From: Rikenellaceae bacterium
GTDB taxonomy: Bacteria > Bacteroidota > Bacteroidia > Bacteroidales > Rikenellaceae
Reading direction: 5' to 3'
DNA length: 64,000 nt
Assembly: GCA_015060005.1 (NCBI GenBank)
Contig: SUZI01000001.1
Location: 1-64,000, forward strand
How positions within the stretch are numbered: the first letter of the stretch is position 1; each line of letters opens with the position of its first letter. Below, piece after piece: positions 1 to 64,000 of the stretch. The notes under the pieces were generated by a model. The model ran no database searches, was not told the origin of the DNA, and saw only the letters and a list, made by a program, of their open reading frames with translations. A program made the translations under genes and the position numbers.

Positions 1-99
1 GCACACCACCAATTCGAGAGGGTTGCAGCATTCAAATCAGACGAATGGAAAACAGATAGCGATGGTTATCTGACCTACATATATAAGAGGATATTTTAA
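1..99 (+). CDS. 3' end of a truncated CDS (…AHHQFERVAAFKSDEWKTDSDGYLTYIYKRIF*), product unknown
   Basis: Frame 1 is open from the window edge to TAA at 97-99 and is followed by a strong hairpin at 144-176. Confidence 0.45.
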   Translation, partial: AHHQFERVAAFKSDEWKTDSDGYLTYIYKRIF

Positions 100-143
100 C
101 TTCGTAGTCTACGACTTTTAGTTATACCTTAGAGGAGTAAATA

Positions 144-176
144 ATATAGGGTATCCAACTTTTGGATACCCTATAT
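144..176. terminator. Bidirectional intrinsic terminator / hairpin
   Basis: Perfect 15-bp inverted repeat ATATAGGGTATCCAA-CTT-TTGGATACCCTATAT between convergent genes. Confidence 0.7.
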
Positions 177-208
177 ATGACGAAGAGCCTTGTTAGAGAA
201 CTCCTACC

Positions 209-691
209 CTACTTCTTCTTTTTCTTAAAAGGATTAATCTTATTCAACGCCTTACCTACCTTTGACTTGCCCTCTTCAGCAGGGGAACTAACCTCAGAAC
301 CAGAGTCTGAGCCTGACCTTGATGGTTTCTCAAGAGAGAGAATATAGGTTGGCTTCCAATCTGGAAGAATCTGAGTGAGCTTGAATTTACCATTACCCTC
401 GGTGATAAACTCAATAGAGCAATACTTCTGGCCTCCGGCTGATGCAGTATAATATACATCAAAGGTACGCTTATTACCACTCTCCTTATAGTTCTTCATA
501 GGTGCCATCTGCTCATCCTCGCTATCAGAATCCATAAAGAAATACTTGCCATCCCAATCAATTCTAAACCAATAGGCAGAAGCATTCTCCTGACCTACCT
601 CTTCCACTACATAGTAGTCTGTCCACTGCTGTGCTGACGCATACGAAATAGAGCAAACAGCAACCACGACTGTCAATAAAAACTTTTTCAT
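209..691 (-). CDS. Small secreted hypothetical protein with Lys-rich C-terminus
   Basis: 160 aa ORF with N-terminal signal peptide MKKFLLTVVVAVCSISYASAQ and C-terminal NPFKKKKK. Confidence 0.75.
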   Translation of the reverse strand: MKKFLLTVVVAVCSISYASAQQWTDYYVVEEVGQENASAYWFRIDWDGKYFFMDSDSEDEQMAPMKNYKESGNKRTFDVYYTASAGGQKYCSIEFITEGNGKFKLTQILPDWKPTYILSLEKPSRSGSDSGSEVSSPAEEGKSKVGKALNKINPFKKKKK

Positions 692-811
692 AATGTGTTA
701 ATTTAAAAGGTTGATGATTACAAAGTTAACAAAAATTTACAAATAACATCATTTCTCGCCATCTTTTTCATAACATCGCCAAAGAGGTATCTTATGCCTT
801 GTATATGGAGC

Positions 812-852
812 AATTTTGAATTTTGAATTTTGAATTTTGAATTATAATTTTG
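812..852 (+). promoter_or_regulatory. Promoter region of the RluA-family gene with 7-bp tandem repeat (AATTTTG)n
   Basis: About four tandem AATTTTG units, then a TAATTTTG -7 element at 845-852. Confidence 0.5.
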
Positions 853-856
853 TGGT

Positions 857-2485
857 ATGTTTCACAGCTTTGAGAAAGATATTACGGGCATTGAGCTACC
901 TGCACTATTCACGTGGCCGTTTCACTATGTACCACACGCATTGTGCGTAGCAGCAAAAGAGCAGGTGGAGCGATACCTCTCGACACAGAGCGAGTGGGCA
1001 GATGAGCTTCAGGCGGGTAAGATGATGGGAGTGCTCGTGGTGGAGAACAAAGCAGGTGAGGTGGGTTTCGTAGCAGCCTTCTCGGGCAACTTAGCAGGGA
1101 CAAACTCACATCCTTACTTCGTACCACCTGTATATGATATGCTCCGCCCCGATGACTTTTTCAAACGTGAGGAGGCAGAGATATCTGCTATAAATCGCAA
1201 AATAACGGAGTTAGAGTTTAGCGACAAATATCAAGATGCACTCAACAGGCAGGAGCAAAACCGACAAGAGGAGGAGAGGCTCTTTGCCGAGTTCAAAGTT
1301 TACCTCCAGGAACGCAAGCAGCAACGTGATATGCTGCGAGACTCACGCACGGGCGACGAAGAGAAGCTCAAACGTGAGAGTCAACGCGACAATGCCGACT
1401 TTCAGCGACTGAAGCGTTCCGCACGTGAGCGAGCTGCGAAACATCAGGAGGCGGTAAATCACTTCAAACGACAGATACTCGCATTGGAGGAGGAGCGTGT
1501 GCGTCGCTCAAAGGCATTGCAGATGGCTCTATTTGAGCGTTTCAGGATACTGAACGCCAACGGAGAGATACGCGACTTATGCGAGATATTTGCCCCCACA
1601 AAGCAGGGAGTGCCTCCCGCCGGAGCAGCCGAGTGTGCAGCACCCAAAATGTTGCAATATGCCTACAAGAATGGGCTCAAGCCGCTGGCAATGGCAGAAT
1701 TTTGGCAGGGTCGCTCGCCATACGGTGAGGTACGACATCACGGGGAGTTCTATCCCTCGTGCAACAGCCGATGCAAGCCTATACTCACATATATGATGCA
1801 GGGACTCAACGTAGAGCCCAACCCACTGGAGCATATAGTGCCCGCAGAGCCTGAGATACTATATGAAGATGAGGATATAATGGCGATAAACAAGCCGTGC
1901 GGAATGTTATCGGTGGAGGGCAAGAGCGGCGTGATATCGGTGGAGAGATGGTATGAGGAGCGTTTTGGCAAGGTGGACCACCCTATCATAGTACACCGAT
2001 TAGACCAATCGACATCGGGAATACTTCTGCTCGCAAAGAACAAAGAGGCACACAAAGCCCTACAAGAGCAATTCATAAAGCAGACAATAAAGAAGCGATA
2101 TACCGCCCTGCTGGAGGGAGAGGTGAGCGAGAGGCAAGGTGTAATCGACCTGCCGATGAAACTCGACTATGACAACCGCCCACGACAGATGGTAGCACCC
2201 GACGGAAAGCAAGCCATAACACGATATGTGGTAATAGCGAAATCCGCAGGCACGACACGCGTGAGATTTTACCCTCAGACGGGTCGCACACATCAGCTCC
2301 GACTACACGCAGCACACGCCGAAGGGTTGGGGTGTCCGATAGTGGGCGACGACATATATGGCACATCACACACCGCAGACTGCTCCGCAGAGGGCAGGAG
2401 GCTCTGTCTGCACGCCGACGAGGTAACATTCCACCACCCCACAACAGGCGAGCAGATGGTGATACGATGCAAGGCGGAATTTTAA
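857..2485 (+). CDS. RluA-family pseudouridine synthase with long N-terminal coiled-coil/Cys-containing extension
   Basis: C-terminal motifs INKPCGMLSVEGK, IIVHRLDQSTSGILLLAKN and GRTHQLRLHAAH; about 300 aa N-terminal extension with a charged helix. Confidence 0.88.
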   Translation: MFHSFEKDITGIELPALFTWPFHYVPHALCVAAKEQVERYLSTQSEWADELQAGKMMGVLVVENKAGEVGFVAAFSGNLAGTNSHPYFVPPVYDMLRPDDFFKREEAEISAINRKITELEFSDKYQDALNRQEQNRQEEERLFAEFKVYLQERKQQRDMLRDSRTGDEEKLKRESQRDNADFQRLKRSARERAAKHQEAVNHFKRQILALEEERVRRSKALQMALFERFRILNANGEIRDLCEIFAPTKQGVPPAGAAECAAPKMLQYAYKNGLKPLAMAEFWQGRSPYGEVRHHGEFYPSCNSRCKPILTYMMQGLNVEPNPLEHIVPAEPEILYEDEDIMAINKPCGMLSVEGKSGVISVERWYEERFGKVDHPIIVHRLDQSTSGILLLAKNKEAHKALQEQFIKQTIKKRYTALLEGEVSERQGVIDLPMKLDYDNRPRQMVAPDGKQAITRYVVIAKSAGTTRVRFYPQTGRTHQLRLHAAHAEGLGCPIVGDDIYGTSHTADCSAEGRRLCLHADEVTFHHPTTGEQMVIRCKAEF

Positions 2486-2574
2486 TCTCGAAAGTAGATT
2501 TTTTCATCACACGGTACGCTTTGGCATAGCACTTGATAGGAATTGATGCAGATTATTTCCAAAAAATTAAGGCT

Positions 2575-3147
2575 ATGAAAAAATTTTTACTCTCTATGGC
2601 ACTGCTTGCCGTTGCAGCAACGACTATCGGGTGCACACAACAACAGAAATGGAACCACGAGGAGAAAAAGGCTCTGCGTGAGATGCTCAAAGAGTATCGA
2701 CAGATGCTCTACCTCCAGGACCTTACGGATGAAGAGTTTGTGATATTCACGGATGAGGTGGCTGGCGACATAGAGTTGGCTTATCCCATATATGCAGAGT
2801 TTATCGAAGTGCCGGCAGTGGGCGACACGGTGGATATGTTCGTGGTGATGCAAATAGTAGATGAGATAAATGCCGACGCACATAATATGCGTCATCTCTA
2901 CCCATATCATTACTTAGTGGCAGAGGGAATATTGCCCGCCAAGCTATCACACAAGCAACAACGCGAGTTCTACAAGTGCTTCGCCCAAAAGGTAAACTCA
3001 TACTACCTATCGGAGGTGGAGTTTCTGCAGGATGTGCTGACAAGCACAACAAACAACTCCGCAATAACACAGATGCAGCAACAGTGTGCCGCCGACCTGT
3101 TCGACTGGGTAATTGTAGTCGACGAGGTGGATGTGGTGAAGGAGTAG
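2575..3147 (+). CDS. Hypothetical lipoprotein
   Basis: Likely start at internal Met MKKFLLSMALLAVAATTIGC, which gives a lipobox (TIGC); the longer ORF begins at 2533. Confidence 0.7.
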   Translation: MKKFLLSMALLAVAATTIGCTQQQKWNHEEKKALREMLKEYRQMLYLQDLTDEEFVIFTDEVAGDIELAYPIYAEFIEVPAVGDTVDMFVVMQIVDEINADAHNMRHLYPYHYLVAEGILPAKLSHKQQREFYKCFAQKVNSYYLSEVEFLQDVLTSTTNNSAITQMQQQCAADLFDWVIVVDEVDVVKE

Positions 3148-3196
3148 ATAAGAGGTAAAACCACCTTCTCATATATTATAAGTATTTTCCTAACAG

Positions 3197-3231
3197 AAGA
3201 GAGGGAACGACGCGATGTCGTACCCTCTCTT
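3197..3231. terminator. Bidirectional terminator
   Basis: AAGAGAGGGAACGAC-GCGAT-GTCGTACCCTCTCTT (one mismatch) between convergent genes, with a T-rich flank. Confidence 0.7.
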
Positions 3232-3253
3232 GTTTTCTGCTCACAGAAAGAGA

Positions 3254-4213
3254 TTACTCCTTCAGGAAGTCCTTATTGACGATAACCTTAACACGATGGT
3301 AGTGCATAGTGAACTCCAGCGGAGTGCCACCCAACAGCTCGCCATCGACAGCAACAGGGATGTTCGGTGTAGACTCTATGCGGATATGGCTACCACGATA
3401 GTGGACACAGTGTCCAATACTATACACCGTACCATTGAAGAGGCGGTTGAAGCGGAACAACAGATGCCACCAATGGAAAGGTTTAATCAGAGTAATATCG
3501 AACATACCGTCGTCGGCAATAGCACTTGGCAGAAGCTGGAAACCTCCACCGTGATACTTACATATACCGATAGCGGCACTATAAAGCAGGTCGTTATGTA
3601 CCAACTCACCATCAATCCACACCTTGACGCCCGACGAACGATAGCGGAAATAGTTGTAGATGAAGCTCTTGAGATAGAGGTGGCGTCCCTTCTTACCCTT
3701 GCTCTTATAGTGTTCGTAGCGGCGAGTAACACTCGCATCGAAGCCCACACCCGCAACATTAGCCATATAACGCGACTGTGCATAGTGCGACTCCTCGTAG
3801 GCTACCTCACCCACATCCTGAAGGAAGGTAGCTCCCTCGCAGATGGCACGTATAGCCTCCGAATAGCGGGTAGGGATGCCGAACATACGAATCCAGTCAT
3901 TGCCCGTACCCACAGCGATAACAGCTATGGTAACCTGCTCGGTGGGGACCACCTGCTGGATGAACAGACCATTGACAACCTCGTGCAAAGTACCATCACC
4001 ACCGATGACGATGATGCGGCGGTAGCCCTCGTTGACAGCCTGCACAGTGAGCTCGGTAACGTGTCGCTTATACTGCGAGAAGACCAACTCATAGTGGATA
4101 TCGTTGTCGCGAAGCAGCTTGGTAATCTGTGGCAAGTCCTCCAAGCCACGACCACTACCTGCTACGGGATTGACGATAGCAAACCACTTATCTGAAATTT
4201 CAACCTGTTGCAC
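3254..4213 (-). CDS. Diacylglycerol kinase-family (YegS/LCB5-like) lipid kinase
   Basis: AIVNPVAGSGRG, VIGGDGTLHEVVNGL and GTGNDW motifs. Confidence 0.9.
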   Translation of the reverse strand: MQQVEISDKWFAIVNPVAGSGRGLEDLPQITKLLRDNDIHYELVFSQYKRHVTELTVQAVNEGYRRIIVIGGDGTLHEVVNGLFIQQVVPTEQVTIAVIAVGTGNDWIRMFGIPTRYSEAIRAICEGATFLQDVGEVAYEESHYAQSRYMANVAGVGFDASVTRRYEHYKSKGKKGRHLYLKSFIYNYFRYRSSGVKVWIDGELVHNDLLYSAAIGICKYHGGGFQLLPSAIADDGMFDITLIKPFHWWHLLFRFNRLFNGTVYSIGHCVHYRGSHIRIESTPNIPVAVDGELLGGTPLEFTMHYHRVKVIVNKDFLKE

Positions 4214-4217
4214 GGGA

Positions 4218-5678
4218 CTATTTTTTAGGGGCGTTAGCCAAAGTGTGAGTCAGGAAATTGTAGAATTTCTCAACCGAAGCAATCTCCACCTTCTCATCTG
4301 GTGAGTGAGGATAACGGATGGTAGGACCAAACGAAATCATATCCAACGCAGGATAGTTAGTCGAGATGATACCGCACTCCAGACCTGCGTGGATAGCCTT
4401 GATAGCAGGGCGTACACCATACAGAGCCTCGTAAGAGGAGAGCATAGCCTTCAGGATAGGCGACTGCATATTTGGATTCCAGCCATCGTAAGCTCCCGAG
4501 AGCTCAACACAGCCTCCAGCCATCTCGAAGAGAGCCTTGATAGCATCGCCCACAGCCTCCTTCTCGGAACGTACAGATGAGCGGATGAGTGTCTGCAAAC
4601 GAATCTGCTTACCGTCGGAAACGACACGTGCAAGATTGTTAGAGGTCTGCACCAAGCCCTCCATAGCGAGCGACATCTTATCGACACCATTAGGACAAGC
4701 GACAACAGCTGCCATAAGGTTGCGAGCTGTCTGTGCAGGGATAACACTCTCGGGCATAGCCACCGACTCAACAGCCACCACGATAGAGTCCTCGACATCG
4801 GCAAACTCGGCAACGAAGATAGCCTCCATAGCCTTTGCCGCAGCCTTAACAGCCTCGACACTACCCTTCTCAACCAAAATAGTCGCTAAAGCCTCACGTG
4901 GGATAGCATTACGCAAGCCACCACCATCAACCGCAGCCAAATCGAATGGCATCTCGGCTGCCAGCTGACGCAACAGACGGAACAGGAGCTTATTAGCGTT
5001 AGCACGCTGGCAAATAATCTGGATACCAGAGTGTCCACCCTTACAGCCCTTAACCGAGAGCTGCAACGCCTCCTTACCCTCCGCAGCAGGCTCGGCAACG
5101 TAGTCAATAGCGATGTTGGCATCCAAGCCACCAGCACAGCCTACATACAACTCGCCCTCATCCTCAGAGTCGAGGTTGAGCAGGATGTCGCCCTTGAGAA
5201 GGTCGCCCTTCAGACCAAAAGCACCCTCCATACCGGTCTCCTCGGTAGCGGTAAAGAGAGCCTCGATAGGACCGTGTACGAGAGTGTCATCCTCCATAAC
5301 AGCCAGAATAGCTGCCATACCGATACCGTTGTCGGCTCCGAGCGTAGTGCCATTAGCTGTAACCCACTCGCCATCGATATATGCCTCGATAGAGTCCTTC
5401 TCGAAATCGAAGACCTTGTCGTTATTCTTCTGTGGCACCATATCGGTGTGTGCCTGCATAACGATACCCTTCCTATCCTCCATACCTGCGGTAGCCGGCT
5501 TCGACAGATAGACGTTGCCTGCATCGTCCACCTTGTGGTCGATGCCCTTAGCAGCTGCGAAATCAACGATATATTGGCGAATAGCCTCCTCGTGATATGA
5601 GGGGTGTGGAATAGCCGCGATAGCAGCAAAATGTTTCCAAACAAGTGCTGGCTTGAGAGCCAAAAGATTCTTATCCAT
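4218..5678 (-). CDS. pepD: Aminoacyl-histidine dipeptidase (M20 family, PepD)
   Basis: M20 metallopeptidase motifs VMQAHTDMVPQKN, TLGADNGIGMA, FTATEETGMEGAFGL and HAGLECGII. Confidence 0.92.
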   Translation of the reverse strand: MDKNLLALKPALVWKHFAAIAAIPHPSYHEEAIRQYIVDFAAAKGIDHKVDDAGNVYLSKPATAGMEDRKGIVMQAHTDMVPQKNNDKVFDFEKDSIEAYIDGEWVTANGTTLGADNGIGMAAILAVMEDDTLVHGPIEALFTATEETGMEGAFGLKGDLLKGDILLNLDSEDEGELYVGCAGGLDANIAIDYVAEPAAEGKEALQLSVKGCKGGHSGIQIICQRANANKLLFRLLRQLAAEMPFDLAAVDGGGLRNAIPREALATILVEKGSVEAVKAAAKAMEAIFVAEFADVEDSIVVAVESVAMPESVIPAQTARNLMAAVVACPNGVDKMSLAMEGLVQTSNNLARVVSDGKQIRLQTLIRSSVRSEKEAVGDAIKALFEMAGGCVELSGAYDGWNPNMQSPILKAMLSSYEALYGVRPAIKAIHAGLECGIISTNYPALDMISFGPTIRYPHSPDEKVEIASVEKFYNFLTHTLANAPKK

Positions 5679-5698
5679 AATAGTATTGTTTTAAGTTA

Positions 5699-6709
5699 TT
5701 ATCTCTCTTTTTTATCATTGTGCATAGCCACGATAGGTGCTTGCTCGTGCTCGTGCTCTGCCGCCTTATCGAAGGCATCGACAATGTATTTAACCAAAGG
5801 GTGACGCACGATATCTCGCCTGTCAAACTCCACAATGCTAATGCCATCAATGCCTCTCAGGGTGTTCATAGCACCCATCAAGCCACTGTCGCTGCGGCGT
5901 GGAAGGTCGATCTGCGTAACGTCACCCGTAACGATGAACTTAGCATTGCGTCCCATACGCGTAAGGAACATCTTAATCTGCGAGCGAGTGGTGTTCTGTG
6001 CCTCATCCAATATAACAAAAGCATTATCCAACGTGCGACCACGCATATACGCCAAAGGAGCAATCTGCACAGTGCCATCCTCGAGATATTTCTGCAACTT
6101 GGCAGCAGGTATCATATCGTTGAGGGCATCGTATAATGGTTGCAGATAGGGGTCTAACTTATCCTTCATATCGCCAGGCAGGAAGCCCAACTTCTCGCCA
6201 GCCTCGACAGCAGGGCGAGTAAGGATGACACGCTTCACCTCCTTATCCTTCAGAGCACGTACAGCCAATGCGATAGCGGTATAGGTCTTACCCGAGCCGG
6301 CAGGACCAATAGCGAAGAGCAGGTCGCTCTCCGAGAACTGCTCGACCAGACGACGCTGATTGACAGTACGGGCACGGATGATGTTACCATTGTTGCCATA
6401 GACGATAGTGTCCTTATCGCTCACAGGCTCGACACACTCACTCATAGAGAGCGAGAAAGCCTGCTGAACGACCTCACGTGAGATGTTGCCATACTTGAGG
6501 TAATACTCCACCAAAGAGTTGAGTTTTCGCTCGAAAACAGCCACATCAGCCTTAGCACCCATAGCCTTGATGGTAGAGCCACGTGCCACAATCTTAACCT
6601 TCGGCGAGAGCTCACGCATAAGCTCGAAATATATGTTCTGAGGTCCATACAACTCGCGTGCATCGACACCCTCCAAGATTACCTCTTTACCTATTGATTC
6701 GCCACTCAT
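5699..6709 (-). CDS. phoH: PhoH family ATPase
   Basis: AIGPAGSGKTYTAIALAV, RPAVEAGEKLGFLPGD and VILDEAQNTT; start assigned to MSGESIG, immediately downstream of the preceding gene. Confidence 0.92.
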   Translation of the reverse strand: MSGESIGKEVILEGVDARELYGPQNIYFELMRELSPKVKIVARGSTIKAMGAKADVAVFERKLNSLVEYYLKYGNISREVVQQAFSLSMSECVEPVSDKDTIVYGNNGNIIRARTVNQRRLVEQFSESDLLFAIGPAGSGKTYTAIALAVRALKDKEVKRVILTRPAVEAGEKLGFLPGDMKDKLDPYLQPLYDALNDMIPAAKLQKYLEDGTVQIAPLAYMRGRTLDNAFVILDEAQNTTRSQIKMFLTRMGRNAKFIVTGDVTQIDLPRRSDSGLMGAMNTLRGIDGISIVEFDRRDIVRHPLVKYIVDAFDKAAEHEHEQAPIVAMHNDKKER

Positions 6710-6711
6710 AA

Positions 6712-7335
6712 TTAAAATACATATCCCAATGTGAGCGTTGCCCAATGGCTACGCATATTAAACTCCTTGCCGCCAGCATAGTTGAAGCTCTGACGGAAAT
6801 TACCCGTATAGCGGGCATCGATGATAAGATGACGCGTAATCTCCACTGCGATGCCTGCTGCATAGCCCACCGTAGAACGCAGACTACCCGCCTCGATACG
6901 CTCGCCACCACTCTCATATCGTGCCGCCGAAGCGAGGTTAATGACAGGTCCGACATTGAGCCTCAGATGTGGGATGCCACGATAAGAGAAGAGCAATGGC
7001 ACCTCGCAGATGTTACTGCTCAGCGAGTGAGTTGCAGCGGCGGTCTTCACATCGCTCTTATGGTGGAGGTAGCCTATCTCGCCCTGGATAGCGAACTGCT
7101 CATCCCAGCAAAAAGCCATAACAAGAGCTACACGATAGCCCATCTTGGGGTTGATATCGACACCTTCGGCTGACTGGAAAAGCATTGACGCAGAGCCCAA
7201 AATGCCCATCTCGACACGCTTACGTGGGCGGTCAAGACCATAGTAGAGCCTATCGTAATCCTTCAGCTGAGCCTCAGCCGTAGGGAGAAAAGCCACAAGA
7301 GCCAATGCTGCAAAAATTATTCTACGTATACTCAT
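6712..7335 (-). CDS. Outer-membrane beta-barrel (PorT-like) protein
   Basis: Signal peptide MSIRRIIFAALALVAFLPTAEAQ, alternating beta-strand pattern and C-terminal aromatic (…LTLGYVF). Confidence 0.75.
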   Translation of the reverse strand: MSIRRIIFAALALVAFLPTAEAQLKDYDRLYYGLDRPRKRVEMGILGSASMLFQSAEGVDINPKMGYRVALVMAFCWDEQFAIQGEIGYLHHKSDVKTAAATHSLSSNICEVPLLFSYRGIPHLRLNVGPVINLASAARYESGGERIEAGSLRSTVGYAAGIAVEITRHLIIDARYTGNFRQSFNYAGGKEFNMRSHWATLTLGYVF

Positions 7336-7443
7336 CTTACATCGTTCAGCCGGAGAGGTGAAAGCACAATCCGACAATATATAACTTTCAAAGTTAATAA
7401 AAGAAATTGAAAATGCAAAAATTGAGGGAGTGAGGGCGTAGAA

Positions 7444-7483
7444 TACAACATAGGGAGAGGCAAATGCCTCTCCCTATGTTGTA
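7444..7483 (-). terminator. Terminator downstream of der
   Basis: About 19-bp perfect inverted repeat TACAACATAGGGAGAGGCA / TGCCTCTCCCTATGTTGTA. Confidence 0.7.
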
Positions 7484-7495
7484 CTTTTGCAATCG

Positions 7496-8800
7496 TTACT
7501 TCTGACGGAAATAAATCTGAATAGGAACACCCGAGAAATCCCACTGCTCACGTATCTTATTCTCGAGATAGCGACGGTAAGAATCCTTGATGTACTGCGG
7601 CAGATTGACAAAAAAGGCAAACTGCGGAGTAGGTGTCGGAAGCTGAGTAGCGTACTTGATACGGATATACTTACCCTTGACCGATGCTGGTGGATAGTCC
7701 TCGATAACAGGCAAAATGAAGTCGTTGAGCTCCGAGGTAGGGATGCGGCGACGACGCGAGTTATAGACGCGGATAGCCTGCTGCAACACCTCCAGGATAC
7801 GCTGCTTGTTGATTACCGAGGTGAAGATAATAGGAATATCTGAGAATGGAGCGAGCTTCTTCTCCAGGAACTCACGCCACTCCTTCATCGTGTTGCTCTC
7901 CTTCTCAATCAAATCCCATTTATTGACAACGATAACGCAGCCCTTGCGGTTACGGACAATAAGGTTGTGGATATTCAAATCCTGCGACTCCAAGCCCTGC
8001 TGAGCATCCAACATCAGGATACATACATCGGAATTCTCGATAGCTCGGATAGAACGCATAACAGAGTAGAACTCCAAATCCTCCATCTCCTTACCCTTCT
8101 TACGCATACCTGCCGTATCGACAAGATAGAAGTCCATATCGTACTTATTGTAGCGGGTATGGATAGAGTCGCGGGTAGTACCTGCGATATTGGTAACGAT
8201 ATTACGCTCCTCACCGAGCAAGGCATTAGTGAGCGACGACTTACCCACATTAGGGCGACCTACGATAGTGATGCGAGGCAAATCCTCCATCTCCTCAGCC
8301 TTGGTGTCCTCGGGAAGATTTCGCAAAATCTCGTCCATCAAATCACCTGTACCGCTACCCGACATAGAAGAGATGCAGTAAGGGTCGCCAAGTCCCAACG
8401 AATAGAACTCGTGAGAGAGGTATATCAGGTCGTAGTTATCGACCTTGTTGCAGACAACGAGGGTCTTCTTACCCGAGCGACGCAACACATCAGCCATCAT
8501 CATATCCAAATCGGTGATACCGGTCTTGACCTCGACCATAAAGAGGATGAGGTCAGCCTCCTCGATAGCCAACAGCACCTGACGACGGATATCATCCTCG
8601 AAGATATCGTCGGTGTTGACCGCATAACCACCCGTATCGATGATAGAAAACTCCTTACCATTCCAATCGGTCTTACCATAATGGCGATCACGTGTCGTAC
8701 CAGCAGTCTCATCGACAATGGCTTGACGATGACCTACCAAACGGTTAAAGAGTGTCGACTTACCCACATTAGGGCGACCTACGATAGCTACCAAACTCAT
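7496..8800 (-). CDS. der: Ribosome biogenesis GTPase Der (EngA)
   Basis: Two tandem G domains: [14 protein letters not shown]…DTGGY…NKVD and [15 protein letters not shown]…DTAGM…NKWD; KH-like C-terminus. Confidence 0.97.
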
Positions 8801-8891
8801 AATATTCTACTGTTTTATACTCCTACAAGGAGTAAGGTTACATTTTTCGGCGACAAAGATAGTAAAAATTGGTCTAACACACAAAAACAAA

Positions 8892-8913
8892 GGAGAATCC
8901 CGAAGGACTCTCC
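8892..8913 (-). terminator. Terminator downstream of the porin
   Basis: Minus strand GGAGAGTCC-TTCG-GGATTCTCC followed by TTTGTTTTT. Confidence 0.7.
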
Positions 8914-8967
8914 CCGTTTTGCAGAATTTAATCGATTATTATATCGTATAAAATTGATTGTCTTCCT

Positions 8968-10296
8968 TTAGAATGAGAATACCAAACGACCCTGGAGTGC
9001 GTGGAAATTCTTGTCATAAGGATACTTATCACGCTCGAAGCAGTTATAAGTATAGTCAACCAACATATGAACGTACTTGTTGAACGAGTAGTTTACACCC
9101 AAAGTAACAGCGTGGAGCTTACCACCGCCGATAGACTTAGATGAAGCTGGATAGTCGAGCAACATACCCTCGTCGATGTACTGATCCTTTGGAAGGAAGT
9201 AGTATGCACCATCCTCGATGTCGTTCAAGCCTGTGTAGCTGTAACGAGCAACAATCTCCAAAGTCTTACCACGCATACCACCAACGATACCGTTCTTGCT
9301 GTCGTAGCGGTAAGGCTCACCGAAAATCATAAAGCCAGCCTCTACATAAGCACCGTGGAAGTTAGAAGTCTTAAGTGGATTACCTGCCTGCCAAGAAGCC
9401 AAAGAGCCCCAAGACCACTCAGTACCCAACTGATTCTTGAAGAGGGTCTCGTCATCACGCTCCTTAGCGATGCTCTTGTAGATGTACTCACCACGAGCAA
9501 AGAACTTAGGAGATACGTACATAGCCTCGAAACCGAGATTCAACACGTCAGAAGCCCAAGGCACCTGTGCGTTCATAAAGTCTGAGTTAGTGTCAACGTA
9601 TGTCTCGAAAGGAGTAGAGAGAGTAACGTTAGTCTTTACAACACCCTGATAGTTCTCACCAGAGGTAATCTTTGCATAGCGTGCGTTGATACCTACGTGG
9701 AAAGCATTGTTCTCAGAGTTGATAGGACGATACAACCAACGACCACCGAGAGTTACACCCTGGAAACCTGCCAACTGATCGTTGTAGAGGTTCTCAGCGA
9801 AGATACCCTGGTTAGCGAAGAACTTCTCACCTGCATACTTGTAAGCAACACCCAACTGACGACCAGCAGCCAAAGCACGTGTAGCAGCTGAACGAGAGAT
9901 GAAGTGGTAGCTACCGATAGAGGTGTTACCTGCCATATTTGATGGGTCGCAGAAATAACCAGCCTTGATAGACTGACTCTCACCCCAGCTGTACTGCAAG
10001 TAGATATCCTTCTGCTTGAACTTACCCTTAGAGAAATCGAAGTCAGCGTAGAAATACCAATCGTTGAACTTCATAGAGGTACGGATACGAGCATCGGTCA
10101 ATGCAGCACCCGACTTAAGTGGAGTGAAATCAGAGTGGTAGTATGCCACGTCTGCCATCATACGTGCACCAATAGTGAACTGTGCATCGTTGTTCTTACT
10201 ACCAATCTGGATAGTAGGAGCTGTGTCAAAATCCTGTGCAGCAACATTTGCCAGGGTAAAGAGTGCCACGATAGGCATCAATATATATTTTTTCAT
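8968..10296 (-). CDS. OprO/OprP-like (phosphate-selective-type) porin
   Basis: Signal peptide, 442 aa beta-barrel pattern (FDFSKGKFKQKDIYLQYSW…), C-terminal LQGRLVFSF; last gene of the glp cluster. Confidence 0.8.
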   Translation of the reverse strand: MKKYILMPIVALFTLANVAAQDFDTAPTIQIGSKNNDAQFTIGARMMADVAYYHSDFTPLKSGAALTDARIRTSMKFNDWYFYADFDFSKGKFKQKDIYLQYSWGESQSIKAGYFCDPSNMAGNTSIGSYHFISRSAATRALAAGRQLGVAYKYAGEKFFANQGIFAENLYNDQLAGFQGVTLGGRWLYRPINSENNAFHVGINARYAKITSGENYQGVVKTNVTLSTPFETYVDTNSDFMNAQVPWASDVLNLGFEAMYVSPKFFARGEYIYKSIAKERDDETLFKNQLGTEWSWGSLASWQAGNPLKTSNFHGAYVEAGFMIFGEPYRYDSKNGIVGGMRGKTLEIVARYSYTGLNDIEDGAYYFLPKDQYIDEGMLLDYPASSKSIGGGKLHAVTLGVNYSFNKYVHMLVDYTYNCFERDKYPYDKNFHALQGRLVFSF

Positions 10297-10350
10297 AACT
10301 TCTTTATTCGATTTATGAGTTAATACTTACTATTTAGACAAAGTCGCTGA

Positions 10351-11742
10351 TTAGTAACCAAGGCGATCCAAACAAGCTGAAGCGTTCTCAACCTTCTGTG
10401 CTGCATCTGGGTGACGCAAGCCCTTGTCAATCATATACTGCAATGTAAGCTCGGTACGGTTGGTGAACAAACCATCGAGGTAAGGAGCTGCGAAGTCGCT
10501 CTCACCATAGTGCCAATCACCGAAGTATACGTGCATCTGCTCCATAGTATCGAATGAGTATGGGTGGTTGAGCAAACCAGCACGACGAATCATATCGTGC
10601 ATCCAAGGAGCATTCATCTCGAAGTAGTTGTTAGGTGCACCTGCGATAGAAGGGCCAATGATGTGTGAGAGGTTGTCAACAGCGATGTCGATGTATGCTG
10701 CGTACTGAGTTGGGGTAATCTGGTCGTGCCACAAGAGGAAGCACATAGGAATCTGACCCTTATAGAGCTCAGCAGAGCGACGCAAAGACTCCCAAGAGAA
10801 GGTCTGAAGGATAACCTTACCGTTAGTGTTACCTACGTTAACCTTACCGTTTACATAGAAAGGAGTGTTGTCAGCCTCAGGAGCTGTGATTACGTTCCAA
10901 CCAAGGCGGTCCAACTCGTCGTATACCATCTGCTCGAAGTTAGATGGGTTCAACCAAGACTCCTTGAACTCGAGGTAGATACCTGGGCGGTTGCCTGTAT
11001 CCTGTGGGTCGTCAACATACTCGAAAGTATACTTAAGGCTAGTGTGTGGGTTAGCTGGATCCCAAGTACCTGTCAAAGTGTAAACACGGTCGCCATTAGC
11101 ATCACGCTTAAGCATCTTACCCTCGGCGTACATAATCTGATCCTCGAGTGAAGATACATACTGCTTCTGTGTAGAGAAAGCCTCACGAGCCTGCTCAGGC
11201 ATATCCTCGTTGAACCAAGTACCTGCGTCGAGCATCATCAACTCCTCGTAGAAATAAGACTTAGTGTAGAATGGGGTGAAGCTCAAACGGTCAGCCTTAA
11301 CCTGTGCCTCAGCCTCAGCCTTAGTCATACCTGCGTGGTCCATATAGAACTGAACACGTGTCTCAGGTACTGTCTCACCAAATACGTTCTCGATGTTAGT
11401 AGTACGCTTCAGGTTGTCATCGTGGTTAGCCAAGATAACACCATCCTTTGAGCACTGGAGGTCTGACTCCAAATAGTCAGCACCAATCTCACGAGCCCAA
11501 CGCCAAGCAGCCTCGGTCTCCTCTGGTACCCAGAACACTGAACCACGGTGTGCTACTACTGCCATATCGGGCACATAGTCGCGAACCCTCGCCATCTCTG
11601 GAGAGATGTGCTTTGTCTCGATGCTTGCTGCATCACGATCGATATTGGTTACATCCTGCTTCTCACAAGCGATGAGAGCGAAAACCATAACGAATGAAAC
11701 CAACGACATTGCAATTGTCTGCAAAAGATTTTTAGTTTTCAT
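10351..11742 (-). CDS. Glycerophosphodiester phosphodiesterase-family lipoprotein
   Basis: GDPD motifs VAHRGSVFWVPEETEAAWRWA and ADYLESDLQCSKDGVILANHDDNLKRTT; lipobox ALIAC. Confidence 0.88.
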   Translation of the reverse strand: MKTKNLLQTIAMSLVSFVMVFALIACEKQDVTNIDRDAASIETKHISPEMARVRDYVPDMAVVAHRGSVFWVPEETEAAWRWAREIGADYLESDLQCSKDGVILANHDDNLKRTTNIENVFGETVPETRVQFYMDHAGMTKAEAEAQVKADRLSFTPFYTKSYFYEELMMLDAGTWFNEDMPEQAREAFSTQKQYVSSLEDQIMYAEGKMLKRDANGDRVYTLTGTWDPANPHTSLKYTFEYVDDPQDTGNRPGIYLEFKESWLNPSNFEQMVYDELDRLGWNVITAPEADNTPFYVNGKVNVGNTNGKVILQTFSWESLRRSAELYKGQIPMCFLLWHDQITPTQYAAYIDIAVDNLSHIIGPSIAGAPNNYFEMNAPWMHDMIRRAGLLNHPYSFDTMEQMHVYFGDWHYGESDFAAPYLDGLFTNRTELTLQYMIDKGLRHPDAAQKVENASACLDRLGY

Positions 11743-11788
11743 ACAATTATTAAAATATTAGGTTAAAAAATAAGTATTTTGTTATATG

Positions 11789-13183
11789 TTATTTCTTGTG
11801 AGCAAGATACTTCTCCGCCTTGAAAGTAAGAGCCATAAAGAGCACTGACAAAACACAAGCACCCAACAGAAGGATGAAGGTCCAGTCCCAACCAGCGTGC
11901 TCAGCAACAAAACCGATAAGCATATTTGCCAACAGTGCTGTTCCGAAGAAGTAGCCGAAGAAACCTGTCAGACCAGCTGCTGTGCCCGCTGCATTCTTTG
12001 GAGCCAAATCCAACGCCTGAACACCAATAAGCATAACAGGACCATAGATGAAGAAACCAATAGCGATGAGCGAAACCATAGCCAGAGTGAAGTGTGCTGT
12101 GGTAGAGGCGTACCAATACAAGCCAAGAGCAAAGGCTACGATAACCATAAAGATAGCGGTAGGCAATGCACGACGGCCCTTGAAGACTGCATCAGAGAGC
12201 CAGCCACAGATAAGAGTACCTGGGATAGCAGCTGCCTCGTAAGCGAAGTAAGCCCAGCCAGCCTCCTTAATATCGAAACCATACTGCTCCTTAAGCAAGG
12301 TAGGAGCCCAATCCAAACATCCGTAGCGAATCATATATACGAACGCATTAGCGATAGCGATATACCACAGGAGCTTGTTGTTGAGGACATACTTGAAGAA
12401 AATCTCCTTGGTTGAAAGAACGGTCTCAGACTTCTCAGAGTAGTTCTGTGGGTAGTCGTTACGCCACTTCTCAACAGATGGCAGACCACAAGACTGTGGT
12501 GTGTCGCGGATGAGGATGTAAGCCAACAGAGCTACGAAGATAGCTACAACAGATGGGAATACATAGGTACCAACCAAGAAGTAGTACTCAGCATTCTGAC
12601 CGAAGAACCAGCAACCGAACCACATAGCACCATAAGCTGCCATAGGACCGATGAGAGCTCCACCTACGTTGTGAGCACAGTTCCAAACTGCCATCCAGGT
12701 ACCACGCTCCTTAACTGAGAACCAGTGAGTCATAACACGACCGCAAGGAGGCCATCCCATACCGCCAAACCATCCAATGAGGAAGTTCAGCACTGCCATA
12801 AGTGCGATAGCCCAAACCTTATGCTCGGAACCAAACGCTACGACAGGCACCATCATAAACATCATAGCAACAGACGCGAGAACCAAACCCAAAGGCAGGA
12901 ACACACGTGCATTACTACGGTCAGAAACACTACCCATCAAGAACTTTGAGAGTGCGTAAGCGATAGCGTTCATCGAGAGAACGATACCCAACTCACCCTT
13001 CTCAAATCCGAATGGAGCCATCTCGGGGATAGCCATCGAGAAGTTCTTTCTAACAAGGTAGAAGCCAGCATAGCCAATGAAAATACCGATAAAGACCTGC
13101 AAACGCTTTGACCAATAGTCGGAATTCACCTTGGCATCTGTACGTTCCGGCTTATATGCCGGAGGTGTCAAGAAATTTGCCAT
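11789..13183 (-). CDS. glpT: Glycerol-3-phosphate transporter (MFS, GlpT)
   Basis: 464 aa, 12-TM MFS; KRLQVFIGIFIGYAGFYLVRKNFSMAIPEM typical of the GlpT/UhpT (OPA) family; glp context. Confidence 0.93.
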   Translation of the reverse strand: MANFLTPPAYKPERTDAKVNSDYWSKRLQVFIGIFIGYAGFYLVRKNFSMAIPEMAPFGFEKGELGIVLSMNAIAYALSKFLMGSVSDRSNARVFLPLGLVLASVAMMFMMVPVVAFGSEHKVWAIALMAVLNFLIGWFGGMGWPPCGRVMTHWFSVKERGTWMAVWNCAHNVGGALIGPMAAYGAMWFGCWFFGQNAEYYFLVGTYVFPSVVAIFVALLAYILIRDTPQSCGLPSVEKWRNDYPQNYSEKSETVLSTKEIFFKYVLNNKLLWYIAIANAFVYMIRYGCLDWAPTLLKEQYGFDIKEAGWAYFAYEAAAIPGTLICGWLSDAVFKGRRALPTAIFMVIVAFALGLYWYASTTAHFTLAMVSLIAIGFFIYGPVMLIGVQALDLAPKNAAGTAAGLTGFFGYFFGTALLANMLIGFVAEHAGWDWTFILLLGACVLSVLFMALTFKAEKYLAHKK

Positions 13184-13221
13184 AAGCTTTTTTTTAGTTA
13201 GGTTAATAATTAATTATGGTA

Positions 13222-14472
13222 TTACTTAATGTTATTCAATGCCTTAGTACGCTCGACATCCAACGCCTGAGCCAACAGCGAGATAGGATTCTCGACCTTG
13301 ACACCCGTAGACATCTCAATCTGCCACTTACAAGTCTCGCAGTCGCACGCAACAACACTCACTCCCAAATCGGCAATCTGCTTGAAGAGAGGTGCTCCGA
13401 TAGCCTGCGAATATTTATAGTTCTCACGCTTGAAACCATAGGTACCCGCAATGCCGCAGCATATAGAGTCGAGCATAATGAGCTCCAAGCCCGGAATCAT
13501 ACGCATAAGCGACGTAGAGTATATCGACCAGCCGAGTTTCTCCATATGGCAAGGTGTGTGGTAGGCTACACGCAGCTTAAAGTCATCGCGGAAAGCCAAC
13601 TTAATCTTACCCTCGTCAACAAGACGATACAGGAAACGTGTAGCAAGGTTAATCTGCTCGCGGACATCGCTATTATCCAAGCCAAGGATGTGGTGATACT
13701 CATCACGCAGAGTGAAGGTACAGGTGGTCGATGTAGCTATGACCTCACGATTCTGGGCAACCGAGCGGCGTACCTCCTCCAGGTTACGCTTTGCATCGCG
13801 TGAAGCCTGCTTGACGAGTCCATTGGAAATCTTTGCTACACCGCAGCAACGCTCCTTCTCCATAAGATTGACACCATAGCCAACAGCGTTAAGCACCTTA
13901 ACCAGGTCTTTACCCAGCTGGGGGTAGTTATAGTTGGCGTAGCAACCGTGGAAATAGGTTACCTGATTTGGCAACTCTGCCTGGTGCTTCGCAGCATGAC
14001 GCTTAAACCAGGTGGTAAATCGCTGCGACGCATATTGTGGGAAGGTACGGTGAGAGTCAATCTTCAGGGTCCAATCCATAATCTTCTTCACGGGCTTGAG
14101 CTTGACGGTTGTATTGACGATAGGGGCAAAAGTGGTTGCCAAACTACCCATAAAGTCGGTGTTTGCCAAAATCTGCTCACGCAGACCAGGGCGTTTCTTG
14201 CTATACTTAAGACGTGCGAGCTGGATGATGTCGCCAATCTTCACGTTAGATGGGCAAGCAACCTCGCATCGCTTACAATTCAAACAATATTTCAGAGCCT
14301 CATCGTAGAACAAAGGCTTCTTCAAACGATAACGCTCGCCGTCGGGTCCCGCCTGCTTTGGTCCAGGATACTCGGGATTGACCGCCGTAACAGGGCAATA
14401 GACAGTACAAATAGTACACTTGATGCACTGCTCGAAGTTGTTGCTCGATATGTTACTATTCTGGTAATTCAT
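13222..14472 (-). CDS. glpC: Anaerobic glycerol-3-phosphate dehydrogenase subunit C
   Basis: Two 4Fe-4S motifs (CIKCTICTVYCP, CLNCKRCEVACP) and two CCG-type domains (HGCYANYNYPQLG…CCG; HTPCHMEKLG…CCG); start set at MNYQNSN. Confidence 0.93.
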   Translation of the reverse strand: MNYQNSNISSNNFEQCIKCTICTVYCPVTAVNPEYPGPKQAGPDGERYRLKKPLFYDEALKYCLNCKRCEVACPSNVKIGDIIQLARLKYSKKRPGLREQILANTDFMGSLATTFAPIVNTTVKLKPVKKIMDWTLKIDSHRTFPQYASQRFTTWFKRHAAKHQAELPNQVTYFHGCYANYNYPQLGKDLVKVLNAVGYGVNLMEKERCCGVAKISNGLVKQASRDAKRNLEEVRRSVAQNREVIATSTTCTFTLRDEYHHILGLDNSDVREQINLATRFLYRLVDEGKIKLAFRDDFKLRVAYHTPCHMEKLGWSIYSTSLMRMIPGLELIMLDSICCGIAGTYGFKRENYKYSQAIGAPLFKQIADLGVSVVACDCETCKWQIEMSTGVKVENPISLLAQALDVERTKALNNIK

Positions 14473-14488
14473 ACTCCTTAGCGAAATG

Positions 14489-15715
14489 TTATGCGTTAAT
14501 AATCTTATCTGCAACGTAGAGAGCGGTAGTGATAGCTACTCCACCACCCGTGCCCTCGACAATAGCGTTCTGCGACGCCAAAACAGAGCCGACAGCATAG
14601 AGATTGGCAACACTCTCGCCTCCAATCTTACAACGCAGCTGCTCGTCGGTGGTAACACCGTAGCCCATATATGGCTGGTGGGCATATAAATCCTGGTTGT
14701 ACCACTCCGAACGATGGGCATCGGCTGCGACATCCAAACCGAAGATAGGCTCGTAGATATGCTCCTGGCTCGCGATGATACCGTGGCTGAAGAAGCTACC
14801 GGTAGCAAGCACAAAGTTATCTGCCTCAAACTCCATATCGCCGTGATTGGCAGTCAAGATACTCTTCAGGCGACCACCCTCCATAACACCCTCGGTAACA
14901 TTGTCGCCCAAGAGATAGACACCACCCAGCTTCTGGAAGTAGTTCTTCAACTGAATCTGGGTACGTACGCCAGGGACAGATGCAGGCATAGTGGGGATGA
15001 AATAGAGAGGTACGCGTACCATAGAACGCAACGTAGTAACAGCCTCATCGTCAAACATACCGAACACAGCCGGCATAAAGAGTGCCTCAGCATCACCAAT
15101 CCTGCCCTTGAGTTCCTGGGCTATCTTTGAGAGGATATCGCCTGTCATAACACGTGCGATGTTGGTAGCACGCATCTCGGTAGCACTCTCACGCAGGTGT
15201 TCAAACTCCTTCAACGTAAGGGTGAAAGTCTCACAGTCGACACCTCGCTTGGCGAAGCAACTCTCCAAAAACTTTGGATAGAAGTCGATATAACCCTCGA
15301 AATTGACAAGTGCAACACGTCGCCACGGAAGCTCCTCCGCACTATCGAACGTTGCATAGTCGTCAAGCGTAAGCCACGCCGACTTAATCATTCCGATAGG
15401 AGTGATACGATAGTGATTACGGTTCTTGTCGCCCGAGCACTTGACACCTGCACGAGCAAAGATATCTTTCACAGCGTCGGCATAGTGCTCGACAGCCTCC
15501 AGACCAATCTTACGATAGGGATGCTCCTCCGACAATGAGGCGATACCCTGCAAAGGATTCTCTGCCGAGTCAAACAACTCGAAAGAGCCTGAACTGAAGT
15601 GCAACGCACTCTGTCCCGCAGAGATAATAGCCACCTTATGACCTCGCTCAGCAAGCGAGATACCACTCAAAAGACCACTCAAGCCTCCGCCAATGATAAT
15701 TGTTTCGTACTTCAT
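14489..15715 (-). CDS. glpB: Anaerobic glycerol-3-phosphate dehydrogenase subunit B
   Basis: FAD-binding GGGLSGLLSGISLAERGHKVAIIS; located between glpA and glpC. Confidence 0.92.
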   Translation of the reverse strand: MKYETIIIGGGLSGLLSGISLAERGHKVAIISAGQSALHFSSGSFELFDSAENPLQGIASLSEEHPYRKIGLEAVEHYADAVKDIFARAGVKCSGDKNRNHYRITPIGMIKSAWLTLDDYATFDSAEELPWRRVALVNFEGYIDFYPKFLESCFAKRGVDCETFTLTLKEFEHLRESATEMRATNIARVMTGDILSKIAQELKGRIGDAEALFMPAVFGMFDDEAVTTLRSMVRVPLYFIPTMPASVPGVRTQIQLKNYFQKLGGVYLLGDNVTEGVMEGGRLKSILTANHGDMEFEADNFVLATGSFFSHGIIASQEHIYEPIFGLDVAADAHRSEWYNQDLYAHQPYMGYGVTTDEQLRCKIGGESVANLYAVGSVLASQNAIVEGTGGGVAITTALYVADKIINA

Positions 15716-15717
15716 AA

Positions 15718-17361
15718 TTAGTCCTTATTTGGGGTTACATCCTTCTTACCGACCATCTGATTGATGCCACACACACCATTGTAGAGCCACGAGGTGAACT
15801 GATTCTCCACCAACGTCTCGCCCCAAGCGATAGGATACATACCCTTCCATCGCTCGCCCAAGAACGACGCCAAGTCGTTCAACGTGCGGTCGGCACAGCC
15901 GTAAGCCTTACCGAGCAAGCCCGCAGCACGACAAGCACACAACTCACCCTGGCACGTACCCATACCCATACGGGTACGGCGACGCAGGTTGATGAGGTTG
16001 TGAACGTGAAGGTTATCTATCGCATAGTTAATCTCACCAACAGAGACCTGCTCACACTCACAAACGAGAGCATCGTCGTTGGCATTATGTGATGGGATAT
16101 AGCGACTCATAGTACCGTGTCTGCCCTCGGCAGCCTTCTGCTCGGTACTGAGCTCAATGATATGCTTACGCTTAGGATTCTCCGCCGTTGACTCCGAGCC
16201 TGGGAGTGGAGTCTTAGCAGTCAGACACTGTGCCTTGCTGCCCAACTTACGACAAGCCATATCGGTTGCCCACTCCGCCATCAAGCGATAGGTCATCAGC
16301 TTGCCACCTGTAATGGTGATGAAGCCCTCCAAACCATCACGCTCGGCGTGGTCAAGACAAACGATACCACGACTGATACTTCTGCCCGATGGGTCGTTGT
16401 CGGCAGCAACCAAAGGACGTACACCAGAGTAGGCACGCAAGATACGGGTATTAGCCAACACAGGAGCGAGGCGAGAGCCCTCACGCAAGAGAACATCCAC
16501 CTCCTCGGGGGTAACCTCATTCTTGTCGATATCCTCATAAGGGATACGGCTCGAGGTAGTACCTATAAGAGATATGGTATCGCCAGGAACAAGAATATCG
16601 GCATCGGCTGGCTTACGACAGCGGTTGATAACGACACTATTGACACGATGACCAAAGATAAGCAACGCACCCTTGGCTGGGAACATATTGATACGCACAC
16701 CCGCTAACTCGGCAACGTGAGCACCCCAGATTCCGCAAGCGTTAATCACCACATCGGCATAATAAGTCGACTCCGTACCATTCTTTATATGACGCAGATT
16801 GACGCCCTCGATACGATTCTGATTACGCACAAAGCCCACGACCTCGTTATAGGTGATGATGTCGGCTCCGTGAAGACGTGCATCGACGATGTTGGCTGTT
16901 GTCAAACGGAATGGGTCTACCGCTCCGTCGGGAACACGCACTGCACCAATTATATCGGGATTTACCGAAGGCTCCATACGGATTGCCTCCTTAGGGTCTA
17001 AAATCTCGGCACTGATACCAGCCTTCTGGCACGACTCAACAAATTTTGCCTGATACGAAAGGTCATCCTCGGGCAACGTGATAAACAAACCACCCGTCTC
17101 CTCGACGCAATGGCGTGAGATGCGACGCAGAATCATATTCTCGCTAATACACTCCGAAGCCGACTCCTGGTCGGTAACAGCATAGCGTGCTCCACTATGA
17201 AGCAGACCGTGGTTACGTCCCGTAGCACCAGCTGTAAAGTCCTTACGTTCAACAAGCAAAGTCTTAAGACCTCGCATAGCACAATCGCGTGCTGTACCAG
17301 CACCTGTTGCACCTCCACCGATGACAATTACATCGTAATGATTCTTTATGGTTTGTAACAT
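15718..17361 (-). CDS. glpA: Anaerobic glycerol-3-phosphate dehydrogenase subunit A
   Basis: DVIVIGGGATGAGTARDCAMRGLKTLLVER FAD motif and C-terminal BFD-like [2Fe-2S] domain (CECEQVSVGEI…CQGELCACR). Confidence 0.95.
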   Translation of the reverse strand: MLQTIKNHYDVIVIGGGATGAGTARDCAMRGLKTLLVERKDFTAGATGRNHGLLHSGARYAVTDQESASECISENMILRRISRHCVEETGGLFITLPEDDLSYQAKFVESCQKAGISAEILDPKEAIRMEPSVNPDIIGAVRVPDGAVDPFRLTTANIVDARLHGADIITYNEVVGFVRNQNRIEGVNLRHIKNGTESTYYADVVINACGIWGAHVAELAGVRINMFPAKGALLIFGHRVNSVVINRCRKPADADILVPGDTISLIGTTSSRIPYEDIDKNEVTPEEVDVLLREGSRLAPVLANTRILRAYSGVRPLVAADNDPSGRSISRGIVCLDHAERDGLEGFITITGGKLMTYRLMAEWATDMACRKLGSKAQCLTAKTPLPGSESTAENPKRKHIIELSTEQKAAEGRHGTMSRYIPSHNANDDALVCECEQVSVGEINYAIDNLHVHNLINLRRRTRMGMGTCQGELCACRAAGLLGKAYGCADRTLNDLASFLGERWKGMYPIAWGETLVENQFTSWLYNGVCGINQMVGKKDVTPNKD

Positions 17362-17372
17362 ATTATATTGTG

Positions 17373-17402
17373 TTTCGCAATAAAATAAGTTTCATTTCGC
17401 AA
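17373..17402 (-). promoter_or_regulatory. Candidate GlpR/DeoR-family operator upstream of glpA
   Basis: Direct repeats TTTCGCAA at 17373-17380 and 17395-17402 (22-bp spacing); related TTTCGTTTT at 17571-17579 near the glpR promoter. Confidence 0.35.
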
Positions 17403-17597
17403 CAAAAATAAAACGTTTTTATTTAATAACAAAATTTTTTGAGGAAAAAATAACATTATTTATTCATTAATTAATTAATTAAAATTTTGTAAAACAAGAG
17501 CAATTCAATTATTAATCAGGCAGTTAGCACGATAACACCAGCGATAAAATTTTATAACAAAAATGTTTAGTTTCGTTTTGATTAATATATTTTTTAT

Positions 17598-17605
17598 TAT
17601 ATTTG
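17598..17605 (+). promoter_or_regulatory. Bacteroidota-type -7 element (TATATTTG) for glpR
   Basis: TATATTTG located 39 bp upstream of the ATG at 17644. Confidence 0.55.
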
Positions 17606-17643
17606 CGATTGAAAAGAGTATTTTTTATCAAAATGAAACTACT

Positions 17644-18408
17644 ATGACTAAAGAAGAACGCCACGAACTAATACTTGAAACGCTCATCAAACACGAATCT
17701 GTGCAAGTATCGGACCTCTCTACATTGCTGGAGGTGTCAACTGTGACGATTCGAAAGGATTTAACAGAATTAGAGAAAGAAAACAAACTTTATCGTAGCC
17801 ACGGTAAGGCTATCCTGATAAATCCATATATCAACAACCGCTCGGTAAACGAGAAAGAGAAGCTCGCCACAGAGGAGAAGAATATAATAGGTAAGGCTGC
17901 GGCGGCGATGATAACCAAAGATGACTCTATCATCATAGCCTCGGGCACCACCGTGCACGCCTTGGCTCGCAACATACGCCCTATCCACAAGCTGACTGTC
18001 ATCTCGGCTTCGTTGCAGGTGTCGGAGATTTTGGCTAACAACGAGGCGATAGAGATTATACAGCTCGGTGGCACTCTGCGTCATAGTTCTAACTCGGTAG
18101 TGGGTAAGTATGCCGAGGGCATCCTGTCGAGTTTCTGTTGCAGTAAGCTCTTCTTGGGTGTGGATGGTATCGACTTAGAGTTCGGTATCACGACAACCGA
18201 CGTGAGAGAGGCTGACCTGAACAAGGAGATGATGCGTATAGCACAGAAGAGTATCGTGCTGGCAGACTCATCGAAGTTCCGCCGCCGAGGATTTAGTAAG
18301 ATTGCAAACATTGAGGAGGTCGACATAATCATAACCGACAGCGGCATACCCGACTCGATAGCCCGCCGCATAGAGGAGATGGGTATTGAGCTGATAATAG
18401 CACAGTAA
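17644..18408 (+). CDS. glpR: DeoR-family transcriptional regulator, probable GlpR
   Basis: MTKEERHELILETLIKHESVQVSDLSTLLEVSTVTIRKDLTELEK HTH; DeoR sensor domain; divergent from glpABC. The 17563 ORF start lies upstream of the probable promoter. Confidence 0.88.
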   Translation: MTKEERHELILETLIKHESVQVSDLSTLLEVSTVTIRKDLTELEKENKLYRSHGKAILINPYINNRSVNEKEKLATEEKNIIGKAAAAMITKDDSIIIASGTTVHALARNIRPIHKLTVISASLQVSEILANNEAIEIIQLGGTLRHSSNSVVGKYAEGILSSFCCSKLFLGVDGIDLEFGITTTDVREADLNKEMMRIAQKSIVLADSSKFRRRGFSKIANIEEVDIIITDSGIPDSIARRIEEMGIELIIAQ

Positions 18409-18429
18409 CGATACCTATATAATATATAG

Positions 18430-18462
18430 AGCTGCATCTTTCCGAGTGAGAGATGCAGTTCT
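18430..18462 (+). terminator. Terminator of glpR
   Basis: GCTGCATCTTTC…GAGAGATGCAGTTC hairpin followed by TTTGTTCTT. Confidence 0.6.
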
Positions 18463-18493
18463 TTGTTCTTGCGGAACAAGAAAAATCAAAATT

Positions 18494-18566
18494 AACCTTT
18501 CAGTTTTTAGCTCTACCTTGTAAGCGGTAGATTCCCATCGCCTTGCAGAGCAAGTCGGGGAATGAC
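18494..18566. repeat. REP-like structured intergenic element, copy 1
   Basis: CCTTTCAGTTTTTAGCTC…GGTAGATTCCCATCGC-CTTGC-AGA-GCAAG-TCGGGGAATGACG; shares flanks and outer stem with the copy at 18760-18826. Confidence 0.65.
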
Positions 18567-18575
18567 GGGCTTGGC

Positions 18576-18606
18576 AATTCAAAATTCAAGATTCAAAATT
18601 CAAAAT
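18576..18606. repeat. Degenerate 7-bp tandem repeat (TTCAAAA)n
   Basis: TTCAAAATTCAAGATTCAAAATTCAAAATT; the same unit occurs at 812-840 and about 21998-22018. Confidence 0.6.
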
Positions 18607-18679
18607 TGAGAAAATACCTTTTAGTAATGTGGGTAGTAAAAAAGCTACCCGCGTTATGGGGAGAGGGAGGTTTAGGAAG

Positions 18680-18736
18680 GATAAGGGAAACTAAGGGCTA
18701 TTAAGGGAAATTAAAGGATACTAAGGGGTACTAAAG
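18680..18736. repeat. Degenerate AAGGGAWAYTA intergenic repeat tract
   Basis: AAGGGAAACTAAGGGCTATTAAGGGAAATTAAAGGATACTAAGGGGTACTAAAG; related tracts at about 21954-21978 and (reverse) 60450-60518. Confidence 0.5.
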
Positions 18737-18759
18737 TCGCAATAAAAAAATAGTTTTTA

Positions 18760-18826
18760 CCTTTTAGTTTTTAGTTCGTATAAGGTAGATTCCCATCGCC
18801 TAACCTTTGGTTAGTCGGGGAATGAC
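18760..18826. repeat. REP-like structured intergenic element, copy 2
   Basis: CCTTTTAGTTTTTAGTTC…GGTAGATTCCCATCGC-CTAACC-TTT-GGTTAG-TCGGGGAATGACG. Confidence 0.65.
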
Positions 18827-18960
18827 GTTAATATAATGAGTAATGAGTAGAGAGTAATTTTTTTGGTGGATGAAAAAATGTGAGAAAAAATTGTTGTTGG
18901 TGGGTAAGAGAAAATTGAGTTTTTGGTGGTTTTTTGAGCGGTGTGAGGTGGTGTAAGGTG

Positions 18961-18990
18961 TTGTAGATTAGCAAATAATGTGTATATTTG
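18961..18990 (+). promoter_or_regulatory. Promoter of the DUF6562-like lipoprotein gene
   Basis: TTG at 18961-18963 and TATATTTG at 18983-18990, giving Bacteroidota -33/-7 spacing. Confidence 0.5.
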
Positions 18991-19039
18991 TATTTAGAGA
19001 AAGAGTTTGAAAGCGAGTTAGCTATTATTAAAAATGATA

Positions 19040-19085
19040 ATTTTGCCCTCTCCGATAAGTTATACTTATTGGGGGGGGGTAAAAT
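19040..19085 (+). promoter_or_regulatory. 5' leader hairpin containing a G9 homopolymer
   Basis: ATTTTGCCCTCTCCGATAAGT-TAT-ACTTATTGGGGGGGGGTAAAAT folds into a long stem whose 3' arm is the G9 tract at 19071-19079. Confidence 0.5.
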
Positions 19086-19154
19086 CGTAAATAAAACATA
19101 TAACAACACATTAATAACTTTATTTTTAACACTTTTTATTTAACATTTTAAGCT

Positions 19155-21719
19155 ATGAAAAGACTGTTTTTTGTAGTTGTTGCGGCTGTGGCTATGCTCG
19201 CAACATCTTGTTCAAAGGACGACACCTCTACTGTTGTAGGTGGTGAGAAGTCGACAGTTACTTTCGCTGTGGCAGCACCTGAGCTTGCAACTCGTGCTGA
19301 GTATGGTGATGGTTACACTGCAACACACCTTACTTGGGGTGTTTACGACGCTAATGGTAACTACCTCGAGAACCTCAGTGCTGAGGGTTTGGTAGGTGTT
19401 GATTTCCCAACAGGCTCACTCTCAACTTCAGTGAAGATTGACCTTGTTAATGGTAAAGAGTATAAGGTTATCTTCTGGGCAGGTGCTGAGGGTGCTCCTT
19501 ACACAGTAGACTTTGAGACAAAGAAGATGACTGTTAACGATGCTCTGGTGGCAAATGCTGAGGCTTACGATGCATTCTACAAGTATCAGGCTGTAAGCAC
19601 AGTTGAGGGCCCACGCTCGGAGACTGTTACATTGACTCGTCCATTTGCTCAGCTCAACATCGCTACTGCTGACACAGCAAAGGCTGCTGATGGTGGCTTG
19701 GTAGTAGACCAGACTCAGGTTGTCGTAAATGCTTACAAGACTTTGGACCTGGTTGATGGCACAGTAGCTGACGAGGTAGAGCGTACTTATACTTTCGCTG
19801 CTATCCCTGCAAACAACGCTAACGGTTACAACAAGACTATCGAGGTAGGTGGTAAGTCATACGACCTCTTGTCGATGAACTACCTGTTGGTTAATGCAAA
19901 GGAGGTAGAGAAGGTAACATTCACTGTAAAGCAGACCTCTAACGGTTTCACAGAGGCGTTTGAGTTTGAGAACGTGCCTTTCCAGCGTAACTACAAGACC
20001 AACATCATTGGTAATATCTTGACAAGCACACTCGACTTCGAGATTACTATCGATCCTATCTTTGAGGAGTATGAGTATGGTTACGTTGTTACTGAGGAGG
20101 GTGGTCAGACCATAGCTACAGTTTCTACACCATCGGGTTTGGCACAGCTTGCAGAAGATATCAATGATGGTAAACTTGAAAACGATACAAATATCGTTTT
20201 GGATGGCGATATAGACCTCTCAGCTCTTACACGTGCTGCTACATCAAATTGGACTCCTATTGGCACACCAGATGAAGCTTACAGTGGCACTTTCGATGGT
20301 AAGGGTTTCTCTATCAAGAACCTTAATATCGTTGAGACTGAGGCTAAGGAGGGTAAGGCATACATCGGTTTCTTCGGCTATGCAAAGAATGCAGAGATTA
20401 AGAACGTTGTATTTGAGAATGTAAACTTGAACATTCCTTGTTTGGATATCGACCACAGCCAGGGTCATATCGGTGCTGTTGCAGGCTCATTGGAGGGTAC
20501 TTCTACAATCGAGAACGTAACTGTTAAGGGTGATATCAAGGTTTATGCTACACAGGATGCTAACGGTGCAAGCCGTGTTGCTGTTGTTGCTGGTGGTAAC
20601 TCTTACGGTAATGTAACTATGAAGAACGTTCACGTTATTGCTAACGAGGGTAGCTACCTTATCGCAAATAACAACACTGGTGCTTTGGCTGGTCAGTTGC
20701 AGGGTAAGAACGTATTTGAGAACTGTTCTTCTAACATCGACGTAACTGTAAATAAGTTCTTCGCAGGTGGTATCATCGGTTTGGCTGCAGGTGACTCTAA
20801 GTTCGTAAACTGCCACACTACAGGTGACGTTGCTGTTGTCGCAGGTCGCGAGGGTCGTGCACACGACCAGTACCGTGTAGGTGGTATCGCAGGTGGTTGG
20901 GCAGATGGTGCAAAGAATGTATGTACACTTGAGAACTGCTCTTACTCTGGTAAGATTTCTGGAAAGAATTCTGATGGCTCAGTTGCTAACCCACTCGATT
21001 ATATGGGTTATGTAGGTCGTGGTTACACTTTGAACGGTTGCCAGGGTAGCAAGGTTGTTATCGATGGCACTGAGTTCGTTCAGAAGTACAACACTGCTGC
21101 TGAGGCTGGTATCTACACTATCAACGGTTGTACTCCTGTTTCTACAGCTGACGAGCTTATTGCAGCATTGGAGGCAAACGAGGGCGTATACCTTTTGAAC
21201 GATATCAAGATTGAGCCTGCTGCAATGAGCAATGCTTATGGTACAACAGGTATCAATGTAAAGAACGGTCAGACTATCGATGGTGCTGGTCACACTCTTA
21301 ACATCAAGGGTGCCGGTGGTACTTGGGATTCAGGTATCAACACTACCGGTGGTATCATTCGCAACATTACTGTTACCGGCTCTTTCCGTGGTATCTTCAT
21401 CAACCACACAAGCTCTCACTCAGAGAAGGTTGTTTTGGAGAATGTAACTCTTAGAGATGTAACTTACACTATCTCTTGCGACCAGGGCATGTACCAGACT
21501 ATCGAGGCTAATAACTGTTCTTTCTTCGGTTGGACTTCATTCGCTAAGACTGCAGGCGAGGCTAAGTTCGTGGACTGCTACTTCGGCCAGGGTTCAGGTT
21601 ACAAGTACTGCCGTCCATACTCTAACACTGAGTTCGTACGCTGTACTTTCTGCCCAGGTTACGCAGTTGATACAACTCGTGCAACAGTTACATTCACTGA
21701 TTGTATCTGGGAGGAATAA
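19155..21719 (+). CDS. DUF6562-like / GLUG-repeat surface lipoprotein (fimbrillin-like N-terminus, beta-helix-like C-terminus)
   Basis: Lipobox LATSC; N-terminal FAVAAPELATRAEYGDG…LTWGVYDANGNYL; GLUG-type repeats (GTFDGKGFSIKNLNI…AYIGFFGYAKNAEIKNVVFENVNL; VGGIAGGWADGA…). Confidence 0.72.
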   Translation: MKRLFFVVVAAVAMLATSCSKDDTSTVVGGEKSTVTFAVAAPELATRAEYGDGYTATHLTWGVYDANGNYLENLSAEGLVGVDFPTGSLSTSVKIDLVNGKEYKVIFWAGAEGAPYTVDFETKKMTVNDALVANAEAYDAFYKYQAVSTVEGPRSETVTLTRPFAQLNIATADTAKAADGGLVVDQTQVVVNAYKTLDLVDGTVADEVERTYTFAAIPANNANGYNKTIEVGGKSYDLLSMNYLLVNAKEVEKVTFTVKQTSNGFTEAFEFENVPFQRNYKTNIIGNILTSTLDFEITIDPIFEEYEYGYVVTEEGGQTIATVSTPSGLAQLAEDINDGKLENDTNIVLDGDIDLSALTRAATSNWTPIGTPDEAYSGTFDGKGFSIKNLNIVETEAKEGKAYIGFFGYAKNAEIKNVVFENVNLNIPCLDIDHSQGHIGAVAGSLEGTSTIENVTVKGDIKVYATQDANGASRVAVVAGGNSYGNVTMKNVHVIANEGSYLIANNNTGALAGQLQGKNVFENCSSNIDVTVNKFFAGGIIGLAAGDSKFVNCHTTGDVAVVAGREGRAHDQYRVGGIAGGWADGAKNVCTLENCSYSGKISGKNSDGSVANPLDYMGYVGRGYTLNGCQGSKVVIDGTEFVQKYNTAAEAGIYTINGCTPVSTADELIAALEANEGVYLLNDIKIEPAAMSNAYGTTGINVKNGQTIDGAGHTLNIKGAGGTWDSGINTTGGIIRNITVTGSFRGIFINHTSSHSEKVVLENVTLRDVTYTISCDQGMYQTIEANNCSFFGWTSFAKTAGEAKFVDCYFGQGSGYKYCRPYSNTEFVRCTFCPGYAVDTTRATVTFTDCIWEE

Positions 21720-21901
21720 CTAATAACAGTTGAATTCGTACTGTACCCATTTGTAAGGAATGGTATAGTATTTAAGCAACTCGATTTGAGAGAGTAATAA
21801 TTTACCTACAAATCTATAGGGTTGCACCTCTTGGGTGGGGTGCAATCCACGAGGGTTGACCAAAGGAAACCCTTTCATACGTAAAATTAATTAAGTGTGG
21901 C

Positions 21902-21933
21902 GGACCGACTGAAAAGAAATTTTCGGTCGGTCC
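21902..21933 (+). terminator. Terminator downstream of the DUF6562-like gene
   Basis: GGACCGACTGAAAA-GAAA-TTTTCGGTCGGTCC followed by TTATTTTC. Confidence 0.7.
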
Positions 21934-22018
21934 TTATTTTCAAGAAGGGTATTAAGGGATATTAAAGGATACTAAAGCCTATGGCGTAAACGCCACCTTA
22001 AATTTTGAATTTTGAATT

Positions 22019-22792
22019 CTAATAGCTATGCATACCGCCCTGGGCTGAGGGGAGGAAGTTGATACCCCACCAACACATCTGCAACAGCACAAAAGCAAAG
22101 CACAGGAGAGCAAAAGTTACATCTAACTGTTTAGGCTCGGCACGGCGGAGGTGCATATAGAGCAGATAGGCAAGCCACGTAGCCGCCGCCCACGTCTCCT
22201 TGGGGTCCCAGCTCCAATAGTCGCCCCAAGCCTGCTTTGCCCACAAAGCACCCATAATCATTCCGGCAGTGAGGAAAGACCACCCTACTCGCACCAGATT
22301 ATCGCACATAGCGACCTCGCGGCGTTGAGGCTCATCGCGTCGCAGCCACAGATAGATAGCGAAAAGTGTTACCGCACCAAGCAGGGCATAAGCCATCATA
22401 TAGACCACGACGTGAGGCACAAACCATACACTCTGCAACGCCGGCATAAGCGACTTACTATGAATCTCGGGCTTGAAGAGATTAATACACAAAAAGACCG
22501 TAGACAAGAGTGTCGTGAAAGAGAGTATCCAACGATAACGCCACAACAGATAGACAACAGCACCTGCCACAGAGAGGAAGAACGAGTACCACAGACGCGT
22601 CTCGCCCATAGTACGCAACGGAGGTCGCTCAAGCACCATCCACAAGCCCACGACAAAAGCTAAGAGCACAACAGAGCCCGCAGCCGAGAGAGAGATAGCA
22701 GCCGCCCTTCGACCACGAAGAGCCGCGACAGCACCCGTAATCATAAGCAGAGCTGCCACAAGAGCGTAGATATGTAAGAAATCCCATCCCAC
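22019..22792 (-). CDS. ccsA: Cytochrome c biogenesis protein CcsA (System II)
   Basis: Multi-TM; haem-handling WWD-like motif WGDYWSWDPKETWAAATWL; PHVVVYMMAYALL. Confidence 0.92.
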   Translation of the reverse strand: MGWDFLHIYALVAALLMITGAVAALRGRRAAAISLSAAGSVVLLAFVVGLWMVLERPPLRTMGETRLWYSFFLSVAGAVVYLLWRYRWILSFTTLLSTVFLCINLFKPEIHSKSLMPALQSVWFVPHVVVYMMAYALLGAVTLFAIYLWLRRDEPQRREVAMCDNLVRVGWSFLTAGMIMGALWAKQAWGDYWSWDPKETWAAATWLAYLLYMHLRRAEPKQLDVTFALLCFAFVLLQMCWWGINFLPSAQGGMHSY

Positions 22793-22795
22793 GTG

Positions 22796-23986
22796 CTACT
22801 CCTCCGAAGTTTTAGATTTAGGGCGTAAGAACATCAAACAGCCCGACAACAAGATAGCCCACAGAGCACCGCTGACAACACCATACCACCCATCACGCAC
22901 ACACTCCAGCACCGAGATACGACTCCAACGACCTCGCTCGGTATCGTAGCCCGACTGGTAGATATGCCACGCACCGACGCGTGCAGGCGAGTTAACAGCT
23001 ACATCGTGCGACGTAGCGACACCACCCTGCTCGGTAATGGTGAGGCGAGAGAGATAGCGTTTGGGCTCCTGGGGAAGCATAACTAAAGCCACGTGAGGTG
23101 TAACGCCGAGCGACTGCGGCTCAAAGCGGAAAGAGCCCGAAGATACCCAGCCGTGAACGACATCACCCCAAGGGGTGCGTACCGCGACACGAGCGGCAGG
23201 AGCACTACCCTCCTCCACACTCTCCACAAAGCCATCAGCCGAAGGCACAGCATCGGAAAGTAGTTGCTCGACAGCAATATCGAAACCATCAATAGCACCA
23301 CACGACATATCCTCCAACGAGAGATTTGACTCGCTGACGCCCTCGCCACGAAGGTCATAGAGAGCCAAGCGAGGTGCATAGCTCTCGAGTGAAAACTCTT
23401 CGAGCTTAAGAGTGAAAGGAAGCTCCACAGGCGAATTATCGGCGTCATAGCCCATGTGAACGGTATGTCCCACAGGGACAACGACCTTCAGACGTAGCTT
23501 ATCGCCACTACTGAGGAACGAAGCCGCCAGAGCGACAAAGACCGACACGTGCACGAGCAACGTCGTGAGGCGTTGCTCACGCCAATGACGCACATCGTCT
23601 ATTGTCTTAAAGCCTAAACAGGTAATGAAATAGGCGAGCATAAGGCAGAAGGGATAGGAGTGGCTCATAGCGGTAAAGCCCAAAGCACCCAGAAAACCTG
23701 CCGAAGAGTGAGTCTGCGGAACAAGACCGAAGATGATGCATAGTAGTATCATAGAGGTGAGCGTAGCAACAGAAGCCCTCGCATCAAACAGAGAGCGAAG
23801 CCACCGAGCCTTACGTGCCAGGACATAGCCAAGCACCAACATATAGCCATAAACAAGGGCGACAACAACGCTCCAGGGATAGGCAAGAGCCGAGACAGGC
23901 ACGCCGCCAAAGAAAATTTGCAGTATCACTCCTACACAAAATAGGAGTAGACACTGCAAAAAAGCTCTTTTATAGCCCGCCCGCAT
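22796..23986 (-). CDS. ResB-like cytochrome c biogenesis protein
   Basis: TM helices flanking a large extracytoplasmic domain with ResB-type features; 3 bp upstream of ccsA. Confidence 0.82.
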   Translation of the reverse strand: MRAGYKRAFLQCLLLFCVGVILQIFFGGVPVSALAYPWSVVVALVYGYMLVLGYVLARKARWLRSLFDARASVATLTSMILLCIIFGLVPQTHSSAGFLGALGFTAMSHSYPFCLMLAYFITCLGFKTIDDVRHWREQRLTTLLVHVSVFVALAASFLSSGDKLRLKVVVPVGHTVHMGYDADNSPVELPFTLKLEEFSLESYAPRLALYDLRGEGVSESNLSLEDMSCGAIDGFDIAVEQLLSDAVPSADGFVESVEEGSAPAARVAVRTPWGDVVHGWVSSGSFRFEPQSLGVTPHVALVMLPQEPKRYLSRLTITEQGGVATSHDVAVNSPARVGAWHIYQSGYDTERGRWSRISVLECVRDGWYGVVSGALWAILLSGCLMFLRPKSKTSEE

Positions 23987-23998
23987 AGCGACGCATAT

Positions 23999-24919
23999 TT
24001 AAGCCTTACTCCACTGCTCACGCAGCATAGCAACAGCCGAGTTGATGAGCGGCTCACGCTCGCCACCACAACCGCACTCGAAGCTGACATAGTATGGATA
24101 GCAGAGCTCCTTCAAGGCTCTGAAACCATCGATATAGTTATCCAACTCGCCATCCTCACCAGGAATCATACGACGACCACGCGAGGCTATGTGAACGTGC
24201 TGAAGATAATCCCTGCCAGCGGCTATCAGAGCAGCGTAGTCCGAGGTCTCCTCCTTCATATGCCAGAAATCGCCCATACACTTTACACCCGCACTCTGCG
24301 AGTCGCGACAAATAGCTGCCGCATCGGCAACCTGACGCAGGTAGTGTGCCTCCTGGCGGTTGAGCGGCTCAAGGATGACAGTAGTTCCACATTTCAAAGC
24401 ATACTCGCCCAAATCGTGCATCTGCTCACAGAGATACTCACGAGTCTCGAGAGTGTGGGGCTTACAAGGTCTCTGACCATTGAAAGCAGGGACCATAATA
24501 ACGCCCGTAGAGCCTACCTCGGCAGCAGCAGCGACGATCTCACGCATCGAAGAGTCAAACGCCGCCTTCACCTGAGCATCCTCAGCCAAGATGAAACCAT
24601 CGAAGCCGGCACAGATAGCCGACACCTTGATGTTGCGGTTAGACAACGCCTGCTTAATCTCGCCTACACGCGACGCTAAACCCCTGCCACCAAGCTCCAA
24701 GCCGACAACGCCCAGCTGCTCCATATTATCGAGTTTCTCCTCCAGAGTGTCGCCATACATAACCCACTCCTGCAACGAGAGCTTAAGCTCACACTCCGAC
24801 TTGGGCTCTGCCAAAGGCTGCTTCCCACAGCAAGAGGTGAGGTTGCCGACAACCGACGTAGCAGCGACAACAGAGGCTGCACCATAGAGCGAACGCTTCA
24901 AAAATTCCTTTCTATTCAT
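23999..24919 (-). CDS. Exported lipoprotein sugar phosphate isomerase/epimerase-like TIM barrel (AP endonuclease family 2)
   Basis: RKEFLKRS signal with LTSCC lipobox; EEKLDNMEQLGVVGLELGGRG, VILEPLNRQEAHYLR and KCMGDFWHMKEET. Confidence 0.85.
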   Translation of the reverse strand: MNRKEFLKRSLYGAASVVAATSVVGNLTSCCGKQPLAEPKSECELKLSLQEWVMYGDTLEEKLDNMEQLGVVGLELGGRGLASRVGEIKQALSNRNIKVSAICAGFDGFILAEDAQVKAAFDSSMREIVAAAAEVGSTGVIMVPAFNGQRPCKPHTLETREYLCEQMHDLGEYALKCGTTVILEPLNRQEAHYLRQVADAAAICRDSQSAGVKCMGDFWHMKEETSDYAALIAAGRDYLQHVHIASRGRRMIPGEDGELDNYIDGFRALKELCYPYYVSFECGCGGEREPLINSAVAMLREQWSKA

Positions 24920-24976
24920 ACTATATTTTGCTAAACAGCTGGCGGAGAGCTACCCCACCGCCAGCACGAAGTCATA

Positions 24977-26338
24977 CTATTTGTTTCCTGGAACGGGAAC
25001 CTTATACTGCGACATATCGACATCGCACAACTCAAGTTTCTCAGGCAGGAAGTTCATATCCGCACCGCTAATCTCGTCCCAATTAACGGTAGCACCCGTA
25101 TAAGCAGCCTCGCGTCCCATAATACCTGCCAGGCAAGAGATTGCACACTCCTCAGCTTCGACGTGGCTTGTGCCCTTACGGAGGTGGTTAATCAAATCGA
25201 CGTGCTCCAAAGTGTATGGGTTACGCTGCTTGAAGTTCTGCTCCTCAGCCGAGAAGTCATACTTCCAAAGCACATTGCCCTCCAAATCCTTGATAACGTG
25301 CTCGTTGTTCATAGCCGACCAGCTACCCTTAGTACCCTGAATGAACTCGCCGATGCAAGAGCTACAACCGTTAATCTGGCGGCATACACTATGCAGACGA
25401 ACACCATTCTCAAACTCGAAATCTACACTAAACTGGTCGAACTGGTCGCCTGTAACGCGGCGATGACGTGCACCCTGAGCAGTAGCACGCTGTGGCTTAA
25501 GACCACTCATCCACAAGAATACGTCGATATTGTGAACGTGCTGCTCAACGATATGGTCGCCCGAGAGCCACTTCCAGTTAACCCAGTCGCGAATCATCCA
25601 CTCCACGTCACTCCAGCCAGCCTCGCGGTTACGATACCACAACTGTCCCTGATTCCAATATACTGCACCGCTAACGATATCACCGATGAGTCCCTCCTGA
25701 ACCTTCTTGAAGCCCTCGACGTAAGAACGCTCGTGATGACGCTGAGTACCCGTAACGACAACCAAGCCATTAGCCTTAGCCTGGCGAGCAGTAGCCATAA
25801 TGCTACGATAGCCGGCAGCATCAACTGCGATAGGCTTCTCGAGGAATGAGCTTACACCCTGCTGTGTAGCATATGCAAACTGTTGTGGACGGAACACAGG
25901 AGGAGTGGTGCAGATGACGTAGTCGATACCTGCATCAATAACCTTCTTATAGGCATCAAAACCCACGAAGCACTTATCGTCTGCGACCTCCTGACCATAG
26001 CTATCCTTCAACCAGCGACGTACACCCTCAATTCTATCTGCAAAGACATCACCCAAAGCGACAACCTTCACACCATCAGCAGCCAGCAAAGCATCGTTCA
26101 AAGCACCTGTACCACGACCACCACAGCCAATCAAGCCAACCTTAATCTCACGACCCTCATAAGCCTTATCGGGCATATCGGGCACGTAGTATGTGCCTGC
26201 CTCACGCAATGGCTTCAACGCAGGAGTCTTATCGCCACCGCTACAAGAGGTCAAAATAGGTGAGCTGCCGACAACAGCCGACACACCAAGCAAAGCTGAA
26301 TACGAAAGGAAGTCCTTTCTTGAAATCTTCTTACTCAT
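24977..26338 (-). CDS. Exported lipoprotein Gfo/Idh/MocA-family oxidoreductase
   Basis: RKDFLSYS signal with LTSCS lipobox; Rossmann VGLIGCGGRGTGALNDAL; catalytic-region motif FLEKPIAVD. Confidence 0.9.
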   Translation of the reverse strand: MSKKISRKDFLSYSALLGVSAVVGSSPILTSCSGGDKTPALKPLREAGTYYVPDMPDKAYEGREIKVGLIGCGGRGTGALNDALLAADGVKVVALGDVFADRIEGVRRWLKDSYGQEVADDKCFVGFDAYKKVIDAGIDYVICTTPPVFRPQQFAYATQQGVSSFLEKPIAVDAAGYRSIMATARQAKANGLVVVTGTQRHHERSYVEGFKKVQEGLIGDIVSGAVYWNQGQLWYRNREAGWSDVEWMIRDWVNWKWLSGDHIVEQHVHNIDVFLWMSGLKPQRATAQGARHRRVTGDQFDQFSVDFEFENGVRLHSVCRQINGCSSCIGEFIQGTKGSWSAMNNEHVIKDLEGNVLWKYDFSAEEQNFKQRNPYTLEHVDLINHLRKGTSHVEAEECAISCLAGIMGREAAYTGATVNWDEISGADMNFLPEKLELCDVDMSQYKVPVPGNK

Positions 26339-26371
26339 AGTTAATAGTTTTATATTGTTATTTTGTTTGTT

Positions 26372-27904
26372 CTACTCAACAACAACGCCCTCGGGCACAT
26401 CACATACCACGCGGAAGCCTACGCCCTTGACGTTGGAGTACCACCAGATACTCTTAGGATTTTGTGGGTCGGTACGCAACCAATTGGCGTGATGAGTGCT
26501 GGCACGGAACGCCGAGCGTATAGCCGACGCATCGTAGCTGTAATTACCACCTCGCACGACGTGCTCACTACCCTCCGCAGGACCCTTGGGGTCTACAGCA
26601 CCATCAGCAAGCTGTGAATAGGCATCCTCGGCATACCAATCGGAGCAGTACTCCATAACGTTACCCAGCATATTCTTCAAGCCGAAAGGATTTGCCTTAA
26701 CAGCACTTGGATCGGCAGTACGATTGCGACTATTGCCCGCATAGATAGCGTACTCCTTGATGACATCGGTCTCGGCAGCAAAGAAGTTACGCCAGAAGCC
26801 CTTATCGGAATAATCTGCCGCATCGCCCTCGAAGAAGTAAGGTGTAGAGGTGCCTCCACGGGCAGCATACTCCCACTCAGCCTCGGTAGGAAGGCGGTAG
26901 TGCTTACCGGTCTTCAACGACAACCATTTACAGAAGGTCTCGGCAGCATAGTGCGTCATAGTGATTGCAGGGCGGCTACCCATACCCCAGCCTTGATCGG
27001 GCGAGCCGAAAGGTGCGGTAGGTCCGCTCACAGCATCCAAATCCTCACGTGAGTTATTGGCATAGACCTCGGCAGGAGAGGTACGTCCCTCGCTCATTGT
27101 CTCGCCATAGAATGCCCAATACTGATCCCAGGTAATCTCGACCTCAGCCATAAAGAATGGCGACACCGTAACACGACGCTGAGGCATCTCGTTAGCACGA
27201 GCAAAAGACTCCTCCGCAGAGCTACCCATAACGAACTCCCCGCCAGGGATAGCAATCATACTGATTGAAGCCGAAGTGCCAGGGATGGTCTCTACATAGT
27301 TCTCAAACGTAGTAACGACAGTCGAATCGGCATATATCTCACCCTGTGTAGCTACGGGAGCCGACATCATCTGACCGTGGACATAGTTAGGGCTGTAGTG
27401 TCCTGCGTCGAGATGGCAGTCGATACACTGCAACGAGAGCTTATCGCGATTCTCCTCATAATAGAGGTGGGCAATGATAGCCTCATCGCTCACGCCCTTA
27501 GGCAGAAGATTAGTATGACAAGCCTCACACGACTCATTGAAGACTATGGTACGGGCATACTCCAAATCGCCCTTACTCTCCCAATCTATCTCCTCCTTAT
27601 CCTTGGTCCAATATGACCATACATCCTTCACACCGGTCGAAGCCTTCGCCCACGCATAGTGGAGCGAGCCCTGGGGTGGCAAATGACACTCGGCACAGCC
27701 TACGATAGTGCCCGACTCGTTGTTATAGTGGACCGACTTACGCCACATCTCATCGGCATCGGTATGGTAATGACACGACATACACGACTCATCCTTTGAG
27801 CTGTTGACCCAATAGTAGTTAGCGACAATCATAGCAGCAAAACCCACGACGAGTCCACCCAGAAAGAGAAGTATAACCTTCTTATTGCTTCTTGCTTTGA
27901 ACAT
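26372..27904 (-). CDS. Membrane-anchored tetraheme NapC/NirT/NrfH-like cytochrome c fused to a SUMF1 (formylglycine-generating-enzyme-like) domain
   Basis: N-terminal TM; four CXXCH motifs (CMSCH, CAECH, CEACH, CIDCH); C-terminal SUMF1 signatures IPGGEFVMGSS, RLPTEAEWEYAARGG, GNVMEYCSDWY, VVRGGNY and VGFRVVCD; start set at MFKARSNKK. Confidence 0.9.
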   Translation of the reverse strand: MFKARSNKKVILLFLGGLVVGFAAMIVANYYWVNSSKDESCMSCHYHTDADEMWRKSVHYNNESGTIVGCAECHLPPQGSLHYAWAKASTGVKDVWSYWTKDKEEIDWESKGDLEYARTIVFNESCEACHTNLLPKGVSDEAIIAHLYYEENRDKLSLQCIDCHLDAGHYSPNYVHGQMMSAPVATQGEIYADSTVVTTFENYVETIPGTSASISMIAIPGGEFVMGSSAEESFARANEMPQRRVTVSPFFMAEVEITWDQYWAFYGETMSEGRTSPAEVYANNSREDLDAVSGPTAPFGSPDQGWGMGSRPAITMTHYAAETFCKWLSLKTGKHYRLPTEAEWEYAARGGTSTPYFFEGDAADYSDKGFWRNFFAAETDVIKEYAIYAGNSRNRTADPSAVKANPFGLKNMLGNVMEYCSDWYAEDAYSQLADGAVDPKGPAEGSEHVVRGGNYSYDASAIRSAFRASTHHANWLRTDPQNPKSIWWYSNVKGVGFRVVCDVPEGVVVE

Positions 27905-28032
27905 AATCACAATGATTTTTGACGGCAAGAGCCTCACCTAACAAAAGCTCACGCCATATCAGAGCCAAAGGTAGTGATTTTTTCGCTACTTAGGAAATAT
28001 AACTCCCACTTTTTCTGCACAAAAAAACAAGA

Positions 28033-28064
28033 CGGATGCCCCTACGAACACCCGTCTTGCGATA
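28033..28064 (-). terminator. Probable terminator of the RND efflux operon
   Basis: CAAGACGG…CCGTCTTG hairpin; the minus strand is followed by TTTTTTTGTGC. Confidence 0.55.
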
Positions 28065-28079
28065 AAAAGATATGTATGA

Positions 28080-28373
28080 TTAAATCATTTGTGTTACATC
28101 CCAAGCAAAAGCTCTCATTCCCTGCTCCGGACTCTGCTCATCCATCTGCTTCAAACGAGCGAGGAACTCCTCAGCCTTCTTATCCTCCATAACAGAGATA
28201 AGAGCCGAGTTCATTGCTGGCCAAGCGTGGTCGCCCAAATGGGGCTCGCCATCGCGAGAGCCTGCACCGATAAGCTCCTCCCAGCCTGTGAAGCCCTTAA
28301 TGTCCATCTCCTTCATCATATTGAGTACCGAGTCAAACATTGACTGGTTACACGACATAAATACTGCTTTCAT
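28080..28373 (-). CDS. PG0541-family transporter-associated protein
   Basis: 97 aa, MKAVFMSCNQSMFDSVLNMMKEMDIKGFTGWEELIGAGSRDGEPHLGDHAWPAMN; immediately downstream of an RND pump. Confidence 0.8.
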   Translation of the reverse strand: MKAVFMSCNQSMFDSVLNMMKEMDIKGFTGWEELIGAGSRDGEPHLGDHAWPAMNSALISVMEDKKAEEFLARLKQMDEQSPEQGMRAFAWDVTQMI

Positions 28374-28385
28374 AGTGCGAAATTT

Positions 28386-31300
28386 TTAGCTGTTTTGCTG
28401 CTTTAACATCTTCTTCTGACGACGCTTCTCACCACGTACGGCAAAGGTAGCGTAGAGGGTTGGGATGAAGATAAGTGTAATGAGGGTCGAGAATGACAAT
28501 CCCCACGCCACAGACATACCCAACGAGTTCCACATCTCAGAACCTACACCATTACCTACCGCCATAGGAATCATACCCAACACTGTTGTAAGAGTGGTCA
28601 TCAAGATAGGACGCAGACGGCTTCGACCTGCTGTAACAACAGCCTCAAGGATACCCATACCACGCTCACGACAGAGGATAGTGTAGTCGATAAGCACGAT
28701 ACCGTTGTTCACCACGATACCCACCAACATCAATATACCCAACAATGACATTACGTTCAAAGGTACTCCCGTAATAGCCAGACCGATAACAACACCGACA
28801 ACAGCAAATGGGATAGAGAACATAATAACGAATGGGTCTACCAACGACTCAAACTGCGATGCCATAATCACATACACAAGGATAATCATCAACGCCATCA
28901 AAAGGAACAAGTCGCCGAAGGTCTCCTGCTGATCCTCGTATGTACCACTGAGCTGCCATACATAACCTGCAGGGAACTCGATGCTCTCCATACCCTCGGT
29001 AGTAGCGGCGATAACTTCACTCATAGCGTAGCCCGTAGCAACAACGCCCGTAACGGTGATATAACGCTCACGGTCCTTACGCTCGATGGTAGGAGGTGAG
29101 TATGACTCGACAACCTTACCCAGGTCGCGAATCTTCACGCCCTTGCCCTGAGAGTTATAGATTGTGATATTCTCAATATCGGCAATAGACTCACGGAAAG
29201 GCTTATCGTAACGTACACGGATATCGTACTCATCACCATCCTCACGATAGTAAGAGGTAACAGAGCCATTGATACGGTTACGCAGGTAAGCCGAGGCTGT
29301 GGTAACGTCGATACCATTCTGAGCCAACTTCTCCAAATCGAAGTCGACGTGATACTCCGGAGTATACTCATCACGCGACACGGTAACCTCCGAGCAACCA
29401 TCCAAGCCGAGCATCATCTGCTGAATCTGCTTTGCAAGGTTATCGGTGATATCGAAATCGTAACCATAGACCTCGATATCGACTGTACTCTGTCCCATAC
29501 CGCCTCGCTGGCCCGACTCGTTGACATTGTAGGTGCGGATGATAGAGTACTCGTTGAGGATGCCACGAATAACATCACCAATCTCAGAGAGCTTACGCTC
29601 ACGCTCGGTCTTCTTCAGAAGAGCCATATTCATCGTGATGAGGTGAGTACCGTTATCCTGCATCGAAGCGAAGAGGTTGTCCGAGTCAGCCTGTCCCTCA
29701 CGAACAGAAAGAGTCTTAATCTCGGGCACAGCCTCGCGGATACGCTTCTCCAACTCGAGAGCAAGTTCACGTGTGATATCCTGACGTGTACCCACAGGGA
29801 GCTCGATAGTAGCACTCATCTGAGCATTATCCTGCACAGGGAAGAACTCTGTCTTGAGCTGTGAGCCCAAGCCGTACATCACGCCCACAAAGAGGAGCAA
29901 AGCACCCAAAAGAACAACAAAACGATGCGTTACACACCACTTCAACGCCGCACCATAAACCTTATTGAACGCCTCCATAACAGCGTCAATCTTACCCTGG
30001 AACCAAGCCTTCTTTGGATTCTTCTTCATCATCAAAGAACACAACACTGGAGTGAAGGTGATAGCTGCTGCTGTCGAGACAACGAGTGTGATGGTAACCA
30101 TCCAACCCATTGAGTTGAACAAGATACCCGCCATACCTGTAACCATTGTCAAAGGCAAGAACACCGCGATAGTGGTCAACGTACCACCCATCACAGAGAT
30201 ACCCACCTCCTTGGTTGCGAAGATAGCAGCCTGCTTAGGCATAGCTCCACGGTCGATATGCGAAGTGATATTCTCCAACACCACAATAGCGTTATCCACA
30301 ACCATACCGATAGCGATAGAGAGTGATGACATTGTGATGATGTTGAGTGTCTCACCTGTAGCCAGGATGTAAACGATAGCTGCCAACAGTGATATTGGAA
30401 TAGTCAACACGACAACAATAGTCGCACGCCAGCGTCCCAGGAAGAGGAACACAACGAGCATCACGAGGATGAACGTCGTAGCAATAGTATCACGCAACGA
30501 GTTAACGGTGTGGATAATATTATCTGATGTGTCGACGATAGTTGTCAACTTAACATCCGAAGGAAGAGTCTCCTGGATGTGTACCAGGTGCTCCTTAACA
30601 TCGGTAGCAATCTCCACAGCGTTAGCACCCGACTTCTTCTGGATGATAATCATACCACCCTGCTCACCATTGATAAATGCCTCCTGGATACGCTCCTGGA
30701 TGGTATCCTCGATAGAGGCAACGTCGCTCAGATAGATAGGTGCTCCATTGCGATAGCCTACAACAAGATGACGCAACTCCGATGGATCCTCGAACTCGTG
30801 GTCAACACGCAAAGAGTAGACGTTTGAGCCCACGTCGAAAGTACCCGCAGGGGTGTTACGGTTAGCAGCCGAGATAGCAGCCGAGATAGACTCGATAGTA
30901 AGACCGTATGCCTCCAACTTATTAGGGTTACAATAGACCTGAATCTCTCGCTCGGGGATACCGGCGATAGATACAGTACCCACACCGCTGACACGTGCTA
31001 AAGGTGTAGCAACCTGGTCGTCCAAAATCTTATACAGACCACTCATACTCTCCTCTGCGGTAACACCCACCATCAAGACAGGAATCATATCAGAAGAGAA
31101 CTTAAAGATGGTTGGCTGGCTCACGCCATCGGGTAGTGTGGTGAGCAAATCGAGCTTATCACGCACATCATTTGCCAAAACATCAATATCGTAGCCATAC
31201 TCAAACTCCAACATCACAACAGAGATGTTCTCCTTAGAGTTTGAAGTGATGTGCTTCAGGTGGTCAACACCATTCAATACGTTCTCGACAGGGCGAGTAA

Positions 31301-31487
31301 CGTTGTTCTCAATATCCTCGGCACTTGCTCCAGGATACGAAGTCATAACCATCATAGCGTTTGACTCGATATCGGGCAAGAGGTCGATACCCAAGCGAGA
31401 GAGTGAGAACATACCCATAATACCTATCGTGATGAACAGGATTATGGTCGTAATCGGGTTTTTAACCGATGTCTTATAAATATTCAT
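28386..31487 (-). CDS. RND-family efflux transporter (AcrB/HAE1-like inner membrane subunit)
   Basis: 1033 aa, MNIYKTSVKNPITTIILFITIGIMGMFSLSRLGIDLLPDIE, GMVVDNAIVVLENI and VGIVVNNGIVLIDY. Confidence 0.96.
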   Translation of the reverse strand: MNIYKTSVKNPITTIILFITIGIMGMFSLSRLGIDLLPDIESNAMMVMTSYPGASAEDIENNVTRPVENVLNGVDHLKHITSNSKENISVVMLEFEYGYDIDVLANDVRDKLDLLTTLPDGVSQPTIFKFSSDMIPVLMVGVTAEESMSGLYKILDDQVATPLARVSGVGTVSIAGIPEREIQVYCNPNKLEAYGLTIESISAAISAANRNTPAGTFDVGSNVYSLRVDHEFEDPSELRHLVVGYRNGAPIYLSDVASIEDTIQERIQEAFINGEQGGMIIIQKKSGANAVEIATDVKEHLVHIQETLPSDVKLTTIVDTSDNIIHTVNSLRDTIATTFILVMLVVFLFLGRWRATIVVVLTIPISLLAAIVYILATGETLNIITMSSLSIAIGMVVDNAIVVLENITSHIDRGAMPKQAAIFATKEVGISVMGGTLTTIAVFLPLTMVTGMAGILFNSMGWMVTITLVVSTAAAITFTPVLCSLMMKKNPKKAWFQGKIDAVMEAFNKVYGAALKWCVTHRFVVLLGALLLFVGVMYGLGSQLKTEFFPVQDNAQMSATIELPVGTRQDITRELALELEKRIREAVPEIKTLSVREGQADSDNLFASMQDNGTHLITMNMALLKKTERERKLSEIGDVIRGILNEYSIIRTYNVNESGQRGGMGQSTVDIEVYGYDFDITDNLAKQIQQMMLGLDGCSEVTVSRDEYTPEYHVDFDLEKLAQNGIDVTTASAYLRNRINGSVTSYYREDGDEYDIRVRYDKPFRESIADIENITIYNSQGKGVKIRDLGKVVESYSPPTIERKDRERYITVTGVVATGYAMSEVIAATTEGMESIEFPAGYVWQLSGTYEDQQETFGDLFLLMALMIILVYVIMASQFESLVDPFVIMFSIPFAVVGVVIGLAITGVPLNVMSLLGILMLVGIVVNNGIVLIDYTILCRERGMGILEAVVTAGRSRLRPILMTTLTTVLGMIPMAVGNGVGSEMWNSLGMSVAWGLSFSTLITLIFIPTLYATFAVRGEKRRQKKMLKQQNS

Positions 31488-31493
31488 CGTCTA

Positions 31494-32525
31494 TTACTCA
31501 TTAACAATTTCAACCTTCATTCCATCCTTCAATGCTGTGTTACCAGAGGTAATGATTACATCACCTGGCTCCAAGCCTGACAAAATCTCGTAGGTAGCAC
31601 CCTCGCGAACACCTAACTCAACGACGTGAATCTTAGCTGTGCCATCATCCTGCAACACATACACGTGGCGGTCGCCTGAGCCGAGCAACTTAACTACAGC
31701 CTGGTCGGGAACAACGATGCTATGACGTGTACCATAGTTCATCGTAACGCGTGCGTACATACCTGGTTTGAGCTGCTCCTTACCATTTGCGACGGTAATC
31801 TCCACCTCAAAAGTGCGGGTTGCAGTGTCGATAGATGGGGTAACGCGTGATACCTTACCCTTGAAGGTCTCCGAAGGAAGAGCGTCGACAACAACGTCAA
31901 CCTCCATACCCTTCTTCACGTATGAATAGAGGCTCTCCGACACGTTGATGAAGATCTTTGCAGGGTTAATCTTCTGAACAACAAAGATTGGCTGACCTGC
32001 TACCATATCGCCCTCGTCGTAGTTACGTGCAGTAACAACGCCCGAGATAGGCGAGGTGAGTGTGGTGTTCTCCAGCAAGTTCTCATAGGTGAGCTTCGAC
32101 ACCTCGTAGGCAGTCTTCACAGCCTCCCAATTAGCCTTCGACTCGCCACCGAACTTATAGAGCTCGTCGGCACGCTCGAAAGATGCCTTATTGTTATCGT
32201 ACTGTGCCTTAGCCTGAGAGAGAGCCGACTCATCCAAAACAGCAACCTTCTGACCAGCATAAACCTTATCGCCTACGTCAACCATCAGCTTAGAGATACG
32301 ACGTGGCTGCTGAGGGGTGATGTTGTTGATGGTATAACCCTCGACATTACCTGTAAAGACGCTCTTGAGCTGAACATCCTGAGCGGTAGCAACCTCGGTT
32401 GTTACCTTACGTACAGGCTCCTTCTTCTCTTGCTGAGCAGCCTTCTTCTCCGAGCCTGAGCAAGCAACGCCTGCTACAAAAACACATCCAACGAGGAGTG
32501 TCTTAAAAACTTGATTCATCTTCAT
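31494..32525 (-). CDS. RND efflux periplasmic adaptor (MFP/HlyD-family) lipoprotein
   Basis: Lipobox GVAC; VGDKVYAGQKVAVLDES and LTSPISGVVTARNYDEGDMV. Confidence 0.94.
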   Translation of the reverse strand: MKMNQVFKTLLVGCVFVAGVACSGSEKKAAQQEKKEPVRKVTTEVATAQDVQLKSVFTGNVEGYTINNITPQQPRRISKLMVDVGDKVYAGQKVAVLDESALSQAKAQYDNNKASFERADELYKFGGESKANWEAVKTAYEVSKLTYENLLENTTLTSPISGVVTARNYDEGDMVAGQPIFVVQKINPAKIFINVSESLYSYVKKGMEVDVVVDALPSETFKGKVSRVTPSIDTATRTFEVEITVANGKEQLKPGMYARVTMNYGTRHSIVVPDQAVVKLLGSGDRHVYVLQDDGTAKIHVVELGVREGATYEILSGLEPGDVIITSGNTALKDGMKVEIVNE

Positions 32526-32540
32526 ATCTTTTTCTGTTTT

Positions 32541-33890
32541 TTAGTTTTCCTGTGATAATGTACCCTTAACCTTCTCAAGCGACACCTGATTTACGAGGTA
32601 GTTGTAGATAGCTGTGCTACGCGACAACTCCGCCTGAGTATATGCCAACTGTGAGTTATCGATGTCGACCAAAGTACCGCCGCCGACCTCATAACGCTTA
32701 ACAGCGATGTCGTAACCACGCTTAGCCTGCGAGATAGTCTGCGACGAGGCGTGATACTGCTTGAGGTTGGTCTCCATAGTGGTAGAATACTGCATCATAG
32801 CGGTATGCAGCTGACGCTCGGCATTCTCACGCTGAAGCTGGATATTCTGCAGATTAATCTTTGCCTGAGCCAACTCTGCACGACGCTTACCGCCCGAGAA
32901 GATAGGAATATTGAGGCTCAAGATAGCCACCGAATATGGATTCCACTGATAGTTGCTGAACTTGAAGTCCTCTGCCATCGATGTGATGTTGTAGTTGATG
33001 CTGAGAGCCAAAGTAGGCAAATTGGTTGACTTAACCATCTCGACCGACTTCTCCAACATACGCTCCTGGATATCCAACTGACGAATTGTAGTGTTGTTAT
33101 CCAGATTGAGATTCATATCGATATGAGCATTCATCAAAGCCTCGAAATCGGCGAGTGAGCCCGCACAGTCGATATCCTTATCCAAATCCAAGCCCAGCAG
33201 AGCCTTCAGCTGCCACAAAGCTACCACGATAGAGTTCTGTGCATTGAACACATTAGGCTCGGCATTAGCAACCGACACCTGCGAGGTGATGTAGTCGTAC
33301 TCCGAAACCTGTCCCACCTTATATCGCTTCTCAACAATCTTATGATTCTCGACAGCATTGTCATACACTCGCTTATAGACGTTGTAAGAGTCCTTAGCCA
33401 AGAGCACCTGGTAGAAAGCCTTTGATACCTGCTCCACCATATCGACACGTGAGCCACGAGCCTGCTCAACAGCCAACTCGACATCCATAGCCGAGAGCTT
33501 CAATGACTTCCACAACTGGGCATTTACAACAGGCATAGCAGCCTGAAGACCAGCACTATAGTTGTTGGCTGTACCCACCTCAATGGTCTGACCAGCGAAG
33601 TGCAGACGCTGTTTCTTGATGTAACGCTGATAAGTAGCCGAAGCTGATATCTCAGGCCACAAAGCGGCATAAGTACCACGCTTAGCATACTTCTTTGCCT
33701 CGACCGTCTGGTCGGCAATCTGCACCGTCGGATTCTCCTCCAAAGCAATACGCAGTGCATCCTCCAAAGTCAACATCAGCACCTGAGCATCCTGCTGTGG
33801 CTGGGGCTCAGAGGCTGTCTCCTGTGCCATCGTTGGCACCGCTACAGCGACGCAAAGAAGCGTCAGTAACGTAGAAAAGAGATTTTTCAT
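32541..33890 (-). CDS. TolC-family outer membrane efflux protein
   Basis: Signal peptide; LTLEDALRIALEENPTVQIA; coiled-coil OEP repeats. Confidence 0.94.
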   Translation of the reverse strand: MKNLFSTLLTLLCVAVAVPTMAQETASEPQPQQDAQVLMLTLEDALRIALEENPTVQIADQTVEAKKYAKRGTYAALWPEISASATYQRYIKKQRLHFAGQTIEVGTANNYSAGLQAAMPVVNAQLWKSLKLSAMDVELAVEQARGSRVDMVEQVSKAFYQVLLAKDSYNVYKRVYDNAVENHKIVEKRYKVGQVSEYDYITSQVSVANAEPNVFNAQNSIVVALWQLKALLGLDLDKDIDCAGSLADFEALMNAHIDMNLNLDNNTTIRQLDIQERMLEKSVEMVKSTNLPTLALSINYNITSMAEDFKFSNYQWNPYSVAILSLNIPIFSGGKRRAELAQAKINLQNIQLQRENAERQLHTAMMQYSTTMETNLKQYHASSQTISQAKRGYDIAVKRYEVGGGTLVDIDNSQLAYTQAELSRSTAIYNYLVNQVSLEKVKGTLSQEN

Positions 33891-33908
33891 ACCAATAAAA
33901 TTTTATAC

Positions 33909-34568
33909 CTAATTAACGTTTTTGTTTCTTCTCTCCTCGAGTGTTGCAGGGCGTGGCTCGCGAGCCAATATCTCGTCGATGAGCTGCAAACCCTTCTGCG
34001 AAGCCAAGCCTCGCAGGAAATTAACTACCATAGCACCAAACGCCTCCTCGCGAGTAACATTCTCGGGCAAAACGATATCGCGATTACTCATCAATACACC
34101 CGCCGTAGTTAGGAACAATCGTGCCATAAGCTCAATGTCGACGTGCTCGTCGAGATAGCCCTCCTCACGGCATTTGTCAAGAGCATATTGCAAGCCATTC
34201 AAGCCTCTGTCGGCGTGATAACGCTGCACACGCTCGTGGACATTGGGGTAGAATTTCTTCAAATTGGTCGTAAGACGACACTCCACATCACCCGAATGTC
34301 CATTATTACACAACGACTTAACACTCTCAAGCAAGATCTCCAACATATTGTTCAACTGCTCGGCTTTAGCCGACAACTCGGCATATCGCTGCTCCATATA
34401 ACATACTATGCCCTCGTAGAGCAGCTCCTCCTTATCGCCGAAAAGCTCATACAAAGTACGTTTCGACATACCCATCTCGTTGGCTACGTCATCCATACGC
34501 ACAGACTTGATACCAAGTGTAACAATCACCTGGGCTACGTGCTGCACTACTTTTTCTCGTTGTGTCAT
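33909..34568 (-). CDS. TetR/AcrR-family transcriptional regulator
   Basis: VVQHVAQVIVTLGIKSVRMDDVANEMGMSKRTLYELFGDKEEL; start set at MTQREK. Confidence 0.9.
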   Translation of the reverse strand: MTQREKVVQHVAQVIVTLGIKSVRMDDVANEMGMSKRTLYELFGDKEELLYEGIVCYMEQRYAELSAKAEQLNNMLEILLESVKSLCNNGHSGDVECRLTTNLKKFYPNVHERVQRYHADRGLNGLQYALDKCREEGYLDEHVDIELMARLFLTTAGVLMSNRDIVLPENVTREEAFGAMVVNFLRGLASQKGLQLIDEILAREPRPATLEERRNKNVN

Positions 34569-34738
34569 ACTCTTTACACTATTTAACGCGTGCAAAAATA
34601 GTAATAGAAAACTGAAAAACAAAAAAAGTTTTCAAGTTTTTGCGTTTTCTACCCATTTAGTGTACAAAATGACCAATGCGACTTGGTTGGTCGATATTAC
34701 ACGGAACAACACAAATTTGAATACAGGACAAAAAAGAA

Positions 34739-34775
34739 CCTCGATTTATGGCTGCAAATGTAACCTAAATCGAGG
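34739..34775 (-). terminator. Terminator of the lgt-HU/SPOR-gtrA gene string
   Basis: CCTCGATTTA…TAAATCGAGG; on the minus strand followed by TTCTTTTTTG. Confidence 0.65.
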
Positions 34776-34823
34776 TAATAGAGTGAAACTTTTTAGAGCA
34801 CAAATTGACCTATTTGGTCGTTT

Positions 34824-35309
34824 CTATGAGTTCTGCTTACGAAAGGTAAAATATCTGCCTGCTACGTAACTATATGAGACAGTAACAACAGTAGTAAGTG
34901 CCTTGGCAGGGGTAGGCCAGATACCACACACCTCGACAAAAAACTTAATACACAGATAGTTAAGCAATAGCGAGCCTACAACCGACAGAGCATAACGCAC
35001 AATCTGTCGCCAACCGCTATACTGCACAGCACAAAAGACCACATTGCGATTGAGCCAGAACCCTATGAAAAAGGTAATCGGGAAGACGACTAAAAGCGTA
35101 GCCACGTGGGGCGAGATAACCACATCGCCCACGACAACAAACTGCTTGGCTACGACATAGTGGTAGACTAAGAAATACCACACCACATCCAGCACCATAT
35201 TACCACCTCCGCACGCTGCATAACGGAAAATCTGCGGCGAGAAGATGGTTGAAAAAGGCTTGACGTAGAACTTATCGATAAGCCCCGATATGCAGCGAGC
35301 CAGACTCAT
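34824..35309 (-). CDS. GtrA-like membrane protein
   Basis: Four TM helices; FRYAACGGGNMVLDVVWYFLVYHYV, IGFWLNRNVVF and YVAGRYFTFRK. Confidence 0.85.
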   Translation of the reverse strand: MSLARCISGLIDKFYVKPFSTIFSPQIFRYAACGGGNMVLDVVWYFLVYHYVVAKQFVVVGDVVISPHVATLLVVFPITFFIGFWLNRNVVFCAVQYSGWRQIVRYALSVVGSLLLNYLCIKFFVEVCGIWPTPAKALTTVVTVSYSYVAGRYFTFRKQNS

Positions 35310-36184
35310 TACTTCGCACTATAAATCCACAAGCCTGCGATAGGAGAGCGGTTGACATAACGCTGACACTCCGACGAAGAGTTGCTGCCGAAGATGGTTA
35401 CCATATATTTATTTTTATAAGGTATAACGCGACACTCCACCGTCTCATCCTTACGTTGTGCCTGCTCGACTCCCTTCGCCGCATTCTGCTCGGTAGAGAA
35501 GACGCCATAGACCACATAATAGCTAAACGCAGAAGCCGACGCCTCGACAACGGGCTCTGCCGCAACAGTAGGCGTAGCAGCCTCAACACTCTCGGGCATA
35601 ACCGCTGTGGACAAACTATCAGCAGCCGCAACAGCGAGCGAATCTGCCACAGCGACCTCCTCCGCAGGAGTAGTTACCACGGCAACAGGGTGTTCCGCCT
35701 CTGCCCTCGGTGCTCGCGGATTACCCATATAGGCGTAGTAGAACAATCCGCCCGAGATAGCAACGCAGACAAGGCATAGCAGATAAATCCACCAATGAGA
35801 GCCACTCTTAATAATGAGAGTCTTTGTGCCATTAGGGTTTATAAGTCGCGTAAAGCCATCCTCCATACGGAAACTCTTGTCAACAAGCTCGCCCACACCC
35901 TCAATCTGAAGATGGTTTTCGTGGCGAGTCTTGGAGAGCCAACGAGAATAGATATCCTGTGCCTGCTCCTGGCTACACATAGCTATACGCACAATCTCGC
36001 TCACCAACGAGTCAGCCCTCTCCTGAGAGGAGAATGCCACGACATTGCGAGGCGAGAGGAGCTTATGGGATGAGATACGACGTGCCGCCTGACGCTCTAC
36101 ATAGAGCGTACCGACCTCGGGCAAATAGATGCCTCGACCGCTAACCAATGCGTTGTAAATTATCTTATTAACCTCTCCAACCAT
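35309..36184 (-). CDS. HU-CCDC81-like/SPOR-domain single-pass membrane protein
   Basis: N-terminal VNKIIYNALVSGRGIYLPEVGTLYVERQAA (HU-like), TM at about residues 130-150, C-terminal SPOR-like YYVVYGVFSTEQNAAKGVEQAQRK…YMVTIFGSNSSSECQRY. Confidence 0.85.
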   Translation of the reverse strand: MVGEVNKIIYNALVSGRGIYLPEVGTLYVERQAARRISSHKLLSPRNVVAFSSQERADSLVSEIVRIAMCSQEQAQDIYSRWLSKTRHENHLQIEGVGELVDKSFRMEDGFTRLINPNGTKTLIIKSGSHWWIYLLCLVCVAISGGLFYYAYMGNPRAPRAEAEHPVAVVTTPAEEVAVADSLAVAAADSLSTAVMPESVEAATPTVAAEPVVEASASAFSYYVVYGVFSTEQNAAKGVEQAQRKDETVECRVIPYKNKYMVTIFGSNSSSECQRYVNRSPIAGLWIYSAK

Positions 36185-36190
36185 AACTTG

Positions 36191-37045
36191 TTACCTTTTA
36201 TTGAATTTTGTAGGCATACCGATAGGGAAACCTCCGCGGCTACCCTTCCAGATACACCATATAGCCATAATAATAAATGGGATACTGAGCAACTGTCCCA
36301 TATTGAGCAACATATCAGCCTCAAACTCCTCCTGGTCGAGCTTCACCAACTCGATGAAAAAACGCGTAAGGAAGATACCCAGAACACCCACACCAAACAT
36401 AACGCCCGACTTACGGCGTGCCATATCCTTCTTAAAGTAGAGCCATACAAGCACAACGAAAGTTATCAGATAGCAGATAGCCTCGTAGAGCTGCGTCGGA
36501 TGTTGTGCAGGCACCATATCGACAGGCAAGCCCAAATTTTCCCTCAGACGCATAAACTTAAAGCCCCAAGGCAGGGTCGTCGTCGAGCCTACAATCTCCG
36601 AGTTAAGCAGATTGCCGATACGCACGAACATACCGCCAATAGCAACGGGTATCATCAGGCGGTCTAACCACCATATATATGGCATCTTGCACTTACGTGA
36701 TGTAATCCACATACCGAGCAACATACCGATAGCCGAGCCGTGGCTCGCCATACCACCGTTGCGTATCTCGGTGAGCATAGCCCAAGGCTTGGTGATATAG
36801 TAGTCGAACTCGTAAAACAAGCAATGACCGATACGTGCACCCAAGATTGCACCCAAAATAATCCAGATGAAGCCTGTCTCAATAATCTTTGGAGAGTAAC
36901 CCTCACGCGACGCAAAGACGGTCATAATACGCTCGCCCAACAGCAGAGCAAGCACCCACATAAGACCATAGTAACGGAGCTCGAAGCTGCCGATAGTAAA
37001 CATCGCAGGGTCGACATCCCAGACTATGTATAACATTTCACTCAT
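36191..37045 (-). CDS. lgt: Prolipoprotein diacylglyceryl transferase
   Basis: RYYGLMWVLALLLG, GARIGHCLFYE, GGMASHGSAIGMLLG, RIGNLLNSEIVG and HPTQLYEAICY. Confidence 0.96.
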   Translation of the reverse strand: MSEMLYIVWDVDPAMFTIGSFELRYYGLMWVLALLLGERIMTVFASREGYSPKIIETGFIWIILGAILGARIGHCLFYEFDYYITKPWAMLTEIRNGGMASHGSAIGMLLGMWITSRKCKMPYIWWLDRLMIPVAIGGMFVRIGNLLNSEIVGSTTTLPWGFKFMRLRENLGLPVDMVPAQHPTQLYEAICYLITFVVLVWLYFKKDMARRKSGVMFGVGVLGIFLTRFFIELVKLDQEEFEADMLLNMGQLLSIPFIIMAIWCIWKGSRGGFPIGMPTKFNKR

Positions 37046-37063
37046 ACCCTATCAGCGATATAC

Positions 37064-38107
37064 TTAGTTTGTTGTCTCCTCCTTAGTCTTGATAGCAAAG
37101 GCAAATGTAGTGCCTACGCCCAACTCACTACGCACGTTCATACGCTCGCCATGAGCCTCAACGATATGCTTCACGATAGCCAAGCCAAGACCTGTACCAC
37201 CCTGCTCACGAGAGCGGCCCTTATCGACACGATAGAAACGCTCGAAGATACGTGGCATATCCTCCTTGGAGATACCTACGCCATTATCCTCAACCTCAAC
37301 CAGCACCTTGCCCAACATATCACGGAAATTAATCTTCACGAAGCCACCCTCCTTACCGTAGTGGATAGCATTGATAATGAGGTTGACCAAGACCTGACCT
37401 GTGTAGTGCTTATCGGCAACAACCCAGAACTTCGATGGCAGCGAGTCGGCACCCTTAACAATAAGCTGAATCTTACGCTTCGACGCCTCCATCTCCAGCT
37501 GCTCGACAATCTCCTTAGCCAAAGCCACGACATCGAAACGCTCCATCTTCAGACGGTTCATATCGTTCTCCAACTTTGAGATTGTATCCAGGTCGTTCAC
37601 GATATTTATCAGACGGTCGATACTCTTCTCGGCACGCTCGAGATATTTACGGTTGATAAGCTCATCCTCCAAACCACCGTCCAAGAGCGTTGAGATATAG
37701 CCCTGAATGTTGAAAATAGGGGTCTTAAGCTCGTGAGCCACATTGCCTAAATATTGTTTACGGAACGCCTCGTTATCCTTCAGACGTGAAATCTCCTTAT
37801 CGTTATCGTTAACCCACGCTGTGAGCTCCTCCGAGATATTCTCGACGTGCTTATCCTTCATCTCGTCGACAATCTCCGTAGTGTGCACATCGCGTGAAAG
37901 CACCATCGAGTAGATTGGCTTGAGTTTATATGCCACATAAGACTTCATCATCAAGAGGAAGTAGACCGACAACAAACCAAACACAGCCACAGCCGCGATG
38001 AGAGTTATCCACCAAGCAACATCCTGCCATACCATAACACCCACCAGGAGGAGTGTAGGCACCAATGCCATCAATAACGAAGCATTCTCTTTAGTCTTGA
38101 TTTTCAT
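37064..38107 (-). CDS. Sensor histidine kinase (PhoR-like, two TM)
   Basis: H-box FLGNVAHELKTPIFNIQGY-type, N-box NLIINAIHYGK, DNGVGI and GGTGLGLAIVKHIVEAHG. Confidence 0.94.
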   Translation of the reverse strand: MKIKTKENASLLMALVPTLLLVGVMVWQDVAWWITLIAAVAVFGLLSVYFLLMMKSYVAYKLKPIYSMVLSRDVHTTEIVDEMKDKHVENISEELTAWVNDNDKEISRLKDNEAFRKQYLGNVAHELKTPIFNIQGYISTLLDGGLEDELINRKYLERAEKSIDRLINIVNDLDTISKLENDMNRLKMERFDVVALAKEIVEQLEMEASKRKIQLIVKGADSLPSKFWVVADKHYTGQVLVNLIINAIHYGKEGGFVKINFRDMLGKVLVEVEDNGVGISKEDMPRIFERFYRVDKGRSREQGGTGLGLAIVKHIVEAHGERMNVRSELGVGTTFAFAIKTKEETTN

Positions 38108-38124
38108 ATCAATGTTGTTTTTAG

Positions 38125-38718
38125 TTAATACATTATCATTCTGCCTACCACGCGATAGACACTCTTCACATCAGCCTTCTGCAGCACGACATCCTCTACC
38201 TCGGCAGAAGCTGCCGCCAAGCGTAGCGACTCGCCATCGACATAGGCTACCTGACGCAAAAGTACAAATTCGGGATGCTCCACAACACACAACACACCCT
38301 CGCCGAGAGCATTAACGTCTGTTTTTGCCAAAAATACGACCTCCCCCGCCTGCACCTGTCCCGCCATAGCGTCATCGGTGTTGCGGAAGGCACAATCGCA
38401 CGCAGAAAGATGCGGCACGCTGAGCTGCATCTCGGGCATAGCCCTCTCATCGTGAAGCGACTCGATAGCCTTATAAAGAGGCACCGTTGCCTTCTCGCTG
38501 ACAAACATTTGACCCTCACCCGAGAGGAGCCAACCGACGCTTATCTGCGGGAAATACTCTGCTACACGCTGTGCAAACTTGAGCGAGATACCCATCTTAC
38601 CAAACTTAATCTGGTAGATTATCTCGGCACGCTTCAAGCCTATGTGGTGTGCGAAGAAATTTGCAGTCATCCCACTCCACTCTATAACTTTACTAAGACG
38701 CTCCCAAGCTGTTGTCAT
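38125..38718 (-). CDS. HTH transcriptional regulator with S24/LexA-like C-terminal fold (apparently non-catalytic)
   Basis: N-terminal helical HTH (WERLSKVIEWSGMTANFFAHHIGLKRAEIIYQIKFGK); C-terminal S24-like AGQVQAGEVVFLAKTDVNALGEGVLCVV. Confidence 0.75.
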   Translation of the reverse strand: MTTAWERLSKVIEWSGMTANFFAHHIGLKRAEIIYQIKFGKMGISLKFAQRVAEYFPQISVGWLLSGEGQMFVSEKATVPLYKAIESLHDERAMPEMQLSVPHLSACDCAFRNTDDAMAGQVQAGEVVFLAKTDVNALGEGVLCVVEHPEFVLLRQVAYVDGESLRLAAASAEVEDVVLQKADVKSVYRVVGRMIMY

Positions 38719-38720
38719 AT

Positions 38721-38751
38721 TTGCCCTATAAAAAAATTTGTTCTATCTTTG
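38721..38751 (+). promoter_or_regulatory. Promoter of tRNA-Arg
   Basis: TTG 38721-38723, 20-bp gap, TATCTTTG 38744-38751. Confidence 0.55.
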
Positions 38752-38757
38752 CACTGA

Positions 38758-38829
38758 GGTCCCGTAGTTCAATGGATAGAATATAAGATTCCGGTTCTTA
38801 CGATGAAGGTTCGAATCCTTTCGGGATCA
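38758..38829 (+). tRNA. tRNA-Arg (anticodon CCG)
   Basis: Complete cloverleaf: acceptor GGTCCCG/CGGGATC, D-stem GTTC/GAAT, anticodon arm TAAGA-TTCCGGT-TCTTA, T arm GAAGG-TTCGAAT-CCTTT. Confidence 0.92.
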
Positions 38830-39046
38830 CACCCAGGGCGTTTCATACGCCCTTTTTTCGTTCACTGAACCTACTCCTTTCCCACCCATCGCCCGTTCCC
38901 TCCAAAGGAAAAGCGACATTATGTTTTTTAATCTACCAAAGATAGGCATTTTATTTGGATTAATCACAAAAAAAGTCGTACAAATCCTAAAAAAAGTGCA
39001 CAAGGCAATATAATTCTATATTGACCGACCATTTTTACACACAAAA

Positions 39047-39080
39047 GAGGCTGTTGCAATATGAAAGTTGCAACAGCCTC
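39047..39080 (-). terminator. Terminator of ruvB
   Basis: GAGGCTGTTGCAA-TATGAAAG-TTGCAACAGCCTC with TTTTGTG on the minus strand. Confidence 0.75.
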
Positions 39081-39102
39081 AACATTTTGTTTATCGCTCT
39101 TA

Positions 39103-40116
39103 TCAGAAGAGTTTTCCCTCCTCCACCTGAGGTGTCAAACCGAGGTGTCGGTAGGCAAGTTCTGTCGCCTCCCTGCCACGGGGAGTACGTTTGATGAAAC
39201 CCTCCTTAATGAGGAATGGCTCATAGACATCCTCGATAGTACCTGCCTCCTCGCCCACAGCTGTGGCGATAGTGTTCAAACCGACAGGTCCACCCTTGAA
39301 CTTCTCGATGATAGTACCCAAAATCTTATTGTCCATATGGTCTAATCCACGCGAGTCGATATTCAGGGCATTGAGGGCTATACGAGTGATTTCCAAGTCG
39401 ATATGACCCTCACCCTTAACCATCGCAAAGTCCCTTACGCGACGCAGCAGGGCATTGGCAATACGGGGCGTACCACGTGAACGCAGAGCCACCTCAACGG
39501 CGGCATCATCATCAATAGAGATGTCGATGATACGTGCCGAACGCTTGACTATCTGCGAGAGCACCGTCGAGTCGTAATACTCCAGGTGGCAGTTGATACC
39601 GAAGCGGGCACGCAATGGCGAAGTGAGCAAACCGCTACGTGTGGTAGCACCTACAAGAGTAAACGGAGCGAGCTCAATCTGGATAGAGCGTGCCGAGGGT
39701 CCTTTATCCAACACGATATCTATCTTATAATCCTCCATAGCCGAGTAGAGATACTCCTCGACAATAGGGCTGAGGCGGTGAATCTCATCAATAAAGAGCA
39801 CATCACCGGCATCCAGATTAGTAAGCAGTCCTGCCAGATCGCCTGGCTTATCCAACACGGGACCCGAGGTTATCTTCAGCTGTGCCCCCATCTCGTTGGC
39901 GATGATATTCGCCAGCGTGGTCTTGCCCAAGCCCGGAGGTCCGTGCAACAGCACGTGGTCGAGTGAGTCGCCACGCATAAGAGCTGCCTGGATGAAGACT
40001 TTCAAATTCTCGACAATCTTATCCTGACCAGAAAAAGCACCCAGCTTCTGGGGGCGAATCTTCTGCTCAAAGTCGGCATCACTCTCTATATTTTTGATTA
40101 TCCTATTGTTATCCAT
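39103..40116 (-). CDS. ruvB: Holliday junction branch migration DNA helicase RuvB
   Basis: [32 protein letters not shown] and [19 protein letters not shown]. Confidence 0.98.
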
Positions 40117-40164
40117 AGTATGCCCACATAGTTTTATGCAAAGATACGAAAATTAAGCAAATAA

Positions 40165-42405
<2,241 letters not shown>

Positions 42406-42429
42406 GTTATACGACTGTATCAAACCAAT

Positions 42430-42454
42430 AGCGAGGTGATTAAATCACTTCGCT
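42430..42454. terminator. Bidirectional terminator between GH97 and umuC
   Basis: AGCGAGGTGATTAAATCACTTCGCT followed by TTTGTTTTT. Confidence 0.65.
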
Positions 42455-42467
42455 TTTGTTTTTCTCT

Positions 42468-43733
42468 CTATTTAACGCTCACCTTAGGTAAATCGCTCCA
42501 CAGGGTAGTATAGTGAGGCGACTGTCGCTCGTGCGAAGATATTATCTCACCTGAGCCCTGCGAAGCGAAACGTACCGCATCGCGTCCGAAATCGCGTTTG
42601 ATACTATCAAGGGCAGCCGAGAGTTTAGTGTCGCGTTGCCGCGCCTGCCCATCCTCAAACAGAGAGTGTATCACACCGCTCTCGGGGATGAGTTTTGTGA
42701 TTACCACACCCGCCTTCTTATAGCCATAGCCGCTGCGGAAGATATCTCGCATAGCACCCACCGCCGAAGAGATAATCCTACGATGGTCGGCTGTCGCCAC
42801 ATCGAACAACACTGCACGACTGAGCGAGGTCTGCGGCTCATCATCACGAAAACGGTTGGTCGAGGCAAAGACCACCATCTCGACACACGCCGAGTGCTGG
42901 GCACGTAACTTCTCCACCGCCTTGGCAGCGAATGTTGCCACCTGCTCCGAGAGCTCCACACAGTCGGTTATCTCACGCGAGAAGCTACGCGACACACATA
43001 TTGATTGTCGCCCCTCGCCACTATCATCCAGCTCGATGCAACTCTCGCCACGCAGCTCCCGCCACGTGCGTAAGCCCGACAGACCGAATACGCGATGCAC
43101 CAAACCCTCCCCGAGTCGCGTGAAATCCCACGCTGTCTGCACGCCCATATCCATTAGTTTTGCAACCGACCTTCTGCCGATACCCCACACATCACCCACA
43201 GGATAACGTCGCAACACCTTCTCTATATCCTGCTCGCGAGCCATAAAACACCCACCACGCAGCTTGGGATATTTCTTACAGAGCGAGGCGGCTATCTTGG
43301 CTAATGTCTTGGTGTGCGACACCCCGACCGACACGGGGATAGCCACGTTACGCCAACAGCGAGCCGATACCTCCTTGGCAAAAGCATCGTAATCGGCTAT
43401 ATCGAGTCCTCGCAAATCCATAAAAGCCTCATCGATGGAGTAGACCTCGATAAATGGAACAAACTCCTCCAAAGTCCATCGGACACGTCGCGACATATCG
43501 CCATAGAGAGCCATATTACCCGAAAAGACCTCGACGCGATGTTGCTGCACGATATCACGAATCTTAAACATAGGAGCTCCCATCTTGATACCCAACGCCT
43601 TAGCCTCGTTACTGCGGGCAATGGCACAGCCGTCATTATTCGAGAGAACAATGACCGGTCTGCCGTTGAGTTCGGGACGGAACACCCGCTCGCACGACAC
43701 AAAAAAATTATTGCAGTCGGCAAGGGCAAACAT
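42468..43733 (-). CDS. umuC: Y-family DNA polymerase, UmuC-like (Pol V catalytic subunit)
   Basis: FALADCNNFFVSCERVFRPELNGRPVIVLSNNDGCAIARSNEAKALGIKMG, YSIDEAFMDL and GVSHTKTLAKIA. Confidence 0.95.
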   Translation of the reverse strand: MFALADCNNFFVSCERVFRPELNGRPVIVLSNNDGCAIARSNEAKALGIKMGAPMFKIRDIVQQHRVEVFSGNMALYGDMSRRVRWTLEEFVPFIEVYSIDEAFMDLRGLDIADYDAFAKEVSARCWRNVAIPVSVGVSHTKTLAKIAASLCKKYPKLRGGCFMAREQDIEKVLRRYPVGDVWGIGRRSVAKLMDMGVQTAWDFTRLGEGLVHRVFGLSGLRTWRELRGESCIELDDSGEGRQSICVSRSFSREITDCVELSEQVATFAAKAVEKLRAQHSACVEMVVFASTNRFRDDEPQTSLSRAVLFDVATADHRRIISSAVGAMRDIFRSGYGYKKAGVVITKLIPESGVIHSLFEDGQARQRDTKLSAALDSIKRDFGRDAVRFASQGSGEIISSHERQSPHYTTLWSDLPKVSVK

Positions 43734-43734
43734 A

Positions 43735-44163
43735 TTATGCTCGTTTGATTATATAGGTAACGACACCCCAGATAACGAGCGTGTTATCGGGAGTAATGAT
43801 GATAGGCTTATACTTCTTGATACTCTCGTTGGCTGGCATAAGGCGTATCTCCTGCTCGTGTATCTCGACACGTTTTACGGTGTACTCGCCATCGATGAAA
43901 CATATCGCCTTACAGTTATTATATGGTTCTATGCTACGGTCGACAATCAATATATCTCCCTCATCCATATCTGCCTCGACCATAGAGACGCCACTCACAC
44001 GAAAAAAGAATGTCGAGGCACGGTGGCGAACCAACAACTTCACAAGGTCCAACTTCTCGCCTATATCCTCTGCGGGCGAAGGAAAACCAGCCTTCACATC
44101 GCCACAGAGCGAGAACTCCGCCGTCTGCTCGTCGCCGATAGCATAGGGTTGAAACTTCTCCAT
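43735..44163 (-). CDS. umuD: UmuD-like S24 family protease/translesion factor
   Basis: AGFPSPAEDIGEKLDL cleavage-site region; FRVSGVSMVEADMDEGDILIVDRS (Ser) and TVKRVEI (Lys); 1 bp upstream of umuC; start set at MEKFQPYAIG. Confidence 0.92.
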   Translation of the reverse strand: MEKFQPYAIGDEQTAEFSLCGDVKAGFPSPAEDIGEKLDLVKLLVRHRASTFFFRVSGVSMVEADMDEGDILIVDRSIEPYNNCKAICFIDGEYTVKRVEIHEQEIRLMPANESIKKYKPIIITPDNTLVIWGVVTYIIKRA

Positions 44164-44170
44164 CTCGCAG

Positions 44171-45190
44171 CTACTTGAAATATTTAGCAAACTCCTTCTG
44201 TGGCATCTTATCGACACAACAAGCACCTATCGCAGTAGGTAGCACGATATGTATATCACTACCCTCGCTCTTCTTATCCTTCGACACTGCCGCAAGCAAC
44301 TCTCGCATAGGCACAGGCGACTCAAGACTAAATCCTGCCTGCTCCAGCAACGCATCGATACGGTGAGCATCCTCCCACGCTAAGAGGTTACGCTCGACAG
44401 CGAGCTGTGTGATAAGGTGTAGACCAACAGCGACAGCCTCACCGTGGTTGAGCTTCGAGGTGCACTTCTCTATGGCGTGAGCCAACGTATGACCTAAATT
44501 GAGCTTACGTCGCTCACCCGCCTCACGCTCATCGCACTCCACGATGGCAGCCTTGATTTTAATAGCACGAAAGAGTATCTCGCGGAGCAACTTCTCATCA
44601 CCCTTGAGGCGAGAGAAATCGCACGACTCCAACATCGCAAAGAGTTCCTCGTCGGCTATGATTGCCGCCTTGATAATCTCTGCCAAACCTGTACGGAACT
44701 CTCTATCGGAGAGCGTCTTTAACATATTGACATCGCACACCACAAACTCGGGCTGCGAGAAGCAGCCGACCATATTTTTATAGCCATCGAGATTGACACC
44801 ATTCTTACCGCCCACGCTGGCATCGACCTGACCGAGCAGCGTCGTAGAGACAAAGCCGAAGGGCAGACCTCGCATAAAGGTCGAAGCAGCGAAGCCCGTA
44901 ACATCGGTTACTATACCACCTCCTATGCCCAAGACAAACCACGAACGGTCGACACCCAACTCCACAAAACGTCGGTAGATATTCTCTACGGTACTGAGCG
45001 TCTTACCACTCTCGCCCAAAGGCAGTAGGATATGTGGATAAGGCTCAATAAGAGAGTGATAGTGGCGGTCAACATTCGTATCGGATATGACCACAATGGG
45101 CTTCGACGGGAGCATCTCGGCGAGCAAAGTTCCCACCTCGCCAATGACAACCGAGCTTCTGTCTTTGATATTTAGGGTGTAATTTGTCAT
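44171..45190 (-). CDS. aroB: 3-dehydroquinate synthase
   Basis: GIGGGIVTDVTGFAASTFMRGLPFGFVSTTLLGQVDASVGGKNGVNL and NLGHTLAHAIE. Confidence 0.97.
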   Translation of the reverse strand: MTNYTLNIKDRSSVVIGEVGTLLAEMLPSKPIVVISDTNVDRHYHSLIEPYPHILLPLGESGKTLSTVENIYRRFVELGVDRSWFVLGIGGGIVTDVTGFAASTFMRGLPFGFVSTTLLGQVDASVGGKNGVNLDGYKNMVGCFSQPEFVVCDVNMLKTLSDREFRTGLAEIIKAAIIADEELFAMLESCDFSRLKGDEKLLREILFRAIKIKAAIVECDEREAGERRKLNLGHTLAHAIEKCTSKLNHGEAVAVGLHLITQLAVERNLLAWEDAHRIDALLEQAGFSLESPVPMRELLAAVSKDKKSEGSDIHIVLPTAIGACCVDKMPQKEFAKYFK

Positions 45191-45241
45191 ATATCAGCGT
45201 TGAATAGTGAACAAAAATAGACATTTTTCGTGATTATTTAT

Positions 45242-45249
45242 TAACTTTG
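45242..45249 (+). promoter_or_regulatory. -7 element (TAACTTTG) for typA/bipA
   Basis: TAACTTTG 23 bp upstream of the ATG at 45273. Confidence 0.5.
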
Positions 45250-45272
45250 CACGATTTATTTCTTCAACTATT

Positions 45273-47078
45273 ATGCAAAAACTTCGCAATATTGCAATTA
45301 TCGCCCACGTAGACCACGGAAAAACAACTCTCGTCGATAAGATGATTGTTGCCGGTCATCTGTTGCGTGGCGACGCCAACAATGGCGACCTGATTATGGA
45401 TAACAACGACTTGGAGCGAGAGCGTGGTATAACCATCCTCTCGAAGAATGTGTCGGTTATATACAAAGATTACAAAATCAACATCATCGACACCCCGGGC
45501 CACGCCGACTTTGGTGGCGAGGTAGAGCGAGTGTTGAATATGTGCGACGGTGTGTTGCTACTGGTCGATGCCTTTGAGGGTACAATGCCACAGACACGTT
45601 TTGTGTTGCAGAAGGCTCTCTCGCTCGGCAAGAAGCCTATCGTGGTTGTCAACAAGGTTGATAAGCCAAACTGTCGCCCCGAGGTTGTCAATGAGCAGGT
45701 CTTCGACTTGATGTTCTCGCTCAATGCCACCGAGGAGCAGTTGGACTACAAGACAATATATGGCTCGGCAAAGCAGGGCTGGATGTCGCACGTATGGAAC
45801 GAGCCAACCGACTCGATAGCACCTCTGCTGGAGGCTATCATCGACGAGATACCTGCACCAGAGGTGGCAGAAGGTACGCCTCAGATGCTCATCACATCGT
45901 TGGAGTACTCGCCTTATGTTGGTCGAATAGCAGTCGGCAAACTTACACGTGGCGAGCTGCGTGCGGGACAGAACGTAACACTCGCAAAGCGTGATGGCGT
46001 AACAAAAATCAAGAGCAAGATTAAGGAGCTGATGGTATTCGACGGACTCGGCAAGAGCAAAGTCGAGAAGGTCGAGTGCGGCGAGATATGTGCTTTGGTG
46101 GGTATCGAGGGCTTTGAGATTGGCGATACGATATGCGACTTTGAGAATCCCGAGCCACTGCCACCAATCAAGATTGATGAGCCTACGATGTCGATGCTCT
46201 TTACCATCAACAACTCACCATTCTTCGGCAAGGATGGTAAATATGTAACCTCTCGCCACATCAAGGAGCGTTTGGACAGAGAGTTGGAGCGTAACCTTGC
46301 TCTCCGCGTAGAGCCAGGACAGAACGCCGACTCATTCGTGGTCTATGGTCGCGGCGTGTTGCACCTCTCGGTGCTCATCGAGACGATGCGTCGTGAGGGT
46401 TATGAGTTGCAGGTAGGTCAGCCAAAGGTCATAATCAAGGAGATTGATGGCGTGAAGTGTGAGCCTGTCGAGGAGATGACCGTAGACTGCCCTGACGAGT
46501 ATGCAGGTACAGTTATTGAGATGGTTACGAAGCGTCGCGGAAATCTGGTTAATATGGAGTCTGATGGCGAGCGTACACGTCTGGAGTTCTTGGCTCCTTC
46601 GCGTGGTATCATCGGTCTGCGTTCCAATATGCTTACCGCCACTGCAGGCGAGGCTATTATGACCCACCGACTGAAGGACTTTGAGCCTTGGATGGGCGAT
46701 ATTGAGATGCGTAGCAACGGTTCACTCATAGCATCGGAGACCGGAACAGCATACGCCTATTCGATTGACAAGTTGCAGGATAGAGGTCGTTTCTTTATCT
46801 CTCCTATGGAGGAGGTATATTGCGGTCAGGTTGTGGGCGAGAGCACTCGTACAGGAGATATTACAATCAACGTAACGAAGGCTAAACAGCTGACAAATAT
46901 GCGTGCTTCGGGAGCCGACGACAAAGCAGTTATCGTACCACCGAAAATCTTTTCGCTAGAGGAGGCTCTGGAGTATATCAAGGCTGACGAGTATGTCGAG
47001 ATAACACCTAAGAAGATGCGATTGCGTAAGATTTTGCTCAGCGAGATTGACCGTAAGCGTGCTGCCAAGCAGGAGTAA
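45273..47078 (+). CDS. typA: Translational GTPase TypA/BipA
   Basis: IIAHVDHGKTTLVDKM, ERERGITILSKN, DTPGHADFGGEVERVL and GRGVLHLSVLIETMRREGYELQVGQP. Confidence 0.98.
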   Translation: MQKLRNIAIIAHVDHGKTTLVDKMIVAGHLLRGDANNGDLIMDNNDLERERGITILSKNVSVIYKDYKINIIDTPGHADFGGEVERVLNMCDGVLLLVDAFEGTMPQTRFVLQKALSLGKKPIVVVNKVDKPNCRPEVVNEQVFDLMFSLNATEEQLDYKTIYGSAKQGWMSHVWNEPTDSIAPLLEAIIDEIPAPEVAEGTPQMLITSLEYSPYVGRIAVGKLTRGELRAGQNVTLAKRDGVTKIKSKIKELMVFDGLGKSKVEKVECGEICALVGIEGFEIGDTICDFENPEPLPPIKIDEPTMSMLFTINNSPFFGKDGKYVTSRHIKERLDRELERNLALRVEPGQNADSFVVYGRGVLHLSVLIETMRREGYELQVGQPKVIIKEIDGVKCEPVEEMTVDCPDEYAGTVIEMVTKRRGNLVNMESDGERTRLEFLAPSRGIIGLRSNMLTATAGEAIMTHRLKDFEPWMGDIEMRSNGSLIASETGTAYAYSIDKLQDRGRFFISPMEEVYCGQVVGESTRTGDITINVTKAKQLTNMRASGADDKAVIVPPKIFSLEEALEYIKADEYVEITPKKMRLRKILLSEIDRKRAAKQE

Positions 47079-47120
47079 TAAAATTACGACAATAGATAAC
47101 CAAAATAAGAATTAGAAAAA

Positions 47121-47158
47121 AAATGAAACGGGGGCTTTTCAATCGCCCCCGTTTCATT
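47121..47158. terminator. Bidirectional terminator
   Basis: AAATGAAACGGGGGC-TTTTCAATC-GCCCCCGTTTCATTT between convergent genes. Confidence 0.8.
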
Positions 47159-47162
47159 TTTC

Positions 47163-48722
47163 TCATAGTACGACCATTGCATATAGCGCGTCCTGCCAAC
47201 AGAGTCTATCGGCGACAAACTCCTTCACAGACTCATCTTTATCCAAATGGCTACGCCGAAGAATAAGGACTCCGTCACGACACTCTCCCGACAAAATCTG
47301 CTCGGTAGTAACCAGCATCACATCTCTTTTTAGATAGACATCCATATTATCGCTACGGCGCACATGCCAAGTATAGATATTACTGTCAGTCCCAGGGAGT
47401 AACCGTTCTGCCTGCTCACACAATACCTGATAACCCAAAAATTTGTTCATATGAGGTATCGCAAAGCCCGCAAAGAATATTGCCACGAAAATTGCTGCCA
47501 CAAAATATTTTACGGTGCGATAAATCGTATCTTCCCGCCACAAAGTTCTCAACACCACGAGTGCTGAAAGAGATAATATTGTAGCACCCACAACCAACCA
47601 CGCATCTCGCATTATAGGTGCAATATCTGTAAAATACCCCACAACCAACACCGCCGGAAGAGCCAAACAAGATATCGCAGCAGGCACGGCAATTGTCCAT
47701 TTCAGCCAACGGCACGCTTCAACATTGGGCAAGCATAGCATTGCCAGATAGATAATAAACGGAAATATCGGAAGTAAATATATCGCAATTTTTGAACTAA
47801 ACACCGAGAGCATAATAAATGTAGTGACAACTATTGTGAGAAAGAATCTTTCCAACTCCGTTTTCACTCCACCGCGCCATAGCGACACCACAATAACCGT
47901 CACGGCGAATATCGACCACGGAGCCATAGACCACCAGATAGCAGCACAATAAAACCAGACCGGCTCTTTGTGATGAAAAGCATTGACGGCTCGGTCCACA
48001 GTTTGATGAAAGAGCAGATTATCAAGATATTCCGAGCCGCCTTCAAGCCAGACACACCCAAACCAAACAGCACAGCCAACCAACAGCACGCACCAACTCC
48101 GCCAACCCCAATAGCGAACAATATCTCGCCATTTATGTTGTAATATAAGAAAACCTACGGTCACCAACAGAGGCATAAGCAAGCCGACAGGCCCTTTACT
48201 GAACAGCGCCAAAAACACGCACACAGGAAACAACCACTGCTCACGACTGCCTCCTTCACCAACATAGAGCCTCCAAAAGAGGTATAGGGCCAATGTGATG
48301 AACATCGTCATCAGCATATCCATACGCAAAAACACAGCCACACCCAAGAACATTCCGCCTGTTGCCAGCATAAGGGCCGCCGACTGTCGGCGTGTCTTAT
48401 CCATTGAAGTGAGCACCCAACGATTCATCACGCCAATAATAACCATTGCCGGCAAAAGTGACAAAAGCGACAAGAACCACATTTGATGCGAACCAAACAA
48501 GACTCGTCCCAACATCACCAACCAGAAATAGAGAGGCGGCTTATCGGCATAGGGTTCCCCTTGATTATAAAATGCAAACAGATGTCCGTCGGCAATTGCC
48601 TCATCGGCAATACTTATATAACGCAACTCATTGGCAGGCGTAAAATCACGCATTATCATAATCGGCAGCAGGGCCACCACCGATAAAATCACAATCACAA
48701 TCTTTCTACGACTCATATTCAC
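47163..48722 (-). CDS. Glycosyltransferase family 39/83-like (ArnT-type) membrane protein
   Basis: Multi-TM; MIMRDFTPANELRYISIADEAIADGHLFAFYNQGEPYADKPPLYFWLVMLGRVLFG. Confidence 0.88.
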   Translation of the reverse strand: MNMSRRKIVIVILSVVALLPIMIMRDFTPANELRYISIADEAIADGHLFAFYNQGEPYADKPPLYFWLVMLGRVLFGSHQMWFLSLLSLLPAMVIIGVMNRWVLTSMDKTRRQSAALMLATGGMFLGVAVFLRMDMLMTMFITLALYLFWRLYVGEGGSREQWLFPVCVFLALFSKGPVGLLMPLLVTVGFLILQHKWRDIVRYWGWRSWCVLLVGCAVWFGCVWLEGGSEYLDNLLFHQTVDRAVNAFHHKEPVWFYCAAIWWSMAPWSIFAVTVIVVSLWRGGVKTELERFFLTIVVTTFIMLSVFSSKIAIYLLPIFPFIIYLAMLCLPNVEACRWLKWTIAVPAAISCLALPAVLVVGYFTDIAPIMRDAWLVVGATILSLSALVVLRTLWREDTIYRTVKYFVAAIFVAIFFAGFAIPHMNKFLGYQVLCEQAERLLPGTDSNIYTWHVRRSDNMDVYLKRDVMLVTTEQILSGECRDGVLILRRSHLDKDESVKEFVADRLCWQDALYAMVVL

Positions 48723-49342
48723 ATCTCACGCTTTGCGGCCCGTCGGCCAATAATTATATTACGAAAGTAGGCGACAAAACCAACCAACTGCCCCAGAATA
48801 AGCACAGGGTCGCGACGGAGCACACCATAGGTTATTATCATAGCGGAGCCAAACAGGCTCAATCGCCAAAAGCCCACCGACAATACCGAGCGATGATGGG
48901 AGCGTGAGCAAAGCCATTGATACAGAAATCGCAAAGAGAAGACTATCTGCCCTGTCGAGCCAAATAGCAGCAACCACATTGGCACTTCTTGATTATTTAT
49001 AAATGCCAGAACAAAGTCGTCTGCCTTGGATAGTATGGCAAGAAATGCCACAATAGGAGTCCCCACCAACAAAAACTTCACCATTGCAGGCAAACCTTTC
49101 CATTGTCCTTTGGCATCGAGATTCCACAAATAGATGTAATACGACAATGTCTGACCCAATATGATGGCAAAATCTTCACGCAACCAACCGTATATAAACA
49201 GCAAGTAAGAGCCTATAATACTACATACCCAGTAGGCCGTAGGAGAGACTATCTCTTTGGCTCGTTCCGACATCAGCCACTGAATCAGCACACGAGCCGA
49301 AAAGAAGGCTTGTGCTAAAAAACCGATAGCAAAGACCCACAT
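48719..49342 (-). CDS. Lipid-A-disaccharide synthase N-terminal-like domain protein (LAB_N, duplicated)
   Basis: FLAQAFFSARVLIQWLMSERAKEIVSPTAYWVCSIIGSYLLFIYGWLREDFAIILGQTLSYYIYLWNL and a second repeat FSLRFLYQWLCSRSHHRSVLSVGFWRLSLFGSAMIITYGVLRRDPVLILGQ. Confidence 0.88.
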   Translation of the reverse strand: MWVFAIGFLAQAFFSARVLIQWLMSERAKEIVSPTAYWVCSIIGSYLLFIYGWLREDFAIILGQTLSYYIYLWNLDAKGQWKGLPAMVKFLLVGTPIVAFLAILSKADDFVLAFINNQEVPMWLLLFGSTGQIVFSLRFLYQWLCSRSHHRSVLSVGFWRLSLFGSAMIITYGVLRRDPVLILGQLVGFVAYFRNIIIGRRAAKREM

Positions 49343-49348
49343 AAATTG

Positions 49349-50101
49349 CTAAATTTGATGCTCCGAGACCTTATAGTTTATAGCACGCGCACGAATCCAT
49401 CTATATGCAAAACAATCGACAAAAGGGGCTATCAGACGATTCCTCATATTGAATTTAGAGACACCGGCCTTACGAGGAAAATGTCGCACAGGTAGTTCTT
49501 TGTACTTCGCCCCATCTTGCAGTAGAACAAGTGCCGGAAAAAACCGGTGCATACCCTTGAAAAGAGGTATTTTCTTGGCCACAACCGTATGCATAACTTT
49601 CAACGGGCAACCGGTATCGGTAGCACCGTCACCTGTCATCATACGACGAAATCCGTTGGCTATCTTCGACTGCACGCGCTTGAAAGCAGTATCCTTACGA
49701 TTGGCTCGCACACCGGTAACAAGTTGATAATCCTTTGCATAAGGCAGCAGCAAATTGAAATCCTCGGGAGATGTCTGCAAATCGGCATCAATATATCCCA
49801 ACAATGGAGAGTAGGTATAATCTATACCTGCCTTTATAGCCGCACTTAACCCGGCATTGTGCCGAAACGAGATATAAAACATATCCTTCCGTCGAGAGCA
49901 CACCTCCTGCAACAGCGACAAACTGTTATCCGTCGAGCCGTCATTGACAAACAACACACAGGCCAGACAAGGGGCATTTTTCAGCCACTCGGCAAATGTT
50001 TGTTCTAAGCGTGCCACATTATCTTCCTCGTTATACACTGGAACGATTACCGTAAATTGATACGACGCTGTTTTGTTCATATTGACCAATCTTTTACACA
50101 A
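49349..50101 (-). CDS. Glycosyltransferase family 2 (dolichol-phosphate-mannose-synthase-like)
   Basis: FTVIVPVYNEEDNVARLEQTF, VNDGSTDNSL and GYIDADLQTSPED. Confidence 0.92.
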   Translation of the reverse strand: MCKRLVNMNKTASYQFTVIVPVYNEEDNVARLEQTFAEWLKNAPCLACVLFVNDGSTDNSLSLLQEVCSRRKDMFYISFRHNAGLSAAIKAGIDYTYSPLLGYIDADLQTSPEDFNLLLPYAKDYQLVTGVRANRKDTAFKRVQSKIANGFRRMMTGDGATDTGCPLKVMHTVVAKKIPLFKGMHRFFPALVLLQDGAKYKELPVRHFPRKAGVSKFNMRNRLIAPFVDCFAYRWIRARAINYKVSEHQI

Positions 50102-50280
50102 TTACGCTCTGCTGCTTTTATTTTAAGCAGATGAAAAACGCACAAATGTATCGTTTTTATTCAAGTATTAAAACGAAAGATTATCAAACAGATACAAACA
50201 GAATACAAATTACCACTTTTAGACAACACGCCCCTCACAATCAAGCCCAAACAGAATACAAATAGTCCAAAAATAGAGGA

Positions 50281-50652
50281 TTATTTTTTCAGTGTAGCAT
50301 AGGATAAAATATGCCAACTAATGGCCACGGCCAAAAACAGAAGGCCTGCTTGCGCCCACCACCACTCATCGACAGCGGCCAAGATGCAATAGCCCAGCGT
50401 GAGCCAGACAAGCGTAACCGACACTATCTTCACTCGCAACGGAATGGCGCGATACTCCCTGAAATTGCGGATATACTCTCCCAGGCGAGGGTGATTTATC
50501 AGCCACGCATAAAGACGCGACGAGGAGCGCACAAAGCACCACGCAGCGAGCAACAACAGAGGTGTAGTAGGCAGTAGCGGAAGGAATATCCCCACTATAC
50601 CCAGGCCCAACGACACAACTCCGAGTATGGTCAAAAAGATTTTCACGGCCAC
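50281..50652 (-). CDS. YbaN/DUF454 family inner membrane protein
   Basis: LGIVGIFLPLLPTTPLLLLAAWCFVRSSSRLYAWLINHPRLGEYIRNFRE. Confidence 0.88.
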   Translation of the reverse strand: MAVKIFLTILGVVSLGLGIVGIFLPLLPTTPLLLLAAWCFVRSSSRLYAWLINHPRLGEYIRNFREYRAIPLRVKIVSVTLVWLTLGYCILAAVDEWWWAQAGLLFLAVAISWHILSYATLKK

Positions 50653-50711
50653 AAAAATAGCAATTTACCGATAAATAGGCATTACTTCGTAGAAAATCAA
50701 TAAAAATTTTC

Positions 50712-50719
50712 TAATTTTG
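50712..50719 (+). promoter_or_regulatory. -7 element (TAATTTTG) for rpiB
   Basis: TAATTTTG 29 bp upstream of the ATG at 50749. Confidence 0.5.
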
Positions 50720-50748
50720 TAGAGCAGATAATTTTAATTCTTCGATAT

Positions 50749-51183
50749 ATGAAAAAGATTGGCATCGCTTGCGACCACGCAGGCTATCAGATGAAAGAGT
50801 TTTTGGTGGGATATCTCTCATCGAAGGGTTACGAAGTGGTGGACTTCGGCACTCACTCAGAGGAGAGCATCGACTATCCCGATTTCGGACACGCATTAGC
50901 CGAGGCTATCGAGGCTGGCGAGATGGAGCAGGGCGTAGGCCTCTGCGGCTCGGGCGAGGGAATGGCTATGACACTCAACAAGCACCAGGGCATACGTGCC
51001 GGCTTGTGCTGGTGTGAGGAGATTGCCGGTCTGATACGTCAGCACAACAACGCTAACGTGGTTGTCCTGCCCGCACGTTTCATCTCAAATGACGAGGCTA
51101 TGGCTATCGTTGGTAAGTTCCTCACAACAGATTTCGAGGGTGGCAGACACATCCGCCGCGTGGAGAAGATTGCGTGTAAGTAA
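50749..51183 (+). CDS. rpiB: Ribose 5-phosphate isomerase B
   Basis: IGIACDHAGYQMKEFL, DFGTHSEESIDYPDF and GVGLCGSGEGMAMTLNKHQGIRAGLC. Confidence 0.96.
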   Translation: MKKIGIACDHAGYQMKEFLVGYLSSKGYEVVDFGTHSEESIDYPDFGHALAEAIEAGEMEQGVGLCGSGEGMAMTLNKHQGIRAGLCWCEEIAGLIRQHNNANVVVLPARFISNDEAMAIVGKFLTTDFEGGRHIRRVEKIACK

Positions 51184-51204
51184 TCTCGTTCGACAACAGA
51201 CAAA

Positions 51205-51241
51205 AAAAATAGCTGAGCACTATTCTTGCTCAGCTATTTTT
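51205..51241. terminator. Bidirectional terminator
   Basis: AAAAATAGCTGAGCA-CTATTCT-TGCTCAGCTATTTTT between convergent genes. Confidence 0.8.
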
Positions 51242-51260
51242 TTAATCTCAAGTGTCCTTA

Positions 51261-51881
51261 TTAGAACATCAACGCTGTGCCGATGTAGAAGTTCAAAAGA
51301 CGCAACTTTGCGTCGCCTGCCTCGGATGCTATCTCGTTCTTCATAATGTTGACCAAGCTGTGCTCAAAGCCCACGAAGAACTGCCACTGACGCCACAACT
51401 CAACACCGAGGTTATAGTTCAGACCGAAATCAAAACGCTGGATGCTATCTCCAAAGACGTCGCTCTTGACCTTCATACCATCAACCTTCGCCACACTCTT
51501 ACCCAAGACACCGAGTGCGAAATATGGACCTAAGCCGGCTGTGAGTGATACAGTCTGACTAACAGGCAAACGATAACCAAAGTTGAAAGGCAACTCCAGA
51601 TAGCCTAAGTTATCGTGAGCATTGGTAGCATAAGCACCCTTGAGCGAGTAGAGCAACTTACCATCAACGAAGAAACCGTCGGTGATAGCCTGCGAGAGGT
51701 CCATCTCGGCACGAACACCAAGGTGGAAACCAACGTAAGAGTCAGACGATATAGAGCCCACATCCATCTTCATCTTCTCCCACGAGATATTAAAACCACC
51801 AACCAAACCGTAACGTATATCCTGTGCTACTACAGATGAGACAGCCAACAAGGCAACCAATGCTAAAACAACTTTTTTCAT
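51261..51881 (-). CDS. Outer-membrane beta-barrel (porin-family/PorT-like) protein
   Basis: Signal peptide MKKVVLALVALLAVSSVVAQ; GLVGGFNISW…VGFHLGVRAEMDL…; C-terminal FYIGTALMF. Confidence 0.8.
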   Translation of the reverse strand: MKKVVLALVALLAVSSVVAQDIRYGLVGGFNISWEKMKMDVGSISSDSYVGFHLGVRAEMDLSQAITDGFFVDGKLLYSLKGAYATNAHDNLGYLELPFNFGYRLPVSQTVSLTAGLGPYFALGVLGKSVAKVDGMKVKSDVFGDSIQRFDFGLNYNLGVELWRQWQFFVGFEHSLVNIMKNEIASEAGDAKLRLLNFYIGTALMF

Positions 51882-51988
51882 ATTCCAAAGTGATTAAATA
51901 TTACTCTACAAATGTATACATATTTTTGAATTAAAACAAATCATTGCACATAAGAGATAATATTTTATAAAATACGGCATCTTTTTAT

Positions 51989-51996
51989 TACCTTTG
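51989..51996 (+). promoter_or_regulatory. -7 element (TACCTTTG) for rpe
   Basis: TACCTTTG 31 bp upstream of the ATG at 52028. Confidence 0.5.
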
Positions 51997-52027
51997 CCGT
52001 AGAAGATAAATAAAAGTTCAGTAATAT

Positions 52028-52681
52028 ATGAAACGTATAATCTCTCCTTCGATGCTCTCGGCAGATTTTGGAAATCTGGAGCGTGATACCCAAATGATTG
52101 ACCGCAGCCGTGCCGAGTGGGTACATATCGACGTGATGGATGGAGTATTTGTGCCAAACATCTCATTTGGCTTCCCTGTGATGAAGCCCATACGCCAAGC
52201 CACAAGCAAGGTGCTCGACGTGCATCTGATGATTGTTGAGCCCGAGAAATATGTAGAGCGTTTCGTCAATGATGGAGCCGACTACGTAACATTCCACATC
52301 GAGGCGACAGAGCGAGCTGAGCACTGCATAGAGCTGATACACAACGCCGGAGCCAAGGCAGGAGTATCTATCAAGCCTGCGACACCTACCGACGCCATAC
52401 GCGACATCCTGCCAAAGGTAGAACTCGTGCTGGTTATGAGCGTAGAGCCAGGATTTGGCGGACAGTCGTTTATGCCTATCGCCGTAGACAAAGTCAAAGA
52501 GCTGGCAGCAATGCGAGAGGAGATGGGGCTGGACTTCACGATTGAGGTCGACGGAGGCATATCATCCAAGAATGCCGCACTGCTCTTCGATGCAGGAGCT
52601 GAGGCTTTAGTTGCTGGTAGTGCAGTATTTAAGGCGGAGAGCCCCGAACAGGAGATTATAAATATGCTTGAGGCTAAATAA
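52028..52681 (+). CDS. rpe: Ribulose-phosphate 3-epimerase
   Basis: ISPSMLSADFGNLERD, WVHIDVMDGVFVPNISFG, VMSVEPGFGGQSF and EVDGGIS. Confidence 0.97.
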   Translation: MKRIISPSMLSADFGNLERDTQMIDRSRAEWVHIDVMDGVFVPNISFGFPVMKPIRQATSKVLDVHLMIVEPEKYVERFVNDGADYVTFHIEATERAEHCIELIHNAGAKAGVSIKPATPTDAIRDILPKVELVLVMSVEPGFGGQSFMPIAVDKVKELAAMREEMGLDFTIEVDGGISSKNAALLFDAGAEALVAGSAVFKAESPEQEIINMLEAK

Positions 52682-52692
52682 CACCCACGCAG

Positions 52693-54621
52693 ATGATTTC
52701 ACTCGACAACCTCACAGTCAGCTTTGGTGGCTGGACACTATTCGACCAGATATCGTTCCTGATAAACGAGAAGGACCGTATAGGTCTTGTAGGAAAGAAC
52801 GGTGCCGGCAAGACCACCCTACTCCGTATAATAACAGGTGAGCAGCAGCCAACCGAGGGTTGTGTAACGCTCAATGGCGAGTGCACCATAGGCTACCTTC
52901 CACAGCAGATGCGTGTGGCTGACACAACGACACTGCGTGCCGAGACCGAGAAGGCTTTTGCCGAGGTGTTGGCTTTGGAGGCCGAGATTGAACAGCTGAC
53001 CAATCAGATAGCCACACGCGAGGATTATGAGTCGGAGGAGTACGCATCGCTGCTCCAACGCCTGAACCACGCACAGGACCACTACCGCATACTCGGAGGC
53101 GACACCCGTGAGGCTGACATCGAGAAGACACTCATCGGACTTGGCTTCCGCCGCGAGGACTTCTCTCGCCCAACGAGCGAGTTCTCGGGAGGTTGGCGTA
53201 TGCGAATAGAGCTGGCAAAATTGCTTCTGCGTCGCCCCTCGATATTTCTGCTTGACGAGCCGACAAACCACCTCGACATAGAGAGTATCCAATGGTTAGA
53301 GGAGTACCTGAAGAACTACAACGGAGCTGTGCTCCTAATATCCCACGACAGGGCATTCCTGGATAATGTAACAACACGCACCATAGAACTCTCGCTCGGC
53401 AAGGTGTACGACTACAAGGTGCCTTATTCGAAATTCGTGGAGCTCCGTCGTGAGCGTCGCCAGCAGCAGATGGCAGCCTACGAAAATCAGCAGCGACTCA
53501 TCGAGAAGACCGAGGAGTTTATCGAGAAGTTCCGCTACAAGCCCACAAAGAGTAATCAGGTGCAGTCGCGTATAAAGCAGCTCGAGAAGCTGGAACGCAT
53601 AGAGGTTGAGGAGGAGGATTTATCACGACTCAACATCAAGTTTCCACCGGCTCCTCGCTCGGGACAGATTGTTGTAGAGGTGAAGGAGGCAGGTAAAGCA
53701 TTTGGCGAGAAACGAGTATTCTCGGATGCCACGTTCACCATAGAGAAGGGGCAGAAGATAGCCCTTGTAGGACGAAATGGCGAGGGCAAGACCACAATGG
53801 CGAGGATGATACTCGGCGAGTTGGCACCTTCGGAGGGTCGTATCCGTCTGGGAACCAACGTCAACATAGGTTATTTCGCTCAAAATCAAGATGATTTGAT
53901 GGATGGCGAATTCACTGTATTCGACACATTAGACCGAGTAGCGGTGGGCGACATACGCACACGTCTGCGTGATATCCTGGGAGCTTTCCTGTTCCGAGGT
54001 GAGGATATAGACAAGAAGGTGAAGGTGCTCTCGGGAGGTGAGCGTAGTCGTCTTGCCATGGCACGACTGATGCTGGAACCATACAACCTGCTCATCCTCG
54101 ATGAGCCTACCAACCATATGGATATGCGTTCGAAGGATATACTGAAGAGTGCACTGCAGAAGTATGACGGAACAGTCATCGTAGTGTCTCACGACAGAGA
54201 GTTTCTGGATGGCTTGGTCGAGAAGGTATACGAGTTCCGCGATGGAGGTGTCAAAGAGTATTTAGGAGGCATATACTACTTCTTAGAGAAGCGTAAGGTG
54301 GAGTCGTTGCAAGAGATTGAACGTAAGGAGATTCCTCAGCATAGCACCCCGAAGGAGAACACCACCGGCAAACTATCATACGAGCAGAAGAAGGAGCAGG
54401 AGAAGTTGCTGCGTAAGCTACGTAAGGCTGTCGAGACAATTGAAGCGGAGCTTGCATCAGTCGAGGAGCAGATAGCCGCCTACGATGCCAAATTTGCCTC
54501 AGCAGCGGAGTATATACAAGCTGACTATGATGCTTATAACGCCCTGAAGAGCCAATATGACCATCTGATGCACGAATGGGAGAAGGCGTCATACGAGGTG
54601 GAGATAACAGAACAACAATAA
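52693..54621 (+). CDS. ABC-F family ATP-binding protein
   Basis: Two ABC domains: GKNGAGKTTLLRII, SGGWRMRIELAKLLLRRPSIFLLDEPTNHLD; GRNGEGKTTMARMI, SGGERSRLAMARLMLEPYNLLILDEPTNHMD; no TM helices. Confidence 0.96.
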   Translation: MISLDNLTVSFGGWTLFDQISFLINEKDRIGLVGKNGAGKTTLLRIITGEQQPTEGCVTLNGECTIGYLPQQMRVADTTTLRAETEKAFAEVLALEAEIEQLTNQIATREDYESEEYASLLQRLNHAQDHYRILGGDTREADIEKTLIGLGFRREDFSRPTSEFSGGWRMRIELAKLLLRRPSIFLLDEPTNHLDIESIQWLEEYLKNYNGAVLLISHDRAFLDNVTTRTIELSLGKVYDYKVPYSKFVELRRERRQQQMAAYENQQRLIEKTEEFIEKFRYKPTKSNQVQSRIKQLEKLERIEVEEEDLSRLNIKFPPAPRSGQIVVEVKEAGKAFGEKRVFSDATFTIEKGQKIALVGRNGEGKTTMARMILGELAPSEGRIRLGTNVNIGYFAQNQDDLMDGEFTVFDTLDRVAVGDIRTRLRDILGAFLFRGEDIDKKVKVLSGGERSRLAMARLMLEPYNLLILDEPTNHMDMRSKDILKSALQKYDGTVIVVSHDREFLDGLVEKVYEFRDGGVKEYLGGIYYFLEKRKVESLQEIERKEIPQHSTPKENTTGKLSYEQKKEQEKLLRKLRKAVETIEAELASVEEQIAAYDAKFASAAEYIQADYDAYNALKSQYDHLMHEWEKASYEVEITEQQ

Positions 54622-54631
54622 CACACATATA

Positions 54632-55372
54632 ATGGAGAAAGAGAAAAACATAGTATTCGGCATACGTCCCGTAGCCGAGGCTATACAGTCGGGTAAGCAG
54701 ATAGAGAAACTTTACATCCGCAAGGGAGCCGAGGGACAGCTGATGACCGAGCTCCGCGACCTGGCATTCCGCCACCGTCTGCGTATTCAGGAGGTGCCTG
54801 TCGAGAAACTCAACCGCCTCACAAAGCTCAACCACCAGGGCGTAGTGGCACAAATATCGCCTATCGAGTATGTCGAGCTGAGCGATATCCTGGAACGCGT
54901 TCCCGAGGACGAGACGCCTCTCATAGTGCTCTTCGATGGCGTTACCGATGTACGTAACTTTGGTGGCATAGCCCGCTCGGCAGAGTGTGCCGGAGCTCAC
55001 GGACTCATCACACCACTGAAGAACTCTGCTCCGGTCAACTCCGACGCTATGCGTTCATCGGCAGGAGCTCTCAACCGCATCCCCGTATGCCGCGTGGGCT
55101 CTATACGCAACACGCTGAAGGCTCTGCAAACCGAGGGCTTCCAGATTGTGGCAGCAACAGAGAAGAGCCGCAAACTCATCTATGATGCCGACTTCCGCAA
55201 GCCTACGGTCATCGTTATGGGTGCTGAGGATACAGGCATTTCTAAAGAGGTGCTGAAGCTCTGCGACGAGCAGTTGGCTATACCTCTCATCGGAGCTATC
55301 GAGTCGCTCAACGTGGCAGCCGCCGCTGCGGTGATGCTCTTCGAGGTGGTGCGTCAGCGTATAGGCGACTAA
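54632..55372 (+). CDS. rlmB: 23S rRNA (guanosine-2'-O)-methyltransferase RlmB-like (SpoU family)
   Basis: VFGIRPVAEAI, LFDGVTDVRNFGGIARSAECAGAHGLI, MGAEDTGISKEVLKLCDEQLAIPLIGAIESLNVAAAAAVML. Confidence 0.94.
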   Translation: MEKEKNIVFGIRPVAEAIQSGKQIEKLYIRKGAEGQLMTELRDLAFRHRLRIQEVPVEKLNRLTKLNHQGVVAQISPIEYVELSDILERVPEDETPLIVLFDGVTDVRNFGGIARSAECAGAHGLITPLKNSAPVNSDAMRSSAGALNRIPVCRVGSIRNTLKALQTEGFQIVAATEKSRKLIYDADFRKPTVIVMGAEDTGISKEVLKLCDEQLAIPLIGAIESLNVAAAAAVMLFEVVRQRIGD

Positions 55373-55376
55373 GGAG

Positions 55377-55940
55377 ATGAAAAGCACGATAGTCCACCCC
55401 GAGGTGGGGGAGGTAACACTCTCTGCCACACGCCGCTCGCGTCGCATATCTCTCACAGTGCGACCATCGGGCGAGGTGCGACTATCCTACCCTATCGCCA
55501 TCCCTACAAAGAAGGCTTTAGAGTTTCTCGAGCAAAAGAGGGAGTGGGTCATCCGCAGCAAAGCACGATACGCTACCCAGCGAGCCGACACACCACCTAT
55601 CTCGGCAGAGCGACGCGAGGAGCTGCGTGCTGAGGCTAAGGCATACCTCCCTGCACGCGTGGCAGAGATAGCAAATGCCTGCGGGTTGAGCTATGGTAGG
55701 GTTACGATACGTGCAACACGCTCCAAGTGGGGCTCTTGCACGTGGCAAAACAACATATCGCTGAGCCTCTACTTGATGCTGTTGCCACGCCACCTGATAG
55801 ACTATGTCATCATCCACGAGCTGTGCCACACCCGCCACCACAACCACTCAGAGGCGTTCCACGCTATGGTCAACTCGATGGTCGGCGGCAGAGAACGGGA
55901 GCTGAGAGACGAGCTGCGACGCTATACAATCAATATTTAA
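55377..55940 (+). CDS. YgjP/SprT-like M48-family metallopeptidase (DUF45)
   Basis: ATRSKWGSCTWQNNISLSLYLMLLPRHLIDYVIIHELCHTRHHNHSEAFHAMV (HELCH zinc motif). Confidence 0.93.
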   Translation: MKSTIVHPEVGEVTLSATRRSRRISLTVRPSGEVRLSYPIAIPTKKALEFLEQKREWVIRSKARYATQRADTPPISAERREELRAEAKAYLPARVAEIANACGLSYGRVTIRATRSKWGSCTWQNNISLSLYLMLLPRHLIDYVIIHELCHTRHHNHSEAFHAMVNSMVGGRERELRDELRRYTINI

Positions 55941-56003
55941 GGCAGGCTCTGAACGAGTCCAAAGATATAATTACGCCACGAAGGCAACTTTTTTCTTAAA
56001 AAA

Positions 56004-56035
56004 TTTGCATTATTAAAAAAAGGTCCATATATTTG
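56004..56035 (+). promoter_or_regulatory. Promoter of tRNA-Phe
   Basis: TTTG 56004-56007, 20-bp gap, TATATTTG 56028-56035. Confidence 0.6.
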
Positions 56036-56060
56036 CACTCGCTTTCGAGCAATATATGAT

Positions 56061-56133
56061 GGTGCCATAGCTCAGATGGTAGAGCAAAGGACTGAAAATC
56101 CTTGTGTCCCCGGTTCGATTCCTGGTGGCACCA
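56061..56133 (+). tRNA. tRNA-Phe (anticodon GAA)
   Basis: Complete cloverleaf GGTGCCATAGCTCAG…AAGGA-CTGAAAA-TCCTT…CCCCGGTTCGATTCCTGGTGGCACCA. Confidence 0.95.
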
Positions 56134-56292
56134 CTTGAACCAAAGGTTAAAAACAACAAAACGCTGCAAATCAATGATTTGCGGCGTTTTTCTTTTTGTT
56201 ATATATGCCCATTTAGGGTGTTTTTGACCATTAAGCCATAACAAAAAAAAGAGATCTTGCGACCTCTTTCTTTTGTTATATAAACTTTTTCA

Positions 56293-57678
56293 CTACTCCT
56301 CGGGTGCGAACATAGGGTCCCACGATGGCAACAGGATAGGCTCCTGCTCCAACATCTTGAGAATATCCTCGGGGACATATTTCTTCTCAACCACCACGCG
56401 GAACATATACTCCTCAAACCACTCGTCGGTCATAATCAGGTTACCTTGCCAGCCCGATGCTGCACCCCAACTATTCTCAACCATCCACTTGCGAGGTACA
56501 CCCGCCTCATCCAAATCGACAGCGATAAGTGTCATAGCGTGTGAAGAGCCACTTGCATACGTCTGAATACGCTCTCGCTTATCCATACCGAACTCTGTGC
56601 CAAACAACGATGCGTAATCGAAATTAGCCACATCGAGCGTACCCTTCTTTCTGTCGAGGAACTTACCCACGTCGCAAGAGAAATACATAGCCGTATTATC
56701 CTTGATAGAGGCTATCGCCAACTCCTTCACTCGCTCAATAGGCAGATTTACATACAACCAATTCTCGCCATCATAGACGTGGCGGTCATACTCAATCTCG
56801 TATACCTTGCCATACTCGCGTGATGGGTCGTTCATCACCATAATATAGTTATGCTCCAAATCCTCGCCTATATACTCCTCATAGAAGCTCTTTGGAGTAT
56901 AGCTCTTTTTGCTCACTAAATTACCCTGCTTGTCGTAGCGTGCCCACTCAAACTCCGTAGGTGGAACGCCCAGACACTCCACCAGGATACGATATACCTC
57001 CGAGAGCATCTCCTCCTTACGCTTCATAGCCTTCGTCTCCTTCAGACCACGCAACTCGAGTGCCCACTCACGCAACTTGAGCTTGAGTATCATACCCATC
57101 TGCGTGGTGCTGTTGCTCTGGTAGGTCTCAGGCATAGCCTCCTTTGGCACTACGCCATACTTCATTATAAGGTTCGACACGCCCGTAAACTGTCCACCGT
57201 CGCCAATAGGGTTTTTCAGCAGCCAATCCACCTTTCTATCATCGAGAGGCAGCTCACGCGTGTCGATTATCGCCTGCAGGAAGAGGTTTGACTTCTCCAA
57301 CAAATCGTAGAACGAGTTGTAGTTCTGCGAAAACTCCATCGCTGGCAAGTCATACTTCTCTATCATCTTGGCACGCAACACGTTCAATCCCGTGAAGAGC
57401 CAGCATCTGCCCGACGACTTCTGGTCGGTTATACCCTTTGTCTTCACGCGGTGCGAGAAGTGGGTGTCGCACATCGCTAAATTATCGGCATTTATAGCCA
57501 GCGTCGCTATCGAGTTCGACGCCAACGCATTCTTCACTGCTCGCTGCTCAGCCGAGCCCGTATAGCTCTGGCTTATACGCTCCAACATCTCGGCACTTAT
57601 GCCGCCATCGTTATGCTGTGCATTAGCGGCAAACGCTCCCGCTAAAAGCACTGCTGCACAAATAATCAATCTCTTCAT
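56293..57678 (-). CDS. C1-family cysteine aminopeptidase (PepC/bleomycin hydrolase-like), secreted
   Basis: Signal peptide; KSSGRCWLFTGLNVLRAKM (active Cys), GSSHAMTLIAVDLDEAG (His), WMVENSWGAASGWQG (Asn). Confidence 0.93.
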   Translation of the reverse strand: MKRLIICAAVLLAGAFAANAQHNDGGISAEMLERISQSYTGSAEQRAVKNALASNSIATLAINADNLAMCDTHFSHRVKTKGITDQKSSGRCWLFTGLNVLRAKMIEKYDLPAMEFSQNYNSFYDLLEKSNLFLQAIIDTRELPLDDRKVDWLLKNPIGDGGQFTGVSNLIMKYGVVPKEAMPETYQSNSTTQMGMILKLKLREWALELRGLKETKAMKRKEEMLSEVYRILVECLGVPPTEFEWARYDKQGNLVSKKSYTPKSFYEEYIGEDLEHNYIMVMNDPSREYGKVYEIEYDRHVYDGENWLYVNLPIERVKELAIASIKDNTAMYFSCDVGKFLDRKKGTLDVANFDYASLFGTEFGMDKRERIQTYASGSSHAMTLIAVDLDEAGVPRKWMVENSWGAASGWQGNLIMTDEWFEEYMFRVVVEKKYVPEDILKMLEQEPILLPSWDPMFAPEE

Positions 57679-57694
57679 ATACTCTTGTTTTAGT

Positions 57695-58366
57695 TTATTT
57701 CATTCGTGTTGTTATATGGAAACATCGCTGCTTCTTCTCATATTTCACATAACATTTTTTCGCCAGCTGCAACTCTCTCAGCACCTCCATCAGCACTCGC
57801 TTAAGCTCGCTCCGTGAGGCTTTACGGTATATGCTATCACCTTTCGAAGCATCGAAACGCGAATATGTGATATCGAATGTCGTAGCGTAGCAGTGTGCAG
57901 AGTTTTTTGACGCATTGACATTCACTTGCCCGAGCTTTAGGACATCCTCACGTGTTCGCAATACCGATGTAACAATCAGACGATAGGGAGCTATATGCTG
58001 CTCCTGCAGACGCTCCGCAAAGCCCTCCGCAATCATATCGAGCAGGCGGCTGCCGCCGGGTGTCAGATAGGGCACCGAGTGGGTGAGGGGGTCTACCTTA
58101 TAATATTGATTATCTTCAATCTTCACAAGCTGAGATGCCGCCGCCCGAACATCTGCTCGGGTCTCGGGCGGAACGATGCCAACCGCCTTGGCAGTCTCGA
58201 CCTGCACAGGATTCTTATCATTAAAGAGCTTTTGGCATAACTTATGGCTCGCATCAGAGTCCCGTAACGACACGTCATACACCGTCCAGATGATACCACC
58301 TATAACGAGCAACGCCGCTACTATGCCCGCCGCTATGATAAGTATGTTTTTGTATCGTTGACCCAT
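57695..58366 (-). CDS. DUF5715-like membrane-anchored protein
   Basis: N-terminal TM; LTPGGSRLLDMIAEGFAERLQEQHIAPYRLIVTSVLRTREDVLKLGQVNVNASKNSAHCYATTFDITYSRF (peptidase M15-like SxHxxxxxxD pattern). Confidence 0.75.
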   Translation of the reverse strand: MGQRYKNILIIAAGIVAALLVIGGIIWTVYDVSLRDSDASHKLCQKLFNDKNPVQVETAKAVGIVPPETRADVRAAASQLVKIEDNQYYKVDPLTHSVPYLTPGGSRLLDMIAEGFAERLQEQHIAPYRLIVTSVLRTREDVLKLGQVNVNASKNSAHCYATTFDITYSRFDASKGDSIYRKASRSELKRVLMEVLRELQLAKKCYVKYEKKQRCFHITTRMK

Positions 58367-58466
58367 TTTTAGCCTGCTTTCCAGCGTTAATCTCTGCGAA
58401 GATAGTGATTTTTCAGCAAATAGTTATCGCAGAGTAACATTTTGTTAATAAAATAACGCAAGAGGA

Positions 58467-58497
58467 TTGGCGTTGCAAAAAAATATCATTATATTTG
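58467..58497 (+). promoter_or_regulatory. Promoter of the NifU-like/GGGtGRT pair
   Basis: TTG 58467-58469, 20-bp gap, TATATTTG 58490-58497. Confidence 0.6.
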
Positions 58498-58584
58498 CGT
58501 TGGAATTTTGCGTAACTACGCCTTTTTCCGTTAACAAAAGCAGACAGCAATTGTTACAATAACAAATAAACACTTTTCAAAATT

Positions 58585-59277
58585 ATGATTTATTCACACG
58601 AGGTGCAGCAGATGTGCTGCGTTAAAAAGGGTGCTAACCACGCATCAGCTCCTATTCCACAGGAGGGCAAGTGGGTTGTAGCAAAGGAGATTAAGGATAT
58701 CTCTGGTCTTACACACGGTATTGGATGGTGTGCTCCACAGCAGGGTGCTTGTAAGCTTACACTCAACGTTAAGGAGGGTATCATTCAGGAGGCTTTGGTT
58801 GAGACTATCGGTTGCTCTGGTATGACTCACTCAGCAGCTATGGCATCAGAGATTCTCCCAGGTAAGACTATCTTGGAGGCTTTGAATACCGACTTGGTTT
58901 GCGACGCTATCAACACCGCTATGCGTGAGCTCTTCAAGCAGATTGTATACGGTCGTACACAGTCAGCATTCTCTGAGGGCGGTCTTACTATCGGTGCCTC
59001 TTTGGAGGATTTGGGTAAGGGTCTTCGCTCACAGGTAGGTACTATGTTCGGTACTTTGGCTAAGGGTACTCGTTACTTGGAGATGGCTGAGGGTTACTGT
59101 ACTCGTATGGCACTCGACGCTAACGACGAGGTTATCGGCTACGAGTTCGTTCACCTTGGCAAGATGATGGAGTTCATCAAGAAGGGCATCGAGCCAGCTG
59201 AGGCTTTGGAGAAGTCAAAGGGCTCTTATGGTCGCTTCAAGGATGCAGTTAAGTACATCGACCCACGTCAGGAGTAA
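58585..59277 (+). CDS. NifU/IscU-like iron-sulfur scaffold-type protein, uncharacterised
   Basis: WCAPQQGACKLTLNVKEGIIQEALVETIGCSGMTHSAAMASEILPGKTILEALNTDLVCDAIN resembles IscU/NifU-N arrangement; paired with a GGGtGRT protein. Confidence 0.65.
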   Translation: MIYSHEVQQMCCVKKGANHASAPIPQEGKWVVAKEIKDISGLTHGIGWCAPQQGACKLTLNVKEGIIQEALVETIGCSGMTHSAAMASEILPGKTILEALNTDLVCDAINTAMRELFKQIVYGRTQSAFSEGGLTIGASLEDLGKGLRSQVGTMFGTLAKGTRYLEMAEGYCTRMALDANDEVIGYEFVHLGKMMEFIKKGIEPAEALEKSKGSYGRFKDAVKYIDPRQE

Positions 59278-59313
59278 TCCACATTGTTTAATCGAAAAAA
59301 CAGAGAAAAATAT

Positions 59314-60318
59314 ATGGCAAATTTATTTGAGAGCTACGAGCGCCGAATCGACCACATCAACGAGGTGCTCGCACAGTACGGAATCAAGAGCATCGAGGAG
59401 GCAAAGGCTATCTGTGATGCTAAGGGTATCGACCCATACAAGATGTGTGAGGAGACACAGCCTATCTGCTTCGAGAATGCAAAGTGGGCTTATGTAGTGG
59501 GTGCTGCTATCGCTATTAAGAAGGGTTGCACTTCAGCTGCTGACGCTGCCGAGGCTATCGGCGAGGGTTTGCAGGCATTCTGCATCGCAGGTTCAGTTGC
59601 TGACGACCGTAAGGTAGGTATTGGCCACGGTAACCTCGCTGCACGTCTGTTGCGTGAGGAGACTCAGTGCTTCGCATTCCTGGCAGGTCACGAGTCATTC
59701 GCTGCTGCTGAGGGTGCTATTAAGATTGCCGAGATGGCTAACCGTGTTCGTAAGAACCCATTGCGTGTTATCTTGAACGGTTTGGGTAAGGATGCTGCGA
59801 AGATTATCTCTCGTATCAATGGTTTTACCTATGTTGAGACTAAGTTCGACTACTATACAGGCGAGGTAGCAGAGGTTGCACAGACTCCATATTCTGACGG
59901 TTTGCGTGCAAAGGTACGTTGCTACGGTGCTGACGATGTTCGCGAGGGCGTTGCTATTATGTGGAAGGAGGACGTTGATGTATCTATCACAGGTAACTCA
60001 ACCAACCCAACACGTTTCCAGCACCCTGTTGCAGGTACTTACAAGAAGGAGCGTGTATTGGCAGGCAAGAAGTACTTCTCAGTAGCATCTGGTGGTGGTA
60101 CAGGTCGCACATTGCACCCAGATAATATGGCTGCAGGTCCCGCATCATACGGCATGACCGACACACTCGGTCGTATGCACTCTGACGCTCAGTTTGCTGG
60201 TTCTTCATCAGTTCCTGCACACGTTGAGATGATGGGCTTCCTCGGTATGGGTAACAACCCTATGGTAGGTGCTACAGTGGCTGTTGCAGTGGCTGTTCAG
60301 CAGGCAATGACTGAGTAA
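59314..60318 (+). CDS. GGGtGRT family protein
   Basis: Contains the name-giving motif SVASGGGTGRTLHPDNMAAGPASYGMTDTLG; start set at MANLFESYERR. Confidence 0.88.
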   Translation: MANLFESYERRIDHINEVLAQYGIKSIEEAKAICDAKGIDPYKMCEETQPICFENAKWAYVVGAAIAIKKGCTSAADAAEAIGEGLQAFCIAGSVADDRKVGIGHGNLAARLLREETQCFAFLAGHESFAAAEGAIKIAEMANRVRKNPLRVILNGLGKDAAKIISRINGFTYVETKFDYYTGEVAEVAQTPYSDGLRAKVRCYGADDVREGVAIMWKEDVDVSITGNSTNPTRFQHPVAGTYKKERVLAGKKYFSVASGGGTGRTLHPDNMAAGPASYGMTDTLGRMHSDAQFAGSSSVPAHVEMMGFLGMGNNPMVGATVAVAVAVQQAMTE

Positions 60319-60342
60319 ACAAAACTCAATATAAATAGTAAG

Positions 60343-60369
60343 AGGCTGTCGCAACATTTGTGACAGCCT
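60343..60369 (+). terminator. Terminator of the GGGtGRT pair
   Basis: AGGCTGTCGCAA-CAT-TTGTGACAGCCT followed by TTTTT. Confidence 0.8.
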
Positions 60370-60527
60370 TTTTTACCATCTATTCACAACTTTATTTTTA
60401 GTTATTCTCTAACCAAGAGTAATATTTCTCATTGCGACTTAAACAACCCTAAATTCCCTAATCTCCCTAAATTACCTATCCAAAACCTGCCTCGCCAGCC
60501 CTTTAGTATCCCTTAGCAAAAGAAAAA

Positions 60528-60555
60528 ACGCGGGCAACCATTCGATAACCCGCGT
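60528..60555 (-). terminator. Terminator of the LRR lipoprotein gene
   Basis: ACGCGGG…CCCGCGT; minus strand followed by TTTTTTCTTTT. Confidence 0.65.
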
Positions 60556-60561
60556 CTTGCA

Positions 60562-63500
60562 TTAAAGTTCGTTTGTAAACTCTTCAACGAGAAATGGGAA
60601 ATATAACGTTTGAATACGAAAATCATAGTCTTTCTCATCCTCATCCTCATCTTTCGGAGGGATAACAATTATCAGTGCAAATCCCGACATCATATATCCT
60701 GACCTCAACCAGAAACTAAAATATTCCGGTTTATCATGCACCTTTATTTGGAAATCGGGATGAAGTCGCTCAGCACTTACTGCATCTGCACCGATTGGGA
60801 AACAGTGCTCTTCCAATGTAGGTGGCTCATCTGTTTCCAAACTTACACGTTTCAAGCTTGTGCATCCGCTGAATGAATATGCAGGAATAAGTTCTCTATC
60901 TCGTCCCATTATTAGCACGTCTTTCAAACCACGCATAAATGCAAATGCCCTCTCACCCCAAGTTACCGATGCTCCAAGTGATAGCGATTCGATTTTATCA
61001 CAACCTTGGAAAACATACCAGTCTGTTATATTTATTTTGTCCAACTCTACACTTTCGAGGCTTGTGCAGCTGGCAAATGCGTGTGCACCTATTGTCTGAA
61101 TATTATCAAGTGTCAGCGTTAATAGTCCCGTGCAACTATTGAAAGCATAATCGCCTATCGTCTCAATATTGCTTAGCGTCAGGTTTTGCAATCCGCTACA
61201 ACGCTCAAAACATCCATTTCCGATAGTCTTAACATCTGTGAGTGAGATGTCGCTCAACATTTTACAATCTTCATAGCCTTTCAGCGTACCTATTGATTTG
61301 AATGTCGCTTTTTCGAGTTTTGGGCTACTGCCCGATATACTCGAATTAACAATATCAATATTGCTAATCGTTACCTCTCTAATATTATTACATTCTTTAA
61401 ATAGGATACCCCCATCGTAACTTTCGATATTAGCCAGCGTTACTTTCTCCAAACCACTACAAGTATAAAACACCTCGAAGCCAAGATAGCCAACGCCATC
61501 AATCACCACCTCTTTCAAGGCTTGACAGTTATCAAAAGCCTTCTCTTTGATTGTTGAGATATTCTGCAATGTAAGTTTTTGGAAGTTGCACTCATTAAAG
61601 GCCTTCTCTCCGATTGTGCTTACATTAGCCAATGTTAGCTCTCCACCGAGGCTTGTACATTCGCGGAACGCCTCATAGGCAATAAGCTCCACACTTCCCT
61701 CGAAGCTAATGCTTGTCAGCTGCCTATTCTCCAAGAATGCTTGTGTCGCTATTTTCTTCACATTGCTACCGAATGTTACTTTAGTAAACTTCGCCCCTGC
61801 GAATACACCGGGATCCTTATCCCCTGTTATGTTTCCCGATTCGTCATACTCACCCGTATAACCACTTTTGCTTACAGTTGCTACTACATCTCTATCGATA
61901 TACAGCTCTCCGCCGCAATCCCGAGCTATTTGGGCCCATAAAGTCTCTACCGTATTAGGGATGTTCAGCCTCTGCAGTGCTTGGCAACCGTCAAAAACAT
62001 AAGACTGTATCTCCCTTAATCCGCTTGGCAGTTCGATTTTTCGCAGGCTTGAGCACCCACAGAATGTGGCAAAATTTAACACATCGAGTGAGCCTTGGAA
62101 GTAAACTTCCTGCAGGGCAGTGTTTGCACAAAAAGCCTTTCTTCCCACTTGTGTAACGCTCTTTCCGATGGTTACTTTTGTGAATTTTGACCCCTCAAAC
62201 ACTCCTCCTCCTTCCAGGATGTTGTATTCCCAATTATAAGTTCCATAACCAAAATCATTTAAATTTGGGTACTGAGGAACGCAAACAATATTGCTGTTTA
62301 CCACCAATTCTCCTGTACAATTTTGAGCTATCCAGCAGTTGAATGTTTCAATAGAGTCAGGGATGGTCAGCTTTTGCATACCTGTACAATCGTTGAAGAC
62401 ATACCACTCTATCGCCTTTACGGTGTTTGGTATATCCATTGTTCTAAGGCTTGTGCATCCGTTGAAAAGTCCGCTTCGAAGTACGGTTACTCCTGCGGGT
62501 ATGTTCAGCGATGTGAGCGAAGAGCATTGGTAGAAACAACTGTGTCCAATCTCTGTGACACTGTCGGGGATTGTTATCTCGGTCAGACTGCGACACATCC
62601 AAAATACCATCGGCTCGATTGTCCTTAGATTTTTTGGTAATTTAATCTTGGTCAATCTATCCAAGTTTGCAATTTTGTATGTGTAACTATCTTCATCGCC
62701 GCGAATCATATGTTCGGGGATGTTTGTAACCCCTCCATCAAATGTGATTACACCTGTACCGTTTGCAAATTCGTGCCTTATTATGTTAACCCCAAAGTTA
62801 TCTTCCAATATGAGTGCTTGGTTATCATTTGTCTGATACCATATCTCGTTTGCTCCACATACTATTGGATCCCAATCGGGTAGCGGATTAATCGGCACCA
62901 CCGGCAGAAGTGGGTTGTCATCGCCCGGACCCGGATTTGGGTTATCCGGGTCATCTGGATTATCTGGGTCATCAGGGTTATCTGGGTCATCAGGATTGTC
63001 CGGATTATCTGGGTCGTCAGGATTATCCGGATTATCTGGGTCATCAGGATTATCTGGGTCGTCAGGATTGTCCGGATTATCTGGATCATCAGGGTTGTCC
63101 GGATTATCTGGGTCATCCGGGTTGTCCGGATTATCCGGATTATCAGGGTCATCAGGGTCATCAGGATTATCAGGATTATCCGGGTCATCAGGATTATCCG
63201 GATTGTCTGGGTCGTCAGGGTCGTTGCCGCTACCGCCGCCACCCAACTCTTCAAAGTCGTGTGTCAGACAAATATTCGCAGAGCCGTTGTGTCCCTGACT
63301 ATCAGCTACATAACACTCCACCCAGCCGCAATTTCTTCCATCAAAAATTATATAAGCACCCTTATCTTCATCCATATACGCATAGTACATGTATTGTCCT
63401 GACGGGAATGACTCAGATGGAGCCTTTAGCTGATCTTTGAGAGGTACGGCACCTCTCGGATTATTGATAAATGCCTCAGGGTCCTGGGTAAATTCAGCCC

Positions 63501-63924
63501 ACTCCTCAACGGTCGGTAATTTCCAACCCTCGCCTTGCGACTGAGGAATTGCCTTGGCGTGCTCATAAGATGTAGCATAACCCAGGTGGTCGGTCATAAT
63601 CTTTCCAGCATAACCATCCTGCTCGACATAGTATACCGTACCCTGGTTTGTACCGTCGTTATATGAATCTCCAACTTTATAAGGTGCCGATGTTATTTCA
63701 TCATTCGGGTCGTCAGGGTTGTCCGGATTATCAGGGTCATCCGGATTATCCGGATTATCTGGGTCATTTGGACCATCCGGATTGTCCGGGTCGTCTGGAT
63801 TATTTGGGTTGTTAGGCTGCTCATTTGGATGTTTTTCTGTTTCAGAATCAGTTACATCCTTACCGCAGTATGACAGCGTCATCAGCATACCAATGAGAAT
63901 AATTGTAAAAATTCTCTTTGTCAT
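60562..63924 (-). CDS. BspA-like leucine-rich-repeat (LRR_5) surface lipoprotein with [N/D]PD-repeat linkers and a DUF1566/Lcl-like N-terminal domain
   Basis: Lipobox LSYC; (N/D)PD repeats; GEGWKLPTVEEWAEF; many LRR_5 units such as LTEITIPDSVTEIGHSCFYQCSSLTSLNIPAGVTVL. Confidence 0.88.
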   Translation of the reverse strand: MTKRIFTIILIGMLMTLSYCGKDVTDSETEKHPNEQPNNPNNPDDPDNPDGPNDPDNPDNPDDPDNPDNPDDPNDEITSAPYKVGDSYNDGTNQGTVYYVEQDGYAGKIMTDHLGYATSYEHAKAIPQSQGEGWKLPTVEEWAEFTQDPEAFINNPRGAVPLKDQLKAPSESFPSGQYMYYAYMDEDKGAYIIFDGRNCGWVECYVADSQGHNGSANICLTHDFEELGGGGSGNDPDDPDNPDNPDDPDNPDNPDDPDDPDNPDNPDNPDDPDNPDNPDDPDNPDNPDDPDNPDDPDNPDNPDDPDNPDNPDDPDNPDDPDNPDDPDNPNPGPGDDNPLLPVVPINPLPDWDPIVCGANEIWYQTNDNQALILEDNFGVNIIRHEFANGTGVITFDGGVTNIPEHMIRGDEDSYTYKIANLDRLTKIKLPKNLRTIEPMVFWMCRSLTEITIPDSVTEIGHSCFYQCSSLTSLNIPAGVTVLRSGLFNGCTSLRTMDIPNTVKAIEWYVFNDCTGMQKLTIPDSIETFNCWIAQNCTGELVVNSNIVCVPQYPNLNDFGYGTYNWEYNILEGGGVFEGSKFTKVTIGKSVTQVGRKAFCANTALQEVYFQGSLDVLNFATFCGCSSLRKIELPSGLREIQSYVFDGCQALQRLNIPNTVETLWAQIARDCGGELYIDRDVVATVSKSGYTGEYDESGNITGDKDPGVFAGAKFTKVTFGSNVKKIATQAFLENRQLTSISFEGSVELIAYEAFRECTSLGGELTLANVSTIGEKAFNECNFQKLTLQNISTIKEKAFDNCQALKEVVIDGVGYLGFEVFYTCSGLEKVTLANIESYDGGILFKECNNIREVTISNIDIVNSSISGSSPKLEKATFKSIGTLKGYEDCKMLSDISLTDVKTIGNGCFERCSGLQNLTLSNIETIGDYAFNSCTGLLTLTLDNIQTIGAHAFASCTSLESVELDKINITDWYVFQGCDKIESLSLGASVTWGERAFAFMRGLKDVLIMGRDRELIPAYSFSGCTSLKRVSLETDEPPTLEEHCFPIGADAVSAERLHPDFQIKVHDKPEYFSFWLRSGYMMSGFALIIVIPPKDEDEDEKDYDFRIQTLYFPFLVEEFTNEL
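62933..63225 (-). repeat. 9-bp tandem repeat array encoding [N/D]-P-D (block 2)
   Basis: Plus-strand units such as GTCATCAGG / GTTATCTGG / GTTGTCCGG; encodes DPDDPDNPDNPDDPDNPDNPDD…. Confidence 0.9.
63706..63819 (-). repeat. 9-bp tandem repeat array encoding [N/D]-P-D (block 1)
   Basis: Encodes NNPNNPDDPDNPDGPNDPDNPDNPDDPDNPDNPDDPND near the N-terminus. Confidence 0.85.
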
Positions 63925-64000
63925 AGTTGTAGATATTTTTGGGCGTTAATATTCAAAAAGTTGTTGAGCCATATTGACTTTTTGCTACATTGTCCTGCAT

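Follow-up and report, generated by a model that had tools for sequence, protein, structure and literature searches.

Two hairpins between a regulator gene and a surface protein gene

What are the two hairpins that lie between a gene for a DeoR-family regulator and a gene for a DUF6562/GLUG surface protein, and what put them there? The window, as we call the whole stretch of 64,000 nucleotides that was analyzed, carries them as two copies of one frame with different inner stems. An initial annotation had described both; we confirmed them at that place, with the second copy running to 18827, one base further than first marked, and both folded as described when treated as single-stranded DNA. The window contained the pattern common to the two copies twice, whereas 100 shuffles never produced it. 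The features are as follows, where G000 is the genome of the window and other G numbers are relatives in its genus.

17563..18408, + strand: upstream gene, DeoR-family regulator (context)
18526..18837, + strand: 313-bp block enclosing both copies, repeated at G000:C10:12919-13223 with 95.5% identity
18526..18567, + strand: hairpin copy 1, reading GGTAG, ATTCCC, AT bulge, CG, C.T mismatch, CTTGC-AGA-GCAAG, CG, GGGAAT, then GACG (CGTC on the - strand)
18542..18554, + strand: covarying part of copy 1 (inner stem and loop)
18564..18567, - strand: CGTC tag of copy 1, of the tag class in PMC3733652
18784..18827, + strand: hairpin copy 2, frame as in copy 1, inner stem CTAACC-TTT-GGTTAG
18800..18814, + strand: inner stem and loop of copy 2
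18824..18827, - strand: CGTC tag of copy 2
19155..21719, + strand: downstream gene, DUF6562/GLUG surface protein (context)

We think it likely, judging from the sequences compared below, that the two hairpins belong to a YGTC-tagged palindromic element as its non-autonomous copies, and that this element has a stand-alone GIY-YIG nuclease as its partner. The two copies are not independent of each other, since the block at 18526-18837 recurs elsewhere in the genome, and part of the copy number thus comes from larger duplications.

The element forms an intergenic family whose inner stems covary

G000, an Alistipes genome of 1.98 Mb in 16 contigs, holds more than 30 copies of the element. We counted copies genome-wide by pattern searches and by covariance-model searches: a strict pattern found 21 copies in G000, a looser one 34 and the covariance model 32, while a reversed-pattern control found none across that genome. 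All 32 full copies were intergenic, in keeping with the REP-like, dispersed repeat first proposed; the further copies that this proposal needed exist. Covariance-model matches occurred in 18 of the 180 genomes of the genus, among them G104 (37 copies), G094 (34), G029 (27) and G071 (18). Carriers among named relatives were nearly all Alistipes sp. or Rikenellaceae metagenome assemblies, mostly from ruminant and deer gut. A scan of IMG/VR for copies on phages found none.

Nearly all of the 64 distinct sequences had a common fold, made of ATTCCC, a 2-base bulge, CG/CG, one mismatch, an inner stem of 4-6 bp and a 3-base loop. The inner stems included CTTGC/GCAAG, CTAACC/GGTTAG, CTCAC/GTGAG, CACGC/GCGTG, TTGGC/GCCAA, CTGC/GCAG and GGCAAC/GTTGCC. 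The search pattern put no constraint on the inner stem, so selection did not create its covariation; the pattern did fix the outer stem, whose pairing is uninformative on this point. Among 40 distinct gap-free 37-mers, 98.8% of cells were paired, and two-sided changes were seen at all five inner-stem pairs, with 44 two-sided and 2 one-sided cells of 520. None of 500 shuffles reached the covariation score. The suggestion, drawn from the window pair, that both inner arms change together and so maintain the structure was thus borne out, and it extended to the other copies.

The asymmetric internal loop ATCGC/TCG had been called unchanged. A loop region was indeed present in the other copies, but it varied, with AT replaced by TT, GT or TG and C by T, and it is better parsed into an AT bulge of 2 nt, followed by two C-G/G-C pairs and a single C.T mismatch. 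The idea that a protein may bind the conserved inner loop fits with a GA...GA frame round the inner hairpin that recurs in other YGTC families.

We also observed a companion unit of 45-48 bp (e.g. TTTTGTCTATTCCGCCCTCCGCCAGCTCCACACAGTCGGGGAATGACG) in tandem behind some full copies, sharing with the element its right half only (L174 14654-14835; L171 9794-9876; L199 4130-4170; L136). At seemingly orthologous places in G000 and G104, the inner stems differed (L179 1663-1701 versus L193 9977-10013; L177 11528 versus L194 9100), by either whole-stem replacement or re-insertion.

A stand-alone GIY-YIG nuclease gene sits between inverted copies

In G053 and G088, two inverted copies of the element enclose a gene for a 92-residue GIY-YIG protein. 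A search with this protein found its sole relative in G000 at C2:11413-11685, enclosed exactly by inverted copies at 11352-11390 (-) and 11749-11784 (+), with the CGTC tags outermost. The single relative in G104 likewise lay between inverted copies, bringing the element-gene-element arrangement to four genomes. Nine genomes encode a nuclease that shares 64% identity or more with the G053 protein, and seven of them carry the element; in the remaining two, G038 and G125, a different YGTC palindrome adjoins the nuclease gene. No relative was found at E<=0.001 in G029 (27 copies) or G071 (18 copies), so copies persist without the gene or the gene is unassembled there.

The nuclease is a single-domain GIY-YIG protein of ~90 aa (PF01541, E 2.6e-17), a Pfam match that leaves little doubt about its fold. 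The active-site residues Y, Y, R, E and N were kept in all 65 nucleases; our selection pattern demanded all of these except N84, and this active-site-type residue was nonetheless conserved in 65 of 65. An NCBIfam search with the nuclease gave no match. The closest solved structure by sequence was a UPF0213 GIY-YIG protein (PDB 1ZG2, E 1.3e-4), yet it is distant.

Cassettes are present or absent at the same sites in related genomes

A cassette of element, gene and element lies between guaB and guaA in G053 and G088 and is absent from G104, G059, G069 and G056, where the intergenic regions are short. Behind spoT, at spoT-yihY, G106, G046 and G094 have a cassette whereas G049, G058 and G059 do not; over the compared part of spoT, G049 is identical to G106. 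This comparison covers the genomes whose spoT end the motif search located. In Azospirillum lipoferum, the nuclease gene separates sufB from sufC.

Single copies also differed between G000 and G104, with boundaries obscured by low-complexity sequence. We found no target-site duplication and, between these two genomes, no exact single-copy empty site; their orthologous intergenic regions are heavily rearranged. A guaA-like match in G000 (G000:C14:67733-68179) contains one internal TAA.

Related nucleases are paired with tagged palindromes in other bacteria

We then considered nuclease loci irrespective of the palindrome. A YGTCAT palindrome lay within 300 bp of the gene at 29 of 30 Alistipes nuclease loci; the 99 matches at these loci amounted to 5.54/kb near the gene versus 0.14/kb farther out (40-fold), with 0.9 matches expected in shuffles. 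Across Bacteroidota, 25 of 29 nuclease loci had YGTCAT palindromes (4.04/kb), and scrambled tags reached at most 0.15/kb. Tagged palindromes extended to several further phyla, at nine of 12 nuclease loci in other named records, namely those of Neisseria gonorrhoeae, A. lipoferum, Sinorhizobium meliloti, Neorhizobium, Shinella, Planktothrix, Photobacterium, Aeromonas and Spirosoma; the loci of Novosphingobium, one Sphingobium and Rhizobium tumorigenes had none. The N. gonorrhoeae homologue, 47% identical, sits among CGTCATTCCCGCG copies (dRS3 type). Within the genus, each nuclease lineage had its own type of palindrome (ATACCC, ATTGCC, ATCCCC, ATTCTGA or ATTGCGAG), always behind C/TGTC. The tag letter, C or T, tracked the nuclease tree with 8 changes versus 19.4 when shuffled, a signal confounded by host relatedness.

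On a Planktothrix plasmid (NZ_LR882964.1, L239), the GIY-YIG gene and TGTCATTCTGAG palindromes have an MmeI-type restriction gene on one side and DISARM drmA on the other. Two N. gonorrhoeae records of ~2.17 Mb (NZ_CP119142.1 and NZ_CP119140.1) are labelled plasmids but look chromosome-like.

The nuclease could instead be a freeloader, a homing-type gene that lands at or near easily broken palindromes which spread by other means. Homing endonucleases of mobile elements are found among the GIY-YIG nucleases (PMC1564403), and element carriers without the nuclease gene exist. Against this, every nuclease lineage has a palindrome variant of its own, with a tag letter that follows the nuclease tree, and in four genomes the gene is framed symmetrically by inverted copies with tags outward; we consider this explanation unlikely.

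GIY-YIG single-strand nucleases of the Ssn family reportedly recognise a repeated target, NTS, in Neisseria (a 2025 paper), and the Ssn nuclease of N. meningitidis is said to bind a repeated sequence and to alter natural transformation. We take the Ssn family as the closest known system, a lead whose one support here is the gonococcal homologue among dRS3-type copies. Both systems have a small GIY-YIG nuclease and many copies of its own repeat, and the Ssn-type features seen in our set are a ~90-aa single-domain protein and a gene among copies of its own palindrome. The present system differs in its Alistipes host, its palindrome, its cassettes at several insertion sites and its evidence from DNA loops.

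The same homologue, with the reported effect of Ssn on transformation, would fit a host-serving mark, with a nuclease that acts on the repeats to govern how single-stranded DNA is taken up or recombined and not to spread them. The patchy distribution (18 of 180 genomes) and the shifting cassette sites look selfish instead, and as the full account of the repeats we hold this role to be improbable; a host-serving role and spreading are not mutually exclusive.

Loops on one strand point to folded single-stranded DNA

Returning to the element, we asked which strand carries its signature. Read on the CGTC strand, 31 sequences had an apical loop of the form GNA; read on the opposite strand, none did. 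On the CGTC strand, c(GNA)g loops numbered 26 versus 1.35 in shuffled interiors. Palindromes beside nuclease genes were similarly one-sided (17 versus 1 in Alistipes; 20 versus 0 in Bacteroidota). GNA loops with G-C closing pairs form extraordinarily stable DNA minihairpins (PMC4686876). Folded as single-stranded DNA, the CGTC strands of the two window copies gave -10.3 and -10.4 kcal/mol (z -3.9 and -5.0), better than the GTAG strand. Because GNA loops are confined to the CGTC strand and because this strand folds better as DNA, the element probably works as single-stranded DNA, with its CGTC strand folded.

An RNA element (a 3' UTR stabiliser, a terminator or a protein-binding RNA) would account for hairpins that lie close to genes, often downstream, and for a GTAG strand that is sense at 14 of 19 sites between same-direction genes. 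However, G-U intermediates, of which RNA would show more, are almost absent, the GNA loops occur only on the CGTC strand, usually antisense in G000, and an Rfam search returned tRNAs only, with no match for the element. We regard an RNA role as very unlikely.

Placement among known repeat classes

CGTC-tagged REPs were defined as a class by Di Nocera 2013 (PMC3733652), apparently without a dedicated transposase; they include Neisseria dRS3 and Rickettsia RPE-4/RPE-6, and the class was reported from Bacteroidetes. The element resembles them in its CGTC/TGTC tag, AT as the first two stem pairs, short tail, intergenic location, tens of copies and patchy occurrence. An unpaired CGTC and a stem starting in AT were found at all 39 CGGGGAATGACG sites in G000, although the pattern itself requires both; independent support for the tag comes from YGTCAT palindromes beside nuclease genes, compared with scrambled tags. 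In contrast to the class, the hairpin here is compound (6+2+5 or 6 bp) with a bulge, a mismatch and an exchangeable inner stem. The four published families have a stem of 8-9 bp, a loop of 4-5 nt and the tail CCA (PMC3733652), whereas here the stem has 13-14 bp in two parts, the loop is mostly 3 nt and the tail is CTACC. Head-to-tail arrays, called negligible in PMC3733652, occur here, and a nuclease gene is adjacent where that survey found no dedicated transposase. We therefore file the element as a variant inside the CGTC-tagged class and outside its four published families. No paper tying GIY-YIG proteins to REPs was among the literature searched, a scope that did not take in the 2025 Ssn paper. 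From the CGTC class (PMC3733652) and the Ssn lead, the element is therefore best filed, on present sequence comparisons, with a putative kind made of a YGTC palindrome and a GIY-YIG nuclease.

The RAYT/REP (REPIN) system is alike in its small palindromes, single-gene nuclease partner and non-autonomous copies, and differs in that its partner is a Y1 HUH protein instead of GIY-YIG and its tag is on the opposite strand. The initial annotation had likened the form to repeats mobilised by such a RAYT (Y1) transposase, and GGTAG does directly precede the bulged hairpin in most G000 and G104 copies, as GTAG does in RAYT REPs (PMC6006769); however, carriers outside this close pair often have TAGAG, TGGAG or GGAGG there, the nuclease adjoining element copies is a GIY-YIG protein, and a Y1/RAYT gene (PF01797), REP-flanked or otherwise, is absent from G000 and found in only two of the 180 genus genomes, neither an element carrier, which largely refutes a RAYT-associated GTAG REP and leaves it the least credible reading.

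A proposed route of spread for the element

We propose that the CGTC strand, when single-stranded (on the lagging strand at replication, in repair or during DNA uptake), would fold into the hairpin, and that the nuclease would read the YGTC tag and the GA...GA frame and nick the strand there. Repair or strand transfer could then copy the element, or a whole element-gene-element cassette, to new intergenic sites. Inner stems would be free to vary because what is read there is only pairing and loop shape, and an altered arm may pass to the opposite arm through hairpin-templated synthesis. The proposal draws on the family, its covariation, the strand-specific loops, the nuclease gene flanked by inverted copies, and whole cassettes found at a given site in some relatives and not in others; cleavage and copying of the element via the nuclease are what we infer beyond these.

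CGTC palindromes are widespread bacterial repeats that had no mobiliser in the 2013 survey, and their pairing with a 92-residue nuclease bears on this old question. More tentatively, the whole CGTC/TGTC palindrome class, in all its bacterial phyla, might have its missing mobilisers in stand-alone GIY-YIG nucleases. Palindromes and nucleases would then form a second transposition system of the REP type, alongside RAYT/REP, and would act via folded single-stranded DNA with GNA loops. The nuclease pairing, the cassettes with empty sites in relatives and the DNA-specific loops reduce the question to one of cleavage in vitro.

Sequence runs around the copies

Low-complexity runs (AATTCAAAATTC, TTTTTAGTTTTTAG, ACTAAGGG and GAGTAATGAGTAAT) occur at 18580-18780 of the window and round most G000 copies, blurring their edges. 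A run of nine G at 19071-19079, upstream of the DUF6562/GLUG gene, is a possible phase-variable tract, and comparable G runs lie behind some other copies (C2:401k array).
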